DNA of 64,000 nt, taken from the NCBI GenBank assembly GCA_027492795.1, contig JAPUEB010000007.1, positions 1 to 64,000 on the forward strand, in the 5' to 3' direction. Within the stretch, counting starts at the first letter, position 1, and the number at the start of each line of letters is the position of its first letter. The notes below the pieces were generated by a model. The model was not told where the DNA came from and did not search any database. It saw only the letters and a list, made by a program, of their open reading frames with translations. The translations under genes and the position numbers were made by a program. This DNA is from Chryseobacterium sp. GTDB taxonomy: Bacteria; Bacteroidota; Bacteroidia; Flavobacteriales; Weeksellaceae. Of the stretch, positions 1 to 64,000 are shown piece after piece.

Positions 1-57
1 AAGCTAGAAAAGTTATCAACTAAACTTTACGTCAACTTATTTTATGAGAGATCAATT

Positions 58-501
58 TTAATATTTTTCAATCAAATAGCGGTACGCTTTCAGATATTTA
101 TTGAGGCGTTTTGCATCTTTTTCAGAAATTGGACGGTTGAAGCGACGAATATCCATATTATCGCGCAAATCATTTAGTTTTACGGCAATTGCCAGTGGAG
201 ACTTTTCTGTTCGTAATATAAACTCGTCATAATCTTCATCCGGATTGAATTTTGTGACGCATTTTATGGCAAAAAGTATGTGTTCAGGAAAACCTTCATT
301 GCGTAAAAACTCAAAATCAAATTCTGGGCAATCTTCTACAACGTCGTGAAGCACTCCCACAATTTTCTCGTCTATGGTTTTTCCGTAGTTCATCACCCGC
401 ATAACGTGTCCTATATATGGAGCGCCGTATTTGTCGGTTTGTCCTTTATGCGCTTTATCGGCTATTTTTATCGCCTTATTTAGAAGTTCTTCTTTGGTCA
501 T
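58..501 (-). CDS. HD-domain hydrolase, SpoT/MESH1-like
   Basis: 147-aa soluble protein with the metal-binding pattern of the HD superfamily: H18 in KAHKGQ, H32 in YIGHV, the HD pair H52-D53 in GVLHDVVED with E56-D57, and a late acidic stretch in VKLNDLRDN. This arrangement is that of the (p)ppGpp hydrolase domain of SpoT and of stand-alone alarmone hydrolases, which remove pyrophosphate from ppGpp using Mn2+. It has no synthetase, TGS or ACT domain. At 147 aa it is shorter than typical small alarmone hydrolases (about 170-190 aa), so a different nucleotide phosphohydrolase role is possible. It is a single gene reading out of the window edge; a -7-like box lies 17 nt upstream. Confidence 0.75.
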   Translation of the reverse strand: MTKEELLNKAIKIADKAHKGQTDKYGAPYIGHVMRVMNYGKTIDEKIVGVLHDVVEDCPEFDFEFLRNEGFPEHILFAIKCVTKFNPDEDYDEFILRTEKSPLAIAVKLNDLRDNMDIRRFNRPISEKDAKRLNKYLKAYRYLIEKY

Positions 502-517
502 TTCATTGACATTTTTA

Positions 518-525
518 CAAATTTA
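518..525 (-). promoter_or_regulatory. Candidate -7 box of the HD gene
   Basis: On the minus strand the sequence is TAAATTTG, a perfect match to the Bacteroidetes -7 consensus TANNTTTG, 17 nt before the start codon. No clear TTG -33 element is at the expected distance, so support is partial. Confidence 0.35.
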
Positions 526-758
526 AAGATTAACTACATTTTTTAATAAATTTTTTCGGAATACTTTTACACAATTTCAGTTAAATTTTACAAGATTCTA
601 TTGTAATGATTTCCAAAATTTTGGATTGTTTCTAACAAATGTGTGTGATTTTGACAGAATTTAACATAAAATTTAAATGTTTTTTTGAATTAGAATGAAT
701 TATTCAGAATAATTATTTTTCCGTAAACAATTGTATTTCAGAAAAATAAAATTATTTA

Positions 759-792
759 TTGACGTTTTATAAAAAACTAAACACTACCTTCG
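759..792 (+). promoter_or_regulatory. Candidate promoter of the 55-aa ORF
   Basis: TTG at 759-761 and TACCTTCG at 785-792, a one-base variant of TANNTTTG, separated by 23 bases, slightly long. It is 33 nt before the ATG of the 55-aa ORF. Confidence 0.35.
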
Positions 793-825
793 TATCATTA
801 AACAAGACCATAAAAAACAAGCAAT

Positions 826-993
826 ATGGAAAAATACATTAACCTGCTTGTTCCGGCTTTAAGTATATTGTTCATTTTTTTAGGCTATATGTTGGGTAAC
901 TTTTTCGGTTATTTTATGTATGCCTTTGCAGCGGTTCTTATGTTTTTACTGATTTTCAGTAAAAGAAGGGAGAGCTCCAAAAAACTAAATTAG
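826..993 (+). CDS. Small membrane protein, 55 aa, unknown function
   Basis: ATG at 826 opens a 55-codon frame ending TAG at 993. The peptide begins MEKYINLLVPALSILFIF and has two predicted hydrophobic segments (about residues 6-24 and 27-45) and a basic tail (SKRRESSKKLN), so the C-terminus is probably cytoplasmic. Support comes from a plausible flavobacterial promoter upstream, a clear hairpin terminator 34 nt downstream, and an amino-acid composition typical of a membrane peptide rather than random A+T-rich sequence. I recognise no family. It stands alone between two minus-strand genes. Confidence 0.55.
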   Translation: MEKYINLLVPALSILFIFLGYMLGNFFGYFMYAFAAVLMFLLIFSKRRESSKKLN

Positions 994-1026
994 TGGTAAT
1001 TATTTTTTCCCAGAATAAAAAGCAAA

Positions 1027-1055
1027 AAAGCCACATGAGGATTTCACGTGGCTTT
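1027..1055. terminator. Bidirectional hairpin terminator
   Basis: Stem AAAGCCAC/GTGGCTTT with one internal mismatch region, A-rich on the left and followed by T-rich sequence on the right. It lies between the convergent 55-aa ORF and the 109-aa secreted protein gene. Confidence 0.7.
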
Positions 1056-1074
1056 CCTTCATTTTATTTTTCCT

Positions 1075-1404
1075 TTATTTTTTAGGTTCCAAAATTTCTA
1101 CTTTCAAACTATCATTATTCTTCTGAAATGCATTTGGAATTGGAATAGCATTCTCCTTTGGAACTACCTTTAAAATTGAATAAATTTCAGGATTTTCAAT
1201 TTTTTTCACCAACATTTTATAGGGAAGATTGTCTGTATTTTGCGCTAAACTTTTACCATAAATATTTGGCTTTTTAAAATCTTTCAAATCAAATTTTAAT
1301 GATTTCGTAGAATCTGTTTTCTGTTTTTCAAATTGTGATAAAGGCATTTTTTGAGCGAAACAAAAAGAGGCGCATAAGCTAAAGAAAAGAATGGAAGATT
1401 TCAT
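1075..1404 (-). CDS. Hypothetical secreted protein, 109 aa
   Basis: Starts MKSSILFFSLCASFCFAQ, a signal peptide ending FAQ as is usual in this organism's exported proteins. The mature part is short (about 90 residues), polar and lysine-rich, with several proline pairs and no motif I recognise. It is a single gene, convergent with the 55-aa ORF and sharing its terminator. Function unknown; the export signal is the only supported property. Confidence 0.6.
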   Translation of the reverse strand: MKSSILFFSLCASFCFAQKMPLSQFEKQKTDSTKSLKFDLKDFKKPNIYGKSLAQNTDNLPYKMLVKKIENPEIYSILKVVPKENAIPIPNAFQKNNDSLKVEILEPKK

Positions 1405-1706
1405 GCTTTTTTATTTTAAGTAAAATTAGCAATTATTTTGCAATTTTAGAGCCTTTATAAATTTTCAAAAATGAAACCTTAATTTATTTACCCAAACCTA
1501 AAAAAGAGTAATTTAAGGTTTACCTTGAAGGAAATTTTCCAAACTTTAGAATTGGAGGAAATACAATTTACAATACTATATTTTAAAAATAGAAATTTAA
1601 AAATCATCTAAAGACTATTGTATTGCCTATTATTTTTCATAATTTCGTTCCCTTCAATTATGTATTTGCTTTACATTAAAACGGAAAATCTTTAGTTTGA
1701 AAAATT
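1405..1706. other. Intergenic region upstream of kdsA
   Basis: 302 A+T-rich bases between divergent genes. Apart from the candidate kdsA promoter at 1618-1647 I see no reading frame or repeat. Confidence 0.5.
1618..1647 (+). promoter_or_regulatory. Candidate kdsA promoter
   Basis: TTG at 1618-1620, 19-base spacer, TAATTTCG at 1640-1647: a near match to TTG-N19-TANNTTTG. The leader to the kdsA ATG would be about 55 nt. Confidence 0.45.
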
Positions 1707-2516
1707 ATGATCCAACACCTCAATAACATCCACCACAAAAACTCCAAAAACTTTTTTCTCATCGCCGGTCCCTGCATTATCGAGGGAGAAGAAATGGCGC
1801 TCCGAATTGCAGAAAAAGTTTTGAAAATTACTGATAAATACGAAATTCCCTATATTTTTAAAGGCAGTTTCAAAAAAGCCAATAGAAGTAGGGTAGATTC
1901 TTTCACCACAATTGGCGAGGAAAAATCCTTGGAAATCTTGAAAAAAGTAGGAGAGGCCTTCAATATTCCCACTACAACCGACATCCATGAAAACGAACAC
2001 GCTTCTTTGGCTGCACAATATGTGGATGTTTTGCAAATTCCTGCTTTTTTGATTCGGCAAACGGATCTTTTGGTTGCCGCCGCGAAAACAGGGAAGTGCG
2101 TTACTTTGAAAAAAGGCCAATTTCTTTCGCCGGAATCCATGAAATTTGCGGTGGAAAAAGTGAAAGATTCTGGAAACGAAAAAACAGCCATTATCGAACG
2201 CGGAAATTCCTTCGGATATACAGATTTGGTGGTAGATTTCAGAGGAATTCCTACGATGCGAGAGTTTGCGCCAGTTATTTTGGATGTTACGCATTCGCTG
2301 CAGCAACCCAACCAAAGTTCGGGAGTTACCGGTGGAAGACCGGAACTGATAGAAACCATCGCGAAAGCCGGAATTGCAACTGGAGCCGACGGAATTTTTA
2401 TAGAAACCCACGAAGATCCTTCCTGCGCACTTTCAGACGGTGCAAATATGCTGAAATTGGATAAATTGGAAGATTTACTGCAAAAATTAACCAGAATTAG
2501 AGAGGCAATTCTATAA
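1707..2516 (+). CDS. kdsA: 3-deoxy-8-phosphooctulonate synthase KdsA
   Basis: 269 aa. Cytoplasmic enzyme condensing phosphoenolpyruvate with arabinose 5-phosphate to KDO 8-phosphate, the committed step to the KDO of lipopolysaccharide. Family motifs in order: LIAGPCIIEGEE near the N-terminus, KGSFKKANRSRVDSF, LKKGQFLSPESM, ERGNSFGYTDL, DVTHSLQQP and the C-terminal GADGIFIETHEDPSCALSDG. C23 occupies the position that is a metal-ligand cysteine in metal-dependent KdsA (asparagine in the E. coli type), so this is probably the metal-dependent class. It is followed after 25 bp by a secreted protein and a TonB receptor on the same strand, possibly cotranscribed. Confidence 0.96.
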   Translation: MIQHLNNIHHKNSKNFFLIAGPCIIEGEEMALRIAEKVLKITDKYEIPYIFKGSFKKANRSRVDSFTTIGEEKSLEILKKVGEAFNIPTTTDIHENEHASLAAQYVDVLQIPAFLIRQTDLLVAAAKTGKCVTLKKGQFLSPESMKFAVEKVKDSGNEKTAIIERGNSFGYTDLVVDFRGIPTMREFAPVILDVTHSLQQPNQSSGVTGGRPELIETIAKAGIATGADGIFIETHEDPSCALSDGANMLKLDKLEDLLQKLTRIREAIL

Positions 2517-2541
2517 AATTTATTAACTTTTCAAAATCAAA

Positions 2542-3045
2542 ATGAAAAAGCTCGTTACAATTACTTTTTTACTGATTTCTGTCTTTGTTTTTGCTCAAAA
2601 AGCAGATTCTTTGCTTGTTGTTTTTCCAGCTAAGTACAATTTGGAACTGAAAGGGAAACAGCAAAATCAGCTTCAGGAATTTTCAGAATATCTTCCAAAA
2701 AATGAGACTTTTGAAAACTACAGCATCATCGCAACTAAATTGGTTATTAGAAACGGGAAATCGATACCTTTGGAGCTTTTCCGAGATAAAGTGGTAGAAG
2801 ATACTAAAAAAGATACCAAAAATTTCAAATACACAGAGCTGAAAAGCACTGAAAATGCACTCATTTTCAAATGTGAATCGGATTATTACATAAAAGGTCG
2901 TGATAAGGAATCTCAAATATATTTCCTTACAAAAGGTAAAAACGATTTCTTCATCAATATTGTCGCTCTGAAGCAAAGTTCTTTGCCGAAAGAATTTGTA
3001 GATGAATGGTATAAAGTGTATAACGAAAGCAAATTTGTAGAATAA
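2542..3045 (+). CDS. Hypothetical secreted protein, 167 aa
   Basis: Signal peptide MKKLVTITFLLISVFVFAQ, then an about 148-residue mature domain rich in lysine and aromatic residues, alternating like a small beta/alpha fold, without cysteines forming pairs or a known motif. It ends 6 bp before the TonB-dependent receptor gene, so the two are almost certainly one transcript. A periplasmic or surface partner of that receptor is a reasonable guess only. Confidence 0.75.
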   Translation: MKKLVTITFLLISVFVFAQKADSLLVVFPAKYNLELKGKQQNQLQEFSEYLPKNETFENYSIIATKLVIRNGKSIPLELFRDKVVEDTKKDTKNFKYTELKSTENALIFKCESDYYIKGRDKESQIYFLTKGKNDFFINIVALKQSSLPKEFVDEWYKVYNESKFVE

Positions 3046-3051
3046 ATATCT

Positions 3052-5280
3052 ATGAAAAAAATAGTAGTAAGCATCATACTTCTTGTTCCTTTTTTAAATT
3101 TTGCACAAAAAAAGGACACCGTAAAACGCACACAGGAAATCGAAGAAATTATTTTTCAGAAAAAGGGTAGAGGAAAAATGACAGACCTTACCACTGTATC
3201 GATAAGGGCAAAAGAAGCATCACAAATCGCCTCTATTTCTGGTGGAATTGAAGGTTTAATAAAAACTTTGCCATCTGTAAACTCCAATACAGAGCTTTCT
3301 TCGCAATACATGGTTCGTGGCGGAAATTATGATGAAAACCTAATCTACATCAACGATATTGAGATTTACCGACCGTTTTTGGTAAGAAATTCAATGCAGG
3401 AAGGAATGAGTATCATCAATCCGGATATAGTTTCTACAGTGAATTTTTCAGCAGGAGGTTTTGAGGCAAAATATGGCGATAAAATGTCTTCCGCTCTCAA
3501 TATTTACTACCGCGAACCCGAAAAATTTGAAATTGGAGGCGAAGCAAGTTTGATAGGAGGGAGGCTTTCTACAGGATTTGCAAGCGAAAGTAAAAAGTTT
3601 ACAGCATTAGTTTCTGGAAGGTACAGAAACACGAATTTGGTGCTGAATACGATGAATGAAGAAACAGATTTCAACCCGAAATACATGGATTTTCAGTCTT
3701 TTTTGAATTATCATGTAAGTCCGAAACTTTCGCTATCGTTCATAGGATTTTACTCTAATAATGATTATGAAATGGTTCCAAAAAAGAAACAGGTTGAGTT
3801 TGGAACGGTAAATCAACCCATAAAAATTGATGTTTTTTACAACGGCCGCGAAGACGACCGCTACAAAAATATGATGGGAACTTTTTCCATTAATTATCGT
3901 CCTGCCGAAAAATGGCGGGTTTCATTGGATAATTTTGCCTATCAAAACCGAGAGCGAGAGTATTACAGCATCGCTTCCGGATACATTTTACAAGCTTTTG
4001 ATCCCAAAACTGGCGATCCCGTAACTTCCTACGATGTTGGCGGACAAATAGATCATGCCAGAAACGATTTATTGGTAAGAACTTACGGAACGCAGCTTCG
4101 CACAAGATTTTCGCCAAATGTAAATTCAGATATTGAAGTAGGTTTAAAATTTGAAAAAGAAAACCTGCGAGATTTAACGAATGAGTGGCGACTTGTAGAT
4201 TCCATAGGCTACAGCGTTCCGCATGATCAGACGCTTCCTGGAGTTTTGGATCCAAGTTCGATGGAGCTTTACTACCATATTGCAGGAGACAATCATATAC
4301 AGCCATCCAGACTTTCGGCTTATGCGCAATATTCCACGAAATTTTATTTGGGAAATAATCGTGCTTTTCTGAATGCGGGAGCCAGAGTTGCGAATTGGAG
4401 CTTCAATAAAGAAACTATTTTTTCGCCAAGAGCACAGTTTGCCATAAAACCTGATTGGGAATCTGATATGCTTTTCCGAATCGCGGGAGGAATTTATTAT
4501 CAGCAACCATTTTATAAGGAAATTAAAGATTTAGACGGAACTTTCAATTCAAACATCAAATCGCAGCGTTCTTATCAGCTAATTTTAGGTAACGATTATG
4601 AATTTGAGATGTATGAAAGACCATTTAAGCTAACAACCGAGCTTTATTATAAAAAAATGGATCGATTGATTCCTTATTTTATGGATAATGTTCGTATAAG
4701 ATATGCAGGAAATAACAATTCTGAAGGATACGCTTATGGAATTGATACGAGACTTTTCGGAGAATTTGTTCCTGGAATAGATTCTTGGCTATCTGCAAGT
4801 TATGCAAGAACTTATGAAAATATCAACGGAAAAGGCGATATTCCGAGAGCGACAGATCAACGTCTTAGATTTGCGATTTTCTACCAAGACTATATGCCGA
4901 AATTTCCAAAAATGAGGGTAAATCTTACAGGAATTTACGCAATGGGACTTCCAACAGGAGCGCCAATTATGTTTGATAATTCGGGAAAACCAAGCTTGGA
5001 AACCAGATATCAGTTTCAAAAAACTTTACCGGCCTATAAACGTGTAGATATCGGATTATCATACGTATTTATCGATCCTAAAGAAAAAAACAGAGGCTAC
5101 GGTTTCTGGGAAAAATTTGAAGAGCTTACATTAGGAGTTCAGGTTTTTAATGCTTTTAATATTTATAATACAGTGGCGAATCAATGGGTGACTGATGTGA
5201 GCAACAATAATATTTATCCGGTTCCTGTCAATTTGACAGGCAGATTTTTCAATGCGAAACTGGAGTTTAGAATCAGATAG
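3052..5280 (+). CDS. TonB-dependent outer-membrane receptor, 742 aa
   Basis: Signal peptide to about residue 18, a short N-terminal linker (EIEEIIFQKKGRGK), then a plug domain (about 45-155: GGIEGLIKTLPSV, YMVRGGNYDENLIYINDIEIYRPF, NFSAGGFEAKYGDKMSSAL) and a long beta-barrel ending in phenylalanine/arginine-rich strands (FNAKLEFRIR). It lacks the N-terminal carboxypeptidase-regulatory-like domain seen in many Bacteroidetes receptors. Substrate unknown: no siderophore, heme or vitamin gene adjoins it. The gene lies 6 bp after the 167-aa secreted protein gene. Confidence 0.9.
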   Translation: MKKIVVSIILLVPFLNFAQKKDTVKRTQEIEEIIFQKKGRGKMTDLTTVSIRAKEASQIASISGGIEGLIKTLPSVNSNTELSSQYMVRGGNYDENLIYINDIEIYRPFLVRNSMQEGMSIINPDIVSTVNFSAGGFEAKYGDKMSSALNIYYREPEKFEIGGEASLIGGRLSTGFASESKKFTALVSGRYRNTNLVLNTMNEETDFNPKYMDFQSFLNYHVSPKLSLSFIGFYSNNDYEMVPKKKQVEFGTVNQPIKIDVFYNGREDDRYKNMMGTFSINYRPAEKWRVSLDNFAYQNREREYYSIASGYILQAFDPKTGDPVTSYDVGGQIDHARNDLLVRTYGTQLRTRFSPNVNSDIEVGLKFEKENLRDLTNEWRLVDSIGYSVPHDQTLPGVLDPSSMELYYHIAGDNHIQPSRLSAYAQYSTKFYLGNNRAFLNAGARVANWSFNKETIFSPRAQFAIKPDWESDMLFRIAGGIYYQQPFYKEIKDLDGTFNSNIKSQRSYQLILGNDYEFEMYERPFKLTTELYYKKMDRLIPYFMDNVRIRYAGNNNSEGYAYGIDTRLFGEFVPGIDSWLSASYARTYENINGKGDIPRATDQRLRFAIFYQDYMPKFPKMRVNLTGIYAMGLPTGAPIMFDNSGKPSLETRYQFQKTLPAYKRVDIGLSYVFIDPKEKNRGYGFWEKFEELTLGVQVFNAFNIYNTVANQWVTDVSNNNIYPVPVNLTGRFFNAKLEFRIR

Positions 5281-5888
5281 TTTGACTACAATTCGTTTTT
5301 TCTAATAAAGGATATGTAGGTTGTTTTTGTCAATATATTTTTGAAAATCTGGTTATCAAAAAAAACAATTCAAGTTTTTTGTGTAATTAAGACAAATTTT
5401 TGAAATTTATAATGATTCCATATTACTATTTAAAATATTGACAGTCATGTATAAAACATATTCGATTTAACATAATATAAATTATAGGACTTTTTTAGTT
5501 TTTTAAGATGCGCTTGCTCCTTATAGTTTAGCAATGTAAAATTTATTACTTGTAATCAAGTTGTTTGAAAGTTCATACTACTCTAAATTGAAGACATTAT
5601 TCCTCTTAATAATTTTTATCCTGAACAATTAATTTCAAACTTATTCCATTATCACACAACTTTATTTTTGATAATGCAATAAGGTTTTTTTAATTTTACT
5701 ACTCAAAAAATTACTAAAGGAATACGGTTTTAATGAATCAATATTTCATTTACGAAATTTCTTATTCTTAAAAAAAGATTTAAATTTCCTAAATTGGGTA
5801 AGCTTTCACGATTTTGATCTGATTATTCTATTCATTATTACATTCATTCATCTTATTTTTAGTAAATTTAAGCCACAAAAGAAATCTC
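5281..5888. other. 608-bp A+T-rich gap
   Basis: Very A+T-rich sequence between two plus-strand genes. A frame open from about 5675 on the plus strand, running into the next gene in another phase, reads rather protein-like (KEYGFNESIFHL then FLKKDLNFLNWVSFHDF) but has no ATG, GTG or TTG near its beginning. It may be a decayed gene end or chance. No terminator or repeat stands out. Confidence 0.4.
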
Positions 5889-6383
5889 ATGAAAAAATTA
5901 CTCTTGTTTGCCGTTGTAATTGGCAGCATTATAGCTTGCGAAAAAAAGACAAAATCTACAATGAAAGATGTTGCAAAAGATTCTTTATCCATCAACAAAA
6001 GCGATATCGCAGTGCAGTCAATTCCTGAAACCTGCTATATGCAGGCTACCGGAAAAGACACTGTTTTCTTGAAAGTAAGTGACAATTTGGGTACTATTAT
6101 CGGAAAAATGCACTACAAAAATTTTGAAAAAGACAGTTCTTACGGCGATGTTTCAGGCTTGATGGATGGCGATACGCTAAAACTAGACTACACTTTTCAG
6201 TCCGAAGGTACTACATCCACACGCGAAATTTGGTTTTTAGTTAAAGGTGGAGAACTTATGGAGGGTATCGCAGCTTACGATGAAACGGGAGAAAGATATA
6301 AAAACCCCATTGATATCAAATACAGTGGCGGCCACGTTTTAAAAACTGCCGATTGTAAAAATTTTGATAAAAAATTGAAGTAG
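5889..6383 (+). CDS. Hypothetical lipoprotein, 164 aa
   Basis: MKKLLLFAVVIGSIIAC followed by EKK: a type II signal peptide with lipobox ending at C17, so the product should be lipid-anchored. The mature part begins with a polar linker and then a roughly 110-residue domain with TCYMQATGKDTVFLKVSD and a glycine-rich 'VKGGELMEGIAAYDETGERY' type strand pattern, suggestive of a small beta-barrel. I do not recognise a named family. Single gene, 51 bp before the Nudix regulator. Confidence 0.75.
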   Translation: MKKLLLFAVVIGSIIACEKKTKSTMKDVAKDSLSINKSDIAVQSIPETCYMQATGKDTVFLKVSDNLGTIIGKMHYKNFEKDSSYGDVSGLMDGDTLKLDYTFQSEGTTSTREIWFLVKGGELMEGIAAYDETGERYKNPIDIKYSGGHVLKTADCKNFDKKLK

Positions 6384-6434
6384 TTTATCTTTTACTACTC
6401 TATTTCTTTTCTGCAAAATAATTTTTAGTTTTAA

Positions 6435-7187
6435 ATGAAATACGACGACTCAAAAAATAAGCAAACCCTTAAAGATCTGCTGGAAACAACAAATTTTGTT
6501 GAACATATTTCGGTGGATTGCGTTATTTTCGGTTTCCATCATAACAAGCTGAAAGTTTTGCTATTGAAGTATCCAGAGCTTGAAATTTGGTCGGTTCCCG
6601 GAGGATTCGTTTTTGAAGGAGAAAATGTGGACGATGCCGCTCACAGAACACTTTATGAAAGAACCGGATTGGAAAAACTTTTTTTGGAGCAGTTTCATAC
6701 TTTTGGAAATATCAACAGAACAGATTTGAACAATCCGCACCGAATTCTTCTGGAAAACAGAAATATACAGGTAGATAAAGACCACTGGATTTATCAGCGT
6801 TTTGTAACGGTTGGTTATTATGCTTTGATTGATTTTTCGCTTTCCCACAGCTTTCCCGATTCGCTGAATGAGACCTGCAATTGGTTTGAGGTGGATAATC
6901 TTCCTAAAATGGCGTTCGACCATAAGGAAGTGGTAGAAAAAGGACTCGCTTTTCTGCGGAAAAATCTGGATTATAAAATCGTGGGAAGTAATTTACTGCC
7001 CGAAAAATTTACCATGAAGGATTTGCAGACACTTTACGAAACAATTTTGAATGAAAAATTCCTGCGAAATAATTTTCAAAGAAAAATTTTAAGTCTGAAT
7101 ATGTTGGAACGCTTAGAGAAGTTTTACGATGGTTCCGCAAACAAAGCTCCCTATTTATACAGGTTTATAGACAAGGATTTAAAATAA
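6435..7187 (+). CDS. Nudix-domain transcriptional regulator (NrtR-like)
   Basis: 250 aa. An N-terminal Nudix fold (about residues 20-150) contains VPGGFVFEGENVDDAAHRTLYERTGLE, where the catalytic Nudix signature GX5EX7REUXEEXGU is degenerate (RT for RE, ER for EE). A winged-helix-like C-terminal part follows (about 165-245: FTMKDLQTLYETIL, NFQRKILSLNMLERL). This is the build of NrtR-type regulators, in which the Nudix domain senses a nucleotide or sugar and the winged helix binds DNA. In Bacteroidetes, members control NAD or sugar genes, but no such target adjoins here. Its last 9 bases overlap the convergent aldolase gene. Confidence 0.85.
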   Translation: MKYDDSKNKQTLKDLLETTNFVEHISVDCVIFGFHHNKLKVLLLKYPELEIWSVPGGFVFEGENVDDAAHRTLYERTGLEKLFLEQFHTFGNINRTDLNNPHRILLENRNIQVDKDHWIYQRFVTVGYYALIDFSLSHSFPDSLNETCNWFEVDNLPKMAFDHKEVVEKGLAFLRKNLDYKIVGSNLLPEKFTMKDLQTLYETILNEKFLRNNFQRKILSLNMLERLEKFYDGSANKAPYLYRFIDKDLK

Positions 7188-8210
7188 TTCCCCTATTTTT
7201 TCAGCACATTTTTCCACAGCGGCATCTTCTGTTGCCCAAGAAGTGATTAAACGAATTGCAGAATGATTTTCATCAATTTTTTTCCAGACATAGAAATCAA
7301 AATCTTTTGCTAAAAACTCAATTTGTTGGTTGTTTAAAATAGGGAAAAGTTGATTGGTAAATGTATCAGCCAAAAACTGAATTCCTTTTGCCCGAAAAGC
7401 CGCTTTCAACTTCATTGCGTGTTGATTGGCTTTTTTAGCGAGATCAAAATAAAGATCATCCTTCAAAAGTTCCAAAAACTGAATTCCCAAAAGCCTTCCT
7501 TTAGCAAGCATCGCTCCTTTTTGTTTGATGTGGAATCCGAAATCCACCTGCAAATCAGGATTATTAATCACAATCGCCTCTCCTATCAATGCTCCGTTTT
7601 TCGTTCCGCCTAAATAAAAAGCATCGGTTAATTCGGCAACATCCTTCAAACTAAGATCATTGGTTTCCGCCATTAAAGCTTGTCCCAATCTTGCACCATC
7701 CATAAAGAGATAAAGATTATTTTCCTTACAAAATTTTGAAAGGTTTTCTAGCTCATTTTTGGTATAAATAGTTCCAATTTCAGTTGAATTTGAAATATAC
7801 ACCAGTTTTTGCTTTACCTGATGCGGAACGTTTTTATGAACATCCAAAACATTCTGAATATCAATTGGTTTCAGTTTTCCATTAGCAGTTTCTACAGCAT
7901 GTACCTTGTGTCCGGTTGCTTCAATCGCTCCTGCTTCATTCGTAAAAATATGTCCAGAATTTGCTGAAACAACGCTTTCGTGCGGACGAAGCAACGCCGA
8001 AATCACGATGAGATTTGCCTGTGTTCCACCAGAAACAAAAAAAACTTTGGAATTTTGTTTTTCTATTTTTTCTTGAATAATCTTGGCTGCTTCTGCGCAA
8101 TAATCATCTAAACCATATCCATTTTGATAATTGAGATTGGTCTTAGTTAAAGCTTCTAAAATTCTTGGATGGCAACCTTCAGAATAATCGTTTTTGAAAG
8201 AAATTTTCAT
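7179..8210 (-). CDS. Low-specificity threonine aldolase / beta-eliminating lyase
   Basis: 343 aa, PLP fold-type I enzyme. Visible sites: FFVSGGTQANLIVIS (cofactor phosphate region), SANSGHIFTNEAGAIEATG, LFMDGARLGQAL with D171 to pair with the pyridine nitrogen, and K204 in YLGGTKNGALIGE as the Schiff-base lysine. Family members cleave L-threonine and L-allo-threonine to glycine and acetaldehyde; some relatives act on other beta-hydroxy amino acids, so substrate is inferred. Length is normal for the family. The gene is convergent with, and overlaps by 9 bp, the Nudix regulator, and is divergent from the DtxR-type gene. Confidence 0.88.
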   Translation of the reverse strand: MKISFKNDYSEGCHPRILEALTKTNLNYQNGYGLDDYCAEAAKIIQEKIEKQNSKVFFVSGGTQANLIVISALLRPHESVVSANSGHIFTNEAGAIEATGHKVHAVETANGKLKPIDIQNVLDVHKNVPHQVKQKLVYISNSTEIGTIYTKNELENLSKFCKENNLYLFMDGARLGQALMAETNDLSLKDVAELTDAFYLGGTKNGALIGEAIVINNPDLQVDFGFHIKQKGAMLAKGRLLGIQFLELLKDDLYFDLAKKANQHAMKLKAAFRAKGIQFLADTFTNQLFPILNNQQIEFLAKDFDFYVWKKIDENHSAIRLITSWATEDAAVEKCAEKIGELF

Positions 8211-8244
8211 ACTGCAAAATTAATATTTTCACATGGTTTTACTG

Positions 8245-8274
8245 TTGAAATCTAAAGAAAAATTGTTAGATTTG
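8245..8274 (+). promoter_or_regulatory. Promoter of the DtxR-family gene
   Basis: TTG at 8245-8247, a 19-base spacer and TAGATTTG at 8267-8274: an exact fit to the flavobacterial TTG-N19-TANNTTTG promoter. Transcription would begin near 8281, leaving a leader of about 15 nt before the TTG start at 8296. Confidence 0.6.
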
Positions 8275-8295
8275 TAGGTAAATCATTCTAACATT

Positions 8296-8949
8296 TTGAA
8301 AAATACTTTAACAGAAGAAAATTACCTGAAAGCGCTTTTCCATTTATGCAGCCCCGAGAAAACGGTGATGGTAAACGAGTTGAGCAAATTTTTGCAGGTA
8401 AAAATGCCATCCGTAAATAATATGATGAAGAAATTTGCAGAGAAAAAATGGGTAATTTATGAAAATTACAAACCGCTCATAATTACCGAAAAAGGTATGA
8501 AGGAAGCAGCTTTGGTTGTACGTAAACACCGATTGACAGAGATGTTTTTGGTAGAAAAAATGAATTTTGGCTGGGAAAACGTGCATGAAATTGCGGAACA
8601 GCTGGAGCATGTTCACTCTACCCTTTTTTTTGAAAAAATGGATGAGATTTTAAATTTTCCGAAATTTGATCCGCATGGTGAACCGATTCCTGATAAGTTT
8701 GGAAACATAATCGATCAGAATCATCAAAAACTTTCTGATTGCAAAGTTGGCGATATCGTAATTTTCAAAGCGGTAACTTATTCCGACAATAATTTTCTAA
8801 ATTACCTGAACGATCGCGAAATCGCATTGGAAACCGCCATCAAAATTGATAAAATTGAATCGTTCGACAATTCTATGATTTTAGATATTAATGGAAAAAA
8901 ACACACTTTAAGCAATACCGCAACCGAAAAAATGTTGGTTGGCAAATAA
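8296..8949 (+). CDS. DtxR/MntR-family metal-dependent repressor
   Basis: 217 aa. N-terminal winged helix (about 1-65: NYLKALFHLCS, VNELSKFLQVKMPSVNNMMKKFAEKKWV), then a dimerisation/metal-binding region with HRLTEMFLVEKM, VHEIAEQLEHVHS and FPKFDPHGEPIP, and a C-terminal FeoA/SH3-like domain (about 148-217). Proteins of this family repress iron or manganese uptake genes when loaded with Fe2+ or Mn2+. The start is TTG: no ATG is available before the conserved helix, and a near-perfect promoter lies just upstream, which fixes a very short leader. No transporter gene adjoins it, so its regulon is elsewhere. Confidence 0.9.
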   Translation: MKNTLTEENYLKALFHLCSPEKTVMVNELSKFLQVKMPSVNNMMKKFAEKKWVIYENYKPLIITEKGMKEAALVVRKHRLTEMFLVEKMNFGWENVHEIAEQLEHVHSTLFFEKMDEILNFPKFDPHGEPIPDKFGNIIDQNHQKLSDCKVGDIVIFKAVTYSDNNFLNYLNDREIALETAIKIDKIESFDNSMILDINGKKHTLSNTATEKMLVGK

Positions 8950-8950
8950 A

Positions 8951-8977
8951 AAAACAGCGAATTTCATCGCTGTTTTC
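8951..8977. terminator. Bidirectional terminator
   Basis: Stem AACAGCGA/TCGCTGTT with a six-base loop, A-run before and T-run after, between the convergent DtxR-type and TPR genes. Confidence 0.8.
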
Positions 8978-8997
8978 TTAATATATAAAAAAGGAAA

Positions 8998-10380
8998 TTA
9001 TTTACCTTGTTGAGCTTTCAATGCAGCTTCTTTAGCTTTGAATTCTGCTGCTTTTGCATCATTATGGGTTGATTGATATAACCCTTTTAACAAACTTACG
9101 GCTTCTAAATTATTTGGATTTGCATTATACCATCTCTCTACTACAGGAAGGGCTTTTTTGAAGCGTTCTCTTCTTTCATCCATTAACTTATTGGCTTTAT
9201 CAAAATTTTTGGCATTTCGAAGAGCTTTGTATTCATTAATGGTCTCATCATCATCACCCATAATCAAATAAGCCAAATTTTGGTAAGCATTATCCATTTT
9301 AGGGTCTAGCTGCAATGCTTTGTTGAAGTTTGCTTCAGCTTCAGCTTTTGTGGCGGAATCGTTACTTTGCAAAACCCCTAAATTATACCAACTAATGGCA
9401 TCATTAGGGTTTTTTGCCAATTGGTTTTTCAAACTTTGCGTAAACTCTGCAGTTTTACCGGATTTGTAATAAGAAATACTTTGAAGTTCTGTTAGTTTTA
9501 CATCATTAGGAAACTTTTTCAGTCCTCTTTCTGAAAACATTATTGCATCATTAAATTTTCCTTCATTAACCAATAACTTGACATAAGTTTCATAGAGTTC
9601 TTTTTCAATACTTGGTGTACTTTCAACCTTAAAATCACTGAAATCAGTACTTTTTTTCAAAGCGTCCCAAGTTACCTTATCAAAGCTTTCCACTTTACCG
9701 GTAGATTTTTCTTTAGCAGTATAGGTTGTTTCTACACCTGTATAACCAGAATTAATGAGTTCGTTGAAAATTTCAATAGCTTTATTGTTATCTTTTGCGC
9801 TTATATAGCTTAATCCCGCGTTGTAAAGCATTTGACCGTTGGTTTGTCCTACTGCTTTCAGAAGGTCGTAAGCTTCCTTAAACTTTCCTGCTGCAACTCC
9901 ATAATTTTTGTTGTTGTAGGCATCCATAGCAGCTGTACTAGCAGCCTGAAGTTTTGGATTTACAAGAGCGGCAAATTTTGCGGGAGTTGTAGTTTGGTAA
10001 GTTTCTTCTTTAAGCCCTGAAATTCCGGAGGCATCTGCAGCAGCTTTTCCAACGTAATGAACACGGTTTTTAGAAGAATCCTTACCTGAATATATTTTTG
10101 ACTTCCCAAGCTCATTAATTTTAGCAAGATACGAAGCACCTTCTGCGGTTTTTCCAGATTTCAACAAAAGCACTCCTTTTGTGTAATAATATTGCTCTAA
10201 AGTTTCTGGTTCCAAAAGATGTGTATTACCACTCAAAACAGCATCAGCTGCAGTTATTTGTGCATTTGCAGTAGCTACGTCTCCAGATTCTATGGCTTTG
10301 TAAGCTGCTGCAACCTCTTTTTTCTGTGAAAAAGAAAATGTGAAAGCGAGTAATGCTGCGCTTAAAATTATTTTTTTCAT
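8998..10380 (-). CDS. Secreted tetratricopeptide-repeat protein
   Basis: 460 aa with signal peptide MKKIILSAALLAFTFSFSQ, followed by helical repeats. TPR-like units are plain at about 155-215 (AMDAYNNKNYGVAAGKFKEAYDLL, YNAGLSYISAKDNNKAIEIFNELI) and 325-375 (AISWYNLGVLQ, AEANFNKALQLDPKMDNAYQNLAYLI). It should act in the periplasm as a protein-binding scaffold; partner unknown. It lies 72 bp downstream of gyrA on the same strand with no terminator between them, so read-through from gyrA is likely. Confidence 0.85.
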   Translation of the reverse strand: MKKIILSAALLAFTFSFSQKKEVAAAYKAIESGDVATANAQITAADAVLSGNTHLLEPETLEQYYYTKGVLLLKSGKTAEGASYLAKINELGKSKIYSGKDSSKNRVHYVGKAAADASGISGLKEETYQTTTPAKFAALVNPKLQAASTAAMDAYNNKNYGVAAGKFKEAYDLLKAVGQTNGQMLYNAGLSYISAKDNNKAIEIFNELINSGYTGVETTYTAKEKSTGKVESFDKVTWDALKKSTDFSDFKVESTPSIEKELYETYVKLLVNEGKFNDAIMFSERGLKKFPNDVKLTELQSISYYKSGKTAEFTQSLKNQLAKNPNDAISWYNLGVLQSNDSATKAEAEANFNKALQLDPKMDNAYQNLAYLIMGDDDETINEYKALRNAKNFDKANKLMDERRERFKKALPVVERWYNANPNNLEAVSLLKGLYQSTHNDAKAAEFKAKEAALKAQQGK

Positions 10381-10452
10381 TGGTTTTATAATTTGGTTTA
10401 AAATTTATCTTTTTGAGAGCAAAGACGCGATAAATCGCGCCTTTACATCATT

Positions 10453-13140
10453 TTATTCATCAGAATCCCCTTCTTCTTTTTCTTCTTCAGATTCTTTTTC
10501 CTTTTCTATTTCTTTGTTGCGTTTCGCTTCCTCCTCCTCTACTTTTTTCAAGTATTCAGCGTCTCCCATATTGCTTACCGCATTGTCTCCGGTTTGTGGG
10601 GTTTTACTAAATTCAATGAAATCGCTGTCCACTTCTCCAGGTCTCAATTCGCGTGGCTCTGCATTTTCTTCTTCGTCTTCTTCCACTTCTTTATCCATTT
10701 CCACTTTAGCGATGGCGGCAATTTCGTCGTTATTTTTCAAATTGATAACTCGAACTCCCTGTGTATTTCTACCCATAACTCGCATTTCGTCCATTCCCAT
10801 TCTAATCGCAACACCGGATTTGTTGATGATCATCAATCCATCTTCGTCGGTTACACTTTGAATGGCAATTAAATTACCCGTTTTTTCCGTAATATTTAAG
10901 GTAATTACACCTTTTCCACCACGGTTGGTAATTCTGTAGTCTTCCACGGCGGTTCTTTTTCCGTAACCACGCTCAGAAACAACCAAAACGGTTTCATTCT
11001 CCACATCGTTCACAACAATCATACCAATAACCTCGTCGTTATCTTCCAAGGTAATTCCACGAACTCCGATGGAACCACGACCTACTTCACGCACTTTTTC
11101 TTCCTCGAAACGGATGCATTTTCCGTTTTTGGTAGCAATCATAATTTGTGAATTTCCGTTGGTTAATCTTGCGCCCAAAAGTTGGTCGTTATCACGAATC
11201 TCAATCGCGTTGATACCGTTTGTTCTCGGTCTGGAATACGCTTCCAAAGAAGTTTTCTTGATGGTTCCGTTTTTGGTAATCATCACCACAGACATTTGAT
11301 TGACGTAATCCACATCTTTCAAATCGTTGGTTCTGATGTAAGCCTTGATTTTATCGTCTGCCTCAATGTTAATTAAGTTCTGAACCGCCCTTCCTTTAGA
11401 TGTTTTGGAACCTTCCGGAATTTCAAAAACCCTTAACCAATAACATTTTCCTTTTTCTGTAAAGAATAGCATATATTGGTGATTGGTTGCGGAAACTATA
11501 TATTCCAAGAAATCTTCGTCTCTGGTGGTTGCAGCACGATTTCCAACGCCTCCTCTACTTTGGACTTTATATTCCGAAAGCGAAGTTCTCTTCACGTAAC
11601 CTGCATGAGAAATCGTAAGAACTACAGTTTCGTTCGGGATGAAATCTTCGATGGACATATCACCACCTGCATAATCGATTTCGGTTCTTCTTTCGTCGCC
11701 GTATTTTTCCTTCATTTCAAGAAGTTCATCTTTGATGATTTGGAATCTTCTTGGTTCGTTGCTCAAAATATCCTTTAAATCGTTGATTAAAGCCATTATT
11801 TCTTCATATTCCGCGCGGATTTTGTCGAGTTCCATTCCGGTTAATCTCGCCAATCTTAAATCCAAAATTGCTTGCGCCTGAATATCTGAAAGCTCAAATT
11901 CTGCCATCAAACCTTCTTTCGCTTCCTGCGGATTTGCTGAATGACGAATGATGTAGATTGCTCTGTCCAAAGTATCCTGAGTCGCAATAACCTTCATGAA
12001 ACCTTCTAAAATATGCGCTCTTTCTTGGGCTTTTTTCAATTCATATTCTGTTCTGCGAACTACAACTTCATGTCTGTGTTCCACAAAATGATGAATGATG
12101 TCTTTCAGGTTCAGCTGTTCAGGTCTTCCTTTAACTAAAGCAATGTTATTAACTGAAAATGAAGTTTGTAGCGCTGTGTATTTGTAAAGCAAATTCAGAA
12201 CAACGTTTGGAATTGCATCGTTTTTAAGTTCGTAAACGATTCTTAAACCGCTTCTATCGGACTCATCACGAATTTCATAAATTCCAGGAATTTTTTCTTC
12301 TTTTACCAACTCTGCCGTTCTGGAAATCATTTCGGCTTTGTTTACCTGATAAGGAACTTCGGTAACGATAATTGCATTTCTGTTTCCAATTTCTTCAAAA
12401 TTTACCTTCGCACGAAGCACAATTCGTCCTCTTCCGGTGTGGAAAGCATCACGAACACCTTCGTAACCATAAATAATTCCTCCCGTCGGGAAATCCGGCG
12501 CAATGATGTGTTTCATCAACTCGTCAATGGTGATTTCTCTGTTGTCGATGTAAGCCGTAATTGCGTCGATGGATTCAGACAAATTGTGGGGCGCCATATT
12601 TGTTGCCATACCAACAGCGATTCCGGAAGTTCCGTTTACCAAAAGATTCGGAATTTTTGTAGGAAGCACAGTAGGTTCCGTTAAGGAATCATCAAAGTTA
12701 TTTTGAAAATCAACCGTATCTTTATCTAAATCCGCTAAAATTTCGTCGGAAATTTTCTTCAGTCTCGCTTCGGTGTAACGCATTGCTGCAGGTGGATCGC
12801 CGTCCATGGAACCAAAGTTACCTTGTCCGTCAACTTGCGGATAACGCAAACTCCAAGGTTGCGCCATACGAACCATCGCATCATAAACCGAAGTATCGCC
12901 GTGAGGATGGTATTTACCGAGAACATCCCCAACAATTCTCGCAGATTTTAAATATTTTCTGTTTGAAAAAACGCCCAAACCATACATACCGTAAAACACT
13001 CTTCTGTGAACGGGCTTCAGACCGTCTCTTACATCGGGCAATGCTCTGGAAACGATTACAGACATGGAATAATCGATGTAAGACGACTTCATTTCATCAA
13101 CAATGTTGATAGGAATTAACCTTTCTCCTTCTTTATGCAT
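10453..13140 (-). CDS. gyrA: DNA gyrase subunit A
   Basis: 895 aa, the cleavage subunit of gyrase, which with GyrB introduces negative supercoils. Catalytic tyrosine is Y122 in AAMRYTEAR, exactly the E. coli number. The quinolone-determining region reads [22 protein letters not shown], with T83 and S84 where E. coli has S83 and A84, and D87 conserved. The C-terminal DNA-wrapping domain has the GyrA-box as QSRGGVG, and the protein ends in a long acidic tail (about 835-895, rich in E and D), as in other Bacteroidetes. Start ATG preceded by A+T-rich leader; no SD. Confidence 0.97.
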
Positions 13141-13447
13141 AAATCTATTTTAATAAAATGAAAATCAGCGACTTAAAAGATCTTTCTGATTATTTTAAAT
13201 TTCAAATTTTAATAACGCACGAATTTACGAAATTTTTCCCGATTTTTGCGCCGAAACTTATTAACATTTGCTGATTTTTTGGTGCAGTTGTTGCAAGGTT
13301 GCAATTGGTGCAAAAGTGCATCGAAACAAAGCACAGGAGATTTCAACCTGACATTTTTTTTAAACAAAAAATTCAACAAGTTTGTAACTTTGCAACAACT
13401 GCAACAATTGCAACTTTGCACCATTATCAAAAATTTCAAACAAAATT
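13141..13447. other. Divergent gyrA / DUF4286 intergenic region
   Basis: 307 bases that hold promoter sequence for two divergent genes and the TGCA-rich inverted repeat at 13281-13422. Short open frames here are translations of the repeat and are not credible genes. TAACTTTG at 13385-13392, inside the right repeat arm, matches the -7 consensus for the plus-strand gene. Confidence 0.5.
13281..13422. repeat. TGCA-rich imperfect inverted repeat, copy 1
   Basis: Left arm 13281-13320 starts GGTGCAGTTGTTGCAA. The right arm, 13389-13422, is an imperfect reverse complement ending TTTGCACC. The left arm matches that of copy 2 (34274-34313) at 38 of 40 bases, whereas the central loops differ. TGCA recurs every 8-9 bases. 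Confidence 0.8.
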
Positions 13448-13762
13448 ATGAGCATATTAAGCATCACTTTTCACTCCACCGAATCTGTTCTTGCAGAATG
13501 GCAACAATACGTTTCTGAAACGCTGACTTTAATGGCTGAAAACCTAATTGACGCTGAAAAATATATCCTTTCAGAAGTAGAAAGCGAGATGATTAATGAA
13601 GGAAAAAATTACAACCTTTTGCTTGTTTTTGAAAATGATGAAATTCGCAATGAGTTTATAGAAAGCGAACTGGAGAACATCCGCGAAAGAGTGGAGCAAA
13701 AATTTGGCGAAAATGTGATGATTTTCCTTACTTTTTTGAATCCGATAACTTCAAGATTCTAA
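13448..13762 (+). CDS. DUF4286 family protein
   Basis: 104 aa, soluble. The pattern MSILSITFHSTESVLAEWQQYV, VESEMINEGKNYNLLLVFEND and FLTFLNPI resembles the DUF4286 family, short alpha/beta proteins confined largely to Bacteroidetes and of unknown role. The start ATG lies 26 nt after the TGCA-rich repeat, which also supplies a possible -7 box. Single gene divergent from gyrA. Confidence 0.7.
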   Translation: MSILSITFHSTESVLAEWQQYVSETLTLMAENLIDAEKYILSEVESEMINEGKNYNLLLVFENDEIRNEFIESELENIRERVEQKFGENVMIFLTFLNPITSRF

Positions 13763-13803
13763 AAAATTGTTTTCTAGAAGCCTTCAATGCATGAAAATTT
13801 TTA

Positions 13804-13936
13804 AAACCACAAAAGTCACAAAAGTTTAAAAATAAACTTGTTAAAGGAAAAATAAGATTTCCGTTTAGACTTTTTTAACTTAAAAAAATTAGTTATGTCT
13901 TTAACAATCAATGTCTTTTGTGACTTTTATGGTTAA
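13804..13936. repeat. CACAAAAGT-type inverted repeat, copy A
   Basis: Starts with AACCACAAAAG followed by a second CACAAAAGT unit, and ends with the reverse complement (CTTTTGTGACTTTTATGGTT). It fills most of the 235-bp convergent gap between DUF4286 and the 161-aa lipoprotein gene. Two further full copies and two half copies are listed at 37078, 40439, 44084 and 63109. Confidence 0.8.
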
Positions 13937-13963
13937 AAATTAATTTTTTGTCATGTACTAAAA

Positions 13964-13990
13964 AAAACCGCCTTTTTATGAAGCGGTTTT
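13964..13990. terminator. Terminator
   Basis: Stem AAAACCGC/GCGGTTTT, 11-base loop, with A-run on the left; reads as an intrinsic terminator for the minus-strand lipoprotein gene. Confidence 0.75.
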
Positions 13991-13997
13991 GCTATCA

Positions 13998-14483
13998 TTA
14001 ATCGTCCCAACGATCTTTGTGCTTTTTATTTTTCTTTGCTTTGTACTTTTTATTTCCGTGCTTATCATCGTCTTCATATTTATACCATCTTCCATCGTTG
14101 CCATAATAGCCGTTTTGTCTCTTTTTTACTTGTCCAGGAGCGTAATCTTTCGCTTTTCCACCATAAACTTTTTTGGCTTGTCCTGGCGGAAGATTTTGTG
14201 GATTATTTCCGTAAACAGGATAATTTCCAGATCTGCTTAAAATTCCTGGCTGTCCGTAAACATCACCAGTTCTTATAATTCTACCATTTTGGTAAACGTT
14301 TCCGTTTCTATCTCGGTAAACTTCGCCTTGTCTGTAAACGGTTCCGTCTCCCGCCCTGTAAACCGTTCCGTTATTAGGATAATTGGTTGGATAATTGTTT
14401 CCGTAAGGATCGTTCACTGCGCCGCAAGATGCCATGGTGAAGGCAAGTGCTGCAACGCCAATTATTTTCAATAAATTTTTCAT
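13998..14483 (-). CDS. Hypothetical lipoprotein with tyrosine/glycine repeats
   Basis: 161 aa. MKNLLKIIGVAALAFTMASC is a type II signal peptide (lipobox MASC). The mature part holds degenerate repeats of the form VYR-x-G (GTVYRAGDGTVYRQGEVYRDRNGNVYQ broken by small changes), then a proline/glycine stretch (NLPPGQAKKVYGG, YAPGQVKKRQNG) and a strongly basic, aspartate-tipped tail. Low complexity suggests a surface or periplasmic binding protein; function unknown. Confidence 0.75.
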   Translation of the reverse strand: MKNLLKIIGVAALAFTMASCGAVNDPYGNNYPTNYPNNGTVYRAGDGTVYRQGEVYRDRNGNVYQNGRIIRTGDVYGQPGILSRSGNYPVYGNNPQNLPPGQAKKVYGGKAKDYAPGQVKKRQNGYYGNDGRWYKYEDDDKHGNKKYKAKKNKKHKDRWDD

Positions 14484-14560
14484 TTTGCAAATTTTTTAAA
14501 GATTTTGTTATTATACTTTCAATCATAATGCCAAACTTTAAAAAATAAAATGAAAATAAC

Positions 14561-15058
14561 TTATTTTCCCACTATTTCACTTCTTCTTTCCAATAAAACA
14601 ATGTCGCGCCAAACGCCATTCATTTCAGCAATTTTTTCTCGCTTTCCGACAATTCTAAATCCCAACTTTTGGTGAACAAAAATGCTCGCTTCATTTTCGG
14701 GAAAAATTCCCGATTGAAGTGTCCAAAAACCGTTTTCTTCACTATCCAAAATCAATTTCCGAAGCAGCATTTGTCCCAAACCTTTTCCCTGAACCGAATT
14801 TGCGAGGTAAATACTCAATTCTGCAACGCCTTTAAAGCAATCTCTGTTGCTAATTGGTTGCAAAGCAGCCCAACCAACCACATTTTCGGTATCATCTTCC
14901 AAAATCCAACGACAAACTTTATGAAATTTCATATCCCAAACTTCCCACGCCGGAACTTCCTTATCAAAAGTGGCGTTTCCGCCATCCATTCCTTCTTTGA
15001 AGATTTCTAAAACTTTTGCGCCGTCTTCTGGACGCATTTGGCGTATTTCGTAATTCAT
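14561..15058 (-). CDS. GNAT acetyltransferase, phosphinothricin-acetyltransferase-like
   Basis: 165 aa starting MNYEIRQMRPEDGAKVLEIF. The acetyl-CoA loop is SVQGKGLGQMLLRKL (about 95-110), preceded by AELSIYLA and followed by the family ending GFRIVGKREKIAEMNGVWRDIVLLERRS, typical of the Pat/MddA branch that N-acetylates phosphinothricin or methionine sulfone-type compounds. A longer frame reaches 15160, but its extra 34 residues are only the translation of the 10-bp tandem array just upstream, so I place the start at 15058. Confidence 0.88.
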   Translation of the reverse strand: MNYEIRQMRPEDGAKVLEIFKEGMDGGNATFDKEVPAWEVWDMKFHKVCRWILEDDTENVVGWAALQPISNRDCFKGVAELSIYLANSVQGKGLGQMLLRKLILDSEENGFWTLQSGIFPENEASIFVHQKLGFRIVGKREKIAEMNGVWRDIVLLERRSEIVGK

Positions 15059-15068
15059 TTCTGTTGAA

Positions 15069-15148
15069 GTTTGATTTGGTTTGAAGTTGTTTGACTTTGT
15101 TTGAAATGGTTTGATTTTGTTTGAAGTTATTTGAAACTGTTCCAATCG
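15069..15148 (-). repeat. 10-bp phased array before the GNAT start
   Basis: Seven to eight consecutive 10-bp units of the form GTTTGANNNN on the plus strand (NNNNTCAAAC in gene sense) with no slippage, beginning 11 nt before the acetyltransferase start codon. Confidence 0.85.
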
Positions 15149-15168
15149 GTCAAAATCCATTTTAAAAA

Positions 15169-15203
15169 CTTGTTTCTTTTGCCTTTTATCTTGTTTCTTT
15201 AAA
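15169..15203 (-). repeat. 7-bp array starting at the DUF421 stop codon
   Basis: Five heptamers, in gene sense NNNNAAG (TTTAAAG, AAACAAG, ATAAAAG, GCAAAAG, AAACAAG). The first unit contains the TAA stop of the DUF421 gene. Confidence 0.75.
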
Positions 15204-15720
15204 ATTTGTGTGCTTTTCTCGGAAATTTCCTTTTGTGTCTTGAGAAATTCGTTTGATTATTGGCATCAAAAGTTACTACACTGATATTTCCATCGACTTC
15301 CAAAACGGCGAGTTTTACTTTCTCGACGCTTTCTACGCCGTGTTCGCGAACGGTTTCCAAAAGTTCGTCAACAGAAATTTCTGCTTTTTTCATCTGTTCA
15401 AAATCAGCGATGCCGTCTTTTACCAAAACTTCGGCTTCATCCTGAATCAAATGCTTTAATTTTTCATTTTTGAACATCAGTTTTTTCAATCCAAAATTTG
15501 CCAAAAACAAAACCAAAGCCGCAACCAAACCGCCCTGCAAAGAAGTATCGGAACCAACCATCGCATTTTGCACGGCATTGGAAATCAGCAAAAGCAAAAT
15601 TACATCTCCTGCATTGAGTTGCGAAAGTTGATTTTTTCCGAAAATTCGCAAGCCTGCAATCATAAAAAGATAGACTGCAAGAGAACGGAGCGTGACGTCG
15701 AGGAAGGGATTTGTTGACAT
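15199..15720 (-). CDS. DUF421 (YetF-like) membrane protein
   Basis: 173 aa. The N-terminal half has three hydrophobic segments (LAVYLFMIAGLRIFGK, LNAGDVILLLLISNAVQNAMVG, GGLVAALVLFLANFGLK) that match the DUF421/YcaP membrane part. The rest is the cytoplasmic YetF-type alpha/beta domain (LIQDEAEVLVKDG ... AVLEVDGNISVVTF). Role of the family is unknown; some members influence spore or envelope properties. The gene begins 2 bp after the NACHT gene ends, in the same direction, so it is probably cotranscribed with it, though the NACHT gene looks like a newcomer. Confidence 0.85.
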   Translation of the reverse strand: MSTNPFLDVTLRSLAVYLFMIAGLRIFGKNQLSQLNAGDVILLLLISNAVQNAMVGSDTSLQGGLVAALVLFLANFGLKKLMFKNEKLKHLIQDEAEVLVKDGIADFEQMKKAEISVDELLETVREHGVESVEKVKLAVLEVDGNISVVTFDANNQTNFSRHKRKFPRKAHKF

Positions 15721-15722
15721 AT

Positions 15723-18700
15723 TTACGTATTAGAAATTCCTAAAATTTTCCCAAGATAATTTCCCATTTCCATAAGTTTTGGAACTTTATCATGAAGTTC
15801 AACAGGAAGAAAAACTAAATTTTTCCAGTCGTTTGTTTTTTTTCCAATGTCAACGATGAAATCATGGAATTTTCTAAGATTTGTTTTAGATTGTTTTTCT
15901 TCCTCTTCATTTTTGGCTTCTTTCAACTCCATCAAATCTCTCATTCCATCCATAAAGATGTTTTTCCATTCTTCATTTGCAATTTGAATTTGATCAAATT
16001 CTTCAATCAATTGTTGAACTTTTGAAACATCTGTGTTTGATGAATAAGCATTAAAATAATTAGTTTGCATATTTTCTTTTCCACCAAATTGATTCCCATT
16101 AAAAGTGGAATTTTCTCCGAAATTAAATTGTTCCATAATTTGAATTGTCTTTATAGTTAGATTTTCAATTTCCCAAATTAAATTTTTGGCTTGCTGAAAA
16201 GTCAATGGTTTTGCTAAACTTTCATAATAAGAGTTTTCACATTTTTCTATTAAATGATTGATATAAAAAATATGAGAATCATTATTCTTAATATTATCTC
16301 TTATTTTAAACAAGACATTTCTAACTTCAAAGAATCCTTTTTCTGTTTTTGATAATTGATAAACTAAATTTTCCAAAAAAGATTTTGAATGATGATATTC
16401 AAAATCTACATTTTTAGCATCATAAACTATCTCAAATAATCTTTCTAAAAGATGAATTTCATTTAATACAGTGTAGTTTGATAGATTTTCAATAGCAAAT
16501 CCATCGGGTCTTGCTAAATCGTTTTCGATTTTAATGTTTTCTAAAAAAAATATATAATTTTGAAGTGCATAATCTTTATTTAAGTAAAAACTTATGTTTA
16601 AAGCATTAGATAAATAATCAGTTTTTTTAGACGCAAAATATTTTTTTGAAATTTCTTCTAAAAACTTAGGTTCCCAATTATTATTTTTTAAAATTTTTAT
16701 TGCACCCCAACATAAATATGAACTTATATCCTCGCAACATTTTTTTAAGAACTCAATTTTATTTGGGATTAATTTCACGTATCTTTCAAGAAGACTCCAT
16801 TGTGAAAACAAATGTTTATCTTCTAAAATGTATTCGCCGATTTTTTTAAAAGTCGTATTTAAGTTATTATCAATCACATAATTTATATGTGATTTTAACG
16901 AAAAATAATCTAACTTTTCTTCATTAATATTTTTAGTGATTTGTTTATTAAAGTCATCTTCGATAGTTACTCTTTCTTTTATAAATTCTATTGCTCCAAC
17001 TTCATCATTCGCAAAATTTGCGATATTGCAATATTTTAAAGTTCCCAGATAAAAACTTTTATCATAATTGATATCAAATCTTTTATCAAAAAAGTATAGT
17101 GTTTTTAAGACATAAAAATTTATATAGACTGAATAACTTCCATTATCTTTTCCAGAAAATTTAATTACTTTATCATATTCGAAATTTTTTGATAATTGAA
17201 TACATTTTTCTATAATAAACTGCTTTTGTTCATCAGAAATTTGAAAATCTTTATCACTATGTTTCAAATGTTCTTTTAAAACAGAAAGCCAGATATAATC
17301 GTCTTCCAAATTGTGTTTTATAGATTCAAAATTTTGACTTCCATTATCTCTAATAATTCTTGAGATTGTCTTTACAGCAGAGTTTTCAGGAAAAACATAA
17401 TCTCTTTCAATATACATTTCATGGCTAATGTCACATATTTTACTCCACGACATTTCTTCAACTTCATTATCAGTAAATACCTTTTCAATCTCGCTCAACA
17501 ATATTTCTTTGTCAAAAAAAATATCCCAATTTTTTTGTGTATATTCTTTTTTTAGTATTTCTTGTTTGTTAAGTTTTTCTTCGGACAAAAGAAGTTCATT
17601 GGCATTAAATTGAAATCCAATTTTTTGCAATTCTGATTCAAGGTAATACCCTAAACTCCTGTCTTTTGAGAAAATCCAATTTTTAAAACTAATAATATTA
17701 TTTTTATTCTCAATTTTTATTTGTTCATCTCTGTATAAATCAATAAAAAAATCTAAACTTTCTTTTGTATATAAATCTGATAATAAAAAAAACGTTTTGG
17801 TTGTTAAACCATAATTTTCAATTAAATATTTAAATATTTCAAGTTTTTTATTTGATTTTTCAATTAATTTATTCAAAAATCCATCTCTTCTATAAATTAA
17901 AGTATCTTCAGACCTTAAAAAAGAGTCAATAATTCTAAATAGATAGTTTATATCCTTTTCGACGAAACTGTTTGTCTTTTCGACCAATTTGTCTGGAAAA
18001 GTTTTATCATAAAAATCTGAAAGATTTAAAGCATATTTTCTATTAAAAATAATATCCAAAATTTTGATGAAATTTTTAGGATTTTTAATTTTTAAAAACA
18101 TTTTTTCTAAAATCCATTTAGTACCTCTTATAACATTATCTCTTTCTCTTTTTTCTTTAATTTCATAAAAATTTCTCAAACCATTATATAAATACGGAAA
18201 GTAATCATCAATGTTTTCAATATCATTTAACATTGAAATAATTTCATGAAGAATATCTCTATCATTAGTTTCTTTAAAATGTTTTAATATGTTTTCAAAA
18301 AAATCTTTAAATTCTAAATGAAATTCTTGATTGCGTATTACTCTCAAAATATCATCAACAAATCTTTTTTCTTCAATTTCAGAAAATAATTTCTCTTCGA
18401 AAAGTTCTTTTACAACTAACTTCTTATCACCTAAATTTGCAAAAGACAATATTGTATATGCCGATGTTTCTGCTCTGAATTGGTAGTTTTTGTTTTTTAT
18501 AATGTCAATTAAGAAATCAATATCTGCAAATTTGCTAATATTTTCAAGTGAAAATCTTGCATTTTTCCCAATCCAAAATGTTTTTTTTATGGCAATATCT
18601 TCAAAATATTTTCTAAAAATTTTCCTTTGAAGTTCAATATCATTTATTCTTTCTTTTTCTGCAAGAAAAAGGATTTCAGGTTCATATTTATAAATCCATT

Positions 18701-19775
18701 CTTGAAGTCTTTTAAATTTATCTATATCAATGATATTCAATAGAAAAGTTATTGTATTGAATAGAGAAGGTTTTGTTTTGTTGATGTTTTCAGAAATTTT
18801 AATGATTGATATAATTTCTTCTATACTCAGTTTTGATAAATACTTTGCTGAAAAAAATTCCTGATAATTTTTATGTCTGAAAACAAAATTGGGTGAGTTA
18901 GGAAGTCTATCAATAAGTGATATTTTTTCAATAATTTGTTTATCTTCTTTACCAATTAATTCTAATAAATTATCTCCATTAATAAAGTTCTTTTGCATTA
19001 TTTCACTTGTAAATGCAATCTTTTCTAAACATTTTTTAATATGTGGAATATCAATTTCAGAACTTTTTATGAATGTTTCTTTATTTAGTTTTTCTAATTC
19101 ACTTTCTATAAATAATTCCCAAGTCTCATTTTGAGTTTCAGGAAATCTACCCTTACTTTCATAGAAACCAATGAATAAATTTAAATTAAATGGATTTTCT
19201 ATATAAGCTCTGTGCTTTTGTAATTCTAAATTATTAAGTTCTTTATTTATTCTTTTTTTTAGGATATTATTTATTTGTTTATCCGTTAAAGTATCGATAT
19301 AGTAATAATTAAACTCTGGAATTCTAACCAAATATTTTTCATAAATATTAGTCCTACAACTAAGAACAACTTTTATATTTCTGTCTCTGTTTTTATTTAA
19401 AAAAAAATCCAGTTCAGAGAGAAAATCATGTATTTCTGCAATTTCATCCAATCCATCTAAAATAAAAGTTACGTTTGGAAGTTCATTCCAATTTTCAAAG
19501 GGGACTAAGTCTTCAAATTTGTGATTTTTTCTAAAATTTTTTAGATTTATATAAAACGGATAATTCAAACTTTCATCTTTATTTTCCGATAATTTTTCAA
19601 ATAATAATTCAAGTTCTGTAGTTTTACCAATCCCTGGATTTCCTAACAGAACAATTTTATCATTATCAATTAATAAGTCTGATAATCTTCTTTTATTTTC
19701 GTCTTCAAAAAGTGAAAATTCAATGTTGTTTGTTGAATTTTTAATATACCTTGGTTCGTAATATTTATTTTTCAT
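15723..19775 (-). CDS. NACHT-domain STAND NTPase, putative defence protein
   Basis: 1350 aa. Walker A GNPGIGKTT at 45-53, Walker B VTFILDGLDE at 102-111 with the NACHT-type DGLDE ending, sensor 1 VVLSCRTN at 136-143, and the winged-helix end FRHKNYQEFFSAKYL near 300. This is the architecture of bacterial NACHT proteins, several of which are anti-phage sensors. The NTPase sits at the extreme N-terminus with no fused nuclease or protease before it. A long helical solenoid (about 320-1200) follows, then an unusual tail: a Gly/Asn/Phe stretch (1217-1248) and a helical C-terminal domain (about 1250-1350). The gene is much more A+T-rich than its neighbours, suggesting recent transfer. No second defence gene adjoins it. 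Effector mechanism is unknown. Confidence 0.9.
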   Translation of the reverse strand: MKNKYYEPRYIKNSTNNIEFSLFEDENKRRLSDLLIDNDKIVLLGNPGIGKTTELELLFEKLSENKDESLNYPFYINLKNFRKNHKFEDLVPFENWNELPNVTFILDGLDEIAEIHDFLSELDFFLNKNRDRNIKVVLSCRTNIYEKYLVRIPEFNYYYIDTLTDKQINNILKKRINKELNNLELQKHRAYIENPFNLNLFIGFYESKGRFPETQNETWELFIESELEKLNKETFIKSSEIDIPHIKKCLEKIAFTSEIMQKNFINGDNLLELIGKEDKQIIEKISLIDRLPNSPNFVFRHKNYQEFFSAKYLSKLSIEEIISIIKISENINKTKPSLFNTITFLLNIIDIDKFKRLQEWIYKYEPEILFLAEKERINDIELQRKIFRKYFEDIAIKKTFWIGKNARFSLENISKFADIDFLIDIIKNKNYQFRAETSAYTILSFANLGDKKLVVKELFEEKLFSEIEEKRFVDDILRVIRNQEFHLEFKDFFENILKHFKETNDRDILHEIISMLNDIENIDDYFPYLYNGLRNFYEIKEKRERDNVIRGTKWILEKMFLKIKNPKNFIKILDIIFNRKYALNLSDFYDKTFPDKLVEKTNSFVEKDINYLFRIIDSFLRSEDTLIYRRDGFLNKLIEKSNKKLEIFKYLIENYGLTTKTFFLLSDLYTKESLDFFIDLYRDEQIKIENKNNIISFKNWIFSKDRSLGYYLESELQKIGFQFNANELLLSEEKLNKQEILKKEYTQKNWDIFFDKEILLSEIEKVFTDNEVEEMSWSKICDISHEMYIERDYVFPENSAVKTISRIIRDNGSQNFESIKHNLEDDYIWLSVLKEHLKHSDKDFQISDEQKQFIIEKCIQLSKNFEYDKVIKFSGKDNGSYSVYINFYVLKTLYFFDKRFDINYDKSFYLGTLKYCNIANFANDEVGAIEFIKERVTIEDDFNKQITKNINEEKLDYFSLKSHINYVIDNNLNTTFKKIGEYILEDKHLFSQWSLLERYVKLIPNKIEFLKKCCEDISSYLCWGAIKILKNNNWEPKFLEEISKKYFASKKTDYLSNALNISFYLNKDYALQNYIFFLENIKIENDLARPDGFAIENLSNYTVLNEIHLLERLFEIVYDAKNVDFEYHHSKSFLENLVYQLSKTEKGFFEVRNVLFKIRDNIKNNDSHIFYINHLIEKCENSYYESLAKPLTFQQAKNLIWEIENLTIKTIQIMEQFNFGENSTFNGNQFGGKENMQTNYFNAYSSNTDVSKVQQLIEEFDQIQIANEEWKNIFMDGMRDLMELKEAKNEEEEKQSKTNLRKFHDFIVDIGKKTNDWKNLVFLPVELHDKVPKLMEMGNYLGKILGISNT

Positions 19776-19838
19776 TTCTCAATCTTGATTCATTCGGAAT
19801 GACAAATAAAGAAAAAAATTCAATTATAATGATCAACA

Positions 19839-19875
19839 GATTGCTTCGTCCTTCGTTCCTCACTCCTCGCAATGA
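19839..19875. repeat. REP-like element between NACHT and uvrA genes
   Basis: Begins AGATTGCTTCGTC and ends CTCGCAATGAC, with ATTGC/GCAAT inverted ends. The same kind of sequence is widely dispersed in Bacteroidetes intergenic regions (general knowledge). Single copy in this window. Confidence 0.5.
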
Positions 19876-19880
19876 CGATT

Positions 19881-22712
19881 TTAAGACAACTCCCTCTTCA
19901 AAAACTTCCCCGTCAAAGATTTTTTATTTTTCACAATTTCTTCGGGTGTTCCTTGTGCAACGATTTGTCCGCCGTGTTTTCCACCTTCGGGACCGATATC
20001 GATGATGTGGTCGGCTAATTTGATAACATCCAAATTGTGTTCAATAATGATGAAAGAATTTCCTAATTCCACCAATTTTTCAATCGCTTCCATCAACACT
20101 TTTACATCTTCAAAATGCAGTCCGGTTGTAGGTTCATCCAAAATGTAGAGCGTGTTTCCGGTTTGTCTTTTGGAAAGTTCGGTTGCCAACTTGATGCGTT
20201 GCGCTTCTCCTCCACTCAAAGTTGTGGATTGCTGTCCCAAAGTGATGTAACCGAGACCAACATCCTGCAAAGTTTTCACTTTTGCAAAAATTTTTGGGAT
20301 AGGTTGAAAGAAATCTACGGCTTCATCAATGGTCATTTCCAACACATCGGAAATAGATTTTCCTTTGTAGCGCACTTCCAAAGTTTCTCGGTTGAAACGT
20401 TTTCCGTTGCAGGTTTCACAATGCACGTAAACATCGGGCAAAAAGTTCATTTCAATCACTTTCAATCCGCCGCCTTGACAAGTTTCGCATCTTCCGCCTT
20501 TTACGTTGAACGAAAATCTTCCGGCTTTGTAACCACGAATTTTACTTTCGGGCAGTTCCGCAAAAAGATTTCGGATATCGGTAAACATTCCGGTGTAAGT
20601 TGCAGGATTTGAGCGTGGTGTCCTTCCAATCGGCGTTTGATCCACATCTACAATTTTATCAATATTGTCCAAACCTTCCACTTTTTTGTAAGGCAAAGGT
20701 TCCTGAACCGCTCGGTAAAAATGTTTGTTGAGAATTGGATAAAGCGTTCCGTTAATCAAAGACGATTTTCCGCTTCCCGAAATTCCGGAAACGACCACCA
20801 ATTTTCCTAAAGGAACTTCCAGATTGACATTTTTTAAATTATTTCCGGTAGCACCTTTTAAAGTGATTGATTTTCCGTTGCCTTTTCTTCTTTCCGCAGG
20901 AATTTCAATTTTTTTTCGTCCCGTCATATAATCGGCGGTAATTGTGTCGGCTTTTAGCAAGTCTTTTGGTTTTCCTTGCCAAAGAATTTCTCCGCCAAAT
21001 TTTCCGGCTCTTGGTCCAATGTCCAAAACTTCGTCGGCTTCCAAAATCATATCTTTGTCGTGTTCCACCACAATCACGGAATTGCCGATATCACGCAGGT
21101 TTTTCAAAGAATTAATCAATCTTTCGTTGTCTCTTTGATGAAGTCCAATCGAAGGTTCATCTAAAATATACAACACGTTCACGAGTTGCGAACCGATTTG
21201 TGTCGCCAAACGAATACGCTGACTTTCTCCACCGGAAAGCGTTCTGGAACTTCGGCTCAAACTCAAATAATCCAAACCGACATCCAATAAAAATTGCAAT
21301 CTGGTTTTGATTTCTTTGAGGATTTCGTGGGCGATGATTTTATTTTTTTCGCTGAATTTGTCTTCAATATCATTCAACCAATCCTTCAAATCAGCCAAAG
21401 ACAAAGCGTTGATTTCCGCGATATTTTTTCCGTCAATTTTAAAACTCAAACTGGAAGATTGAAGTCGCGTTCCTTTACATTCCGGACAAGTTTCTTCGGT
21501 TGTGAAATGGCGTTCCAACAAAATCGCGTCGTAACTTTCTTTGTCCTCAATCATTTCCTCAATAATTGGAACTAAACCGTCAAAATTCACCTTTATTTTC
21601 TTGGTAATTCCGGCGTGTTTCAACTCTTTTCCAACTTCTTTGTGCGCTCCGAAATAGATTAAATCCAACGCTTCTTTCGGAATATCTTTGAAAGCCGTGG
21701 ACAAATCTGCATCAAAAATTTCTAAAATATTTTTGATTTGAGCCAAAATCCATTTGTTGCTTTTAATGTCTTCCAAAGGCAACAAACCACCCTGATTGAC
21801 AGAAAGTTTCGGATTTTCTACAAAATAATCGGTGTTCACTTTTTTGATGGTTCCCAAACCTTTACAATTCGGGCAACTTCCTTTCGGAGAATTGAAGGAA
21901 AATGTGTTGGGTTCCGGCATTGCGAGAGAATTCCCTGTATCATCATCCATCAAATTTTTTGAAAAATATTGAATTTCATCTGAATTTAATTTTTGAATTC
22001 CAATCAATCCTTCTCCCATTTCCATTGCGGTTCGCAGCGATTTTTCCATTCGGTTTTCTGTGGCATTTTCGCCGATAATCCAACGGTCAATCACAATGTC
22101 AATGTCGTGGGTTTTGTAACGGTCAAGTTTTAAATCGTATTCAATTTCCTGTAATTCGCCGTCAATTCTGGCTTGTCCGTAACCTTTCTTTGCCATTTGC
22201 ACGAAAAGTTCGTGATAATGACCTTTTCTGGAACGAACAACCGGAGCCAAAAGCATCAGTTTTTCGCCTTTAAAATTTTCTTTAATGGTTTCTAAAATCT
22301 GTTCTTCGGTGTAACTCACGAGTTTTTTTCCGGAAGTCAGGGAATACGCATCGGAAACTCTGGCGAACAGAAGTCGCAGAAAATCATAGAGTTCCGTCAC
22401 TGTTCCCACCGTAGAACGGGGATTTTTGTTCGTGGTTTTTTGTTCAATCGCAATCACTGGTGAAAGTCCGTCGATTTTATCAACATCGGGACGTTCCAAA
22501 CCGCCCAAAAACTGTCTTGCATAAGCGGAAAAAGTTTCAATGTAACGACGTTGTCCTTCCGCAAAAATAGTATCAAAAGCCAACGACGATTTTCCCGAAC
22601 CTGAAAGTCCGGTGATCACGACCAATTCGTTGCGCGGAATTTTTACGTTGATGTTTTTGAGGTTGTGTTCACGAGCGCCGTAAACTTCTATGTATTCTTT
22701 GCTGTTGCTCAT
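19881..22712 (-). CDS. uvrA: Excinuclease ABC subunit A
   Basis: 943 aa, the damage-sensing ATPase of nucleotide excision repair that loads UvrB. Two ABC modules are seen: Walker [16 protein letters not shown] near the N-terminus and [15 protein letters not shown] near 640, signatures LSGGESQRI and LSGGEAQRI, and Walker B with [11 protein letters not shown] and [11 protein letters not shown]. Zinc-binding cysteine pairs occur in CPNCKGLG and CPECKG (first module) and in CETCQGGG and CETCNGKRF (second). Length is usual for UvrA. It stands alone; no uvrB or uvrC adjoins it. Confidence 0.97.
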
Positions 22713-22759
22713 TTTATATCGGTCTTTCAGACCTCACTACTCTAAATTTCTATGATTTC

Positions 22760-22862
22760 AAAGGGCTTCACCCTTTGCTATTGATTTCGCTACTTCGTAG
22801 CTTTTTTTTAATGAAAATTCCAATCAGAAAACTTTGTCAAAGATTTAAAACTTTGACAAAGT
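22760..22862. repeat. Cluster of three hairpins upstream of uvrA
   Basis: AAAGGGCTTCACCCTTT (stem six), then GCTACTTCGTAGC, then a perfect 12-bp inverted repeat ACTTTGTCAAAG (22831-22842) and CTTTGACAAAGT (22851-22862) with an 8-base spacer. The 226-bp gap holds no gene; these hairpins are its main content. Confidence 0.7.
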
Positions 22863-22938
22863 GAAAAATTCGGAATCTTGCAAAAATACGGAAAATTTGG
22901 GTGAAAAGTAACCTAAATTTCTTTCAAATTTTATGTAA

Positions 22939-23550
22939 TTATTTTACCGAATTTTGGTTTAAATCGTTTTTAGTTATATAGATTTCTAAAGGTTTTTTGT
23001 CTGACTTATTTTCAAATAAAATGATAGCTTCAAAATCATTACCTTTTGTGGAAGTAACATTTTTAATTTTTGCAAATTGAAATTTAAATTCTCTTGAATC
23101 TGATTTAAAGAAAATGGTATCATTTTTAATCGTGTAATTCCCAAAATTTCTTTCAATCCCGAAACATACACTTTGATAAGTGAATTTTTTGTTCTTTTTC
23201 AACCTTAAAGTTGTCATACAATTTGCTGCTCCTTCTCTATTTGCGACCAAAGCATCCTCTCCTTTCAGTTTTTCAAAATTTACAATTCCAAGAGGTTTAA
23301 AGTAAATCAATAAAAAGAAGATGAGCATAAATGAAATTAAAAAATTTCTTTTTGTATCGGAAAACCTATCTCTTATTGAAATATAGAATTGTCTAACAAA
23401 TTCAATGAACAAAATGAAAACTAAACAAAAAATTATAAATATTGGAATGAACGCTCCAACCCCGAAAATTCCTTCCCAAAAATAAGACGTGTTTAATAGT
23501 AAAAATACAATTAAAGTTAGAAAAAATTGTAAGGGAAATTTCTTAATCAT
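22939..23550 (-). CDS. Hypothetical membrane protein, 203 aa
   Basis: Three hydrophobic helices (about 8-26, 32-54 and 68-88: LTLIVFLLLNTSYFWEG, FIPIFIIFCLVFILFIEF, FLISFMLIFFLLIYF) followed by a soluble domain of about 110 residues that resembles a small beta-rich module (FTYQSVCFGIERNFGNYTIKNDTIFF). No family recognised. It ends the M28 peptidase transcription unit: the start is 18 bp after the peptidase stop on the same strand, so the two are likely cotranscribed. Confidence 0.7.
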   Translation of the reverse strand: MIKKFPLQFFLTLIVFLLLNTSYFWEGIFGVGAFIPIFIIFCLVFILFIEFVRQFYISIRDRFSDTKRNFLISFMLIFFLLIYFKPLGIVNFEKLKGEDALVANREGAANCMTTLRLKKNKKFTYQSVCFGIERNFGNYTIKNDTIFFKSDSREFKFQFAKIKNVTSTKGNDFEAIILFENKSDKKPLEIYITKNDLNQNSVK

Positions 23551-23568
23551 TTTTAAATGCTTCTATGT

Positions 23569-24927
23569 TTATATAGCAACCGAAGGAATTACAGCCAAAC
23601 TTGTATTCCCTGAAGCATTCACACTTTGCACAGCAAAGAAATAATTGTCTTTGGAATATGAAATTTTAATATTCAGATCCTTGGTGAAAATCTTTTGTTG
23701 CCAAACTGAACTATCGGTTTCACGAACAAGAATGTAATACCCTAAAACTTCGCCGAATTTTGGTTTTTCCCAACTTAGTTTTGTGGTATTGGTGAGTTCT
23801 TTCACGTCCATTTTTACGGTTTCGGGTTTTGATGGTGCTTTTGCAAGATTGGAAAGTGTGGCAACATTTACTGCTGTATTTTTTCTGAAATATTCAAAGT
23901 CCATAAATTCTTGCAAATCACCGTATTTTCTACCATTTTCAGTTCTAAAATCTTGATGTTGATGGTCGTAATTTTCAAAATATTCTGTCAATCTAACTGC
24001 TGGAAAACCAAGATTGACAAAAGAAGTATGATCGCCACCACGAAGAAATCGGTCATTTCTATAAATGAGTTTTACTTCTAAATTTTTCACATAATTTTCT
24101 CCAATTTCTTTGATGTAACGTGCTAATTGTCTTGAATCACCGTCGTTTTCTAAACCTAAATTTCGTATTTGTTGCGCTTTTTTCTCCATTTCAAATTGTG
24201 GTAAACCCTCGGAAAATACACGCAGAATTTTGTCGTTGATTTCGCCTGTTTCTCCTGCTTTGGTGTTGGAAATCATATCGTTGTTTAGAATTCCTTCAAT
24301 TTGCCAATTTTCGGCTTTGGCTTTTTCGGCGAGCATTTTTGAACCGAGCAAAGATTGTTCTTCACCTGAAAATGCGACAAAAATAATGGTTGCTGGAAAT
24401 TTTGACTTGCTTAAAATTCGGGCAGATTCTATCAAGGCTCCAACTCCACTTCCGTCGTCGTTGGCTCCGGGTGCGAAGTCTTTTCGATTCATCACGTCGG
24501 AAACTCTGGAATCTAAATGTCCACCAATTAAGAAAATTCTTTTGTCGTCTGGATTTGTTCCGTGCAGAATTGCGATAGCGTTTCCAAGATTTGTGATTTG
24601 GTCTACACGTTTTCCGTCGGGTTGAATGTCCTGATTTTGCAGAAAAACTTCCATTCTACCACCAGCATTTTTGGAATAATCTCTGAATTTTTTCAATACC
24701 CAATTTCTTGCAGCACCAATTCCTTTTTTATCGTCGGTTGTTGAACTTAAAGTATGACGAGTTCCGAAACTAACCAATGTGTTGATGTAAGATTTCAGCG
24801 AATCTGAACTGACTTGTGAAACATATTTTGTGATTTCTGGATCCTTCTGAGGGCTATTTTTAATTTGTGCAATGAAAATTGTTGGGATGAGTAAGATCAC
24901 ACCGAATGCACGAAATGAGTTTTTCAT
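23569..24927 (-). CDS. Secreted M28-family zinc aminopeptidase
   Basis: 452 aa. An N-terminal export signal (about 1-20, ending FIAQ) precedes a M28 peptidase domain with metal ligands in GGHLDS, GANDDGSG and SGEEQSLLGS, a later D in LNNDMIS, and H in GGDHTSFVNLGFPA. Such enzymes remove N-terminal residues from peptides using two zinc ions. The last about 85 residues (KPETVKMDVKELTNTTKLSWEKP ... YFFAVQSVNASG) form a fibronectin type III-like domain. It should act in the periplasm or outside the cell, in peptide nutrition. Confidence 0.9.
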   Translation of the reverse strand: MKNSFRAFGVILLIPTIFIAQIKNSPQKDPEITKYVSQVSSDSLKSYINTLVSFGTRHTLSSTTDDKKGIGAARNWVLKKFRDYSKNAGGRMEVFLQNQDIQPDGKRVDQITNLGNAIAILHGTNPDDKRIFLIGGHLDSRVSDVMNRKDFAPGANDDGSGVGALIESARILSKSKFPATIIFVAFSGEEQSLLGSKMLAEKAKAENWQIEGILNNDMISNTKAGETGEINDKILRVFSEGLPQFEMEKKAQQIRNLGLENDGDSRQLARYIKEIGENYVKNLEVKLIYRNDRFLRGGDHTSFVNLGFPAVRLTEYFENYDHQHQDFRTENGRKYGDLQEFMDFEYFRKNTAVNVATLSNLAKAPSKPETVKMDVKELTNTTKLSWEKPKFGEVLGYYILVRETDSSVWQQKIFTKDLNIKISYSKDNYFFAVQSVNASGNTSLAVIPSVAI

Positions 24928-25149
24928 TATTCAGAATTTTATCTATAAATATAATGAAATTCTTGTTTCTTTTTCTTGAAAATGCAGATTCAATTTAGCC
25001 AACAAAAGAATTGAAAATAAAAAACTTGACGGTTGGGGTAAACAAATTAAGGTTCATTTTGAAAAAATAAAACAGACTCAGGTTGATAAATCCTAATTTT
25101 TCTGGAAATAATAAAATATTGTAACTTGTTCATCATTAAAATTTTTAAA

Positions 25150-25596
25150 ATGAAAAGACACGAAGCATTGGTGCAGTTAAGCAGAGACCATCATTTCGGG
25201 CTTTTGCTCTGCTGGAAGTTGAAGGAAGGAATGAAAAAAGATGTGGAAACTTCCAGAATGGAAAAATATATCCACTTATTTTACCATCACAACTTGAAAC
25301 CCCATTTTGCAGAGGAAGAAGACCATTATTTTGAGATTTTAGGTTTAGAACATCCGCTGATTTTGCAGGCAATTGAAGAGCATAAAATTTTTGAAATTAT
25401 GATTAAGAGAGGTTTTACAGATTATGATGAAATTTCAAAATTTAGAAATTTGTTGGAAAAACACATCCGAACCGAAGAACGCGAAATTTTTCAGGAAATT
25501 CAGGAAAAGGCAACAGATGACCAACTGGAAAATCTTTTGAAACTGGATGCTGTTGCGCACAGAGAGCCGGAATATGAGGATGAATTTTGGAAGTGA
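25150..25596 (+). CDS. Hemerythrin-like protein
   Basis: 148 aa starting MKRHEALVQLSRDHHFGLLL. The histidine/glutamate pattern RDHHF, FYHHNLKPHFAEEEDHYF, LEHPLILQAIEEHK and LEKHIRTEEREIF fits a four-helix hemerythrin domain holding a di-iron site, used for oxygen or NO sensing, or iron handling. A TTG 24 nt upstream would add eight residues, but the ATG gives a start that matches the conserved N-terminal helix. Single gene. Confidence 0.85.
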   Translation: MKRHEALVQLSRDHHFGLLLCWKLKEGMKKDVETSRMEKYIHLFYHHNLKPHFAEEEDHYFEILGLEHPLILQAIEEHKIFEIMIKRGFTDYDEISKFRNLLEKHIRTEEREIFQEIQEKATDDQLENLLKLDAVAHREPEYEDEFWK

Positions 25597-25604
25597 TTTT
25601 TACT

Positions 25605-25647
25605 CTCGCAGATTTTGCGGATTTAGCAGATTTAGCAGATTTAAAAC
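25605..25647. repeat. 9-bp tandem array (AGCAGATTT)
   Basis: Four contiguous 9-bp units of AGCAGATTT type (CGCAGATTT, TGCGGATTT, AGCAGATTT twice) from 25607 to 25642, starting 11 bases after the hemerythrin stop. The same unit recurs at 39768. Confidence 0.8.
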
Positions 25648-25725
25648 AATAGAATCGGATTATGTTTGGAATCTTTTTTTGAATCTTTAAGATTGTTACA
25701 ATAATCTAACTATATATTTTTATCA

Positions 25726-25890
25726 CGAAGGTGCGCGAAGGAACTCTTTGAAAAAATATAAAATTTTTTCGCAAAGTGCGAAGCTTAGCAAATAAATTGT
25801 GATTTTTTTAGCAATTGCTGAACGAAGTGCCTTTGCGAACGAAAAATATTGACAAATACTATGTTAATAAATTTTGCGCTCCTTGCGATT
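25726..25890. repeat. CGCAAGGAA-type inverted repeat, diverged copy
   Basis: Shares TTTTGCGCTCCTTGCGAT and GCCTTTGCGAAC blocks, in the same order, with the clearer copy at 38560-38757. The left arm is degraded. Confidence 0.6.
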
Positions 25891-25918
25891 AAATAATTCT
25901 TATGAAAATTTTAAAAAA

Positions 25919-27274
25919 CTATTTCTTCTTTCTTTTTGCGATAGATTTTGATTTTTGTTGCGCTCGGTTGGCTCCAACTTTTTTGGGTTGCTTTCTTTTG
26001 TGCGGACCGCCCCAATTTTCCTTCTTATTTTTATCTTTTTTATCGTGAAATGCGCCACCACCTTCTTCCAATTTTACAGTGTGCGCGTTTTTCATTTTTA
26101 TTTCGTCCTGTTCTGAAGCAATTTTTTTCGGGTTTATTTTTACGCCTTCAGGAAATTCTAAAACCTGCAGTTCTTTGTCCATCAAAAGTTCAATATCCAA
26201 AAGGTTGGTTTCCTCTTTTTTAGTGATGAATGTTACTGCTTTTCCGTCTTTATCGGCTCTTCCGGTTCGTCCAATTCGGTGAATATACTGTTCGGGAACT
26301 TCAGGAACTTCAAAATTGATGACGTGCGTAATGTTCGAAATATCCAAACCTCTCGCCATAACATCCGTCGTTATTAAACCTCTAATTTCTTCATCCTCAA
26401 ACTTTTTCATGGCACGAAGACGATAATTTTGCGATTTGTTGGAGTGTATTACATCAAAACTTTCTGGGAAAAGCTCATCAATTGTGGTGAAAAGTAAATC
26501 GGCGTGTTTTTTATTGTTGCAGAAAATCAAAACTTTGGACATTTCTGTATCGTTCTTCAATAAAAACTCCAGCAAATTAATTTTCGTGTTGAAATTCTGA
26601 ACTTTATAACCGATTTGCTCTATTTTTTCAAGCGGCGTTCCCGATTTTGCTAATGAAATTTCCAAGGGACCAGCAAAATATTGATCCAACATTTCATCCA
26701 CAGCCTCCGTCATCGTTGCCGAAAAAAGAATATTTTGACGTTTTTCCTTCATCATTTCAAAAATATGCGTGAGTTGCGGACGAAAACCAAGATTCAGCAT
26801 TTCATCAAACTCATCTATGATTAATTTTTGAACCTCTTTTAATGAAATTGCGTTATCAATCGCCAAATCCATCACTCTTCCGGGCGTTCCCACCAAAATA
26901 TCGCAACCGTCAGTAAATAACAACTTTTGGGTTTTGATGTTTACGCCTCCATAAATTCCAATGACTCTTGATGTGATATTTTGTGTTAAAATCTTCAAAA
27001 TTTCCGAAACTTGCACCATCAATTCTCGTGTTGGAACCAAAACTAAAATGGTAGGATTTCCACTTTTGCTGAATTTCCAGTTTTTCAGTACGGGAAGCAA
27101 ATAAGCCAATGTTTTTCCCGTTCCGGTTTGTGCAATTCCCATCACGTCGCGACCGGAAAGTACCGGTTTGAAGCTTTTTTCCTGAATGGGAGTTGGCTCA
27201 AATAGTTCTAAATCCGCCAAAACATCGAGGATTTTTTCAGGAAGTTCAAAATCGGCAAAAGTGAGTTTTTTCAT
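25919..27274 (-). CDS. DEAD-box RNA helicase with DEFD motif II
   Basis: 451 aa. Motifs in order: Q motif PTPIQEKSF, motif I AQTGTGKT, Ia PTREL, Ib GTPGR, motif II DEFD (in place of DEAD), III SAT, IV VLIFCNNKK, V TTDVMARGLDI, VI HRIGRTGR. A lysine-rich tail of about 60 residues ends the protein. It resembles RhlE-type helicases that remodel rRNA or mRNA with ATP. The third motif II residue is phenylalanine, confirmed by reading codons in IIDEFDEML; a few DEAD-box proteins tolerate this. Single gene. Confidence 0.92.
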   Translation of the reverse strand: MKKLTFADFELPEKILDVLADLELFEPTPIQEKSFKPVLSGRDVMGIAQTGTGKTLAYLLPVLKNWKFSKSGNPTILVLVPTRELMVQVSEILKILTQNITSRVIGIYGGVNIKTQKLLFTDGCDILVGTPGRVMDLAIDNAISLKEVQKLIIDEFDEMLNLGFRPQLTHIFEMMKEKRQNILFSATMTEAVDEMLDQYFAGPLEISLAKSGTPLEKIEQIGYKVQNFNTKINLLEFLLKNDTEMSKVLIFCNNKKHADLLFTTIDELFPESFDVIHSNKSQNYRLRAMKKFEDEEIRGLITTDVMARGLDISNITHVINFEVPEVPEQYIHRIGRTGRADKDGKAVTFITKKEETNLLDIELLMDKELQVLEFPEGVKINPKKIASEQDEIKMKNAHTVKLEEGGGAFHDKKDKNKKENWGGPHKRKQPKKVGANRAQQKSKSIAKRKKK

Positions 27275-27359
27275 TTTGCAAAACTACTGAATTTTAAGTT
27301 GAGTTGAATTGATGTTTGTTAGCTGCGTTATTTTTCTTAAATTTAAATAAAAAAAGGAA

Positions 27360-28205
27360 TTGGACTTGATTTCACTGTTCTCATCATCAAAAAATAAAAA
27401 ATCTTACCGCGACGTTTCACTTGTACTTTCCGGAGGCGGAGCAAGAGGTTTCGGCCATATTGGAGTGATTGAAGTTTTACTGGAAAAAGGATTTGTAATA
27501 CACAGTGTAACAGGAACTTCAATGGGGGCTTTAATTGGCGGACTTTACGCCATGGGAAAACTGGAAGCCTTCAAAAATTGGGTTACAAAAATGGGAAAAC
27601 TTCAGGCTTTGGATTTGATAGATTTTTCCATTCCGAGACGTGGTTTCTTGAAAGGACATCGAGTTTTCCGAAAAATGAAAAAACTTTTCCCTACCAAAAA
27701 CATTGAGGATTTGGAAATTGAATTTTCAGCAATTGCCACTCAATTATATGCAAAAAAAACAGTTTGTTTTCAAAAAGGCGATATTTATGACGCAATACGT
27801 GCATCAATAGCCATTCCGACTATTTTTTCGCCGGTAGAAATAGATAACGATGTGTATGTAGATGGCGGAATTTTGAACAATATACCTGTAGAATACGCCA
27901 AAAGAAAGAAAAAAGATTTGCTGATTGTGGTGGATGTGAACGCTTTTATACCTTATGAAGGCGCAAAAAGTAGAGTGAGAAACTTAAGTTCAAACATAAA
28001 TGTTTTCACGCATTCTTTAAGTTTATTGATAGAAACCAATGCCAGAAATTCGCTAAAAACAAATCCTCCCGATATTTTGGTGCAACTTTCACGGGAATCC
28101 TGCAATATGCTTGATTTTTTCAAAGTAAAAAGGCAGATAGAATATGGAAGAAAGTGCGCCGAAAAAGCAATCGAGCAATTTTTGAATCCTGAATCTACAA
28201 AATAG
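27360..28205 (+). CDS. Patatin-like phospholipase
   Basis: 281 aa. Oxyanion loop GGGARG at about 25-30, nucleophile S54 in GTSMG, and the partner aspartate D168 in VDGG: the Ser-Asp dyad of patatin-type lipid acyl hydrolases. There is no signal peptide, so it is probably cytoplasmic or membrane-associated, with an unknown lipid substrate. The start appears to be TTG at 27360: no ATG precedes the conserved LVLSGGGARG strand. Single gene between a divergent helicase and a TonB receptor 200 bp downstream. Confidence 0.9.
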   Translation: MDLISLFSSSKNKKSYRDVSLVLSGGGARGFGHIGVIEVLLEKGFVIHSVTGTSMGALIGGLYAMGKLEAFKNWVTKMGKLQALDLIDFSIPRRGFLKGHRVFRKMKKLFPTKNIEDLEIEFSAIATQLYAKKTVCFQKGDIYDAIRASIAIPTIFSPVEIDNDVYVDGGILNNIPVEYAKRKKKDLLIVVDVNAFIPYEGAKSRVRNLSSNINVFTHSLSLLIETNARNSLKTNPPDILVQLSRESCNMLDFFKVKRQIEYGRKCAEKAIEQFLNPESTK

Positions 28206-28405
28206 GCGGTTCGATCTCTCATCGCAATACATTTCTTTTTGAAAAGAATTATTTTTTTCATGTAAAAGACAAAAATTCCAGCATTCTTTTATTTTTTTTG
28301 GAGGTTTTCAATCCTAAAATAAATTCATTCTAAATAGTTTGGAAATGAGTTTTCTTTGTAACAAAAAGGAGTTTCGATAGTCTTATTGGATAAATTGAAA
28401 ACTTA

Positions 28406-30559
28406 ATGAAGCGAACCATTATCAGCCTCTCTCTTTTGTCAGGAATTTTTGTTTTTTCGCAGGAAACAAAATCTGACACCGTAAAAACCTCTGAAATAAA
28501 GGAAGTCGTTCTTACCGCAAAAAAGCCAACCATCGAAAGCAAAGCAGACCGAACCGTTTTTAATGTTGCAAACAGCTCTATTTTAGCTGGAAATACAACT
28601 TGGGATGTTTTGCGAATGACTCCGCTGGTAAATATTGATAATGATGACAATGTTACTGCGGAAGGAAGCAAAGTTACAGTTTACATTAACGACAGGAAAT
28701 CGGTTTTTACAGGGAAAGAACTGAAGGAATATCTGAAAACAATTCCTGCAGACAATTTAATGAAAATAGAAGTAATAACCAGTCCTTCTGCAAAATACGA
28801 ATCTTCGGGAGCGGTAATAAACATCGTTTTGAAAAAGCTCGATAACGAAGGTTTGAAAGGAAGTGTATCGCTGAACAATACGCAAAGTTTAAAAAATTCG
28901 CAATATTCCAACATTAATTTGAATTACCATCGGAAATATTTTACGCAGGCATTTTCTGGTTCTTATAATCATTCGGAAAGAGTAAATACGAGTTACAATG
29001 AAAATTTTTTGTTTGCAGACCAATCATTAACGAAAATTAATTCCGAAAATAACAGTTTGTGGAAATCGCCCTCATTTTCTTCCTCATCAGAATTTGAGTT
29101 GGATGAAAAAAACAACGCCGGATTGGTGATGGAATATTACAGCTCCAAATATGATACAAGTTCTAATGCAAATGGCGAATATTTCCTCAATTCAATTCAA
29201 CAAAATTTTTATACGAAAACGATGGATGCGGTTGGAAATAATCATTTTTTGGGAAGCAATTTGTTTTACAAATATTACGACAAAGAAAAAAACCGGATTT
29301 TGGATGTAAACTTTGGTTTAAACTACGAAAAACAGGGCAATACAGCCAATCATTATCTTGAAAGAAGCACAGGAATTATTGAGGAAGACCGAATTTCTTC
29401 AAACGATAATAATCGTGAATATTATGTGAAAATAGATTATTCCCAACCCATTGGAAAAGATGGTGATCAGTTGGAAGTTGGAGGAAAAGCGAATTTCAGG
29501 AACAATCAAAGTCCTATTGGTTTCTTTAAAAATCAGAATGGAATTTGGGTAAATGACCCCAACAAAACCAATAATTTTCAATATTTGGATAATTTGAACT
29601 CGCTGTATGCCAATTTTAGCAAAAAATTCTTCAAAAAATTGGAAACCAGAATTGGGTTGCGCTACGAACACATCCGCTACACCGTAAAACAGGATGTTGG
29701 AAATATAGAAAAAACCAATTCCTACGGAAAATTATTGCCCGATCTCTTAGTAAAATATTCTTTTTCCGATAATTACAACTTAACAGCAACTTACAAATAC
29801 AGTCTTTGGCGACCTTGGTACACAGAGTTTAATCCGTTCTTGATTCCATCAGATAATGGAACTTATAGCCGTGGAAATATGGATTTACAGCCCAATCCGA
29901 ACCATAGAATTGGTTTGAAATTGGGACTTTATAAAAAATACTTTATTTCTACAAATTATTCCTTCAGCAATCAAGATTATTGGAATTCCTACTACATCGA
30001 GGACGGAAAAACCATCAGTATGCCTACAAATTTTGGCGGAAAAGTGAAAAACTATTCGGTTTATGCCAATACCAATCAAACTTTTTTCAAAAATAAGCTG
30101 AATGTCAATCTAAATTTAGGTCTTTCCTACATCGATAACAGTGATTTCAATGAAAAAAATAATATCGACCTGAAAAACTACATCACCAATTTTAGTGGTT
30201 CCACGAACTTTTCTTATACCAATTTCCTGAATAAAAACATCAATTTTAACGGTTGGTTTGGCTTACATTCGCAAAACTGGGGAAATTCTATGGGCAATAA
30301 AATGAATTTCTTCCACAGCTTTGGCGGAACAAAAACCTTCCCTGTTTCGCAGATTGAGTTGGGATTACGTTTCAACAATATTTTCAAAAAACCAGGCAAC
30401 GATACCACAACTTACACACCAATCGGAACATTCAAAAACATTTCCACTTGGGATTGGTATGGAGTTACCTTTAGTTTTGTAAAACGATTTGGAAACCAAA
30501 AAGTAAAAGAAAGCAGCAAAACCAACGTGGAAAAAGAAAGCGGCGGCGGAAAAAATTAA
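28406..30559 (+). CDS. TonB-dependent receptor-like outer-membrane protein, 717 aa
   Basis: Signal peptide to about residue 18 (FVFSQ), a TonB-box-like EIKEVVLTAKKP, a plug domain (AGNTTWDVLRMTPLVNID, VTVYINDRKSVFTGKELKEYLKTIP, KIEVITSPSAKYESSGAVINIVLKK) and an outer-membrane barrel rich in aromatic strands. The plug with the IEVITSPSAKYE motif is typical of the Bacteroidetes group with an 'outer membrane beta-barrel' C-terminus. A leading carboxypeptidase-like domain is absent. Substrate unknown; no helper genes adjoin it. A terminator follows the stop. Confidence 0.88.
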   Translation: MKRTIISLSLLSGIFVFSQETKSDTVKTSEIKEVVLTAKKPTIESKADRTVFNVANSSILAGNTTWDVLRMTPLVNIDNDDNVTAEGSKVTVYINDRKSVFTGKELKEYLKTIPADNLMKIEVITSPSAKYESSGAVINIVLKKLDNEGLKGSVSLNNTQSLKNSQYSNINLNYHRKYFTQAFSGSYNHSERVNTSYNENFLFADQSLTKINSENNSLWKSPSFSSSSEFELDEKNNAGLVMEYYSSKYDTSSNANGEYFLNSIQQNFYTKTMDAVGNNHFLGSNLFYKYYDKEKNRILDVNFGLNYEKQGNTANHYLERSTGIIEEDRISSNDNNREYYVKIDYSQPIGKDGDQLEVGGKANFRNNQSPIGFFKNQNGIWVNDPNKTNNFQYLDNLNSLYANFSKKFFKKLETRIGLRYEHIRYTVKQDVGNIEKTNSYGKLLPDLLVKYSFSDNYNLTATYKYSLWRPWYTEFNPFLIPSDNGTYSRGNMDLQPNPNHRIGLKLGLYKKYFISTNYSFSNQDYWNSYYIEDGKTISMPTNFGGKVKNYSVYANTNQTFFKNKLNVNLNLGLSYIDNSDFNEKNNIDLKNYITNFSGSTNFSYTNFLNKNINFNGWFGLHSQNWGNSMGNKMNFFHSFGGTKTFPVSQIELGLRFNNIFKKPGNDTTTYTPIGTFKNISTWDWYGVTFSFVKRFGNQKVKESSKTNVEKESGGGKN

Positions 30560-30565
30560 TGGAAC

Positions 30566-30598
30566 AAAAAAATCTCTGAAAAATTTCAGAGATTTTTT
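30566..30598. terminator. Bidirectional terminator
   Basis: Stem AAAAATCTCTGAAA/TTTCAGAGATTTTTT, between the convergent receptor gene and guaA. Confidence 0.85.
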
Positions 30599-30614
30599 AG
30601 ATTTATGATGGAAA

Positions 30615-30655
30615 CTCTCCCACTCTCAAACTCCCAAACTCTCCCACTCAAATTA
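30615..30655 (-). repeat. 8-bp array starting at the guaA stop
   Basis: Four 8-bp units of TGGGAGAG/TTTGGGAG type plus a partial one whose upstream end is the TAA stop of guaA. In gene sense each unit ends in GAG or GGAG. Confidence 0.75.
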
Positions 30656-32182
30656 TTCCCACTCAATCGTTGCAGGTGGTTTGCTTGAAATATCGTAGGC
30701 AACACGGTTGATGCCGCGAACTTCGTTGATGATACGGTTGGAAATATTTTCTAAAAATTCCCAGGAAAATTTGCTGAAAGTTGCCGTCATAAAATCAATG
30801 GTGTTTGCAGAGCGGACAACGGCGGTGTATTCGTAAGTTCTTTCGTCGCCCATTACTCCGACCGATTTTACGGGAAGTAAAACAACGAAGGCTTGAGAAA
30901 CTTTTTCGTAAAGGTCGTTTTTATAGAGTTCTTCAATGAAAATATCGTCGGCTTCTTGTAGGATTTTTACTTTTTCTTCGTCCACTTCTCCTAAAATTCT
31001 GATTCCTAAACCCGGTCCCGGAAATGGATGACGATACACCAAATGATGCGGAATTCCGAGTTCCTCGCCTACTTTCCGCACTTCGTCTTTGAAAAGTTCG
31101 CGCAAAGGTTCCAAAAGTTCGAGTTTCATTTCTTCTGGAAGTCCACCAACATTGTGATGCGATTTGATGACTGCTGAAGGACCTTTCACAGATTGTGATT
31201 CTATAACGTCCGGATAAATCGTTCCTTGAGCCAAAAATTTTGCACCTTCAAATTTGTGGGATTCTTCATCGAAAACGGCGATAAATTCTTTTCCGATTAT
31301 TTTTCGTTTTTCTTCGGGGTCGGAAATTCCTTTTAATTTGTATAAAAAACGTTCGGAAGCATCCACCATATCAATATTCATATGGAAATGTTCACCGTAG
31401 TTTTTCATTACTTTTTTGCCTTCGTCTTTTCGTAAAAGTCCGGTGTCAACGAAAATACACTGCAATTGGTCACCGATTGCTTTATGAATGAGAACCGCCG
31501 CAACCGAAGAATCAACGCCGCCGGAAAGTCCGAGAATCACTTTTTCTTTCCCAACTTTTTCTTTGATTTCGGCGATGGTTCGTTCAATGTAACCCGTTAA
31601 TTTCCAATTTTTTTGAGCGTTGCAGATGCCAAAAACGAAGTTTTCGAGCATTTTTCCGCCAAATTCGGTATGCGAAACTTCAGGATGAAACTGAACGCAA
31701 TAAATATTTTTTTCTGCATTAAAAATCCCCGAAATTACATCTGTTTCCGCAGAAATTTCAAAGTTTTGCGGTGGAATTTCTACTTCATCGAAATGCGACA
31801 TCCAAACTGTAGAATGTTCGGGAACACCTTCAAATAATGGATTGTTTTTTGTGATTTTTAAGGTTGATTTTCCGTATTCTCCTTTTTCTCCTTTTTTTAC
31901 TTTTCCACCGAGAATATGTGTCGTGAGTTGCATTCCATAGCAAATTCCGAGAACAGGAATTCCGGCTTCAAACAAGGATTTTTCTACCAAATGTGCATCT
32001 TCCGCATTCACGGAACTTGGACCGCCGGAAAGAATAATTCCCGAAGGTTTTTTGGCTAAAATTTCTTTTAAAGGTGTATTGTAAGGAACAATTTCGGAAT
32101 AGACTTCCATTTCACGGATTCTGCGTCCGATAAGTTGGTTGTATTGTGAGCCGAAATCGAGGATGATGATGCCGTTTTCCAT
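30653..32182 (-). CDS. guaA: GMP synthase (glutamine-hydrolysing)
   Basis: 509 aa, makes GMP from XMP, glutamine and ATP. N-terminal class I amidotransferase with nucleophile cysteine in GICYGMQ and catalytic HPE in FHPEVSHTE. ATP-pyrophosphatase domain with PP-loop LSGGVDSSVAA (about 220), and C-terminal dimerisation domain with HPFPGPGLGIRILGE and the closing YDISSKPPATIEWE. Family length is normal. It is the last gene of the minus-strand purine block; its leader is a 12-unit heptamer array, and a second array follows the stop. Confidence 0.97.
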   Translation of the reverse strand: MENGIIILDFGSQYNQLIGRRIREMEVYSEIVPYNTPLKEILAKKPSGIILSGGPSSVNAEDAHLVEKSLFEAGIPVLGICYGMQLTTHILGGKVKKGEKGEYGKSTLKITKNNPLFEGVPEHSTVWMSHFDEVEIPPQNFEISAETDVISGIFNAEKNIYCVQFHPEVSHTEFGGKMLENFVFGICNAQKNWKLTGYIERTIAEIKEKVGKEKVILGLSGGVDSSVAAVLIHKAIGDQLQCIFVDTGLLRKDEGKKVMKNYGEHFHMNIDMVDASERFLYKLKGISDPEEKRKIIGKEFIAVFDEESHKFEGAKFLAQGTIYPDVIESQSVKGPSAVIKSHHNVGGLPEEMKLELLEPLRELFKDEVRKVGEELGIPHHLVYRHPFPGPGLGIRILGEVDEEKVKILQEADDIFIEELYKNDLYEKVSQAFVVLLPVKSVGVMGDERTYEYTAVVRSANTIDFMTATFSKFSWEFLENISNRIINEVRGINRVAYDISSKPPATIEWE

Positions 32183-32194
32183 TTTTGATTTTTT

Positions 32195-32278
32195 GTTGCT
32201 GGTTTCTTGTTTCTTGTTTCTTGTTTCTAGCTTCTGGTTACTTGTTCCGAGTTTCAGGTTTCAGGTTTTACGTTATAT
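32195..32278 (-). repeat. 12-unit 7-bp array before the guaA start
   Basis: Twelve contiguous 7-bp units, on the plus strand mostly GTTTCTT, GTTTCAG or close variants, unbroken in phase over 84 bases. In gene sense they read NNGAAAC-like. The array begins 13 nt before the ATG. Confidence 0.9.
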
Positions 32279-32302
32279 TTGCATTGGCTTCGCCGAATCT
32301 TT

Positions 32303-32350
32303 GATTTCCGTAGGAATCTAAATAATTAAGTTGAGATTCCTACGGAATGA
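32303..32350. repeat. Pair of TTCCGTAGGAA-type palindromes
   Basis: GATTTCCGTAGGAATC at 32303-32318 and GATTCCTACGGAATGA at 32335-32350. They belong to the same palindrome class as the composite element just downstream. Confidence 0.7.
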
Positions 32351-32374
32351 CAAACTTTATGCTCTATCTTTTTT

Positions 32375-32447
32375 GATTCCGTAGGAATCGTATATGTGTA
32401 GATTTTTTTTTCGATTGATGGTTTGCGTTCCGTAGGAACGCTATCTT
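32375..32447 (+). repeat. Two-hairpin composite element, copy 1
   Basis: GATTCCGTAGGAATC, 35 bases, then GCGTTCCGTAGGAACGC followed by TATCTT. The same two palindromes in the same order, with a related spacer (ATNTGTGTANA near its start) and the same GCTATCTT tail, occur inverted at 41874-41950. Confidence 0.8.
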
Positions 32448-32794
32448 CTATTCCTTTATTCCTTCCTTTGTTTAATTTAATTTAATTTTTCTTATTTGTT
32501 CTTTTGCTTCAGTTTTAATTATTTTTTTAATTGGAATCAGCGAATCACTTCGTGATTTGTCTTGAAACAAAAGAACCAAAAATTCAAGACTGGAAACTCC
32601 GGCTAAAATTTTAAATAAAATCCTAAAATTTTCAAACTTGCGCGGAAACACGATTTGTTGAAAAACAAAAATTATTGCCGCGCTTCAAACACTGAAAATT
32701 TTTTAACGGATTTTATTTAAAATTTCTTAACGCCTACGTTTCCTAGGTCATTTCAAAAAAAACTTCGTTTCTTAATGACCAATTTTTCTAAAAA

Positions 32795-32897
32795 TCCCTG
32801 CTCGTAACTAGCCCTGATTGTAGTGGAAAGCCCACAGCAAGCGTTGGGAAAGCATTGGAGCGAGGACTTGCAACGGAAAGCAGGTTCCCGGCTCCTA
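32795..32897 (+). ncRNA. Candidate structured RNA, Flavo-1-like
   Basis: A GC-rich island in A+T-rich surroundings. Blocks GCCCTGATTG, TAGTGGAAAGCC, GCAAGC, GACTTGC, AACGGAAAGCAGG and GGCTCC can pair as CCTG/CAGG closing a region with a GCAAG/CTTGC helix. I recall a family with the pattern GCCC-GAT...AGCGG...AGCGGAAAGC-GG as widespread in Bacteroidetes and possibly the one named Flavo-1, but cannot confirm the name here. It reads on the plus strand toward the purD 3' end. Confidence 0.45.
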
Positions 32898-32924
32898 ATT
32901 TTTATAATTTCTTAAATTCAGATT

Positions 32925-32951
32925 GAAAAAAAGACGTGATTTCTCACGCCT
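32925..32951 (-). terminator. purD terminator
   Basis: On the minus strand GGCGTGA-GAAA-TCACGTC followed by seven T, just after the purD stop. Confidence 0.85.
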
Positions 32952-32957
32952 TGATTT

Positions 32958-34196
32958 TTAGAATTTGCCGATGTCTTCTCTGTAAAACGCATAGTCGAAA
33001 TGAACCGGTTTTGCGTCTTCATAGACTTTTTTGCGCGCTTCTTCGATGGTGGGAGCCGTCGCCACAAGGTCGATAACTCTGCCGCCCGAAGTGTAAACGC
33101 CTCCTGCTCTGTTTTGCGCTCCCGCCAAAATGATTTCGCTGTGCTGAACACGGTCTAAACCACGGATTTCGTAGCCGGTTTCGTAGTTTCCGGGATAACC
33201 GCCGGAACACATCACAAGACAAACCGCTTTTTCGTCGCTGAATTTCAGTTCGATGTCCTGTCCATCGATGCAAGCGTTGATGGTGTCGAGCAAATTATTT
33301 TCCAAAAGTGGTAAAATTACCTGCGTTTCTGGATCGCCTGAACGCATATTGTATTCGAGCAAATGACAACCTTTGTCGGTTACCATCAATCCGAAAAAGA
33401 TGAAACCGTTGAACATTAAATAATTGTCTTTCAGTCCGTTAATGGTTGGCTCTAAAATATTTTTCTTAAAATCTTCGTAATGTTCCGCTGTGAACTCTGG
33501 ACTTGGTGCAACTGCGCCCATTCCTCCGGTGTTTGCGCCGGTATTGTGGTTTCCTACCCTTTTGTAATCTTTCGCGGCAATGCACGGGTAAAGTGTTTTT
33601 CCGTTGGCGAAACAGATGATGGAGGCTTCAAAACCTCTTAAATATTCTTCTACCACAATTTGAATTCCGGCGTCGCCGTAGATTTTATCAATCATAAAAT
33701 CGTGGATGGTTTTCATGGCTTCGTCTTTGTCATCCGCCAAAACAACGCCTTTTCCGCTTGCCAAACCTGAGGCTTTGATGATGAGCGGATAATGTGCAGT
33801 TTCAAGGTATGATTTTGATTCTACATACGAAGTAAAAATGTGTGCATCAGCAGTTTTCACGCCGAATTCCTGCATAAATTTTTTGGAGTAGGCTTTGCTT
33901 CCTTCCAAATTGGCGATTTTTTTGGTTGGACCGAAAATTCTTTGTCCGGCTTTGTTGAATTCGTCCACAATTCCTTCTACTAATGGTGCTTCGGGACCAA
34001 CAATGGTTAAATTGACGGCTTCTTTTTTCGCGAAATCTACCAATTCGTGGATTTCGGTAAGCGGAACGTTTTTACCGTATTTTTCGGTTGTAGCGTTACC
34101 TTTTGCAAAAAACATCTGCGTTACACGGCTGTCCTGCGCCAATTTTGCTGCAAAAGCGGCTTCGCGACCTCCGTTTCCTATGATTAAAACTCTCAT
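32958..34196 (-). CDS. purD: Phosphoribosylamine-glycine ligase
   Basis: 412 aa, ATP-grasp enzyme joining glycine to phosphoribosylamine (GAR synthesis, second step of purine synthesis). Seen: N-terminal VLIIGNGGREAAFAAKL, GPEAPLVEGIVDEF, ATP-grasp region KASGLASGKGVVLAD and VEEYLRGFEAS, metal-binding LLEYNMRSGDPETQ, and C-terminal GGYPGNYETG. It has its own well-formed promoter upstream, so it need not depend on purH, which precedes it across the TGCA repeat. Confidence 0.97.
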   Translation of the reverse strand: MRVLIIGNGGREAAFAAKLAQDSRVTQMFFAKGNATTEKYGKNVPLTEIHELVDFAKKEAVNLTIVGPEAPLVEGIVDEFNKAGQRIFGPTKKIANLEGSKAYSKKFMQEFGVKTADAHIFTSYVESKSYLETAHYPLIIKASGLASGKGVVLADDKDEAMKTIHDFMIDKIYGDAGIQIVVEEYLRGFEASIICFANGKTLYPCIAAKDYKRVGNHNTGANTGGMGAVAPSPEFTAEHYEDFKKNILEPTINGLKDNYLMFNGFIFFGLMVTDKGCHLLEYNMRSGDPETQVILPLLENNLLDTINACIDGQDIELKFSDEKAVCLVMCSGGYPGNYETGYEIRGLDRVQHSEIILAGAQNRAGGVYTSGGRVIDLVATAPTIEEARKKVYEDAKPVHFDYAFYREDIGKF

Positions 34197-34222
34197 AAAA
34201 GTTTACTTTTTTTATTATTCTA

Positions 34223-34253
34223 CAAATTTAAGATTTTGAAAGGGGATTTCAAA
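34223..34253 (-). promoter_or_regulatory. purD promoter
   Basis: Read on the minus strand: TTTG (34253-34250), exact 19-base spacer, TAAATTTG (34230-34223). Perfect match to the flavobacterial consensus; the leader would be about 20 nt. Confidence 0.65.
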
Positions 34254-34273
34254 GTTTTTAAGTTGTTTGATTA

Positions 34274-34411
34274 GGTGCAGTTGTTGCAAAGATGCAATTG
34301 GTGCAAAAGTGCAAGTGGTACCTTTTGGCAGTTTAATTTAATTTCAAAATTTGTTAACAAAACGTTTGCAACAATTTGCATCAATTGCACCAAATGCAAC
34401 AATTTTACACC
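34274..34411. repeat. TGCA-rich imperfect inverted repeat, copy 2
   Basis: Left arm 34274-34313 and right arm 34365-34411, the same design as copy 1 at 13281-13422 with an unrelated loop. It sits between purH and purD. Confidence 0.8.
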
Positions 34412-34418
34412 AAATTTA

Positions 34419-35936
34419 TCAATGCAGAAAATGTCTCATTCCCGTCAACATCATTGGAATGCCGTGTTCGTTGGCGGCTTCGATACTTTCTTCGTCGCGC
34501 ATACTTCCGCCCGGTTGAATAAGTGCTTTGATGCCTTCTTTTGCACAAAAATCTACCACATCACGGAACGGGAAAAACGCGTCGGAAGCGAGAACCAAAT
34601 CGCCGGAAAATTTCTCCTTCGCTCTTTGCACCGCTTGTTCTGTTGCCCAAATTCTGTTCACTTGTCCACCACCAATTCCTAATGCCTGAATTCCGTTGGA
34701 AACAACGATGGCGTTGGATTTTACATATTTTACTACTCTTTGAGCAAATACTAATGCTTTTTTCTGTTCTTCGGTTGGTTGGAAAACAGTAACGGTTTTG
34801 ATGTCTTCTGAAAATTGATTGTCATTGTCTTGTACCAACATTCCGCCATCGATTTTTACCCAAGTTTGTTGGTCGGAAACCTGATTTTTGATTTTTATAA
34901 TTCTGAGGTTTTTCTTTTTTCTTAAAATTTCCAAAGCGTACTCATCAAAATCAGTTGCCATTACAATTTCTAGAAATGTTTTGTTGAGTTCTTCTGCTGT
35001 GGCTGCATCTACTTTATAATTCATTGCGATAATGCCGCCGAAAATGGAAACAGGGTCGCATTCAAAGGTTTTTTTGTAGGTTTCCAAAGCGGAAGTTCCT
35101 ATCGCAACGCCGCAAGGTGTGGAATGTTTTACCGCACAACAAGCCATTTCATTTTTAAATTCGTTCACGACTTTCCAACATAAATCCATATCGCGAAGAT
35201 TGTTGAAAGAGAGTTCTTTTCCGCCTAAAATTTCAAAATCTTTCATCGCGCCGTTTTCAAACGTGGAAACGTAATACGCGGCGCTTTGATGCGGGTTTTC
35301 ACCATAACGTAAGTCGGAAACTTTTTTATAGGAAGCGTTGAGATACGTTGGATATTCTTCTTCCAACAACATTTTTGAAATCGCAGCGTCGTAAGCCGAC
35401 GTTAAATTGAATACTTTTCCTGCTAACTTTTTACGGGTTTCTATAGTAGAATTTCCGGTTTCTGAAATTTCATTTTGAATTTTTTGATAATCTTCTACAT
35501 CCGTAATTACCGTTACTGAATTGAAATTTTTCGCTGCAGAACGCAACATGGAAGGTCCGCCAATATCGATGAACTCTACTTTTTCGTCCAATGAAATATT
35601 TTTGTTCACGTTTTCAAAAAATGGATAAAGATTGACGATAACCATATCAATCAGTCCAATTCCGTGTTCTTGAACGGTTTTCATATGTTCTTCGTTGTCG
35701 CGAACCGCGAGAAGTCCGCCGTGAACTTTTGGGTGCAACGTTTTCACGCGACCGTCCAACATTTCAGGGAAATTCGTGATTTCATCAATCTGAATTGGGC
35801 TTAAACCTGCTTCTTTCAGATGTTTGAACGTTCCGCCTGTGGAAATAAGTTCGTAATTGTTTTCCTCTAAAAATTTTGCAAATTCTGTAAGTCCGGATTT
35901 ATCGGAAACAGAGATTAATGCACGTTTTTTTGACAT
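34419..35936 (-). CDS. purH: Bifunctional AICAR transformylase / IMP cyclohydrolase
   Basis: 505 aa, catalyses the last two steps to IMP. The N-terminal MGS-like cyclohydrolase domain has [26 protein letters not shown] and [21 protein letters not shown]. The C-terminal transformylase domain has [14 protein letters not shown], the [11 protein letters not shown] loop with the catalytic Lys-His, FGGIIAMN, and C-terminal [15 protein letters not shown]. Length is normal. The TGCA repeat separates it from purD and the DUF559 cassette separates it from purN. Confidence 0.97.
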
Positions 35937-35973
35937 TTATTTTTACTTTTTATTAGATTTTTCTGGGTTTGCA

Positions 35974-36033
35974 TTCCCCTCTTTTTTAAAGAGGGGTGGC
36001 AAAATTTTCTTAAAGAAAATTTTGACGGGGTGT
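35974..36033. repeat. Left inverted repeat of the DUF559 cassette
   Basis: Two hairpins: CCCCTCTTTTTTAAAGAGGGG-type (TTCCCCTC at 35974 to GAGGGG at 35996), then GTGGC, an AAAATTTTC/GAAAATTTT stem and ACGGGGTGT ending at 36033. It is the inverse of the right repeat apart from a longer second stem. Confidence 0.85.
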
Positions 36034-36041
36034 TTTTTAGT

Positions 36042-36458
36042 TTACGAAAAATGACTGATAATATAATCCTCTAATTCTTTCATCACATTTCTCAAATCAT
36101 TTTTCACTCTAAAATCAGATATTTTGAAAATTTTCAACTCTAAAGACTTTAAAAACTCTTCTCTTTTTTCGTCGTATTCTTCTTTATCTTCATGGCTTAA
36201 ACCATATATTTCAATGACTAAACCAATTGATTTAACATAAAAATCAACAATATAATTTCCTATAATCCTTTGTCTGTCAAAATCAATTCTATGAAACTCT
36301 TTATTTCTGACCTGTTTCCAAAATATAACTTCAGATAAAATGTAGCCTTTTCTTAAACTTCTAGACCTCTGCAACAGTTCTTTATTTTTAGGAAGAGTAT
36401 CAATCTTTCTCCTAAAAATTTCAATACCATGAATATGAGTTAAAATTTTCCTTTCCAT
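36042..36458 (-). CDS. DUF559 endonuclease-like protein
   Basis: 138 aa. The DUF559/Vsr-like PD-(D/E)XK pattern is clear: LSEVIFWKQVRNKEF (E43), FDRQRIIGNYIVDFYV (Q63, D72) and LVIEIYGLSHEDKEEYDEKREEFL (E83, H89), then VMKELEDYI. D72 and E83 could bind the catalytic metal. Position 85 is tyrosine where most relatives have aspartate (ELDG), so activity is uncertain. The gene is framed 13 nt upstream and 8 nt downstream by inverted two-hairpin repeats, and lies in the purine block to which it is unrelated. Likely a selfish or domesticated nuclease; function unproven. Confidence 0.85.
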   Translation of the reverse strand: MERKILTHIHGIEIFRRKIDTLPKNKELLQRSRSLRKGYILSEVIFWKQVRNKEFHRIDFDRQRIIGNYIVDFYVKSIGLVIEIYGLSHEDKEEYDEKREEFLKSLELKIFKISDFRVKNDLRNVMKELEDYIISHFS

Positions 36459-36471
36459 AAAATGAAATTAC

Positions 36472-36510
36472 ACACCCCGTCCTTCGGACACCCCTCTTTT
36501 TAGAGGGGAA
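36472..36510. repeat. Right inverted repeat of the DUF559 cassette
   Basis: ACACCCCGTCCTTCGGAC, then ACCCCTCTTTTTAGAGGGG, ending GAA at 36510. Its TTA (36500-36502) is the purN stop codon and its outer part encodes the final residues (IPL) of PurN. Confidence 0.85.
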
Positions 36511-37069
36511 TATTGAGAGCCAAATTTATTGCCTTCGGAAAAATATGGTATTCAATTTGATGAACTTTTTCAGCCAAAGTTTCGGGAGTTTGATTTTCTT
36601 CTACTTTTACCTTTCCCTGTAAAATAATTTCGCCTTCATCAATTCCTGTTGTTACGTAGTGAACCGTTGCTCCACTCTCCTTTTCTCCGGCTTCCAAAAC
36701 GGCATTGTGAACATTCATTCCCCACATTCCGAATCCGCCAAATTTGGGTAAAAGTGAGGGGTGAATATTGATAATTTTTCCTTGATACTTTTCACAAAAT
36801 TCATTGCTTAAAATGGATAAAAATCCTGCGAGAACAATTAAATCAACATTTTCAGGAAGTATTTTTTCTAAATTTTCTGAAAACGATTTTCCGCGTTTTA
36901 TTAATTGATTTAGAATTCCTGCGTTTTCTGCACGTTGAAGTCCGTAGCAGTCGCGGTCTGCAACAACGAGGGAAATTTTTGCGTTGGAAATTTCGCCATT
37001 ATCAATACAATCGATGATGCGCTGAAGATTGGTTCCGAAACCGCTTACTAAAACTACAATTTTCTTCAT
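36500..37069 (-). CDS. purN: Phosphoribosylglycinamide formyltransferase
   Basis: 189 aa, transfers a formyl group from 10-formyltetrahydrofolate to GAR. Visible: VLVSGFGTNLQRIIDCID (phosphate-binding), VADRDCYGLQRA, VDLIVLAGFLSILS, catalytic NIHPSLLPKFGG (N, H) and HYVTTGIDEGEIILQ with the catalytic aspartate. The C-terminus ends HIFPKAINLALNIPL, and its last codons and stop lie in the right repeat of the DUF559 cassette, so the natural end was probably replaced by insertion; the catalytic core is intact. Confidence 0.95.
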   Translation of the reverse strand: MKKIVVLVSGFGTNLQRIIDCIDNGEISNAKISLVVADRDCYGLQRAENAGILNQLIKRGKSFSENLEKILPENVDLIVLAGFLSILSNEFCEKYQGKIINIHPSLLPKFGGFGMWGMNVHNAVLEAGEKESGATVHYVTTGIDEGEIILQGKVKVEENQTPETLAEKVHQIEYHIFPKAINLALNIPL

Positions 37070-37077
37070 ATTTTATT

Positions 37078-37252
37078 AACCACAAAAGGCGCAAAAGTTT
37101 TTTATTTAAAGATGGAATAAATTTCTCCATAAAAGTTCACAAAAATGAAAATCTTTGATTTTCAAACTTATGTGTCCTAAATATTTTCACGTTTTTTAAC
37201 TTTAATCTAATGTGGCTTATGTGTTAAAAAACTTTTGTGTCTTTTGTGGTTT
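37078..37252. repeat. CACAAAAGT-type inverted repeat, copy B
   Basis: Fills the purM-purN gap. Outer arms AACCACAAAAGGCGCAAAAG and CTTTTGTGTCTTTTGTGGTT; a central palindromic core GAAAATC-TTT-GATTTTC that is present, inverted, in copy C. Confidence 0.85.
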
Positions 37253-37257
37253 AAATT

Positions 37258-38250
37258 TTATATCAACTCTATTTTGGTTAGAGAATTTTCCTCAATTTCC
37301 CCGATTTCATAAGCGTCTTCCAACAAATCCATCGCTTTTACTGCGTGTTTTTCATCAATCACCACCACCATTCCTACACCCATGTTGAAGGTTCCATACA
37401 TTTCCATCCGGTCGATGTTTCCGCGCTTTTCAAGTTCGAGCATAACGTTTGGAATTTTGATGGTTGAAGTATCTATTTTCGCACAAAGATTGTCGGGAAT
37501 AATTCTTGGAACATTTTCAATCAATCCACCACCTGTAATGTGTGCAATCCCTGAAATTTCCAAATTTTCCATCAATTTTTTAATGTCCTGATAATAGAGT
37601 TTTGTTGGGATCAGCAATGTTTCGTGGATGGGTTTTCCTTCAAAGCCCTCATTAAAATCTGTGAAAATTTTTCTTACCAAAGAAAATCCGTTGCTGTGGA
37701 ATCCTGAACTCGGCAAAGCGATGATTTTATCTCCTTTTTTTATTTTATCTCCGGTAATTACTTGGTCTTTCTCCACGATTCCGACGCAAAAACCGGCAAC
37801 ATCATAATCTCCCGGCTGATACATTCCTGGCATTTCTGCGGTTTCGCCGCCAATTAATGCACATTCATTGTCTTTGCAGGCTTTTACCATTCCCATCACA
37901 ATTTCAGCCGCAACTTCAGAATCGAGTTTTCCACACGCCAAATAATCGAGAAAAAATAAAGGTTTTGCGCCGTGACAAAGAATGTCGTTTGCACACATCG
38001 CGAAACAGTCAATCCCGATGGAATCGTATTTTTTGGAATCTAAAGCGACTTTCAGTTTGGTTCCCACTCCATCTGTTCCGGAAACCAAAACAGGATTTTT
38101 GTAGCCCGCAATTTCATAAAACGCCCCGAAACTTCCCAATCCCGAAAGCACATTTTTGTTATGGGTTTCTGCAACGGCAGATTTTATTTTATCAACGGTT
38201 TTGTAGCCTTCTTCTTTGTCGACTCCGGCGGATTTATAGGTGTTGCTCAT
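37258..38250 (-). CDS. purM: Phosphoribosylformylglycinamidine cyclo-ligase
   Basis: 330 aa, AIR synthetase, closes the imidazole ring using ATP. Motifs: VLVSGTDGVGTKLKVA, DCFAMCANDILCHGAKPLFFLDYLACG, GGETAEMPGMY, ALPSSGFHSNGFSLVR and HITGGGLIENVPRI. It is the promoter-proximal gene of the minus-strand purine block. Its leader carries a 10-bp phased array from 13 nt upstream of the ATG. Confidence 0.97.
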   Translation of the reverse strand: MSNTYKSAGVDKEEGYKTVDKIKSAVAETHNKNVLSGLGSFGAFYEIAGYKNPVLVSGTDGVGTKLKVALDSKKYDSIGIDCFAMCANDILCHGAKPLFFLDYLACGKLDSEVAAEIVMGMVKACKDNECALIGGETAEMPGMYQPGDYDVAGFCVGIVEKDQVITGDKIKKGDKIIALPSSGFHSNGFSLVRKIFTDFNEGFEGKPIHETLLIPTKLYYQDIKKLMENLEISGIAHITGGGLIENVPRIIPDNLCAKIDTSTIKIPNVMLELEKRGNIDRMEMYGTFNMGVGMVVVIDEKHAVKAMDLLEDAYEIGEIEENSLTKIELI

Positions 38251-38262
38251 TTTTACTTTTTT

Positions 38263-38327
38263 GTTTCAAATTGATGCAGGTTGCAAGGTTTGAAATTGTT
38301 TGACATCATTTGATTTTGTTTGAAATC
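38263..38327 (-). repeat. 10-bp phased array before the purM start
   Basis: Units GTTTGANNNN or close variants at 38263, 38273, then after a 5-base shift at 38288, 38298, 38308 and 38318. The array begins 13 nt before the purM ATG. Confidence 0.75.
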
Positions 38328-38362
38328 CAATCTTCAGTCTTCGGACATTTCAAAACAAAAAA

Positions 38363-38388
38363 AGCCGACAATCTTACGGACGTCGGCT
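38363..38388 (-). terminator. Terminator of the small transcript
   Basis: On the minus strand AGCCGAC, 12-base loop, GTCGGCT followed by TTTTTTT. The stop codon of the 26-codon frame abuts its stem. Confidence 0.8.
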
Positions 38389-38468
38389 CAATATTTTGGG
38401 GTGGCGCAGATTTCATTTCCAAAATTTTGGAATTTTTCTTTTTCTGAAAATGATGGCTGCGTTTTCAT
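38388..38468 (-). CDS. Possible 26-aa peptide or small RNA gene
   Basis: Frame MKTQPSFSEKEKFQNFGNEI plus CATPKY, ending TGA at the base of an intrinsic terminator. A -7-like box TATTTTCG on the minus strand lies at 38490-38497, 22 nt before the ATG. Promoter plus terminator define a transcript of roughly 120 nt with no other gene to serve. The peptide has no recognised family, so the functional product could be the RNA itself. Confidence 0.35.
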   Translation of the reverse strand: MKTQPSFSEKEKFQNFGNEICATPKY

Positions 38469-38559
38469 TTCTTTAAAAATTTCGTTCTGCGAAAATAGTA
38501 ATTTTTAATGAGTTTTAAAAGCGAAATTTATCCACAAATATTTTAAACGTATCAAAATA

Positions 38560-38757
38560 ATCGCAAGGAACGCAAAGATATTTACTTAACGAAAAACATA
38601 TTTCCGAACGCAAAGGCGTTAAAACTTAGCCAAGAATTTTATAATTATAGTTTTGTTAAACAAACATCCAATCGTTGCAGTTTCTTTTGCTAAGTTTTAA
38701 CGCCTTTGCGAACAATTAAACAAAGCAATGTTATAAAATCTTTGCGCTCCTTGCGAT
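38560..38757. repeat. CGCAAGGAA-type long inverted repeat, complete copy
   Basis: 198 bp. Outer arms ATCGCAAGGAACGCAAAGAT and ATCTTTGCGCTCCTTGCGAT; inner arms ACGCAAAGGCGTTAAAACTT and AAGTTTTAACGCCTTTGCG. The whole unit can fold as one long hairpin. A diverged relative is at 25726-25890. Confidence 0.85.
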
Positions 38758-38837
38758 AAATAATTTTCCAACATTTCAAATAAATTTTTGTGACCTTCTC
38801 TATCTCAACAACAGAGATATTTTTCGGTAAAATAACC

Positions 38838-38845
38838 TATTTTTG
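38838..38845 (+). promoter_or_regulatory. Candidate -7 box of the DUF808 gene
   Basis: TATTTTTG fits TANNTTTG and lies 22 nt before the ATG at 38867; the -33 element is not evident. This argues against the upstream TTG at 38843 as a start. Confidence 0.4.
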
Positions 38846-38866
38846 CAGCAAGAAAAAATAAAAAAT

Positions 38867-39754
38867 ATGGCTTCAGGTTTTTTTGCAATTTTAGATGATA
38901 TTGCCGCATTGATGGACGATATCGCCGTAACTTCAAAGATTGCAACCAAGCAAACCGCAGGAATTTTGGGCGACGACCTCGCTGTGAATGCCGAAAAAGC
39001 GACAGGGTTTTTGTCCTCACGAGAAATTCCTGTTTTGATGCAGATTATGAAGGGTTCTTTTATCAACAAACTCATTATCCTGCCAATTGCTTTTCTTTTG
39101 CAATGGCTTTATCCACCGGCAATTAAGTTGATTTTGGTTTTTGGGGGACTTTATTTGGCGTATGAAGGCGTGGAGAAAATTATCGAATATTTTTTCCATA
39201 AAAAAGAAGACAAAGAAACGGGACAAGAGGTGATTGCCGAAATTGAAGAACCAAGCGACGCCGGCGAAAATGAAGAAAAAGCAAAAATAAAATCCGCGAT
39301 TACGACCGATTTTATTTTGTCTATTGAGATTGTGATTATCGCTTTAGGAACGGTACTCAATCAAAGTTTGACGATTCAGATAATTACGGTTTCAATTGTG
39401 GCAATCATTGCGACTATAGGCGTTTACGGAATTGTTGCTTTAATAGTGAGAATGGACGATGCCGGTTATAAACTGATTAGAAAATCTAAAAAAGATAAGG
39501 GATTTTTAGTTTCTTTAGGAACATTTTTGGTGAAGGCTTTACCTTGGGTTATCAAAGGTTTAGGCGTTGTTGGAACGATTGCCCTAATTTTGGTTGCAGG
39601 CGGAATTTTCGACCACAATATTGATTATTTACATCATTTATTACCTAACTTTCCGTCAATGGCGAAACAGGCTATTTATGGAATTGTAGGAGGTTTGATG
39701 ATGGTTCCTTTATTTATTTTGTTTAAAAAAGGATTGGCTTTGGTGAAGAAATAG
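38867..39754 (+). CDS. DUF808 (YedI-like) membrane protein
   Basis: 295 aa starting MASGFFAILDDIAALMDDIA, a family hallmark, followed by TSKIATKQTAGILGDDLAVNAEKATGF. Several hydrophobic segments (about 70-110, 150-205, 230-260 and 270-290) make it an inner-membrane protein. The family is widespread in Gram-negative bacteria with no established function. A TTG eight codons upstream overlaps the predicted -7 box, so I chose the ATG. It is convergent with the FMN reductase gene across a hairpin. Confidence 0.88.
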   Translation: MASGFFAILDDIAALMDDIAVTSKIATKQTAGILGDDLAVNAEKATGFLSSREIPVLMQIMKGSFINKLIILPIAFLLQWLYPPAIKLILVFGGLYLAYEGVEKIIEYFFHKKEDKETGQEVIAEIEEPSDAGENEEKAKIKSAITTDFILSIEIVIIALGTVLNQSLTIQIITVSIVAIIATIGVYGIVALIVRMDDAGYKLIRKSKKDKGFLVSLGTFLVKALPWVIKGLGVVGTIALILVAGGIFDHNIDYLHHLLPNFPSMAKQAIYGIVGGLMMVPLFILFKKGLALVKK

Positions 39755-39767
39755 TTCTAAAAAAAAA

Positions 39768-39839
39768 CTCTCGCAGATTTTATAGATTTAGCAGATTTTA
39801 AAATAACTTTTATCTGCGTCATTTGGAAAATCTGCGAGA
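39768..39839. repeat. AGCAGATTT repeat forming a convergent hairpin
   Basis: Left part CTCTCGCAGATTT and 9-bp AGCAGATTT-like units; right part the inverse, ending AAATCTGCGAGA. It separates two convergent genes and may terminate both. Confidence 0.75.
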
Positions 39840-39861
39840 ATATGAAGACGTATATTAGTTT

Positions 39862-40395
39862 CTAAAATTTAGATTTTACTTTCTCAATTTTCTCCTTCAA
39901 TTCCTTTAGTTTTTCTTCATCTGTGATTCCTTTTTCTTCATCAAAATTTTCATAAAATTTAGGTAAAGAATAGGTTTGAAGAACTTCTGCGCCATCGAAA
40001 GGAAAACGTTTTTCGGCAATTTCTAAAACACTTGCGCCGCCTCTTGCTCCGCCAGAAGTTGCCATAAGAAGCATCGGTTTTCCGTTGAAAATTTTTCTTC
40101 CTTTAATTCTGGAAATCCAATCCATTAAATTTTTGAAAACAGCAGGGAAGTTTCCGTTGTGTTCGGGTGTTGAAAGTAAAATTAAATCACTCTCATCAAT
40201 TTTTTTGGCAAAATCGAGCGCAGATTGTGGAATTCCGTCCTTTATTTCTCTTTCGTTTTTGTAAATCGGCATTTCGAAATCATTTAAATCCAAAATTTCT
40301 ACGTCGTCATCTTTGAAAAATGAAGTGACAAATGTGACCAATTTTTTGTTGATGGAAACTTCGGAATTGCTTCCTGCAAAGGCTAATATTTTCAT
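39862..40395 (-). CDS. NADPH-dependent FMN reductase family protein
   Basis: 177 aa flavodoxin-like fold. ILAFAGSNSEVSINKKL binds the FMN phosphate, LLSTPEHNGNFPAVFKNLMDWISR is the second flavin loop, and ATSGGARGGASVLE the third. Enzymes of this group reduce flavins, quinones, azo dyes or chromate with NAD(P)H; the substrate here cannot be told. It lies downstream of a pirin gene on the same strand, but a 155-bp inverted repeat separates them. Confidence 0.88.
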   Translation of the reverse strand: MKILAFAGSNSEVSINKKLVTFVTSFFKDDDVEILDLNDFEMPIYKNEREIKDGIPQSALDFAKKIDESDLILLSTPEHNGNFPAVFKNLMDWISRIKGRKIFNGKPMLLMATSGGARGGASVLEIAEKRFPFDGAEVLQTYSLPKFYENFDEEKGITDEEKLKELKEKIEKVKSKF

Positions 40396-40438
40396 AATAT
40401 ATAATCTATTTAATTAAGTTATTTGCATTAAAAAAATT

Positions 40439-40593
40439 AACCACAAAAGTCACAAAAGTTTTTTAAGTGGAAAATTATTTCCGTAAAAGTTCACATAAGT
40501 TTGAAAATCAAAGATTTTCATTTTGTGTACTTAGTAAGCAGTTCGGTTTATCTTCAGTTTAATTAGCAAAAAACTTTTGTGACTTTTGTGGTT
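40439..40593. repeat. CACAAAAGT-type inverted repeat, copy C
   Basis: Arms AACCACAAAAGTCACAAAAG and CTTTTGTGACTTTTGTGGTT, with core TTTGAAAATC-AAAGATTTTCA. Between the pirin and FMN reductase genes. Confidence 0.88.
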
Positions 40594-40606
40594 TTATTTC
40601 TAAATT

Positions 40607-41329
40607 TTACATTTTGGGCAACTGCATCGGAACTTCGATGAGTAGGATTTCGGAATCTTTTTGAATTTCCATATCGAAATTTTCAGTTTCCCAAATTCCT
40701 AATGCATCCCTTTGATTTAAGGTTTGCTCTCCAATTTTTACACTTCCCGAAATTACGAAAACATACACACCATTTCCCGATTTTCGCAATTTATATGCTC
40801 TATTCGCGTTTTCCGTGAATTTTCCGAGATGAAACCAAGAATCCTGATGAATCCAACTACCGTCATCATCCGAATTTGGCGAAATAATTTGTTGAAACTC
40901 ATTATCAACGGCATTTTCAGAAATTTTCAGTTGGTCATAACGAGGTTCTACGCCCATCATTTTTGGAATAACCCAAATTTGTAAAAGCGTAACCGGTTTT
41001 TCCTCGCTTCCATTAAATTCGCTGTGCTGAATTCCCGCTCCTGCGCTCATTACTTGGATTTCTCCTTTTTTAATCGCCCCGAAATTGCCCATAGAATCTT
41101 TGTGTTGCAATTCTCCGGAAAGTGGAATTGTTACGATTTCCATATTCGCGTGAGGATGCATTCCGAAACCCATTCCTTTGTCCACAAAATCGTCGTTCAA
41201 AACGCGCAATGCTCCGAAATGTACTTTTTCAGCGTCATAATAATTTGCAAAACTAAAACTGTGATTGGCAATTAACCAACCGTGATTTTGATAGCCGCGT
41301 TCTTCGGCTTTATGTAAGATTGTTTTCAT
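40607..41329 (-). CDS. Pirin family protein, YhhW-like
   Basis: 240 aa bicupin. Metal ligands H58 and H60 in GFGMHPHANME, and H102 and E104 in GAGIQHSEF, match those of E. coli YhhW, which has quercetin 2,3-dioxygenase activity in vitro. The second cupin is degenerate. It is cytoplasmic; the physiological role of the family is uncertain. A five-unit heptamer array lies 10 nt upstream of the start. Confidence 0.92.
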   Translation of the reverse strand: MKTILHKAEERGYQNHGWLIANHSFSFANYYDAEKVHFGALRVLNDDFVDKGMGFGMHPHANMEIVTIPLSGELQHKDSMGNFGAIKKGEIQVMSAGAGIQHSEFNGSEEKPVTLLQIWVIPKMMGVEPRYDQLKISENAVDNEFQQIISPNSDDDGSWIHQDSWFHLGKFTENANRAYKLRKSGNGVYVFVISGSVKIGEQTLNQRDALGIWETENFDMEIQKDSEILLIEVPMQLPKM

Positions 41330-41338
41330 AATTTTTTA

Positions 41339-41373
41339 GATTTCAGATTTCAGACATCAGATTTCAGATTTTT
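41339..41373 (-). repeat. 7-bp array before the pirin start
   Basis: Five contiguous heptamers of GATTTCA type (one is GACATCA, the last GATTTTT), starting 10 nt before the ATG. An inverted partner (GGTCTGAAATCTGAT) lies at 41407-41421. Confidence 0.85.
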
Positions 41374-41521
41374 TGAATTATTTTTTTGATGCAAATTTTT
41401 ATTAAGGTCTGAAATCTGATTTTTATAAATTTCCATTGCAAAAATACCTTTTCGAGAAAAAAAAGACATTGATGTAAGTTAAGAAATATTTTCCTTAAAT
41501 TTAATTCAAAATCAATTGCTT

Positions 41522-41872
41522 ATGAAAATTTTAGAAAAAAGAATTTATGAAGAACCTTTATCAACAGACGGTTTCAGAGTTTTGGCGGACAGACTTTGGC
41601 CAAGAGGAATGAAAAAGGAAAATGCACATTTGGATTTTTGGGCGAAGGAAATTGCACCTTCTACAGAACTTCGGAAAGCCTATCACGGAAAGGAAATTGA
41701 TTTTGAGGAGTTTAGCAAAAAATATTTGAAAGAATTGGCTGAAAACCCTGAAACGGAAGCATTTTTAGACAAAATTACAAATGAAAAAACCATTACACTT
41801 TTGACTTCGGTGAAGGAAGTTGGAGTTAGCGAATTGCCTGTTTTGAAAGGGTTTATTGAGAAGAATGTTTAA
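41522..41872 (+). CDS. DUF488 family protein, YeaO-like
   Basis: 116 aa. MKILEKRIYEEPLSTDGFRVLADRLWPRGMKKENAHLDFWAKEIAPSTELRKAYHG carries the family core (RVLADRLWPRG, WAKEIAPS). Family members are small cytoplasmic proteins of unknown function, sometimes near stress or redox genes. A TTG two codons upstream is in frame; the ATG fits the family's usual start. The stop is followed at once by a two-hairpin repeat. Confidence 0.88.
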   Translation: MKILEKRIYEEPLSTDGFRVLADRLWPRGMKKENAHLDFWAKEIAPSTELRKAYHGKEIDFEEFSKKYLKELAENPETEAFLDKITNEKTITLLTSVKEVGVSELPVLKGFIEKNV

Positions 41873-41873
41873 A

Positions 41874-41950
41874 AAGATAGCGTTCCTATGGAACGCATTC
41901 AATCTGGTAAATGTCATATTATTGTACACAGATGTGATTCCTCTGGAATC
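41874..41950 (-). repeat. Two-hairpin composite element, copy 2
   Basis: AAGATAG, GCGTTCCTATGGAACGC (41880-41896), 39 bases, GATTCCTCTGGAATC (41936-41950). This is the reverse complement layout of copy 1 at 32375-32447, including tail and part of the spacer. Confidence 0.82.
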
Positions 41951-41955
41951 AAAAA

Positions 41956-41982
41956 AAATTCCGCCAAAAAATGACGGAATTT
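41956..41982 (-). terminator. Terminator of the MFS gene
   Basis: On the minus strand AAATTCCG...CGGAATTT then a run of eight T, 21 bases after the transporter stop codon. Confidence 0.8.
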
Positions 41983-42002
41983 ATATTTATTTCCTGGAAG
42001 TT

Positions 42003-43469
42003 TTATGCGTATTTTTCTGCTTGAGCGCTTTTTGTAATACCGTTTGTTTCATCATCTTTTCCAACACCTTTTAACATTAGGGAAATTATTCCCGCTAAAA
42101 TCATACTGATTCCACCAACGACAACGTAACCGATGGCGTAATTTCCAAAAACACTGTGAACAATCGGTCCGCCGAAAAGTCCGTTCACGATTTGAGGAAT
42201 TACAATAAAAAAGTTGAAAATTCCCATATAAACGCCCATTTTTTTGAGCGGAATTGCATTGATGAGCATTGCGTAAGGCATCGCCAAAATACTCGCCCAA
42301 GCGAAACCTACACCAATCATCGGAATCCAAAGTAAAGAGGTGTCCTTGATGAAATAAAGGGAAATCAAACCAATTCCACCTGAAAATAATGCCAAAGCGT
42401 GCGTCTGTTTTTTACCGATAATTTTTGCCAAAGGAATCAATGCGAATGCAAAACCGATGGAAAATAAATTGTAATATCCGAACAACTCTCCTACCAAATT
42501 TCCGGCATTGTTGAACTGCTCTGATTTGGCGTCATCCGGCGAAAGCCCGAAATGATGAGTTGCAATGGAACTCGTTGTATAAACCCACATTGTGAACAGC
42601 GCAAACCAAGAGAAAAACTGCACCAATCCTAAACTTTTCATCAATTTTGGAATGTTGGCAAAATCTTTGAAAATATCGGTCATTCTCGGTTTTACTTCAT
42701 CCGGTGCTTCTTCTGAAAAATCGGCGAAATCTTTTGGCGAATATTCTTTGGTCGTTAAAACGGTGTAAAGTATCGTTAATAAAAGAATGGCGGCTCCTAA
42801 ATAGAAAGAATAAATTACTGTTTCAGGAACGAAACCTTCAGGCGCAACATTTGAGAATTTTATATTCTTAATGTATTCTGGTAAGGTTAAATTAAAATTT
42901 GCTAACAAATATTTATCTAAACTAAGAACGTTTTTATCAAAATTAGTCAACCAAGCGGGCATATTTGAGCCAATAACTGCACCAATTCCAATTAAAATAG
43001 TTTGTACTGAAAAACCAATAGTTCCCTGATGTTTTGGTAGCATATCACCGACCAATGCTCGGAAAGGTTCCATTGCAACGTTGATAGAAGCGTCCATCAT
43101 TGCGAGAAATAATACCGCAAAAACCAAAACACCACCTGCTAAAAAAACACTTACAGAAGCAGAATTTGGTAAAAATGCCAATCCAATCGCTGTAAGAACT
43201 GCACCGATGAGAAAATAAGGTTTTCTTCTGCCCCATTTTTCAGACCAAGTATGGTCGCCCAAATGTCCGATAATGGGTTGAACAATAAGTCCGGTAAATG
43301 GCGCTACGAGCCAAAACCAAGAGAGATGATGCACATCTGCACCAAAATTTTGTAAAATTCGGCTCGCGTTTCCGTTTTGGAGACCAAAAGCCATTTGAAT
43401 TCCCAAAAATCCCATACTCATGTTGATGATTTGGAAAAGGGAAAGGTTTGGTTTTATTCTTTTTGACAT
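42003..43469 (-). CDS. MFS sugar transporter, SLC45/maltose type
   Basis: 488 aa, about 12 transmembrane helices. The loop after helix 2 reads GHLGDHTWSEKWGRRKPYF, the MFS signature in the form shared by the SLC45-like glycoside-pentoside transporters. In Bacteroidetes this subfamily sits beside starch loci and is taken to carry maltose or glucose across the inner membrane with protons. It lies about 850 bp downstream of the GH13 gene on the same strand, supporting that role. A short heptamer array precedes its start. Confidence 0.88.
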   Translation of the reverse strand: MSKRIKPNLSLFQIINMSMGFLGIQMAFGLQNGNASRILQNFGADVHHLSWFWLVAPFTGLIVQPIIGHLGDHTWSEKWGRRKPYFLIGAVLTAIGLAFLPNSASVSVFLAGGVLVFAVLFLAMMDASINVAMEPFRALVGDMLPKHQGTIGFSVQTILIGIGAVIGSNMPAWLTNFDKNVLSLDKYLLANFNLTLPEYIKNIKFSNVAPEGFVPETVIYSFYLGAAILLLTILYTVLTTKEYSPKDFADFSEEAPDEVKPRMTDIFKDFANIPKLMKSLGLVQFFSWFALFTMWVYTTSSIATHHFGLSPDDAKSEQFNNAGNLVGELFGYYNLFSIGFAFALIPLAKIIGKKQTHALALFSGGIGLISLYFIKDTSLLWIPMIGVGFAWASILAMPYAMLINAIPLKKMGVYMGIFNFFIVIPQIVNGLFGGPIVHSVFGNYAIGYVVVGGISMILAGIISLMLKGVGKDDETNGITKSAQAEKYA

Positions 43470-43479
43470 ATAGATTTTT

Positions 43480-43507
43480 GTTTCAGGTTTCAGGTTTCAA
43501 GTCCCTA
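43480..43507 (-). repeat. 7-bp array before the MFS start
   Basis: Four heptamers (GTTTCAG twice, GTTTCAA, GTCCCTA) starting 11 nt before the ATG. A TGCA-type half repeat follows at about 43509-43555. Confidence 0.75.
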
Positions 43508-43560
43508 CAAAATGCAATTGGTGTAATTGATAGATTTGGTGCAGGTTGAAGAGTTTTTTT

Positions 43561-44070
43561 TTACTGTTTTAATTTTAGAATATAGGCGTCTTCGATTGGT
43601 GATTTTGCGTTGATGACTTCTTTGGTGACATCGTTGGGAATCGTCATTGATAGGACGTATTGTTTTATTTTCCATTGATTGCCTATTTTTTCAAGGACAC
43701 CGGAACCACGACAAATTTTCATTTGAGTGTCCAAAAGTTCATCAAACCAAGCATATTTTCCGTCTTTGCTGAAATAAATGTTTCTTTTTAAGGATTTGAA
43801 ATTCCACGCTTTTCCTTTGTCGAAATGTGGTTTTGCGTAATCCATGAATTCTTTTTTATTCCAAATTTCTGTGGCGTCTGTTCCTATAAAAGTCGATTCT
43901 TCGGCGTACAAACTGAAATAGTTTTTGAAATCGGCGTTTGCTGCAAAAGTGTTTAAATCATCCAAAACTTTGGAGATGTTTTTCTTTTGAACGTTTTCGT
44001 AGAAGCCTTTGGTTTGGGCGTTTGCGAAGGTTAATGCAAAAATGAGTAATAGTAAAAAATATTTTTTCAT
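43561..44070 (-). CDS. Secreted SnoaL/NTF2-like protein
   Basis: 169 aa from MKKYFLLLLIFALTFANAQ, a signal peptide. The mature domain (VLDDLNTFAANADFKNYFSLYAEESTFIGTDATEIWNKKEFMDYAKPHF ... YAWFDELLDTQMKICRGSGVLEKIGNQWKIKQYVLSMTIPN in outline) has the NTF2-like fold pattern of SnoaL-type proteins, here with the conserved YSLYAEESTFIGTDATE-like start in altered form. Role unknown; it may bind a small ligand in the periplasm. A frame seven codons longer would begin inside a repeat, so I used the internal ATG. Confidence 0.8.
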   Translation of the reverse strand: MKKYFLLLLIFALTFANAQTKGFYENVQKKNISKVLDDLNTFAANADFKNYFSLYAEESTFIGTDATEIWNKKEFMDYAKPHFDKGKAWNFKSLKRNIYFSKDGKYAWFDELLDTQMKICRGSGVLEKIGNQWKIKQYVLSMTIPNDVTKEVINAKSPIEDAYILKLKQ

Positions 44071-44083
44071 AGTTTTTATTTTA

Positions 44084-44200
44084 AACCACAAAAGTCACAA
44101 AAGATTAATTTGACAACAGAGTGGAAATTTATTCTGAATACTAGTTCACAAAAGTTTAAAAAATTGAAGATTTTTATTTTATTTAAGTACTGAAATTTTT
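44084..44200. repeat. CACAAAAGT-type repeat, half copy D
   Basis: Left arm AACCACAAAAGTCACAAAAG and inner AGTTCACAAAAGTTTAAA are present; the right arm is lost. Confidence 0.7.
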
Positions 44201-44229
44201 TTGATAAGTCATAAATTAATTTTCTTCTT

Positions 44230-44301
44230 TTCCCCAAACCTAAAGGGTGGAAAAAAATCAATTTACTCCCTTTAGGGTCGGGGAATATAAATTGATTTTC
44301 G
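44230..44301. repeat. CCCTAAAGGG-type inverted repeat, copy 1
   Basis: TCCCCAAACCTAAAGGGTGG pairs with CCCTTTAGGGTCGGGGAA across ATCAATTT. A second copy is at 63250-63348. Confidence 0.75.
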
Positions 44302-44317
44302 TTTTAAGATTAATTAT

Positions 44318-46171
44318 TTATTCAAGTTCTAAAATTAATGAAGATTTTGGTGCGATGGTTAATTTATTTTCAGTTTTTAGTGAAAATTCTTTTCCTGAAA
44401 TCACATCTTTTCCTTTGGAAACTCCATATAAACTTTCTGCAAAGCGGTTTAAATCTAAATTTTGTTCTTTTTCATTATTGTTTAAAACCACCATCACTTT
44501 CTCTTTTTCATTGTAACGAAAATACACATAAACCTTCTCTTTTGGCATATAATGTTTGGTTTTTCCGGTGTGAATCACTTCTTTTCCTTTTCGCCAATTA
44601 AAGATTTTTTGGGTAAAATCGTAAAATTCTTTCTGCACTTTTGTTTGCGTTTGTGGATTGAAGGCGTTTTGTTTGTCGTCTTTCCAACCTCCGGGAAAAT
44701 CTCTGCGAATATCGGCATCTCCTTTTGATTTTTCGCCGCGCATTCCAATTTCGGAACCGTAGTAAATTTGTGGAATACCGCGAACGGTTGAAATCAGTGT
44801 TAAAGCCAATTTGTAATAATCGGGATTTCCATTGAAAATCTCGTTAAACCTTTCTGTATCGTGGTTTTCAAAGAAAACTAAAATATTGTTGATGTCGGGA
44901 TAAAGAAAATCGTTTCCGAAAGAATTGTAGATTTTTATCATTCCTTTGTCCCAACTTTCGTCCTCTGTTAAAGCGTGCGGTAAATCTGTGTAAAGCGTAA
45001 AATCCATCACCGACGGAAGGTTGGAATTGTAGCCGTCAATTTCGCCGATTTTTGAGTTTTTTTGCCAATACGAAATATGAGCGGGAGAATACATCCACGC
45101 TTCACCGACAATATTGAAATTCGGATACTCGTCTGTAATTGCTTTCGCCCATTTCGACATCGCTTCTTTGTCATTGTAAGGATAGGTGTCCACGCGAAGT
45201 CCGCCCAATTCTGCATATTCAATCCACCAAATCGCATTTTGAGTTAAATATTTCAAAACCAACGGATTGTTTTGATTTAAATCTGGCATTGTTGTATCGA
45301 ACCAACCGTTTAAGGCTTCCTTTTTATCGATTTCTGCAACATTTGTATCAAATTGCGACGTTGTACGGTAATTGGAACGCTTGAAGCCATATTTTCCTTC
45401 ACCATCCGAAAATTGATGAATCCAATCTTTGGTCGGCAAATCCTGAATCAACCAATGCGAAATTCCCCAATGATTCGTCACATAGTCCTGAATCAGCATC
45501 ATTCCACGTTTTTTGAGTTCGCGGGAAAGTTCGATATATTCATCATTAGTTCCGTAACGACCATCGATTTTGTATAAATCGGTTTGTGCATAACCGTGAT
45601 AAGAAGTCTGTTTTTCGTTGTCTTCGTTTGCAGGCGTTAACCAAAGTGCGGTGATGCCAAGATTTTGCAGATAATCCAAATTTTTGATGATGCCTCGCAA
45701 ATCTCCGCCGTGTCTTCCACTCGGTAAATTTCGGTTAACTTTTTCTGTAAGATTTGGTTGCGAATCGTTGCTGTAATCGCCGTTTGCAAATCTGTCGGGC
45801 ATAATGAGATACATTACATCTTTTGATGTGAATGAATTTCTATTTGCAGAATTTGGATTTCGCTGCTTCAATTCATAATCAAACGAATTTACCAACTTTT
45901 TTCCGTTTTTTAAATTGATTTTGAATTTCGGAACGTTGATTTCATCAGTGTTTACCGTGATGAAAACGTAGTTTGGATTTTCTACTTTTTTTAATTCCTT
46001 TATTTGAATTCCGTTGGAAAGTTCAATGGTTTGGTTGGCAATATTTTTACCGTAAACCAAAATTTGGAGTTCGGGATTTTTCATTCCTTTCCACCAAAAA
46101 GCAGGTTCTACGCGCTGGATTTGGGCGAAAGCGAAGGTGGAAATGAGGAGGAAGAGGAGTGTTTTTTTCAT
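44318..46171 (-). CDS. GH13 alpha-amylase / neopullulanase-like enzyme
   Basis: 617 aa with signal peptide (FAFAQ). An N-terminal cyclomaltodextrinase-N-like beta domain (about 20-110: PAFWWKGMKNPELQILVYGKNI) precedes the GH13 barrel: VMYLIMPDRFANGD, QDYVTNHWG, nucleophile D in GLRVDTYPY, acid/base E in VGEAW, transition-state D in FFENHD. A C-terminal beta domain ends it. The layout matches neopullulanases of the SusA type that cut maltodextrins and pullulan in the periplasm. It is one of the degradative genes of the minus-strand starch locus. Confidence 0.93.
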   Translation of the reverse strand: MKKTLLFLLISTFAFAQIQRVEPAFWWKGMKNPELQILVYGKNIANQTIELSNGIQIKELKKVENPNYVFITVNTDEINVPKFKINLKNGKKLVNSFDYELKQRNPNSANRNSFTSKDVMYLIMPDRFANGDYSNDSQPNLTEKVNRNLPSGRHGGDLRGIIKNLDYLQNLGITALWLTPANEDNEKQTSYHGYAQTDLYKIDGRYGTNDEYIELSRELKKRGMMLIQDYVTNHWGISHWLIQDLPTKDWIHQFSDGEGKYGFKRSNYRTTSQFDTNVAEIDKKEALNGWFDTTMPDLNQNNPLVLKYLTQNAIWWIEYAELGGLRVDTYPYNDKEAMSKWAKAITDEYPNFNIVGEAWMYSPAHISYWQKNSKIGEIDGYNSNLPSVMDFTLYTDLPHALTEDESWDKGMIKIYNSFGNDFLYPDINNILVFFENHDTERFNEIFNGNPDYYKLALTLISTVRGIPQIYYGSEIGMRGEKSKGDADIRRDFPGGWKDDKQNAFNPQTQTKVQKEFYDFTQKIFNWRKGKEVIHTGKTKHYMPKEKVYVYFRYNEKEKVMVVLNNNEKEQNLDLNRFAESLYGVSKGKDVISGKEFSLKTENKLTIAPKSSLILELE

Positions 46172-46181
46172 AGTTTGGAGG

Positions 46182-46214
46182 AAACCTTATAGGTTTTGGA
46201 AACCTATAAGGTTT
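46182..46214. repeat. 15-bp perfect palindrome, left of the RAYT-like gene
   Basis: AAACCTTATAGGTTT, loop TGG, AAACCTATAAGGTTT. The stem is the same sequence as at 46855-46887. Confidence 0.92.
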
Positions 46215-46223
46215 AATAGGATT

Positions 46224-46820
46224 CTAAAATTTTTTATGAAATTGAATGAAGTCTTGTTGATTTTCAAAAAATCCAAGCATAAAAGTTCTGTTAATCTTTG
46301 TCGGCTTTGAAGTATCAAGATAACTTTTGTAGGAAGAAAACTTCCAATCGGTAATATTTTCAACTAATTTTCGATGAACAGGCATTTGGTGAATATTCTT
46401 GAAAATCTCTTTCAAACCTTCTTCATCATCAAATTTTTCTCTTTTAATGAAATCTACAAACAAAGCACCTTTTCGTTGAAACATTTTGTTGTAGGCTTTT
46501 GCGTAAGAGTTTAAAAGATTGCTTATTGGTTGCATTAGAAATTTATGCTCCTGCTCTTTTGAAAAGTCTTTTTCTTCAATATTTAGGTTTTTGCAAATCT
46601 CTTTTTGTGAACGAAAACAAACTAAAAAACTAAACTGCTGCGGCAACAAACAATACGCATAAATATCCATTATCGGCAAAAGATACTTTGAGATTTGCTC
46701 CAAAAAATAAAGATAATTACCTTCCTTTCGAAAAATCAATTCATTTCCGCTGACTCTTGTGAACAAATGATAAATCTGCTCGAACTCAAAGTCTTCAAAA
46801 ATTGGTTTTTGGATGATCAT
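46224..46820 (-). CDS. REP-associated transposase-like protein, HUH motif lost
   Basis: 198 aa. Blocks follow the Bacteroidetes IS200/RAYT-like pattern: YHLFTRVSGNELIFRKEGNYLYFLEQISKYLLP, DIYAYCLLPQQFSFLVCF, NSYAKAYNKMFQRKGALFVDFIKRE, IHQMPVHRKLV and DWKFSSYKSYL. In relatives the third block reads YCLMPNHFHLL; here Q62 and S64 replace both HUH histidines, while candidate catalytic tyrosines Y164/Y167 remain. It should therefore be unable to cut single-stranded DNA in the usual way, and may be a DNA-binding relic. It is flanked by identical palindromes. Confidence 0.8.
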   Translation of the reverse strand: MIIQKPIFEDFEFEQIYHLFTRVSGNELIFRKEGNYLYFLEQISKYLLPIMDIYAYCLLPQQFSFLVCFRSQKEICKNLNIEEKDFSKEQEHKFLMQPISNLLNSYAKAYNKMFQRKGALFVDFIKREKFDDEEGLKEIFKNIHQMPVHRKLVENITDWKFSSYKSYLDTSKPTKINRTFMLGFFENQQDFIQFHKKF

Positions 46821-46854
46821 CTTTTGCTGAATTGTAAATTTTTCTATACCGTTA

Positions 46855-46887
46855 AAACCTTATAGGTTTCGAAAACCTATAAGGTTT
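46855..46887. repeat. 15-bp perfect palindrome, right of the RAYT-like gene
   Basis: AAACCTTATAGGTTT, loop CGA, AAACCTATAAGGTTT; stems identical to the left copy, only the loop differs. Confidence 0.92.
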
Positions 46888-46899
46888 ACCAAAGTTCTT

Positions 46900-49050
46900 C
46901 TAATTAATCGGCTTCACAGAAATCGCATAACCACCGCTTCTCGCCAATTTCATCGGTAATTTTGATTTGTTGGTCACGGTTTTCTTATAAATCTTATACG
47001 ACTGCGGATTGTTGATATAATCTGCATTATCTCCGTCTGCATAAACCGTTGCTTCATACTTTTTACCTTTTGTAAGGAAAGAGAAATCTACTGTGTAATT
47101 TCTTGCGTTTTCATCGGTAATTCCGCCAATATACCATTCGTCTTTTCCTTTGGCTTTTCTTGCGATGTGAATGTAGTCTCCTGGTTCTGCGGACAGAATT
47201 TTGGTATCATCCCAATCCACTGCAACATCTTTGATAAATTGAAAAGCATCGAGATGTTTCTCATAATTTTCAGGAAGATCAGCTGCCATTTGGAGTGGAG
47301 AATACATCGTAACATACAATGCAAGTTGCTTAGCAAGAGTAGTTTTCACAAATCTTTTGTCGTTTTTATCATAGTAATTGATTTGTGTCTGGAAAATTCC
47401 AGGGGTGTAATCCATTGGTCCGCCCATTAATCTTGTAAATGGAAGAATGGTTGTGTGATCGGGATTATTTCCACCAAAAACCTCGAATTCCGTTCCACGT
47501 GCTGCTTCTGCGGCAATCCAATTTGGATAGGTTCTGTTTTGTCCGCTTGGACGAACCGATTCGTGGGAATTAATCATGATTTTATATTCTGCGGCTTTTT
47601 CTGCAACGCGGATGTAATGATTGATCATCCATTGTGAATAATGGTGTTCTCCGCGAGGAATAATATTTCCAACGTAACCTGTTTTAGCGGCATCGTAACC
47701 GTATTTATTCATGAATTGGAAGGCTTTTTCCATCCAACGTTCGTAATTTGTTGCTGATGCAGAAGTTTCGTGGTGCATAATGAGTTTTACACCTTTTGAA
47801 TGGGCATAATCATTCAGCATTTTAACATCGAAATCTGGATAAGGCGTAATGAAATCGAATACAAACTCTTTTGATTTTCCGAACCAATCTTCCCAACCTT
47901 CGTTCCAACCTTCGACTAAAACTCCACCAAATCCGTGTTTAGCAGCGAAATCAATATGTTTTTTTACATTTTCGTTGTTTGCGGCGTGAGTTTTATTGGG
48001 TGTTAATTTTGTGTAATCGGTAACTCCAAGTTTAACATTGTCCACATCCGAATAATTCCAACTTCCGCGTCCTGGAACAAACATTTGCCACCAAACTCCA
48101 ATGTATTTTGTTGGATGAATCCATGAAGTGTCTTCATATTTCGTAGGTTCATTGAGATTGAATAACATTTTGGAAGCGAGAACTTCTTCCGCTTTTGGTG
48201 AAGCGATTATTGTTCTCCAAGGAGTAACAGCAGGAGTTTGAATATAGCCTTTTGCACCTTGTGCATCGGGAGTAAGATGAGTTTTAAATTTAAAATTTAC
48301 AGCATCAACTTCTAAATTTGAAGCGGGGTATTCTAAAACTGCAGCTTCGGCAATATTTACGTAAAGATTATCCGAATTCCTCTTCAACATTAATGGTGAT
48401 TGAACTGCATTTGGAATGGGTGTTTGTGAGGCATTTCCATCAAAACTTGCTGCCCATTTTTGTGGAATTTCAGAAATATTGGTTGTTTGCGGTTGATATT
48501 CCTGTGTGTCGTAATCGCCTGTAACCCAGAATGCTTTATGGTCGGAAGGAAGATCAAATTCTGTATCTTCTTCTTTTATCACAAAATAATTCAGATTTTT
48601 TTGCTGCGGAAATTCGTAACGGAAACCAAGTCCATCATTAAAAAGGCGGAATTTTATGACAATATTTCTGTCTTCCTTTGGCTGATTTAAAGTTACAGCG
48701 AGCTCATTATAATGATTAATATATTCTTTCTTTTCGCCTAAAACTGGTGCCCAAGTTTCATTTTTTGAATCTCTTTTTTCATCGGTTTTTACAAAATCTG
48801 AATTCAGATTTTTACCTTCATTATTTTTGATGTCGGTTCCGAAACTGATGGTATTGTCTTTCAGCAAACGCAATCCTAATTTGGAGTCTTCCACAACGGT
48901 TTTTCCCTGATATTTCAAATTGTAATAAGGCACTCCAGACTTCAGCTGAAAATTCATTTCAAATTTTCCGTCGGGTGATTTTAATGATTGTGCATTTAAG
49001 AAAAGACTTCCAGCAAAAAGGAAAAACGCACCGAGTCTTATATTTTTCAT
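46900..49050 (-). CDS. GH97 alpha-glucosidase, SusB-like
   Basis: 716 aa with signal peptide (LFLNAQ). An N-terminal beta-sandwich (about 25-290) precedes the barrel with glutamates in IMHHETSAS, NSHESVRP and AARGTEFEVF, the positions of the catalytic and calcium-binding glutamates of GH97 inverting alpha-glucosidases, and a C-terminal beta domain. The enzyme releases glucose from maltodextrins in the periplasm. It lies downstream of the susCDE-like genes beyond a strong terminator, so it probably has its own promoter or depends on read-through. Confidence 0.95.
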   Translation of the reverse strand: MKNIRLGAFFLFAGSLFLNAQSLKSPDGKFEMNFQLKSGVPYYNLKYQGKTVVEDSKLGLRLLKDNTISFGTDIKNNEGKNLNSDFVKTDEKRDSKNETWAPVLGEKKEYINHYNELAVTLNQPKEDRNIVIKFRLFNDGLGFRYEFPQQKNLNYFVIKEEDTEFDLPSDHKAFWVTGDYDTQEYQPQTTNISEIPQKWAASFDGNASQTPIPNAVQSPLMLKRNSDNLYVNIAEAAVLEYPASNLEVDAVNFKFKTHLTPDAQGAKGYIQTPAVTPWRTIIASPKAEEVLASKMLFNLNEPTKYEDTSWIHPTKYIGVWWQMFVPGRGSWNYSDVDNVKLGVTDYTKLTPNKTHAANNENVKKHIDFAAKHGFGGVLVEGWNEGWEDWFGKSKEFVFDFITPYPDFDVKMLNDYAHSKGVKLIMHHETSASATNYERWMEKAFQFMNKYGYDAAKTGYVGNIIPRGEHHYSQWMINHYIRVAEKAAEYKIMINSHESVRPSGQNRTYPNWIAAEAARGTEFEVFGGNNPDHTTILPFTRLMGGPMDYTPGIFQTQINYYDKNDKRFVKTTLAKQLALYVTMYSPLQMAADLPENYEKHLDAFQFIKDVAVDWDDTKILSAEPGDYIHIARKAKGKDEWYIGGITDENARNYTVDFSFLTKGKKYEATVYADGDNADYINNPQSYKIYKKTVTNKSKLPMKLARSGGYAISVKPIN

Positions 49051-49182
49051 GATTGATTTAATAAAATTCTACAAAAACTAACTTGAATGTTGAAAGTAAT
49101 ATGCTTTAAATTCAAGCCAATAAATTTATGGAAAATAGCAGGAATTACCAAGAATTTATATGTGGTTTTCACTGTTAAAAAC

Positions 49183-49214
49183 ATAAAAAAAACTGCTGCG
49201 AAAACGCAGCAGTT
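49183..49214 (-). terminator. Strong terminator after the susCDE-like genes
   Basis: AACTGCTGCG, loop of four, CGCAGCAGTT with eight T on the minus strand. Ten perfect base pairs. Confidence 0.92.
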
Positions 49215-49237
49215 CTGTTTTTGAAAAACTTATTTGA

Positions 49238-50362
49238 TTACAATTTTGTAAGCGTTAGTTTATAATAAGCAGAGTTGTGAAGATCAAGAACTACTTTGTA
49301 GTTTCCAGCTACTGTTACTTTATAGCTTGGATCGCCACTTACAGTTCCTTCTGAACTTAAAAATGTTTGAACAGAAGTTCCTGACGTCAACACTTGGTTA
49401 CCGTTTGCTTCAGTAGCCGGTTGAAACTTCATTGCCCAATCGTCATTTGCTCTGAATTTGAAAATTCCGGATGTATTAAGTGCAATTGATGCAATTTCCC
49501 AATTTTTAGTTGAAGGATTGTACACAAATTTTGTATCTGGTGTATTCCATCCTGTTGGTGTTGCATCTCCTACCATACCGATATTTGCAACCATTGCAGC
49601 ATAAGTATTTCCAGTCCAATCTACTTTTATGTAATATGTTCCTGCACTTGCTGCTTTACAGTTTACTTCTCCAGTCTCCAACAATTTGCCTGTAAAAGTA
49701 TTGTCATCTCCCTTGTCTCCTGCCCAATCCTGATTGATAGTAAATTTATACTCGCTATTAGGATTCGTAACATAAATAAAGCCTCTGTATTTGTTGTCCT
49801 TTCCAGGTGAATATAGGTTAAAAGTATTCCCCGGATTCCAGTCTGCGTATCCTGCAGCTCCAGCGTAACCTCCCGGAACATTAATTTTTGGAAAAATCAA
49901 ATCGGGATTTGGCATGTATCCTGTAACTGATAATGTGATAGGATCAGAGTAAAAAATATTAACATCGTTTACTACTGATTTTAGTCTAACCTCTACTTGG
50001 CTAACTTGATTTGGTGCAATATTTAATGCAGCCAAAATGTTATTCATTTCAAGATGTGTTAAGCTAAAAGTGTTTTGCGTTTGTGGAAGAGACACTTCCT
50101 TTGAAGGACTGAAATTAGTTCCTTTTTTTCCAAACTCCAAAAATTTATATTCAGCGATATTAGTGGTAAAAACAGGATCTGTCCAAGTGAATGTTACCGC
50201 ACTATTATTTGCAGTAGTTTCATTCAAAACAACAGTTACAGGACTAGCGGAAAGTGTTCCTTTAGTTGTTAATCCTAAAACCGGATCTCTATCAGCATCT
50301 TTACAAGAGAAAGCAATAAAACTGATAGCAGTTAATAATAAAAATTTAAAAATATTTTTCAT
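49238..50362 (-). CDS. SusE/SusF-like starch-binding lipoprotein
   Basis: 374 aa. Lipobox FIAFSC gives a surface lipoprotein. An N-terminal SusE-like Ig domain (LSASPVTVVLNETTANNSAVTFTWTDPVF) is followed by two starch-binding-type modules (YAGAAGYADWNPGNTFNLYSPG ... YKFTINQDWAGDKG, and GDATPTGWNTPDTKFVYNPSTKNWEIASIAL ... FKFRANDDWAMKF in outline). Such proteins hold starch at the cell surface next to SusC/SusD. The gene is 24 bp after susD-like and ends in a strong terminator. Confidence 0.9.
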   Translation of the reverse strand: MKNIFKFLLLTAISFIAFSCKDADRDPVLGLTTKGTLSASPVTVVLNETTANNSAVTFTWTDPVFTTNIAEYKFLEFGKKGTNFSPSKEVSLPQTQNTFSLTHLEMNNILAALNIAPNQVSQVEVRLKSVVNDVNIFYSDPITLSVTGYMPNPDLIFPKINVPGGYAGAAGYADWNPGNTFNLYSPGKDNKYRGFIYVTNPNSEYKFTINQDWAGDKGDDNTFTGKLLETGEVNCKAASAGTYYIKVDWTGNTYAAMVANIGMVGDATPTGWNTPDTKFVYNPSTKNWEIASIALNTSGIFKFRANDDWAMKFQPATEANGNQVLTSGTSVQTFLSSEGTVSGDPSYKVTVAGNYKVVLDLHNSAYYKLTLTKL

Positions 50363-50386
50363 TTTCTATATTTTTTTGATAAAACG

Positions 50387-51955
50387 TTAGTAGCCCTCAT
50401 TTTGGGTCAAATTAGTATTTGCCTGAAGTGCTGAAGTAGGAATTGGAAATACTTTATATCCTGCAGGAATAGCTACACCATCTTTCACACCTCCTTTCCA
50501 AGGCCATAAGTATGAACCTCCTGTAAACATACCAAATCTAATTAGATCCTGTCTTCTTTGTCCTTCAAGGTTTAGTTCTCTACCTCTTTCATCCAATATA
50601 TCTTGTAAAGTTATAGCTGATAAAGCTGCAATACCTGCTCTTGCTCTCACTTTATTTACTAAAGCCAAAGCATTTCCTTGCGATGTTCCTGCATCTGCTG
50701 CTCCTCTAAGTACTGCTTCAGCATACATTAAATAAGCATCTGCCAATCTGAAAAGCGGAAAATCTGTGGAAGAGAAAGTAGCAAGTGGTAACGTGGAACC
50801 GTCAGATTTTTGATGAGTAAATTTAATGGATGGATATCCGTCTTCCCATGTTTTATAATCATTCATTTCCCATTGGTGACCAGAAGTCCAGAACAATTTT
50901 GCTCTTTGGTCTGTACTTGCTGCTAAAGCTGCAGCATTGTTTCCGAATAATCCATACCAAGCTTTTGTAGCTCTATGACCACCCCAACCTCCGTCTGCAC
51001 CGTAAGTTGCAGGAGTCATTGTTGCCGGAGAAAGACTTCCCATAACGATATAGGTTGTGTTTCCGTAGCTTTGGCTGGTTTGTGCATCAGCAATAAGTGG
51101 GAAAATAATTTCTTTTGAAGTATTATTATCGGCTCTGAAGTTTTTTATGAAATTTGTTTCAAGCTGATATTGTCCTCCGTCAATTACTTTTTTAGCATAA
51201 GCCGCAGCATCTGCGTTTCTTGCGGTTCCTGTGTAAACTTGAGCATTAAGATACAATTTTGCCAAAAGCATTTGTACAGCCGCTTTATTGGCTCTACCAT
51301 AAGTATTTGTTGCAGGCATACTGTCCTCTATGGCTTTCAGTTCGCTTTCTACATATGCAAAAATTTCTGCTCTGCTCGATTCTTTTACAGGAGCTGTAGT
51401 TCCAAAATTATCATCCGTAATTAAAGCACCTTTTCCAAAAAAATCTACTAGATAATAGTAAGATAAAGCTCTGAGAAAACGAAGTTCGCTCATCGCTTGA
51501 TCTTCATTAGGAATATCAACCTTATTTTTTAAGATAAGAATTAGGTTGGTAGTTTGTGGAACCGTGTAATAAATTCTATCATATACATATTTGAAGAATT
51601 TATTGTTGGATGTCCATCCAGAAGTTGTAGTGAGCTGATCCAAACCGTTATCTCCCCATCTGTTCTTCATTCCGTCTGCTGTAAAATCGTTAAGATTTAC
51701 AAGACCTCTAATGAACGGAGATTCTCCTGGATCCGCTCCTGCAATATCTGAACTTCCGGGTCCATTAACACTGGATAGTGCAAATGTGGAATACATTCTT
51801 GAAAGTAAACCGCCAATTGCATTAGGGTCTCTTTGCAACAACTGTTCTAATGTAAGTTCATACTTGGGTTCAGTTTCCAAATCGTTCAAACAGGATGTGG
51901 TGAAAATTGCACCAACAGCCAAAAGTCCTATTAATTTTATTTTTAATTTTTTCAT
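50387..51955 (-). CDS. SusD/RagB-like starch-binding lipoprotein
   Basis: 522 aa. Lipobox IFTTSC at about 21 anchors it to the outer-membrane surface. The SusD helical repeat domain is plain (ELRFLRALSYYYLVDFFG, ANKAAVQMLLAKLYLNAQVY, FPLFRLADAYLMYAEAVLRG, LDERGRELNLEGQRRQDLIRFG), ending with the usual FPIPTSALQANTNLTQNEGY. It caps the SusC channel and delivers maltodextrin. It begins 12 bp after the SusC gene and precedes the SusE-like gene. Confidence 0.95.
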   Translation of the reverse strand: MKKLKIKLIGLLAVGAIFTTSCLNDLETEPKYELTLEQLLQRDPNAIGGLLSRMYSTFALSSVNGPGSSDIAGADPGESPFIRGLVNLNDFTADGMKNRWGDNGLDQLTTTSGWTSNNKFFKYVYDRIYYTVPQTTNLILILKNKVDIPNEDQAMSELRFLRALSYYYLVDFFGKGALITDDNFGTTAPVKESSRAEIFAYVESELKAIEDSMPATNTYGRANKAAVQMLLAKLYLNAQVYTGTARNADAAAYAKKVIDGGQYQLETNFIKNFRADNNTSKEIIFPLIADAQTSQSYGNTTYIVMGSLSPATMTPATYGADGGWGGHRATKAWYGLFGNNAAALAASTDQRAKLFWTSGHQWEMNDYKTWEDGYPSIKFTHQKSDGSTLPLATFSSTDFPLFRLADAYLMYAEAVLRGAADAGTSQGNALALVNKVRARAGIAALSAITLQDILDERGRELNLEGQRRQDLIRFGMFTGGSYLWPWKGGVKDGVAIPAGYKVFPIPTSALQANTNLTQNEGY

Positions 51956-51967
51956 TGTTGTATAAAA

Positions 51968-54826
51968 TTAGAAATTAAGGTTAAAGCCAATGGTATAAAC
52001 TCTAGGTCTTGGGTAAAGATTGCTATCGATACTGCTAAAGTTTTCAGGATCTACACCACTGTATTTTGTTATAATAAATGCATTGTTTACAGAACCATAA
52101 ACTCTTAAACTAGATGCATTGTTGAAAATATTCGGGATTCTGTATCCTAAAGTTACGTTATCCATTCTCAAGAAAGTGGCATCTTCTAGATAATAATCTG
52201 AGAATACATTATTGTCAGTTGGCTCAGTCATATTGAAATTAGAAACTCCATTGTAGAAGTTCAGTAAGTTATTGATATGATAGCCGTCTGCAGGAATCGC
52301 TTGGCTAATGTAACCTTGCGCTACTCTTCTGCCATTATAAACCTGTCCTCCTATTTGTCCTCTGAAGTTTGCTGTGAAATCCCAGTTTCCTTTGTTTAAA
52401 CTTGTTCCGAAGCCATAAGTCCAGTTTGGAGTAAGTTGTGCATTATAACGATCGCTGTTATTCAAAACTCCGTCATTATTTCGGTCAACAAAAGCATCAA
52501 CTATAGGATTTCCGTTCGCATCATACACTTGTTCAAAAACCCAAGCTGTATAAGGCTGTTCGCCAACTACGTGTCTTGCAATTTGAACACCGGTACCGTA
52601 AGGAATTCCTCCACCTCCAGGAATCCATTCCTGACCTTTCAAATCTTCTACTTTACCAATGTTGTAAGCAGCGTTTCCGAAAATGTTCCAGTCTAAGTTT
52701 TCATTTTTTACAGGATTAATGTTCAAGGAAATTTCAGCTCCACGATTTCTCATAGATCCTACATTGGAAATAATATTATTAGATAAAGTTTGCCCAGGTG
52801 CTGCAGGAACATATGCCAACAAGTCGGTAGTTTTTCTATCATAAATATCAAAAGTACCGGAAACCAATTTAGATGGTGAAAATGCAAAATCAACTCCTGC
52901 ATTCCAGCTCGTTGTTGTTTCCCAACCTAAATCATTATTAAACTGCTGTGCAGAATAAATATTGAATCCTGGTAAGTATTGAGAATTTGGATTTCCTATG
53001 CTGAAGAATGGTCTAGATGGATAAAAACCAGCAATCGAAGTTACATCCTGCTGTCCTGTTTTACCCCATCCAAATCTGAATTTTAAATCACTAATAGCAT
53101 CAACTTCTCTAAGGAAGCTTTCAGATTTTGCTTTCCAAGCGAATGCAACAGCCGGAAAATAACCCCATTGTTTTGAAAAACCTTTAAATAGTGAAGAAGC
53201 ATCAGCTCTTAGAGAGAAAGTAAATAAATACTTATCCAATAGATCTACGTTTGATCTTCCGAAGAAAGATTGAAGATTCAAGTGATTATAATAACCCCAA
53301 GTTGGATTATTGGGATCAATATCTTGCACTCTTACTCCTGTTCCGGCAGGATCAGCTTTAAACTGTTTCTTATCTCCTTCATATTGGAAATCCTGATAAG
53401 AATAACCACCCTGAATTAAGAAGTTGGTTAAAAAGCTGTTCACTTTTTTCTGATAAACCAAATAGGCATCCATGTTTTTGTTTTTCATGGTTTGGTTTTC
53501 AGCAAAGTTTAAGCCCGGATTGTAAACAAGGTTGTTTAATGAGTTGTAAGTTCCTAACAAAATTGAATTTCTAGCATTATCAGCATAGATTTCTTCAATT
53601 TTAGATTTTGAAGTTTCTAAACCTAAGTTCACTACCGCTCTTAAAGCAGGAAGAAAATGAAATTTATAATCAAACTCTACATTTCCTAACAATTTATTAA
53701 TCTGTTCCGGACGAGTTCTTTGCATTAGCGTAGCAACAGGGTTAGAATTGGTAAGATTATAGATATTGGTAGAGCTGTTATAAAAAACATTTTGGAAATA
53801 CCCACCAAAATAATTAGGATTACCATAAATTGGTTGTGTTGGGTTCATTCCTGCAGCTGCACCTATAACTCCATTTGCATCAATAGCATTGTTTTCCATG
53901 CGGAAACCTTTCAAGTTCAAATCAACTTTCAAATGCTTGTCAAAGAAAGAAGGAGTAAGCCTTAAAGCTCCGGAAAATCTTTCAAAATCATTGGTTCTAA
54001 CCACACCTTCAGTTCTATTGTATCCTAAAGACATTCTAGCCGGAAGTTTGCCAAAAAGATTACCTGTTGCACTGAAATTGTTGTCGCTGGATACAGGTGT
54101 TCTGTAAATTGCCTTCTGCCAATCTGTATCATATATTTTACCAGGCGTATTTGTTGTTTTTACACCGCCAACACCTAATCTCCAAACTTCATTTGGTAAA
54201 TAATCATTTACAAATTTTACAAATTCTTCAGAATCCATTACATCAAGGTATTTTGTAACCTCGCCAATGGAAACATTGGTAGAAAAATTGAATTTTGGTC
54301 TTCCTCCACCTCTTTTGGTAGTAATTAAAATTACACCATTGGAAGCTCTCGCTCCATAAATAGCTGTAGATGAAGCATCTTTCAGAATCGAGAAAGATTC
54401 AATGTCGTTAGGATTTACGAGGTTTAAAGGATTGCTTAATCCTGCAGGATTTGTAGAATCCAAAGGAACACCATCTATTACAATTAAAGGATTGTTTGAT
54501 GCATTCAAAGATGCACCACCTCTAATTCTGATATTTGGTTTAGAATCCGGCGCACCGCCATCATTCGTAATTCTTACACCCGGAGCTTTACCTTGAATCA
54601 ACTGGTCTGCTGAAACAATGGCCCCTTTATTAAAATCTTTTTCAGATACCGCAGTAATAGAACCCGTTAGATCCGATTTCTTTTTACTACCGTAACCCAC
54701 AAGCACTACTTCTTCAATTTTCGTCTCTCTCGGAGTCGCAACTGTGTCTGTGGTTTGTGCCTGCATAATTGTTCCTGCCAATAAGAAAGCCGGAGCAATT
54801 TTCAAAACTGTACTAAAGTTTCTCAC
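51968..54826 (-). CDS. SusC/RagA-like TonB-dependent transporter
   Basis: 952 aa. Signal peptide (TIMQAQ), a TonB-box-like segment KIEEVVLVGYGSKKK, a plug domain (ADQLIQGKAPGVRITNDGGAPDSKPNIRIRGGASL in outline, then LIVIDGVPL, FSILKDASSTAIYGARASNGVILITTKRG) and a large barrel. The carboxypeptidase-like domain that most SusC proteins carry before the plug is absent. The start is GTG; no ATG is available before the next in-frame stop upstream. It is the first gene of a SusC-D-E unit and imports maltodextrin using TonB energy. Confidence 0.94.
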   Translation of the reverse strand: MRNFSTVLKIAPAFLLAGTIMQAQTTDTVATPRETKIEEVVLVGYGSKKKSDLTGSITAVSEKDFNKGAIVSADQLIQGKAPGVRITNDGGAPDSKPNIRIRGGASLNASNNPLIVIDGVPLDSTNPAGLSNPLNLVNPNDIESFSILKDASSTAIYGARASNGVILITTKRGGGRPKFNFSTNVSIGEVTKYLDVMDSEEFVKFVNDYLPNEVWRLGVGGVKTTNTPGKIYDTDWQKAIYRTPVSSDNNFSATGNLFGKLPARMSLGYNRTEGVVRTNDFERFSGALRLTPSFFDKHLKVDLNLKGFRMENNAIDANGVIGAAAGMNPTQPIYGNPNYFGGYFQNVFYNSSTNIYNLTNSNPVATLMQRTRPEQINKLLGNVEFDYKFHFLPALRAVVNLGLETSKSKIEEIYADNARNSILLGTYNSLNNLVYNPGLNFAENQTMKNKNMDAYLVYQKKVNSFLTNFLIQGGYSYQDFQYEGDKKQFKADPAGTGVRVQDIDPNNPTWGYYNHLNLQSFFGRSNVDLLDKYLFTFSLRADASSLFKGFSKQWGYFPAVAFAWKAKSESFLREVDAISDLKFRFGWGKTGQQDVTSIAGFYPSRPFFSIGNPNSQYLPGFNIYSAQQFNNDLGWETTTSWNAGVDFAFSPSKLVSGTFDIYDRKTTDLLAYVPAAPGQTLSNNIISNVGSMRNRGAEISLNINPVKNENLDWNIFGNAAYNIGKVEDLKGQEWIPGGGGIPYGTGVQIARHVVGEQPYTAWVFEQVYDANGNPIVDAFVDRNNDGVLNNSDRYNAQLTPNWTYGFGTSLNKGNWDFTANFRGQIGGQVYNGRRVAQGYISQAIPADGYHINNLLNFYNGVSNFNMTEPTDNNVFSDYYLEDATFLRMDNVTLGYRIPNIFNNASSLRVYGSVNNAFIITKYSGVDPENFSSIDSNLYPRPRVYTIGFNLNF

Positions 54827-55035
54827 AAAAATAAAATTTAAGTTAATATTCTGTTATGTTAATTATCTTCTTTAGGGCACTAAATTACATTATTTTTAAA
54901 TTATTTGTTAATTTTTTAAAAAATGTTTTTTTGATATGACAATTATCATTACATTATAAAGCAAATACAATTAGTTGTCTGATTGTAAGCACGTTGTAAA
55001 ATATCGCTTTCTATTTTATCATTTCGATACAATAA

Positions 55036-55051
55036 AAATGTTTAAACATTT
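55036..55051. promoter_or_regulatory. 16-bp palindrome, possible operator
   Basis: AAATGTTTAAACATTT is perfectly symmetric and is followed by TGTTTAAC. It lies 210 bp before the SusC start and 119 bp before metG. A sugar regulator could bind here, but no regulator gene is present in the window. Confidence 0.35.
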
Positions 55052-55144
55052 GTTTAACTTTTTTTGTTCTATAAAATGTAGTTTTTTTAAAATTTCTAAA
55101 GTTGAATAACAAAAAATCCCTTTCAAAATCATCCGTAGAAAGTT

Positions 55145-55152
55145 TATCTTTG
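55145..55152 (+). promoter_or_regulatory. metG -7 box
   Basis: TATCTTTG, exact match to TANNTTTG, 17 nt before the metG ATG. The -33 element is weak (TTTC near 55121). Confidence 0.5.
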
Positions 55153-55169
55153 CAAAAATTTTCAGTAGA

Positions 55170-57197
55170 ATGTCAGAAAGAAAAATGATTACCGCGGCGC
55201 TTCCGTATGCTAATGGACCGGTTCATATAGGTCATTTGGCGGGAGTTTATATTCCTGCGGATGTGTATGCAAGATTTCAGAGGAGATTAGGAAAAGACGT
55301 GGCTTTCATTTGCGGAAGCGATGAACACGGAATTCCAATTACCATTCGTGCTAAAAAAGAAGGCGTTACTCCACAAGATATTGTTGACAAGTACCACGAA
55401 ATCATCAAGAAATCTTTTGCAGATTTAGGCATTTCCTTCGACGAATATTCTAGAACAACTTCCAAGACACATTACGAAGTAAGTCAGGATTTTTTTACGA
55501 CACTATATAATAAGGACAAATTTACGGAAGAAATTTCCGAGCAATATTTTGATGAACAGGCCGGAGAGTTTTTGGCAGACCGTTACATCGTAGGAACTTG
55601 CCCAAATTGTGGCAACGATAATGCTTATGGCGACCAATGCGAAAAATGTGGTTCTACCCTTTCACCAAGCGAACTCATCAATCCAAAATCAATGTTAAGC
55701 GGAAATGTTCCGATTTTAAAGGAAACCAAAAACTGGTATCTTCCTTTAAATGATTACGAAAATTTTCTGAATGAGTGGATTATCGAAGGACACAAAGACG
55801 ATTGGAAACCAAACGTTTACGGACAGGTAAAATCTTGGTTGAACGATGGATTGAAACCTCGCGCAATGACCAGAGATTTGAATTGGGGAGTTCCTGTTCC
55901 ACTTCCAGACGCCGAAGGAAAAGTGCTTTACGTTTGGTTTGATGCTCCAATCGGTTACATTTCTTTCACGAAAGAATGGGCTGAAAAAAATGGCAAAAAT
56001 TGGAAAGATTATTGGCAAAGTGAAAATTCGGATTTAATTCATTTTATTGGGAAGGATAATATAGTCTTTCACTGCATTATTTTCCCTGCAATGATGAAGG
56101 CTCACGGCGATTATGTGATGCCAAAAAACGTTCCCGCTTTTGAATTTTTAAATCTTGAAAACGATAAAATTTCAACTTCCAGAAATTGGGCAGTTTGGGC
56201 GCACGAATATGTGGAAGAATTTCCAAATCAACAGGACGTTTTGCGTTATGCACTACTCTCTTCCGCTCCGGAAACGAAAGACAATAATTTCACTTGGAAA
56301 GATTTTCAAACCAAAAACAATTCAGAATTAGTTGGAATTTTTGGAAATTTCATCAATAGAGTCGCGGTTTTAATCCACAAGTATTACAACGGAATTGTTC
56401 CTGAAGGCAACACAAACGCTCCTGAGTTAACAGAAATACAAAAATCAGCAGATGAGATTTCTAACTTTTTAGAAAATTTTGAATTTAGAAATGCGCTTTC
56501 TGCATTGATGAATTTGGCTCGTTTCGGAAACCAATATCTTCAAACCGAAGAACCTTGGAAAACCATAAAAGACCAACCTGAAAAAGCGGCAAATTCACTT
56601 TTTATTGCGGCTCAAATTGCGGTTGCTTTGGCGCAGTTGTGCGAACCGTTTATGCCTTTCGGTTCCGAAAAGTTGCTGAAAATGTTTAATGTAGAAAAGA
56701 AAAACTGGAACGAAATTTCCGGTGTTTTAATTCCAACCGGACATCAAATGAATGAAAGTTCGCTTCTTTTCTCAAAAATTGAAGATGAAACCATTGATTT
56801 TCAAATTCAAAAATTAGAAAACACCAAATTATCCAACGCTAAAACCAACCCTAACGCAAAACCAATGAAAGACGAAATACAATTTGACGATTTTACGAAA
56901 ATAGACCTTAGAACGGCAACCATTTTAGAAGCCGAAAAAGTAGAAAAAGCCGACAAACTTTTAAAATTAAAAGTAGATACAGGAGTTGATGTAAGAACCG
57001 TGGTTTCAGGAATTGCCGAAAGTTTTTCGCCCGAAGAACTCATCGGAAAACAGGTGATGATTTTGCTAAATTTAGCACCAAGAAAAATCCGTGGAATCGA
57101 ATCGCAAGGAATGTTGCTTTTAACGACGAAACCCGACGGAAAACTTGCTTTCGTAACACCTGATGAAAAAGTGGAAAACGGAATCGAAATAGGATAA
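55170..57197 (+). CDS. metG: Methionyl-tRNA synthetase
   Basis: 675 aa, charges tRNA-Met. Class I signatures: HIGH in [17 protein letters not shown] in [13 protein letters not shown] as the KMSKS loop, and a zinc knuckle [18 protein letters not shown]. An anticodon-binding helical domain follows, and the C-terminal about 110 residues ([32 protein letters not shown] in outline) form the EMAP-II/tRNA-binding extension that allows dimerisation. The stop codon begins a heptamer array. Confidence 0.97.
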
Positions 57198-57227
57198 AGT
57201 CCGAAGATGGAAGTCGAGAGACCGAAG
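57193..57227 (+). repeat. 7-bp array starting at the metG stop
   Basis: Heptamers GATAAAG, TCCGAAG, ATGGAAG, TCGAGAG, ACCGAAG; the first includes the TAA stop of metG. Same form as at 15169 and 62083. Confidence 0.78.
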
Positions 57228-57277
57228 ATTACAAAGATTTTGGAAGAATTTCCGAAATCTTTTTTTATTTTTATCTC

Positions 57278-57850
57278 ATGAAATCATTGAAACTGTTCAT
57301 ATTTCTTTTTATAACTGTATTTTTTTTCCGGTTCAATGCGCAGGAAACCAACATTACTGAAGACGTTATTCGTGCAACTTTTATTGCCAACCAAATGACT
57401 TGGCTGTCTAAAGATTATCTGTCTTTGCGAAAAAAAATAATTCTGCCCGAATCCATAAATTCCGAAATTTCTGCTGTACGAAATGCATATTATGATTTAC
57501 TTTCAAAACGCTTTGATGTCGAAAAATTGAACGGAAATCAACCAGAATCAACCCTGTTTATTTATTACAATTTTTATCCCGATGTTTCAGGGGTACTCTC
57601 CGACCGCAATAAACATTTTGCATTATCTGAAGAAGAAATTGCCAAAAACAACCAGCTGCTCGTTGATTTATGGAAAAAAATCCCCAATAAAATATACAAC
57701 GAAACCGAAGTAATTACAGAAGAAATAAAAAATAGAAAACTATTGATGACCATCCCTTTCCGTTCAGAAATTTTTGAAGATTTTTTTGAAGAAACCGCAC
57801 GAAAGAGAAATGATATTATTAATTTTCTCCTTTGGAATAATAAATTATGA
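57278..57850 (+). CDS. Hypothetical secreted protein, 190 aa
   Basis: Signal peptide MKSLKLFIFLFITVFFFRFNAQ, then a mainly helical, glutamate- and asparagine-rich mature domain (ITEDVIRATFIANQMTWLSKDYLSLRKK, LVDLWKKIPNKIYNETEVITEEI) with a conserved-looking centre LFIYYNFYPDVSGVLSDRNKHFALSEEE. No family recognised. Its last codons overlap the Mpo1-like gene by 4 bp (ATGA), so the two are translationally coupled. Confidence 0.75.
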   Translation: MKSLKLFIFLFITVFFFRFNAQETNITEDVIRATFIANQMTWLSKDYLSLRKKIILPESINSEISAVRNAYYDLLSKRFDVEKLNGNQPESTLFIYYNFYPDVSGVLSDRNKHFALSEEEIAKNNQLLVDLWKKIPNKIYNETEVITEEIKNRKLLMTIPFRSEIFEDFFEETARKRNDIINFLLWNNKL

Positions 57851-58317
57851 AAAAAATAGACCTCCTTTTTGCCGAATACGCCGAAAGCCACAAAAACAAA
57901 ACCAATAAACTCATACATTGGATTTGTGTTCCGCTTATTTTTTGGAGCATTTTGGGATTTATATCGCTCATTCCGTCACCGCATTTTTTTGTGAAATATT
58001 TCGGAATGATTAGCTTGGTAAGTATCGTTGCCTTGGTTTTGGTCTCTATATTCTACTTTCGACTTTCTTGGAAAATAGCACTCATTATGATTTTCGTGAT
58101 GCTGCTGATGGAACATTTTGCCTACGCTGTAAATATATATTCTGGAAAACCTTGGGTGATTTATATGGCGGTGTTTGTTTTGGCGTGGATCGGACAGTTT
58201 ATAGGGCATAAAATTGAGGGCAAAAAACCAAGTTTTTTGAAAGATTTGCAGTTTCTTCTGATTGGTCCTATTTGGCTTTTGAGTTTTATTTTAAAGAAAA
58301 TAGGTTTTAAATTTTAA
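57847..58317 (+). CDS. Mpo1-like (DUF962) membrane protein
   Basis: 156 aa. KIDLLFAEYAESHKNKTNKLIHWICVPLIFWSILGF is the Mpo1/DUF962 start with histidines at about 15 and 24; HFAYAVNIYSGKPW, WIGQFIGHKIEGKKPSFLKD and a final hydrophobic stretch follow. Yeast Mpo1 is an iron-dependent dioxygenase in fatty-acid alpha-oxidation; whether bacterial members share this is not established. Four or five membrane helices. It overlaps the upstream gene by 4 bp. Confidence 0.9.
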   Translation: MKKIDLLFAEYAESHKNKTNKLIHWICVPLIFWSILGFISLIPSPHFFVKYFGMISLVSIVALVLVSIFYFRLSWKIALIMIFVMLLMEHFAYAVNIYSGKPWVIYMAVFVLAWIGQFIGHKIEGKKPSFLKDLQFLLIGPIWLLSFILKKIGFKF

Positions 58318-58349
58318 GAGTCAGTAAAATTTGTATTAAAATAATTATC

Positions 58350-58473
58350 AACCATATAGACACATAGATTTTATAATAACTTAATTGATAACTAAAAGAT
58401 TAAACAGAAAATCGTTCTTATTTAATCTTAAATTTACTCTAAACCTTCGAATTTTCTATGTGACTATGTGGTT
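58350..58473. repeat. CTATGTGA-type inverted repeat
   Basis: AACCATATAGACACATAGAT pairs with TCTATGTGACTATGTGGTT, and an inner AGATTAAA/TTTAATCTT stem extends it. Outer arms have an 8-bp internal period. Single copy here. Confidence 0.8.
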
Positions 58474-58490
58474 AAAAGGATATAACAACA

Positions 58491-58524
58491 AACCCTTTCA
58501 GCGATTTGAAACGCTGAAAGGGTT
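58491..58524. terminator. Thirteen-bp perfect hairpin
   Basis: AACCCTTTCAGCG, 8-base loop, CGCTGAAAGGGTT, then a short T-rich stretch. It may terminate the Mpo1-like transcript, but could also be a repeat; it lies 44 bp before the next gene. Confidence 0.7.
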
Positions 58525-58567
58525 CACTTTTTAAGCACGGTTTTTGATAGCCATTTTAAAAATACAA

Positions 58568-59446
58568 ATGATGAAAAACTTTCTTTTTATAGCGCTATTT
58601 TTTTCGCTTTTTTCCTGTTCAAAATCAGAAACTTCAGAAATGGTTGCCATTCCCACGGATAAGTCAACTGTAAGCGAAAAACTACTCCCAGAAAGTGAAG
58701 CGGTTGCTTTAGCAGATGCATCGGAGGAAGCTCCACCAACAAATAACGAACCTATTGCACCAAAAAGAATCGACACTATTTCAAAAAAATTGATTAAAAA
58801 TGGTGAAATGGAAATCCAAGTTGGTGATTTAAAATCCGCGCAGAAAAAAACTACGGAAAGCATTAAAAAATTTAATGCCTATGTCCAAAACGAACGATTT
58901 TCAAATACGGATACGCAAGAAACCTTACACATCACCATTAGAGTTCCGCATAAGAATTTTGATGGGCTTATCAATTCTTTTTCCAACGGAATTGGCTCCG
59001 TAATTTCAAAAAGTGTAAATATTGATGACGTTACCGAGGAATACACCGATGTTTCCATAAAACTCGCCAACAAGAAAATTTATCTAGAAAAATATCGAGA
59101 CTTGTTGAAAAGAGCCGGCTCTACAAAGGATATGATGGAAATTCAAGAGAAAATTCGTGCCTTGGAAGATGAAATAGATGTTGCTGAAGGACGGCTTCGC
59201 TATATTGACGACCGCGTAAATCTTAGCGAACTGAACTTAACACTTTACAAAGAAAAACCGAGAACTTCGGTAACATCAAAAATTGGCTTTGGAAGCCGTT
59301 TCGTGGACTCCATCGCGGAAGGCTGGAATGGTTTTGTCAACTTTTTCTTGGGAATTATTTCGCTTTGGCCATTTGTTTTACTGATTCCTGTCATCATTTT
59401 CATATTTAGAAAGTGGAAACGCTTCCGAAAAGCTAAAAAACAGTAA
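58568..59446 (+). CDS. DUF4349 lipoprotein
   Basis: 292 aa from MMKNFLFIALFFSLFSC (lipobox FSC). The DUF4349 core is clear: KLIKNGEMEIQVGDLKSAQKKTTESIKKFNAYVQNERFS, ITIRVPHKNFDGLINSF, KSVNIDDVTEEYTDVSIKLANKKIYLEKYRDLL, a coiled coil DMMEIQEKIRALEDEIDVAEGRLRYIDDRVNLSELNLTLY in outline, and a C-terminal membrane helix (FFLGIISLWPFVLLIPVIIF) with a basic tail. It is likely envelope-anchored at both ends. Function of the family is unknown. A TTG eight codons upstream is less likely than the ATG. Confidence 0.85.
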   Translation: MMKNFLFIALFFSLFSCSKSETSEMVAIPTDKSTVSEKLLPESEAVALADASEEAPPTNNEPIAPKRIDTISKKLIKNGEMEIQVGDLKSAQKKTTESIKKFNAYVQNERFSNTDTQETLHITIRVPHKNFDGLINSFSNGIGSVISKSVNIDDVTEEYTDVSIKLANKKIYLEKYRDLLKRAGSTKDMMEIQEKIRALEDEIDVAEGRLRYIDDRVNLSELNLTLYKEKPRTSVTSKIGFGSRFVDSIAEGWNGFVNFFLGIISLWPFVLLIPVIIFIFRKWKRFRKAKKQ

Positions 59447-59467
59447 TTTTGATATAAACTATAAGAA

Positions 59468-59866
59468 ATGAAAAAACTGCTCGTATTATTGCCCATGATT
59501 TTTTTCACATTAATAGCTTGTCGCGGCAACGGCGATGATGAAATAGACAACTCATTTTTGTTAGGCAATTGGAATTGGAAATCTACAATTGTTGGAAGCA
59601 ATCCGGCGCAAACTCCAGTGTCCACCGGAAAAACGGTAATTCTAACCATGAATCAGGATAAAACCTATGAAATAAAGGAAAATGGCGTGGTAAAAAGTAC
59701 AGGAACTTACGTTCTTTTTGAAGAAATTTCCAATATAGACCATCAAAACCACACCTTCATTGATTTTTCAGCTGATCCGGACAGAATGATTGAGACTTAC
59801 AGTTCAAATGATTTGTACCTAACCGATGATTTGTTTAATGGTATTTCCGAACATTACCAAAAGTAA
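59468..59866 (+). CDS. Lipocalin-like lipoprotein, 132 aa
   Basis: MKKLLVLLPMIFFTLIAC gives a lipoprotein. The mature part LLGNWNWKSTIVGS ... VILTMNQDKTYEIKENGVVKSTGTYVLFEE (in outline) has the WxW start and the repeated strand pattern of small lipocalin-like Bacteroidetes lipoproteins. Ligand unknown. It follows the DUF4349 gene by 21 bp on the same strand and ends one base before the stop of the convergent methyltransferase gene. Confidence 0.75.
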   Translation: MKKLLVLLPMIFFTLIACRGNGDDEIDNSFLLGNWNWKSTIVGSNPAQTPVSTGKTVILTMNQDKTYEIKENGVVKSTGTYVLFEEISNIDHQNHTFIDFSADPDRMIETYSSNDLYLTDDLFNGISEHYQK

Positions 59867-59867
59867 A

Positions 59868-60566
59868 TTAATTACCCAACACAAAAACTGCCGGAATTTT
59901 ATGAAGTTCCGGTTTTTTGTTTTTCCATTCCGAAATTTTTAAGGTTTTAATAAATTCTTCTGTGGGATGATTGATGTTTGCGGCGATGCACAATTTGGTA
60001 TTTGGATTTAAAAATTTAATTAAATCTTCTAAAAGTTGATTATTTCGGTAAGGCGTTTCCATAAAAATTTGTGAATATCCCGTTTTCTGTACCTGATTTT
60101 CCAAAAACTGAATTTTCTGCTTTTTTTCACCTTTATCAATCGGAAGATAGCCGTGAAAAGTAAATTCCTGTCCATTAAAACCAGAAGAAATTAAGGCTAA
60201 AATAATAGAACTGGGCCCATTAATTGGAATTACTTTGATGCTATTTTCGTGGCACCATTTTACCATCAAATTTCCGGGATCGGCGATGCAGGGAAGTCCT
60301 GCTTCTGAAAGCAAACCGAAATCCTGTCCGTCTTTCATGAGTTTTTGCGCTTCTTTTAAATCAACAGTTTCAGAATATTTATCCAAAAGAAAAAGCTTCA
60401 AATCGCTTTGCTTTTTTTCCGGACAGAAAAACTTGATGACTTTTCTTGACGTTTTTTCGTTTTCCACAAAAAAATAGTTGGTTTTTTGAATATATTCTTT
60501 GATGGCGGGAGCGAAATATTCTATCGGAGATTCTTCGGAAAGATAGGCGGGAATGAGAAAAAGCAT
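59868..60566 (-). CDS. RsmI-like SAM-dependent methyltransferase
   Basis: 232 aa with the tetrapyrrole-methylase fold. FLIPAYLSEES at the start, FVENEKTSRKVI, LLSEAGLPCIADPGNLMV (the substrate/SAM loop), INGPSSIILALISSGF and METPYRNNQLLEDLI follow RsmI, which methylates the ribose of C1402 in 16S rRNA. It is shorter than E. coli RsmI (286 aa) and lacks its C-terminal extension, so this may be a paralogue with another target. Confidence 0.85.
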   Translation of the reverse strand: MLFLIPAYLSEESPIEYFAPAIKEYIQKTNYFFVENEKTSRKVIKFFCPEKKQSDLKLFLLDKYSETVDLKEAQKLMKDGQDFGLLSEAGLPCIADPGNLMVKWCHENSIKVIPINGPSSIILALISSGFNGQEFTFHGYLPIDKGEKKQKIQFLENQVQKTGYSQIFMETPYRNNQLLEDLIKFLNPNTKLCIAANINHPTEEFIKTLKISEWKNKKPELHKIPAVFVLGN

Positions 60567-60635
60567 AAATACGAAATTAGAATTACGAAATTAAAAATGA
60601 ATAATTAATAAATGCGGACTATAATTAATTGTTAA

Positions 60636-61094
60636 TTATTCATTATAAATTAATTGCTTTGCAATTCTTTCGCTTGCCTCGTCCAAAAGCTGATAAACCT
60701 TTTCAAAATCCGAAAGATCGCCCCAATACGGATCGGGAACCTCGTTGTTTTCACCGAAATTTCCGGCTTCCTCCAAAAAAAGTGAAATTTTTCTGCGCTG
60801 ATCCTCGTTTTCTGCCATCGAAACTACATCTTCATAGTTTTTCAGATCCATACAAAAAATTTTGTCGAATTTTTGTAAATCATTTTTCGTTATTGGTCTG
60901 GAACGTTGTTGGGAAATATCAATTCCATGATTTTGTGCGGTTTTTATGGCTCTTTTATCCGGTTGCGAACCTTCGTGCATAGAAATTGTTCCAGCAGAAT
61001 CTACCGTGAAATCTTCATTGAGTTTTGAAGCTAAAATTCCTTCCGCCAAAGGGCTTCTGCAAATATTTCCTAGGCAAACCATTAGAATCTTCAT
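60636..61094 (-). CDS. Low-molecular-weight protein tyrosine phosphatase
   Basis: 152 aa. The active-site loop is C7 to R13 in VCLGNICRSPLAEG (CX5R), and the general acid aspartate is in VPDPYWGD. FCMDLKNYEDV and FEKVYQLLDEASERI complete the fold. In bacteria such enzymes often act on tyrosine kinases of exopolysaccharide export, but no such gene is near. A -7 box TACATTTG lies 20 nt before the start on the minus strand. Confidence 0.93.
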   Translation of the reverse strand: MKILMVCLGNICRSPLAEGILASKLNEDFTVDSAGTISMHEGSQPDKRAIKTAQNHGIDISQQRSRPITKNDLQKFDKIFCMDLKNYEDVVSMAENEDQRRKISLFLEEAGNFGENNEVPDPYWGDLSDFEKVYQLLDEASERIAKQLIYNE

Positions 61095-61113
61095 AAAATT
61101 ATTGTTTGATTTT

Positions 61114-61121
61114 CAAATGTA
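61114..61121 (-). promoter_or_regulatory. Candidate -7 box of the phosphatase gene
   Basis: Minus-strand TACATTTG, exact TANNTTTG, 20 nt before the ATG; the -33 element is not clear. Confidence 0.4.
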
Positions 61122-61143
61122 AAGCTAAAATACAACAAATCAT

Positions 61144-61182
61144 AAAAAAACGGGCTGTATTCAAAGTTACAACCCGTTTTTT
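61144..61182 (-). terminator. Terminator of the ppk2 genes
   Basis: AAAACGGGCTGTA/TACAACCCGTTTT hairpin with a T-run on the minus strand, 15 bp after the PPK2 stop. Confidence 0.82.
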
Positions 61183-61196
61183 ATGAAAGATGATTA

Positions 61197-62000
61197 TCAT
61201 TCGATTTCCTGATGTTTCAAAATCTCTTCATCTTTTACAGTGTATGGAATGCTGTTCAAAATATACTCCATCGCTTCTGTTCTGGCCTTTCCTTTTTTGT
61301 TGGCTTTCAAAATCTTCCACGGAGCGTAATCCGTATTGGTTTTATCGAACATTTTTTCTTTGTAACGCGTGTAAGTATCCCACAATTCCAAGGCTTTTTT
61401 GTCCACATCGCTGAATTTCCATTTTTTTAAAGGATCGTTGATGATTTCTGCAAAACGTTTTTCCTGTTCGTCTTTTGAAATAGAAAAATACAGTTTCACC
61501 AAATAAGTTCCGGAAGTGATGATCATTTTTTCAAATTCGTTCACCTGATCCATAAACATTTTATATTGTTCTTCGGTACAGAAACCGTTTACAGGCTCCA
61601 CAACCGCTCTGTTGTACCAGCTTCTGTCGAAAAATACAATTTCTCCCGCTTTAGGAAGTTGATGAATATAGCGCTGAAAATACCATTGTCCCTGCTCCAC
61701 TTCATCGGGTTTTGGCAGCGCGACAACGCGGTGTTGACGAGGGTTCAAATTTTCTGTAATTCTTCGGATTGCGCCACCTTTTCCGGCAGCATCGCGACCT
61801 TCAAAAATAATTACGACTCTTTTTTGGTGTTCTACCACCCAATTCAGAAGTTTTATCAGTTCTTCCTGAAGTTTTTCGAGACGTTTTTCATATCGTAGAA
61901 AACGCTGCGCTTTTTCGGCATCCAAGGTTTCGTTTTGCAGAAGGGCATAAATTCCCTTTTTCGTGTTCAGTATATTGAATTGTTCTTGTGTAAGTTCCAT
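61197..62000 (-). CDS. ppk2: PPK2-family polyphosphate kinase, 267 aa
   Basis: Single PPK2 domain. Walker A is in IIFEGRDAAGKGGAIRRI, the lid ARG motif region in NPRQHRVVALPKPDEVEQGQWYFQRYIHQL in outline, and Walker B in IVFFDRSWYNRAVVEPV. The enzyme moves phosphate between polyphosphate and nucleotides (which nucleotide cannot be told from sequence alone). It lies 111 bp downstream of a second, related PPK2 gene. Its start is preceded by a 10-bp phased array. Confidence 0.93.
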   Translation of the reverse strand: MELTQEQFNILNTKKGIYALLQNETLDAEKAQRFLRYEKRLEKLQEELIKLLNWVVEHQKRVVIIFEGRDAAGKGGAIRRITENLNPRQHRVVALPKPDEVEQGQWYFQRYIHQLPKAGEIVFFDRSWYNRAVVEPVNGFCTEEQYKMFMDQVNEFEKMIITSGTYLVKLYFSISKDEQEKRFAEIINDPLKKWKFSDVDKKALELWDTYTRYKEKMFDKTNTDYAPWKILKANKKGKARTEAMEYILNSIPYTVKDEEILKHQEIE

Positions 62001-62007
62001 CTTTTTT

Positions 62008-62055
62008 GTTTGAATTTGTTTGAAATTGTTTAGGGGTTTGAAGTCGTTTAAAAAT
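62008..62055 (-). repeat. 10-bp phased array before a ppk2 start
   Basis: Units GTTTGAATTT, GTTTGAAATT, a short 8-base unit, GTTTGAAGTC, GTTTAAAAAT, starting 8 nt before the ATG. Confidence 0.75.
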
Positions 62056-62082
62056 CTAAAATTGTCTACAAAACTAAATTTT

Positions 62083-62117
62083 CTTCGGACTTCGGACTTC
62101 TGTCTTCAGACTTACAA
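62083..62117 (-). repeat. 7-bp array starting at a ppk2 stop
   Basis: In gene sense TTGTAAG, TCTGAAG, ACAGAAG, TCCGAAG, TCCGAAG; the first unit holds the TAA stop of the upstream ppk2 gene. Confidence 0.82.
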
Positions 62118-62966
62118 ATCAATCTGTTTTACCATTCTGAAATATCTCTGAACCACGTTTGGATCGGGATTCAGATTTACCGTTGCATTTTCTTTTCCTG
62201 TATAATTGAAAAGCGATAAAACGTAGCGAATTGCTTCCAAACGAGCCTGTATCTTGTTGTCGGATTTTACAATTACCCAAGGCGAAAAAGCGTTGTGCGT
62301 TCTGCTGAACATTTGGTCTTTATAAAACGTAAAAGTGTCCCAAAGTTCCTGACCTTTTTCGTCCACCGGAGAATATTTCCACATTTTCAGCGGGTTTTTC
62401 AAACGACGGTTAAAACGGTAAAGCTGCTGTTCCTTATTTACAGAAAACCAAAATTTAATGATGGTAGTTCCTGCCTCGTAAAGCATATGCTCAAACTCGG
62501 GAACCTGAACCATGAAACTCTCATACTGTTCCGGTGTGCAAAATCCCATAACAGGCTCTACAACAGCTCTATTATACCAACTTCTGTCGAAAAAAACAAT
62601 TTCTCCCTGATTGGGAAGTTCCTTCACATAACGGCGGAAATACCATTGTCCGCGTTCTACATCAGTCGGCTTGTTCAGCGCCACCAAACGCATTGCACGT
62701 GGATTCAGGTGTTCCGAAAATCTTTTGATGGTTCCTCCTTTTCCGGAAGCGTCGCGACCTTCAAAAATTATTGCAATTTTTTTGTTATTTTCCTGCACCC
62801 AATTTTGAAAATTTACCAGTTCGCCCTGAAGCTGTTTCAGTTCTTCTTCGTATTGGTATTTATCCAAAACCTGCGAATATTCGGGTTTTTCGTCGCGATA
62901 AGTTTGTAGAAAGCTTAATAGGTCGCCTTTGGACTGAAATTTTGAGAAAGTTTTTAAATCTGCCAT
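62112..62966 (-). CDS. ppk2: PPK2-family polyphosphate kinase, 284 aa
   Basis: Walker A in IIFEGRDASGKGGTIKRF, conserved LNPRAMRLVALNKPTDVERGQWYFRRYVKELP in outline, Walker B in IVFFDRSWYNRAVVEPVMGF. Clearly paralogous to the next gene, with which it shares the same domain order. Two linked PPK2 genes could provide kinases with different nucleotide preference. It is the first gene of the pair; its 3' end runs into a heptamer array. Confidence 0.93.
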   Translation of the reverse strand: MADLKTFSKFQSKGDLLSFLQTYRDEKPEYSQVLDKYQYEEELKQLQGELVNFQNWVQENNKKIAIIFEGRDASGKGGTIKRFSEHLNPRAMRLVALNKPTDVERGQWYFRRYVKELPNQGEIVFFDRSWYNRAVVEPVMGFCTPEQYESFMVQVPEFEHMLYEAGTTIIKFWFSVNKEQQLYRFNRRLKNPLKMWKYSPVDEKGQELWDTFTFYKDQMFSRTHNAFSPWVIVKSDNKIQARLEAIRYVLSLFNYTGKENATVNLNPDPNVVQRYFRMVKQIDL

Positions 62967-63070
62967 ATCTTTTTAAGTGTTTTTCTTGAATTACTTTATA
63001 AAGTTAGCAAGATTTTGCGAAAATTTTTAGACTGAAAATATGATTTTTCGCATTAAAATTTGGAAAAAGA

Positions 63071-63094
63071 AAAAGTCCTTGTGATAAGGACTTT
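63071..63094. terminator. Hairpin, possible terminator
   Basis: AAAAGTCCTT, loop of five, AAGGACTTT, T-rich on the right. It could serve a plus-strand transcript or be a repeat remnant. Confidence 0.6.
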
Positions 63095-63108
63095 ACTTTT
63101 ATTTTTTA

Positions 63109-63215
63109 AACCACAGAAGGCACAAAAGATTTTGGTTAAAATAGGTGGAACTGATTGCGTTTGAGTAGTTCAAAAAGACTTCTAATAATATTTAATGACT
63201 ACTTAAGATTTCTCC
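63109..63215. repeat. CACAAAAGT-type repeat, half copy E
   Basis: AACCACAGAAGGCACAAAAG is the left arm; the right arm is missing. Confidence 0.6.
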
Positions 63216-63249
63216 AAATTTCATTATAACATAATGAAAATCAATTTCT

Positions 63250-63348
63250 TTCCCCAACCCTAAAGGGAGGAAATTGATTTTCTTCGCTCCCTTTTTTATA
63301 CTGAGCTTGTCGAAGTAAGGGTTGGGAAAAACGAAGAAAATTAATTTC
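63250..63348. repeat. CCCTAAAGGG-type repeat, copy 2 with nested insertion
   Basis: TTCCCCAACCCTAAAGGGAGG and AATTGATTTTC match copy 1. The right arm (AGGGTTGGG) is separated by ACTGAGCTTGTCGAAGT, itself a sequence often dispersed in bacterial genomes. Confidence 0.7.
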
Positions 63349-63449
63349 CGATTAGATAATACATTGTGCAATCATTTTATTTTTACAATCCAAAAATTGA
63401 TTGAATAAAATTTCAACAAAAATTCATTCGTGCATTAGTGGCAAAGAAA

Positions 63450-63836
63450 TCAATTACACAAAACCTCCGCCAATAAATTGAATTTTGGGATTTCAATTTC
63501 TAAAGTTTCTTCGGTATCAGAATTTTTTAGCAAATATTTTCCGCTCATATTTCCTACTCCGGAACGAAGCATTACATTGGAAAAATAAGTAAAAACCTGC
63601 CCTGGAAGAATATCTGGAGTTAAGCCGATAACGCCGTCGCCGGAAACTTCTGTAAATCCGAAGCCTACATCGTAAATAAGCCATTTGCGCTTCAATAATT
63701 TTACAGGTTCATTGCCCAAATTTTCGATGGAAATGTAATATTTAAAAACAAAACGGTTGTCGGATGGAAAACTGTTTTTGATATCGTATTCCGGAACAAC
63801 CGAAACTTTGATGGAATGTGTAGTTTTGGAAAACAT
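63450..63836 (-). CDS. apaG: ApaG domain protein
   Basis: 128 aa, one immunoglobulin-like ApaG domain: NRFVFKYYISIENLGNEPVKLLKRKWLIYDVGFGFTEVSGDGVIGLTPDILPGQVFTYFSNVMLRSGVGNMSGKYLL in outline, of which WLIYD, GVIGLTPDILPGQ and MSGKY are the family marks. ApaG is linked to cobalt and magnesium tolerance in enteric bacteria and found as a domain in eukaryotic F-box proteins; biochemical role unclear. Single gene. Confidence 0.92.
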   Translation of the reverse strand: MFSKTTHSIKVSVVPEYDIKNSFPSDNRFVFKYYISIENLGNEPVKLLKRKWLIYDVGFGFTEVSGDGVIGLTPDILPGQVFTYFSNVMLRSGVGNMSGKYLLKNSDTEETLEIEIPKFNLLAEVLCN

Positions 63837-63942
63837 CGCTTTATGTTTTTGTGGTTATTTTTACTATTACAAAATCCTCGCCTTTTTTTGAAATTTTAAG
63901 AGAAAATCACAAAATTTCGTAAAATATAATTTTTATAATACA

Positions 63943-63970
63943 AAAAATCCTGCCGATTGACAGGATTTTT
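63943..63970 (-). terminator. Terminator of the gene beyond the edge
   Basis: AAAAATCCTG, 8-base loop, CAGGATTTTT: a strong hairpin with T-run on both strands, 12 bases after the stop of the partial minus-strand gene. Confidence 0.75.
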
Positions 63971-63981
63971 ATTAATTTATG

Positions 63982-64000
63982 TTAAAGTTCAAGTGCCTTT
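63982..64000 (-). CDS. Partial gene, C-terminal residues only
   Basis: On the minus strand the last codons read KALEL followed by TAA, directly upstream of a strong terminator. The rest lies outside the window, so the product cannot be named. Confidence 0.35.

Follow-up and report, generated by a model that had tools for sequence, protein, structure and literature searches.

A DUF559 nuclease gene between inverted hairpin repeats at the purN–purH junction of Chryseobacterium sp.: a probable old copy of a palindrome-plus-nuclease element

Introduction

In REP/RAYT systems (REPtrons), where GTAG REPs are accompanied by Y1 HUH transposases, there is usually one enzyme gene per genome situated between inverted palindromes, and many dispersed gene-less palindromes track that gene. 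Palindromic elements of Rickettsia are inserted in frame in protein genes. A 2013 survey of GTAG and CGTC REPs (PMC3733652), in which these RPEs are named, reports that the CGTC REPs, including dRS3 of Neisseria and RPE-4/6 of Rickettsia, have no dedicated transposase and are unassociated with transposase genes.

On the side of the enzymes, EDxHD homing endonucleases have been described (PMC3943268), and a Caulobacter DUF559 protein is treated as a Vsr-like repair nuclease in PMC12907096. DUF559 is also reported together with a transposase at recombination hotspots of Legionella. Among the papers naming DUF559 that we surveyed, none was seen to connect this domain with repeats.

Here we describe a DUF559 gene with its flanking repeats at 35974–36510 of a 64,000-nt stretch of Chryseobacterium sp. 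DNA (the window). The locus resembles a REPtron in that an enzyme gene lies between inverted palindromes of a dispersed family, of which one solo copy is present in this genome, and in that gene-less palindromes track the gene among related genomes. It differs in that the enzyme is a DUF559 protein of the Vsr/EDxHD fold rather than an HUH (Y1) transposase, and Y1 genes occur in the same genomes without these repeats.

Results

Organization of the purN–purH locus

The DUF559 gene (36042–36458, minus strand, 138 aa) is situated between purN upstream (36500–37069) and the purH open reading frame downstream (34419–35936), all three being on the minus strand. On the 3' side of the gene, a two-hairpin repeat on the plus strand (35974–36033) runs from the hairpin CCCCTCTTTTTTAAAGAGGGG (CCCCTC..GAGGGG) through a second stem, CAAAATTTTCTT/AAGAAAATTTTG (AAAATTTTC..GAAAATTTT), to GACGGGGTGT. 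On the 5' side the repeat is inverted (36470–36510, minus strand) and comprises CCCCTCTAAAAAGAGGGG, the short stem GTCCGAAGGAC (GTCC/GGAC) and GGGGTGTGT, so that both follow a common plan of a CCCCTC..GAGGGG hairpin, a second stem and ACGGGGTGT. The start codon lies 13 nt from one repeat and the stop codon 8 nt from the other, and there is no transposase next to the gene. These coordinates agree to the base with the first-pass annotation, which had placed the 138-aa frame exactly between the inverted repeats, given the same spacings, seen no adjacent transposase and noted that the gene splits purN from purH. The purN stop codon (36500–36502, in ATT CCC CTC TAA) is part of the right hairpin, and the last codons of purN also derive from the repeat, which has therefore taken the place of the gene's original end.

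Shuffles of the window give an expectation of 0.00 for the CCCCTCTT..GAGGGG hairpin, which the actual sequence shows at the two repeats only; folded as single-stranded DNA, the left repeat gives z=-6.2 and the right z=-3.3. Chance hairpins or ordinary terminators are ruled out by these shuffles together with the control ORFs described below.

Like CGTC REPs, these repeats are short palindromes, partly intragenic, and CCCCGTC stands beside the second stem of the window repeat, while another locus (L048) has CGTC-ATTCCGGC..GCCGGAAT. Against the features of that group (CGTC tag, 8–9 bp stem, 4–5 nt loop, CCA tail), CCCCGTC is present here but the stem and the tail are variable; most copies depart from the group in stem, loop and tail, and a first GC hairpin is added. 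We regard this likeness as a resemblance in sequence rather than as proven membership.

The encoded protein and its active site

The protein matches PF04480 at 79.7 bits (cut-off 20.6; E=1.8e-22), and an AlphaFold model built from an alignment has a pLDDT of 85.6. The best PDB matches of the model are 3hrl (NGO0050; Z 15.2), 3r3p (I-Bth0305I; Z 13.2) and 1cw0 (Vsr; Z 10.8), and a profile search retrieves 3hrl at E=3e-31 and 3r3p at E=4e-7. The predicted fold thus upholds the earlier placement of DUF559 in the Vsr/PD-(D/E)XK nuclease group. The fold is shared with I-Bth0305I and Vsr, but the window protein differs in being 138 aa long, without the long DNA-binding region, outside any group I intron and between palindromes. 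The same fold search returns domains of mitoribosome proteins of Toxoplasma and Tetrahymena and the RAP module of human FASTKD4 (Z 9–11). NGO0050 of Neisseria gonorrhoeae, YcjD of E. coli and other annotated 'endonuclease domain-containing proteins' belong to the same family as the window protein; a sampled N. gonorrhoeae locus (L236) is flanked on each side by CCCTCTCCC-type repeats, while ycjD has a palindrome on one side only.

Residue 85 of the window copy (position 84 of the alignment, whose row lacks the start Met) is Tyr, encoded by TAT at 36204–36206 on the minus strand, where Asp is found in 44/44 diverse homologues and in all 57 scorable class-2 proteins, the clade to which this copy belongs. 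E83, D72, H89 and D96 are kept, so that the set of conserved acidic residues is broken at this one place (D85Y). In the tree its closest neighbour, L070, likewise shows an altered motif (IEIND). Judged by D85Y, which falls at a near-invariant acidic position, the window copy has probably lost its active site and is probably a dead remnant.

Repeats in the genome of the host

The genome is 2.96 Mb in 46 contigs and contains GACGGGGTGT three times, at the two window repeats and in one complete solo two-hairpin repeat on contig C25. This low number fits a probably dead window copy. A profile search gives three PF04480 matches; besides the window gene they are a 245-aa frame on contig C34, the weakest, which looks Vsr-like, and a DUF559 domain in frame inside leuS. 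In this leuS (G000:C35:78665-78979, locus L004) the domain stands directly ahead of VFTTRPDT, and TMPGWAGSS is preceded by another translated palindrome, a solo one (SPLERVGERI).

There are also 45 strict copies of a CTCCCTTTAGGG / CCCTTTAGGG-type repeat, and despite these no standalone gene of the class-1 clade was found in this genome. Palindromes of the CCCTTTAGGG type occur in the window at 44232–44283 and 63252–63267, including one head-to-head pair. Y1 transposase genes number seven.

Association of gene and repeat in the host family

PF04480 is matched in 169 of 296 genomes of the host family, from which 80 DUF559 loci were fetched. The clade of the window copy, designated class 2, carries the motif DFDRQ. 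Hairpins are present on both sides of 56/64 class-2 genes compared with 6/474 control ORFs of the same contigs; the remaining eight have a hairpin on one side, and these exceptions include hairpins that have degenerated and genes interrupted by a stop or a frameshift. A generic hairpin test over the family gives 45/83 against 7/387 (p=3e-32).

Dispersed copies of the two-hairpin pattern occur in 181 of the 296 genomes, with up to 39 per genome and also where the gene is absent, while a reversed control pattern is almost never found across the same genomes. Within one genus of 149 genomes, with two of unknown gene state left out of the comparison, the median number of dispersed repeats is 12 where the gene is present and 2 where it is absent (p=1e-8), a correlation that, like the others between gene and repeat given here, ignores phylogeny; counter-examples in this genus are at least 19 genomes with 8 or more repeats yet no class-2 gene. 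A search for the repeat in the genome and its relatives, and a count of how often DUF559 lies between inverted copies, had both been proposed beforehand; the outcome of each supports the pairing of gene and repeat.

Three nuclease clades, three palindrome families

On a wider count, class 2 is found with the two-hairpin repeat at 68/72 genes. Class 1 (FRRQHP..YIADFYC) occurs among CCCTTTAGGG palindromes at 24 of 28 genes and class 3 domains lie between CCCTCTCC palindromes in 27 of 65 cases, with one crossing in all among these three pairings. Both class 1 and class 2 are present in some genomes (G236, L041 and L120; G255, L028 and L094), where each is accompanied by its own repeat. The CTCCCTTTAGGG repeats are present in 17/18 genomes with class 1 and in 33/278 without, and for two of the three clades the presence of the gene is predictive of repeat number.

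A DUF559 gene is often found among arrays of its own repeat. Separately, we observed palindromes in tandem arrays at G097:C1:2187117-2191207, G038:C1:2265669-2266004, G088:C1:66517-67407 and G129:C10:25739-26932, with periods of about 264, 106, 174 and 150–167 nt respectively, the last adjoining a class-1 gene.

Signs of mobility

The purN–purH insert is present in the window genome, G018 and G023, while the junction in many other genera of this family measures 11 to about 200 nt and holds no insert; in G025, whose genus also includes filled junctions, the gap is 52 nt. A comparison of relatives for empty junctions had been proposed, and most other genera of the family provide them. A situation in which all such gaps were filled and DUF559 kept no company with these repeats elsewhere, which would have spoken against the idea, is not what we see. 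The copies at filled junctions form one clade (support 100/99) that extends over several genera, so that the window copy is an inherited element and not a fresh insertion, and given D85Y it is probably dead.

At hutU the gene is found at either end, and the 5' junction holds both orientations, as would be expected from recombination between inverted repeats or from more than one insertion of the element. By the tree, the gene at the purN–purH and hutU sites is mostly inherited in place. The two orientations at the hutU 5' junction are seen in L086-L123 as against L090, L095, L117 and L119.

In genome G372 two copies of a complete element at two loci (L322/L323) are 86% identical in DNA and share their ends (GTCCCCTCTCCAGAGGGGAC..GGGGTGTGTG / CACACCCC..GAGAGGGGAC), the alignment stopping just outside them. 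The same genome has an internally deleted remnant, and the inner motif GGGGTGTGT of these elements is the one found in the window. There is no clear target duplication at L322/L323 or in a scan of solo repeats in the fetched loci, no clean case of a recent empty site of a solo repeat among these loci, and close strains showed no new insertion relative to one another.

In-frame insertions of class 3 domains occur in LeuRS (two sites), IleRS, MetH, a UvrD/AddA-like helicase, methylmalonyl-CoA mutase, RecG, an Lhr-like helicase, urocanate hydratase, CinA, AroC and others, and N-terminal fusions join such a domain to IspF, guanylate kinase, a 23S methyltransferase or acetylglutamate kinase, the enzyme names being read from the sequences without a family search. 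On either side of these domains lie translated palindromes, for example LTPTLSKGEG and SPLERVGVRI. At LeuRS site 2, L206 has no insert, L207 carries a solo palindrome, and L182, L208 and L218 hold the full insert; L182 and L208 are both empty at site 1. In metH (L017, G115:C25:332099-332428) the domain lies in frame between the cap and the B12-binding domain and palindromes bracket it. Rickettsia palindromic elements are similarly translated inside essential proteins, but some of the in-frame inserts here additionally have a nuclease domain enclosed by two palindromes.

Wider distribution

In the Bacteroidota, DUF559 occurs in 92 of 140 sampled genera at up to 10 matches per genome, and the generic hairpin test gives 13/52 against 9/456 (p=8e-9). 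In other phyla, where the few loci come from plasmid-collection records, support is one-sided (7/11 against 10/45; p=0.012), and the two-sided test on the same loci is not significant (2/11 against 1/45). Similar palindromes were seen at a few loci in Sinorhizobium, Azospirillum, Sphingomonas, Qipengyuania, Neisseria, Deinococcus and Synechocystis. The pairing of DUF559 with palindromes extends beyond flavobacteria, and related elements insert inside genes. DUF559 matches only 2 of 50,697 records from phages and 43 of 72,556 from plasmids, and a phage or plasmid gene is rejected on these counts. An Rfam search returned nothing above chance.

Discussion

The family is best read, by analogy, as a palindrome-plus-nuclease mobile element having a REP/RAYT-like anatomy and a homing-endonuclease-like enzyme. 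We consider it probable, though with appreciable doubt, that 35974–36510 is an old, probably inactive copy of such an element, consisting of two inverted palindromic ends and one DUF559 nuclease gene, whose active kin are mobile. The first-pass annotation had wavered between a selfish element and a remnant, and each term finds a place: the pairing and the dispersed repeats make the family look like a selfish element, while D85Y and membership of an old clade make this copy look like a remnant.

A plausible course of events is that the nuclease of active members would recognise its own palindrome family, as duplex, extruded cruciform or single-stranded hairpin, and would break the DNA at the ends of the element or at the target, after which host replication or repair would copy the element into a new site. 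The gene-less palindromes would then be non-autonomous derivatives mobilised in trans, in the way that RAYTs move REPs. We infer each of these steps, namely palindrome recognition, cutting, copying and mobilisation in trans.

Homing rather than transposition is a rather unlikely account, in which the nuclease cuts solo palindromes that have spread otherwise and repair from a full copy makes them gene-bearing. That the closest relative to have been characterised is a homing endonuclease, I-Bth0305I, that LeuRS site 2 occurs empty, solo and full, and that the gene is often amid arrays of its own repeat would all suit it, but by itself homing leaves unexplained both the multiplication of solo repeats and the tracking of the gene by repeat number, and the two G372 copies, with their shared ends and an alignment that stops just beyond them, also speak against it. 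A domesticated Vsr-like repair nuclease, with the hairpins serving as terminators or genome landmarks, seems improbable: it is in keeping with conserved sites such as hutU and with Caulobacter VsrA, a protein with a DUF559 domain that has an effect on DNA damage in cells without a methyltransferase (PMC12907096), but would not lead one to expect in-frame copies in many unrelated enzymes, nor genomes with up to 10 matches and bracketing repeats specific to each clade.

It is very improbable that the palindromes are moved by another enzyme, for example an IS200/RAYT transposase, with DUF559 riding as a passenger between two of them. Y1 transposases are indeed available in 226/296 genomes of the family, including that of the window, but the two-hairpin repeat is found at 0/30 Y1 loci against 68/72 class-2 DUF559 genes. 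That each of three nuclease clades keeps its own palindrome is unexpected of a passenger and argues against such a role. RAYTs were considered as the mobiliser and rejected, none of the 30 IS200/RAYT loci being associated with the two-hairpin repeat.

Returning to the palindrome-plus-nuclease element, DUF559 genes and their matching hairpin repeats appear to be a widespread, previously unlinked kind of selfish element. We suggest, tentatively and with more doubt than confidence, that several widespread palindrome families, possibly including some of CGTC-REP type that were reported without an enzyme, have in DUF559 nucleases the mobilisers they seemed to lack, and that these represent a transposing class in which a Vsr-fold nuclease substitutes for a known transposase, capable of in-frame insertion into essential proteins.

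Small palindromic repeats fill many bacterial genomes, and whole families of them are without a named spreading enzyme (PMC3733652). If our reading is true, a nuclease family of 'unknown function' would be paired one-to-one with such repeats and the origin of the repeats would become testable; the odd extra domains of LeuRS, IleRS and other essential enzymes would be accounted for as well, and a compact pair of nuclease and hairpin would be available for study.
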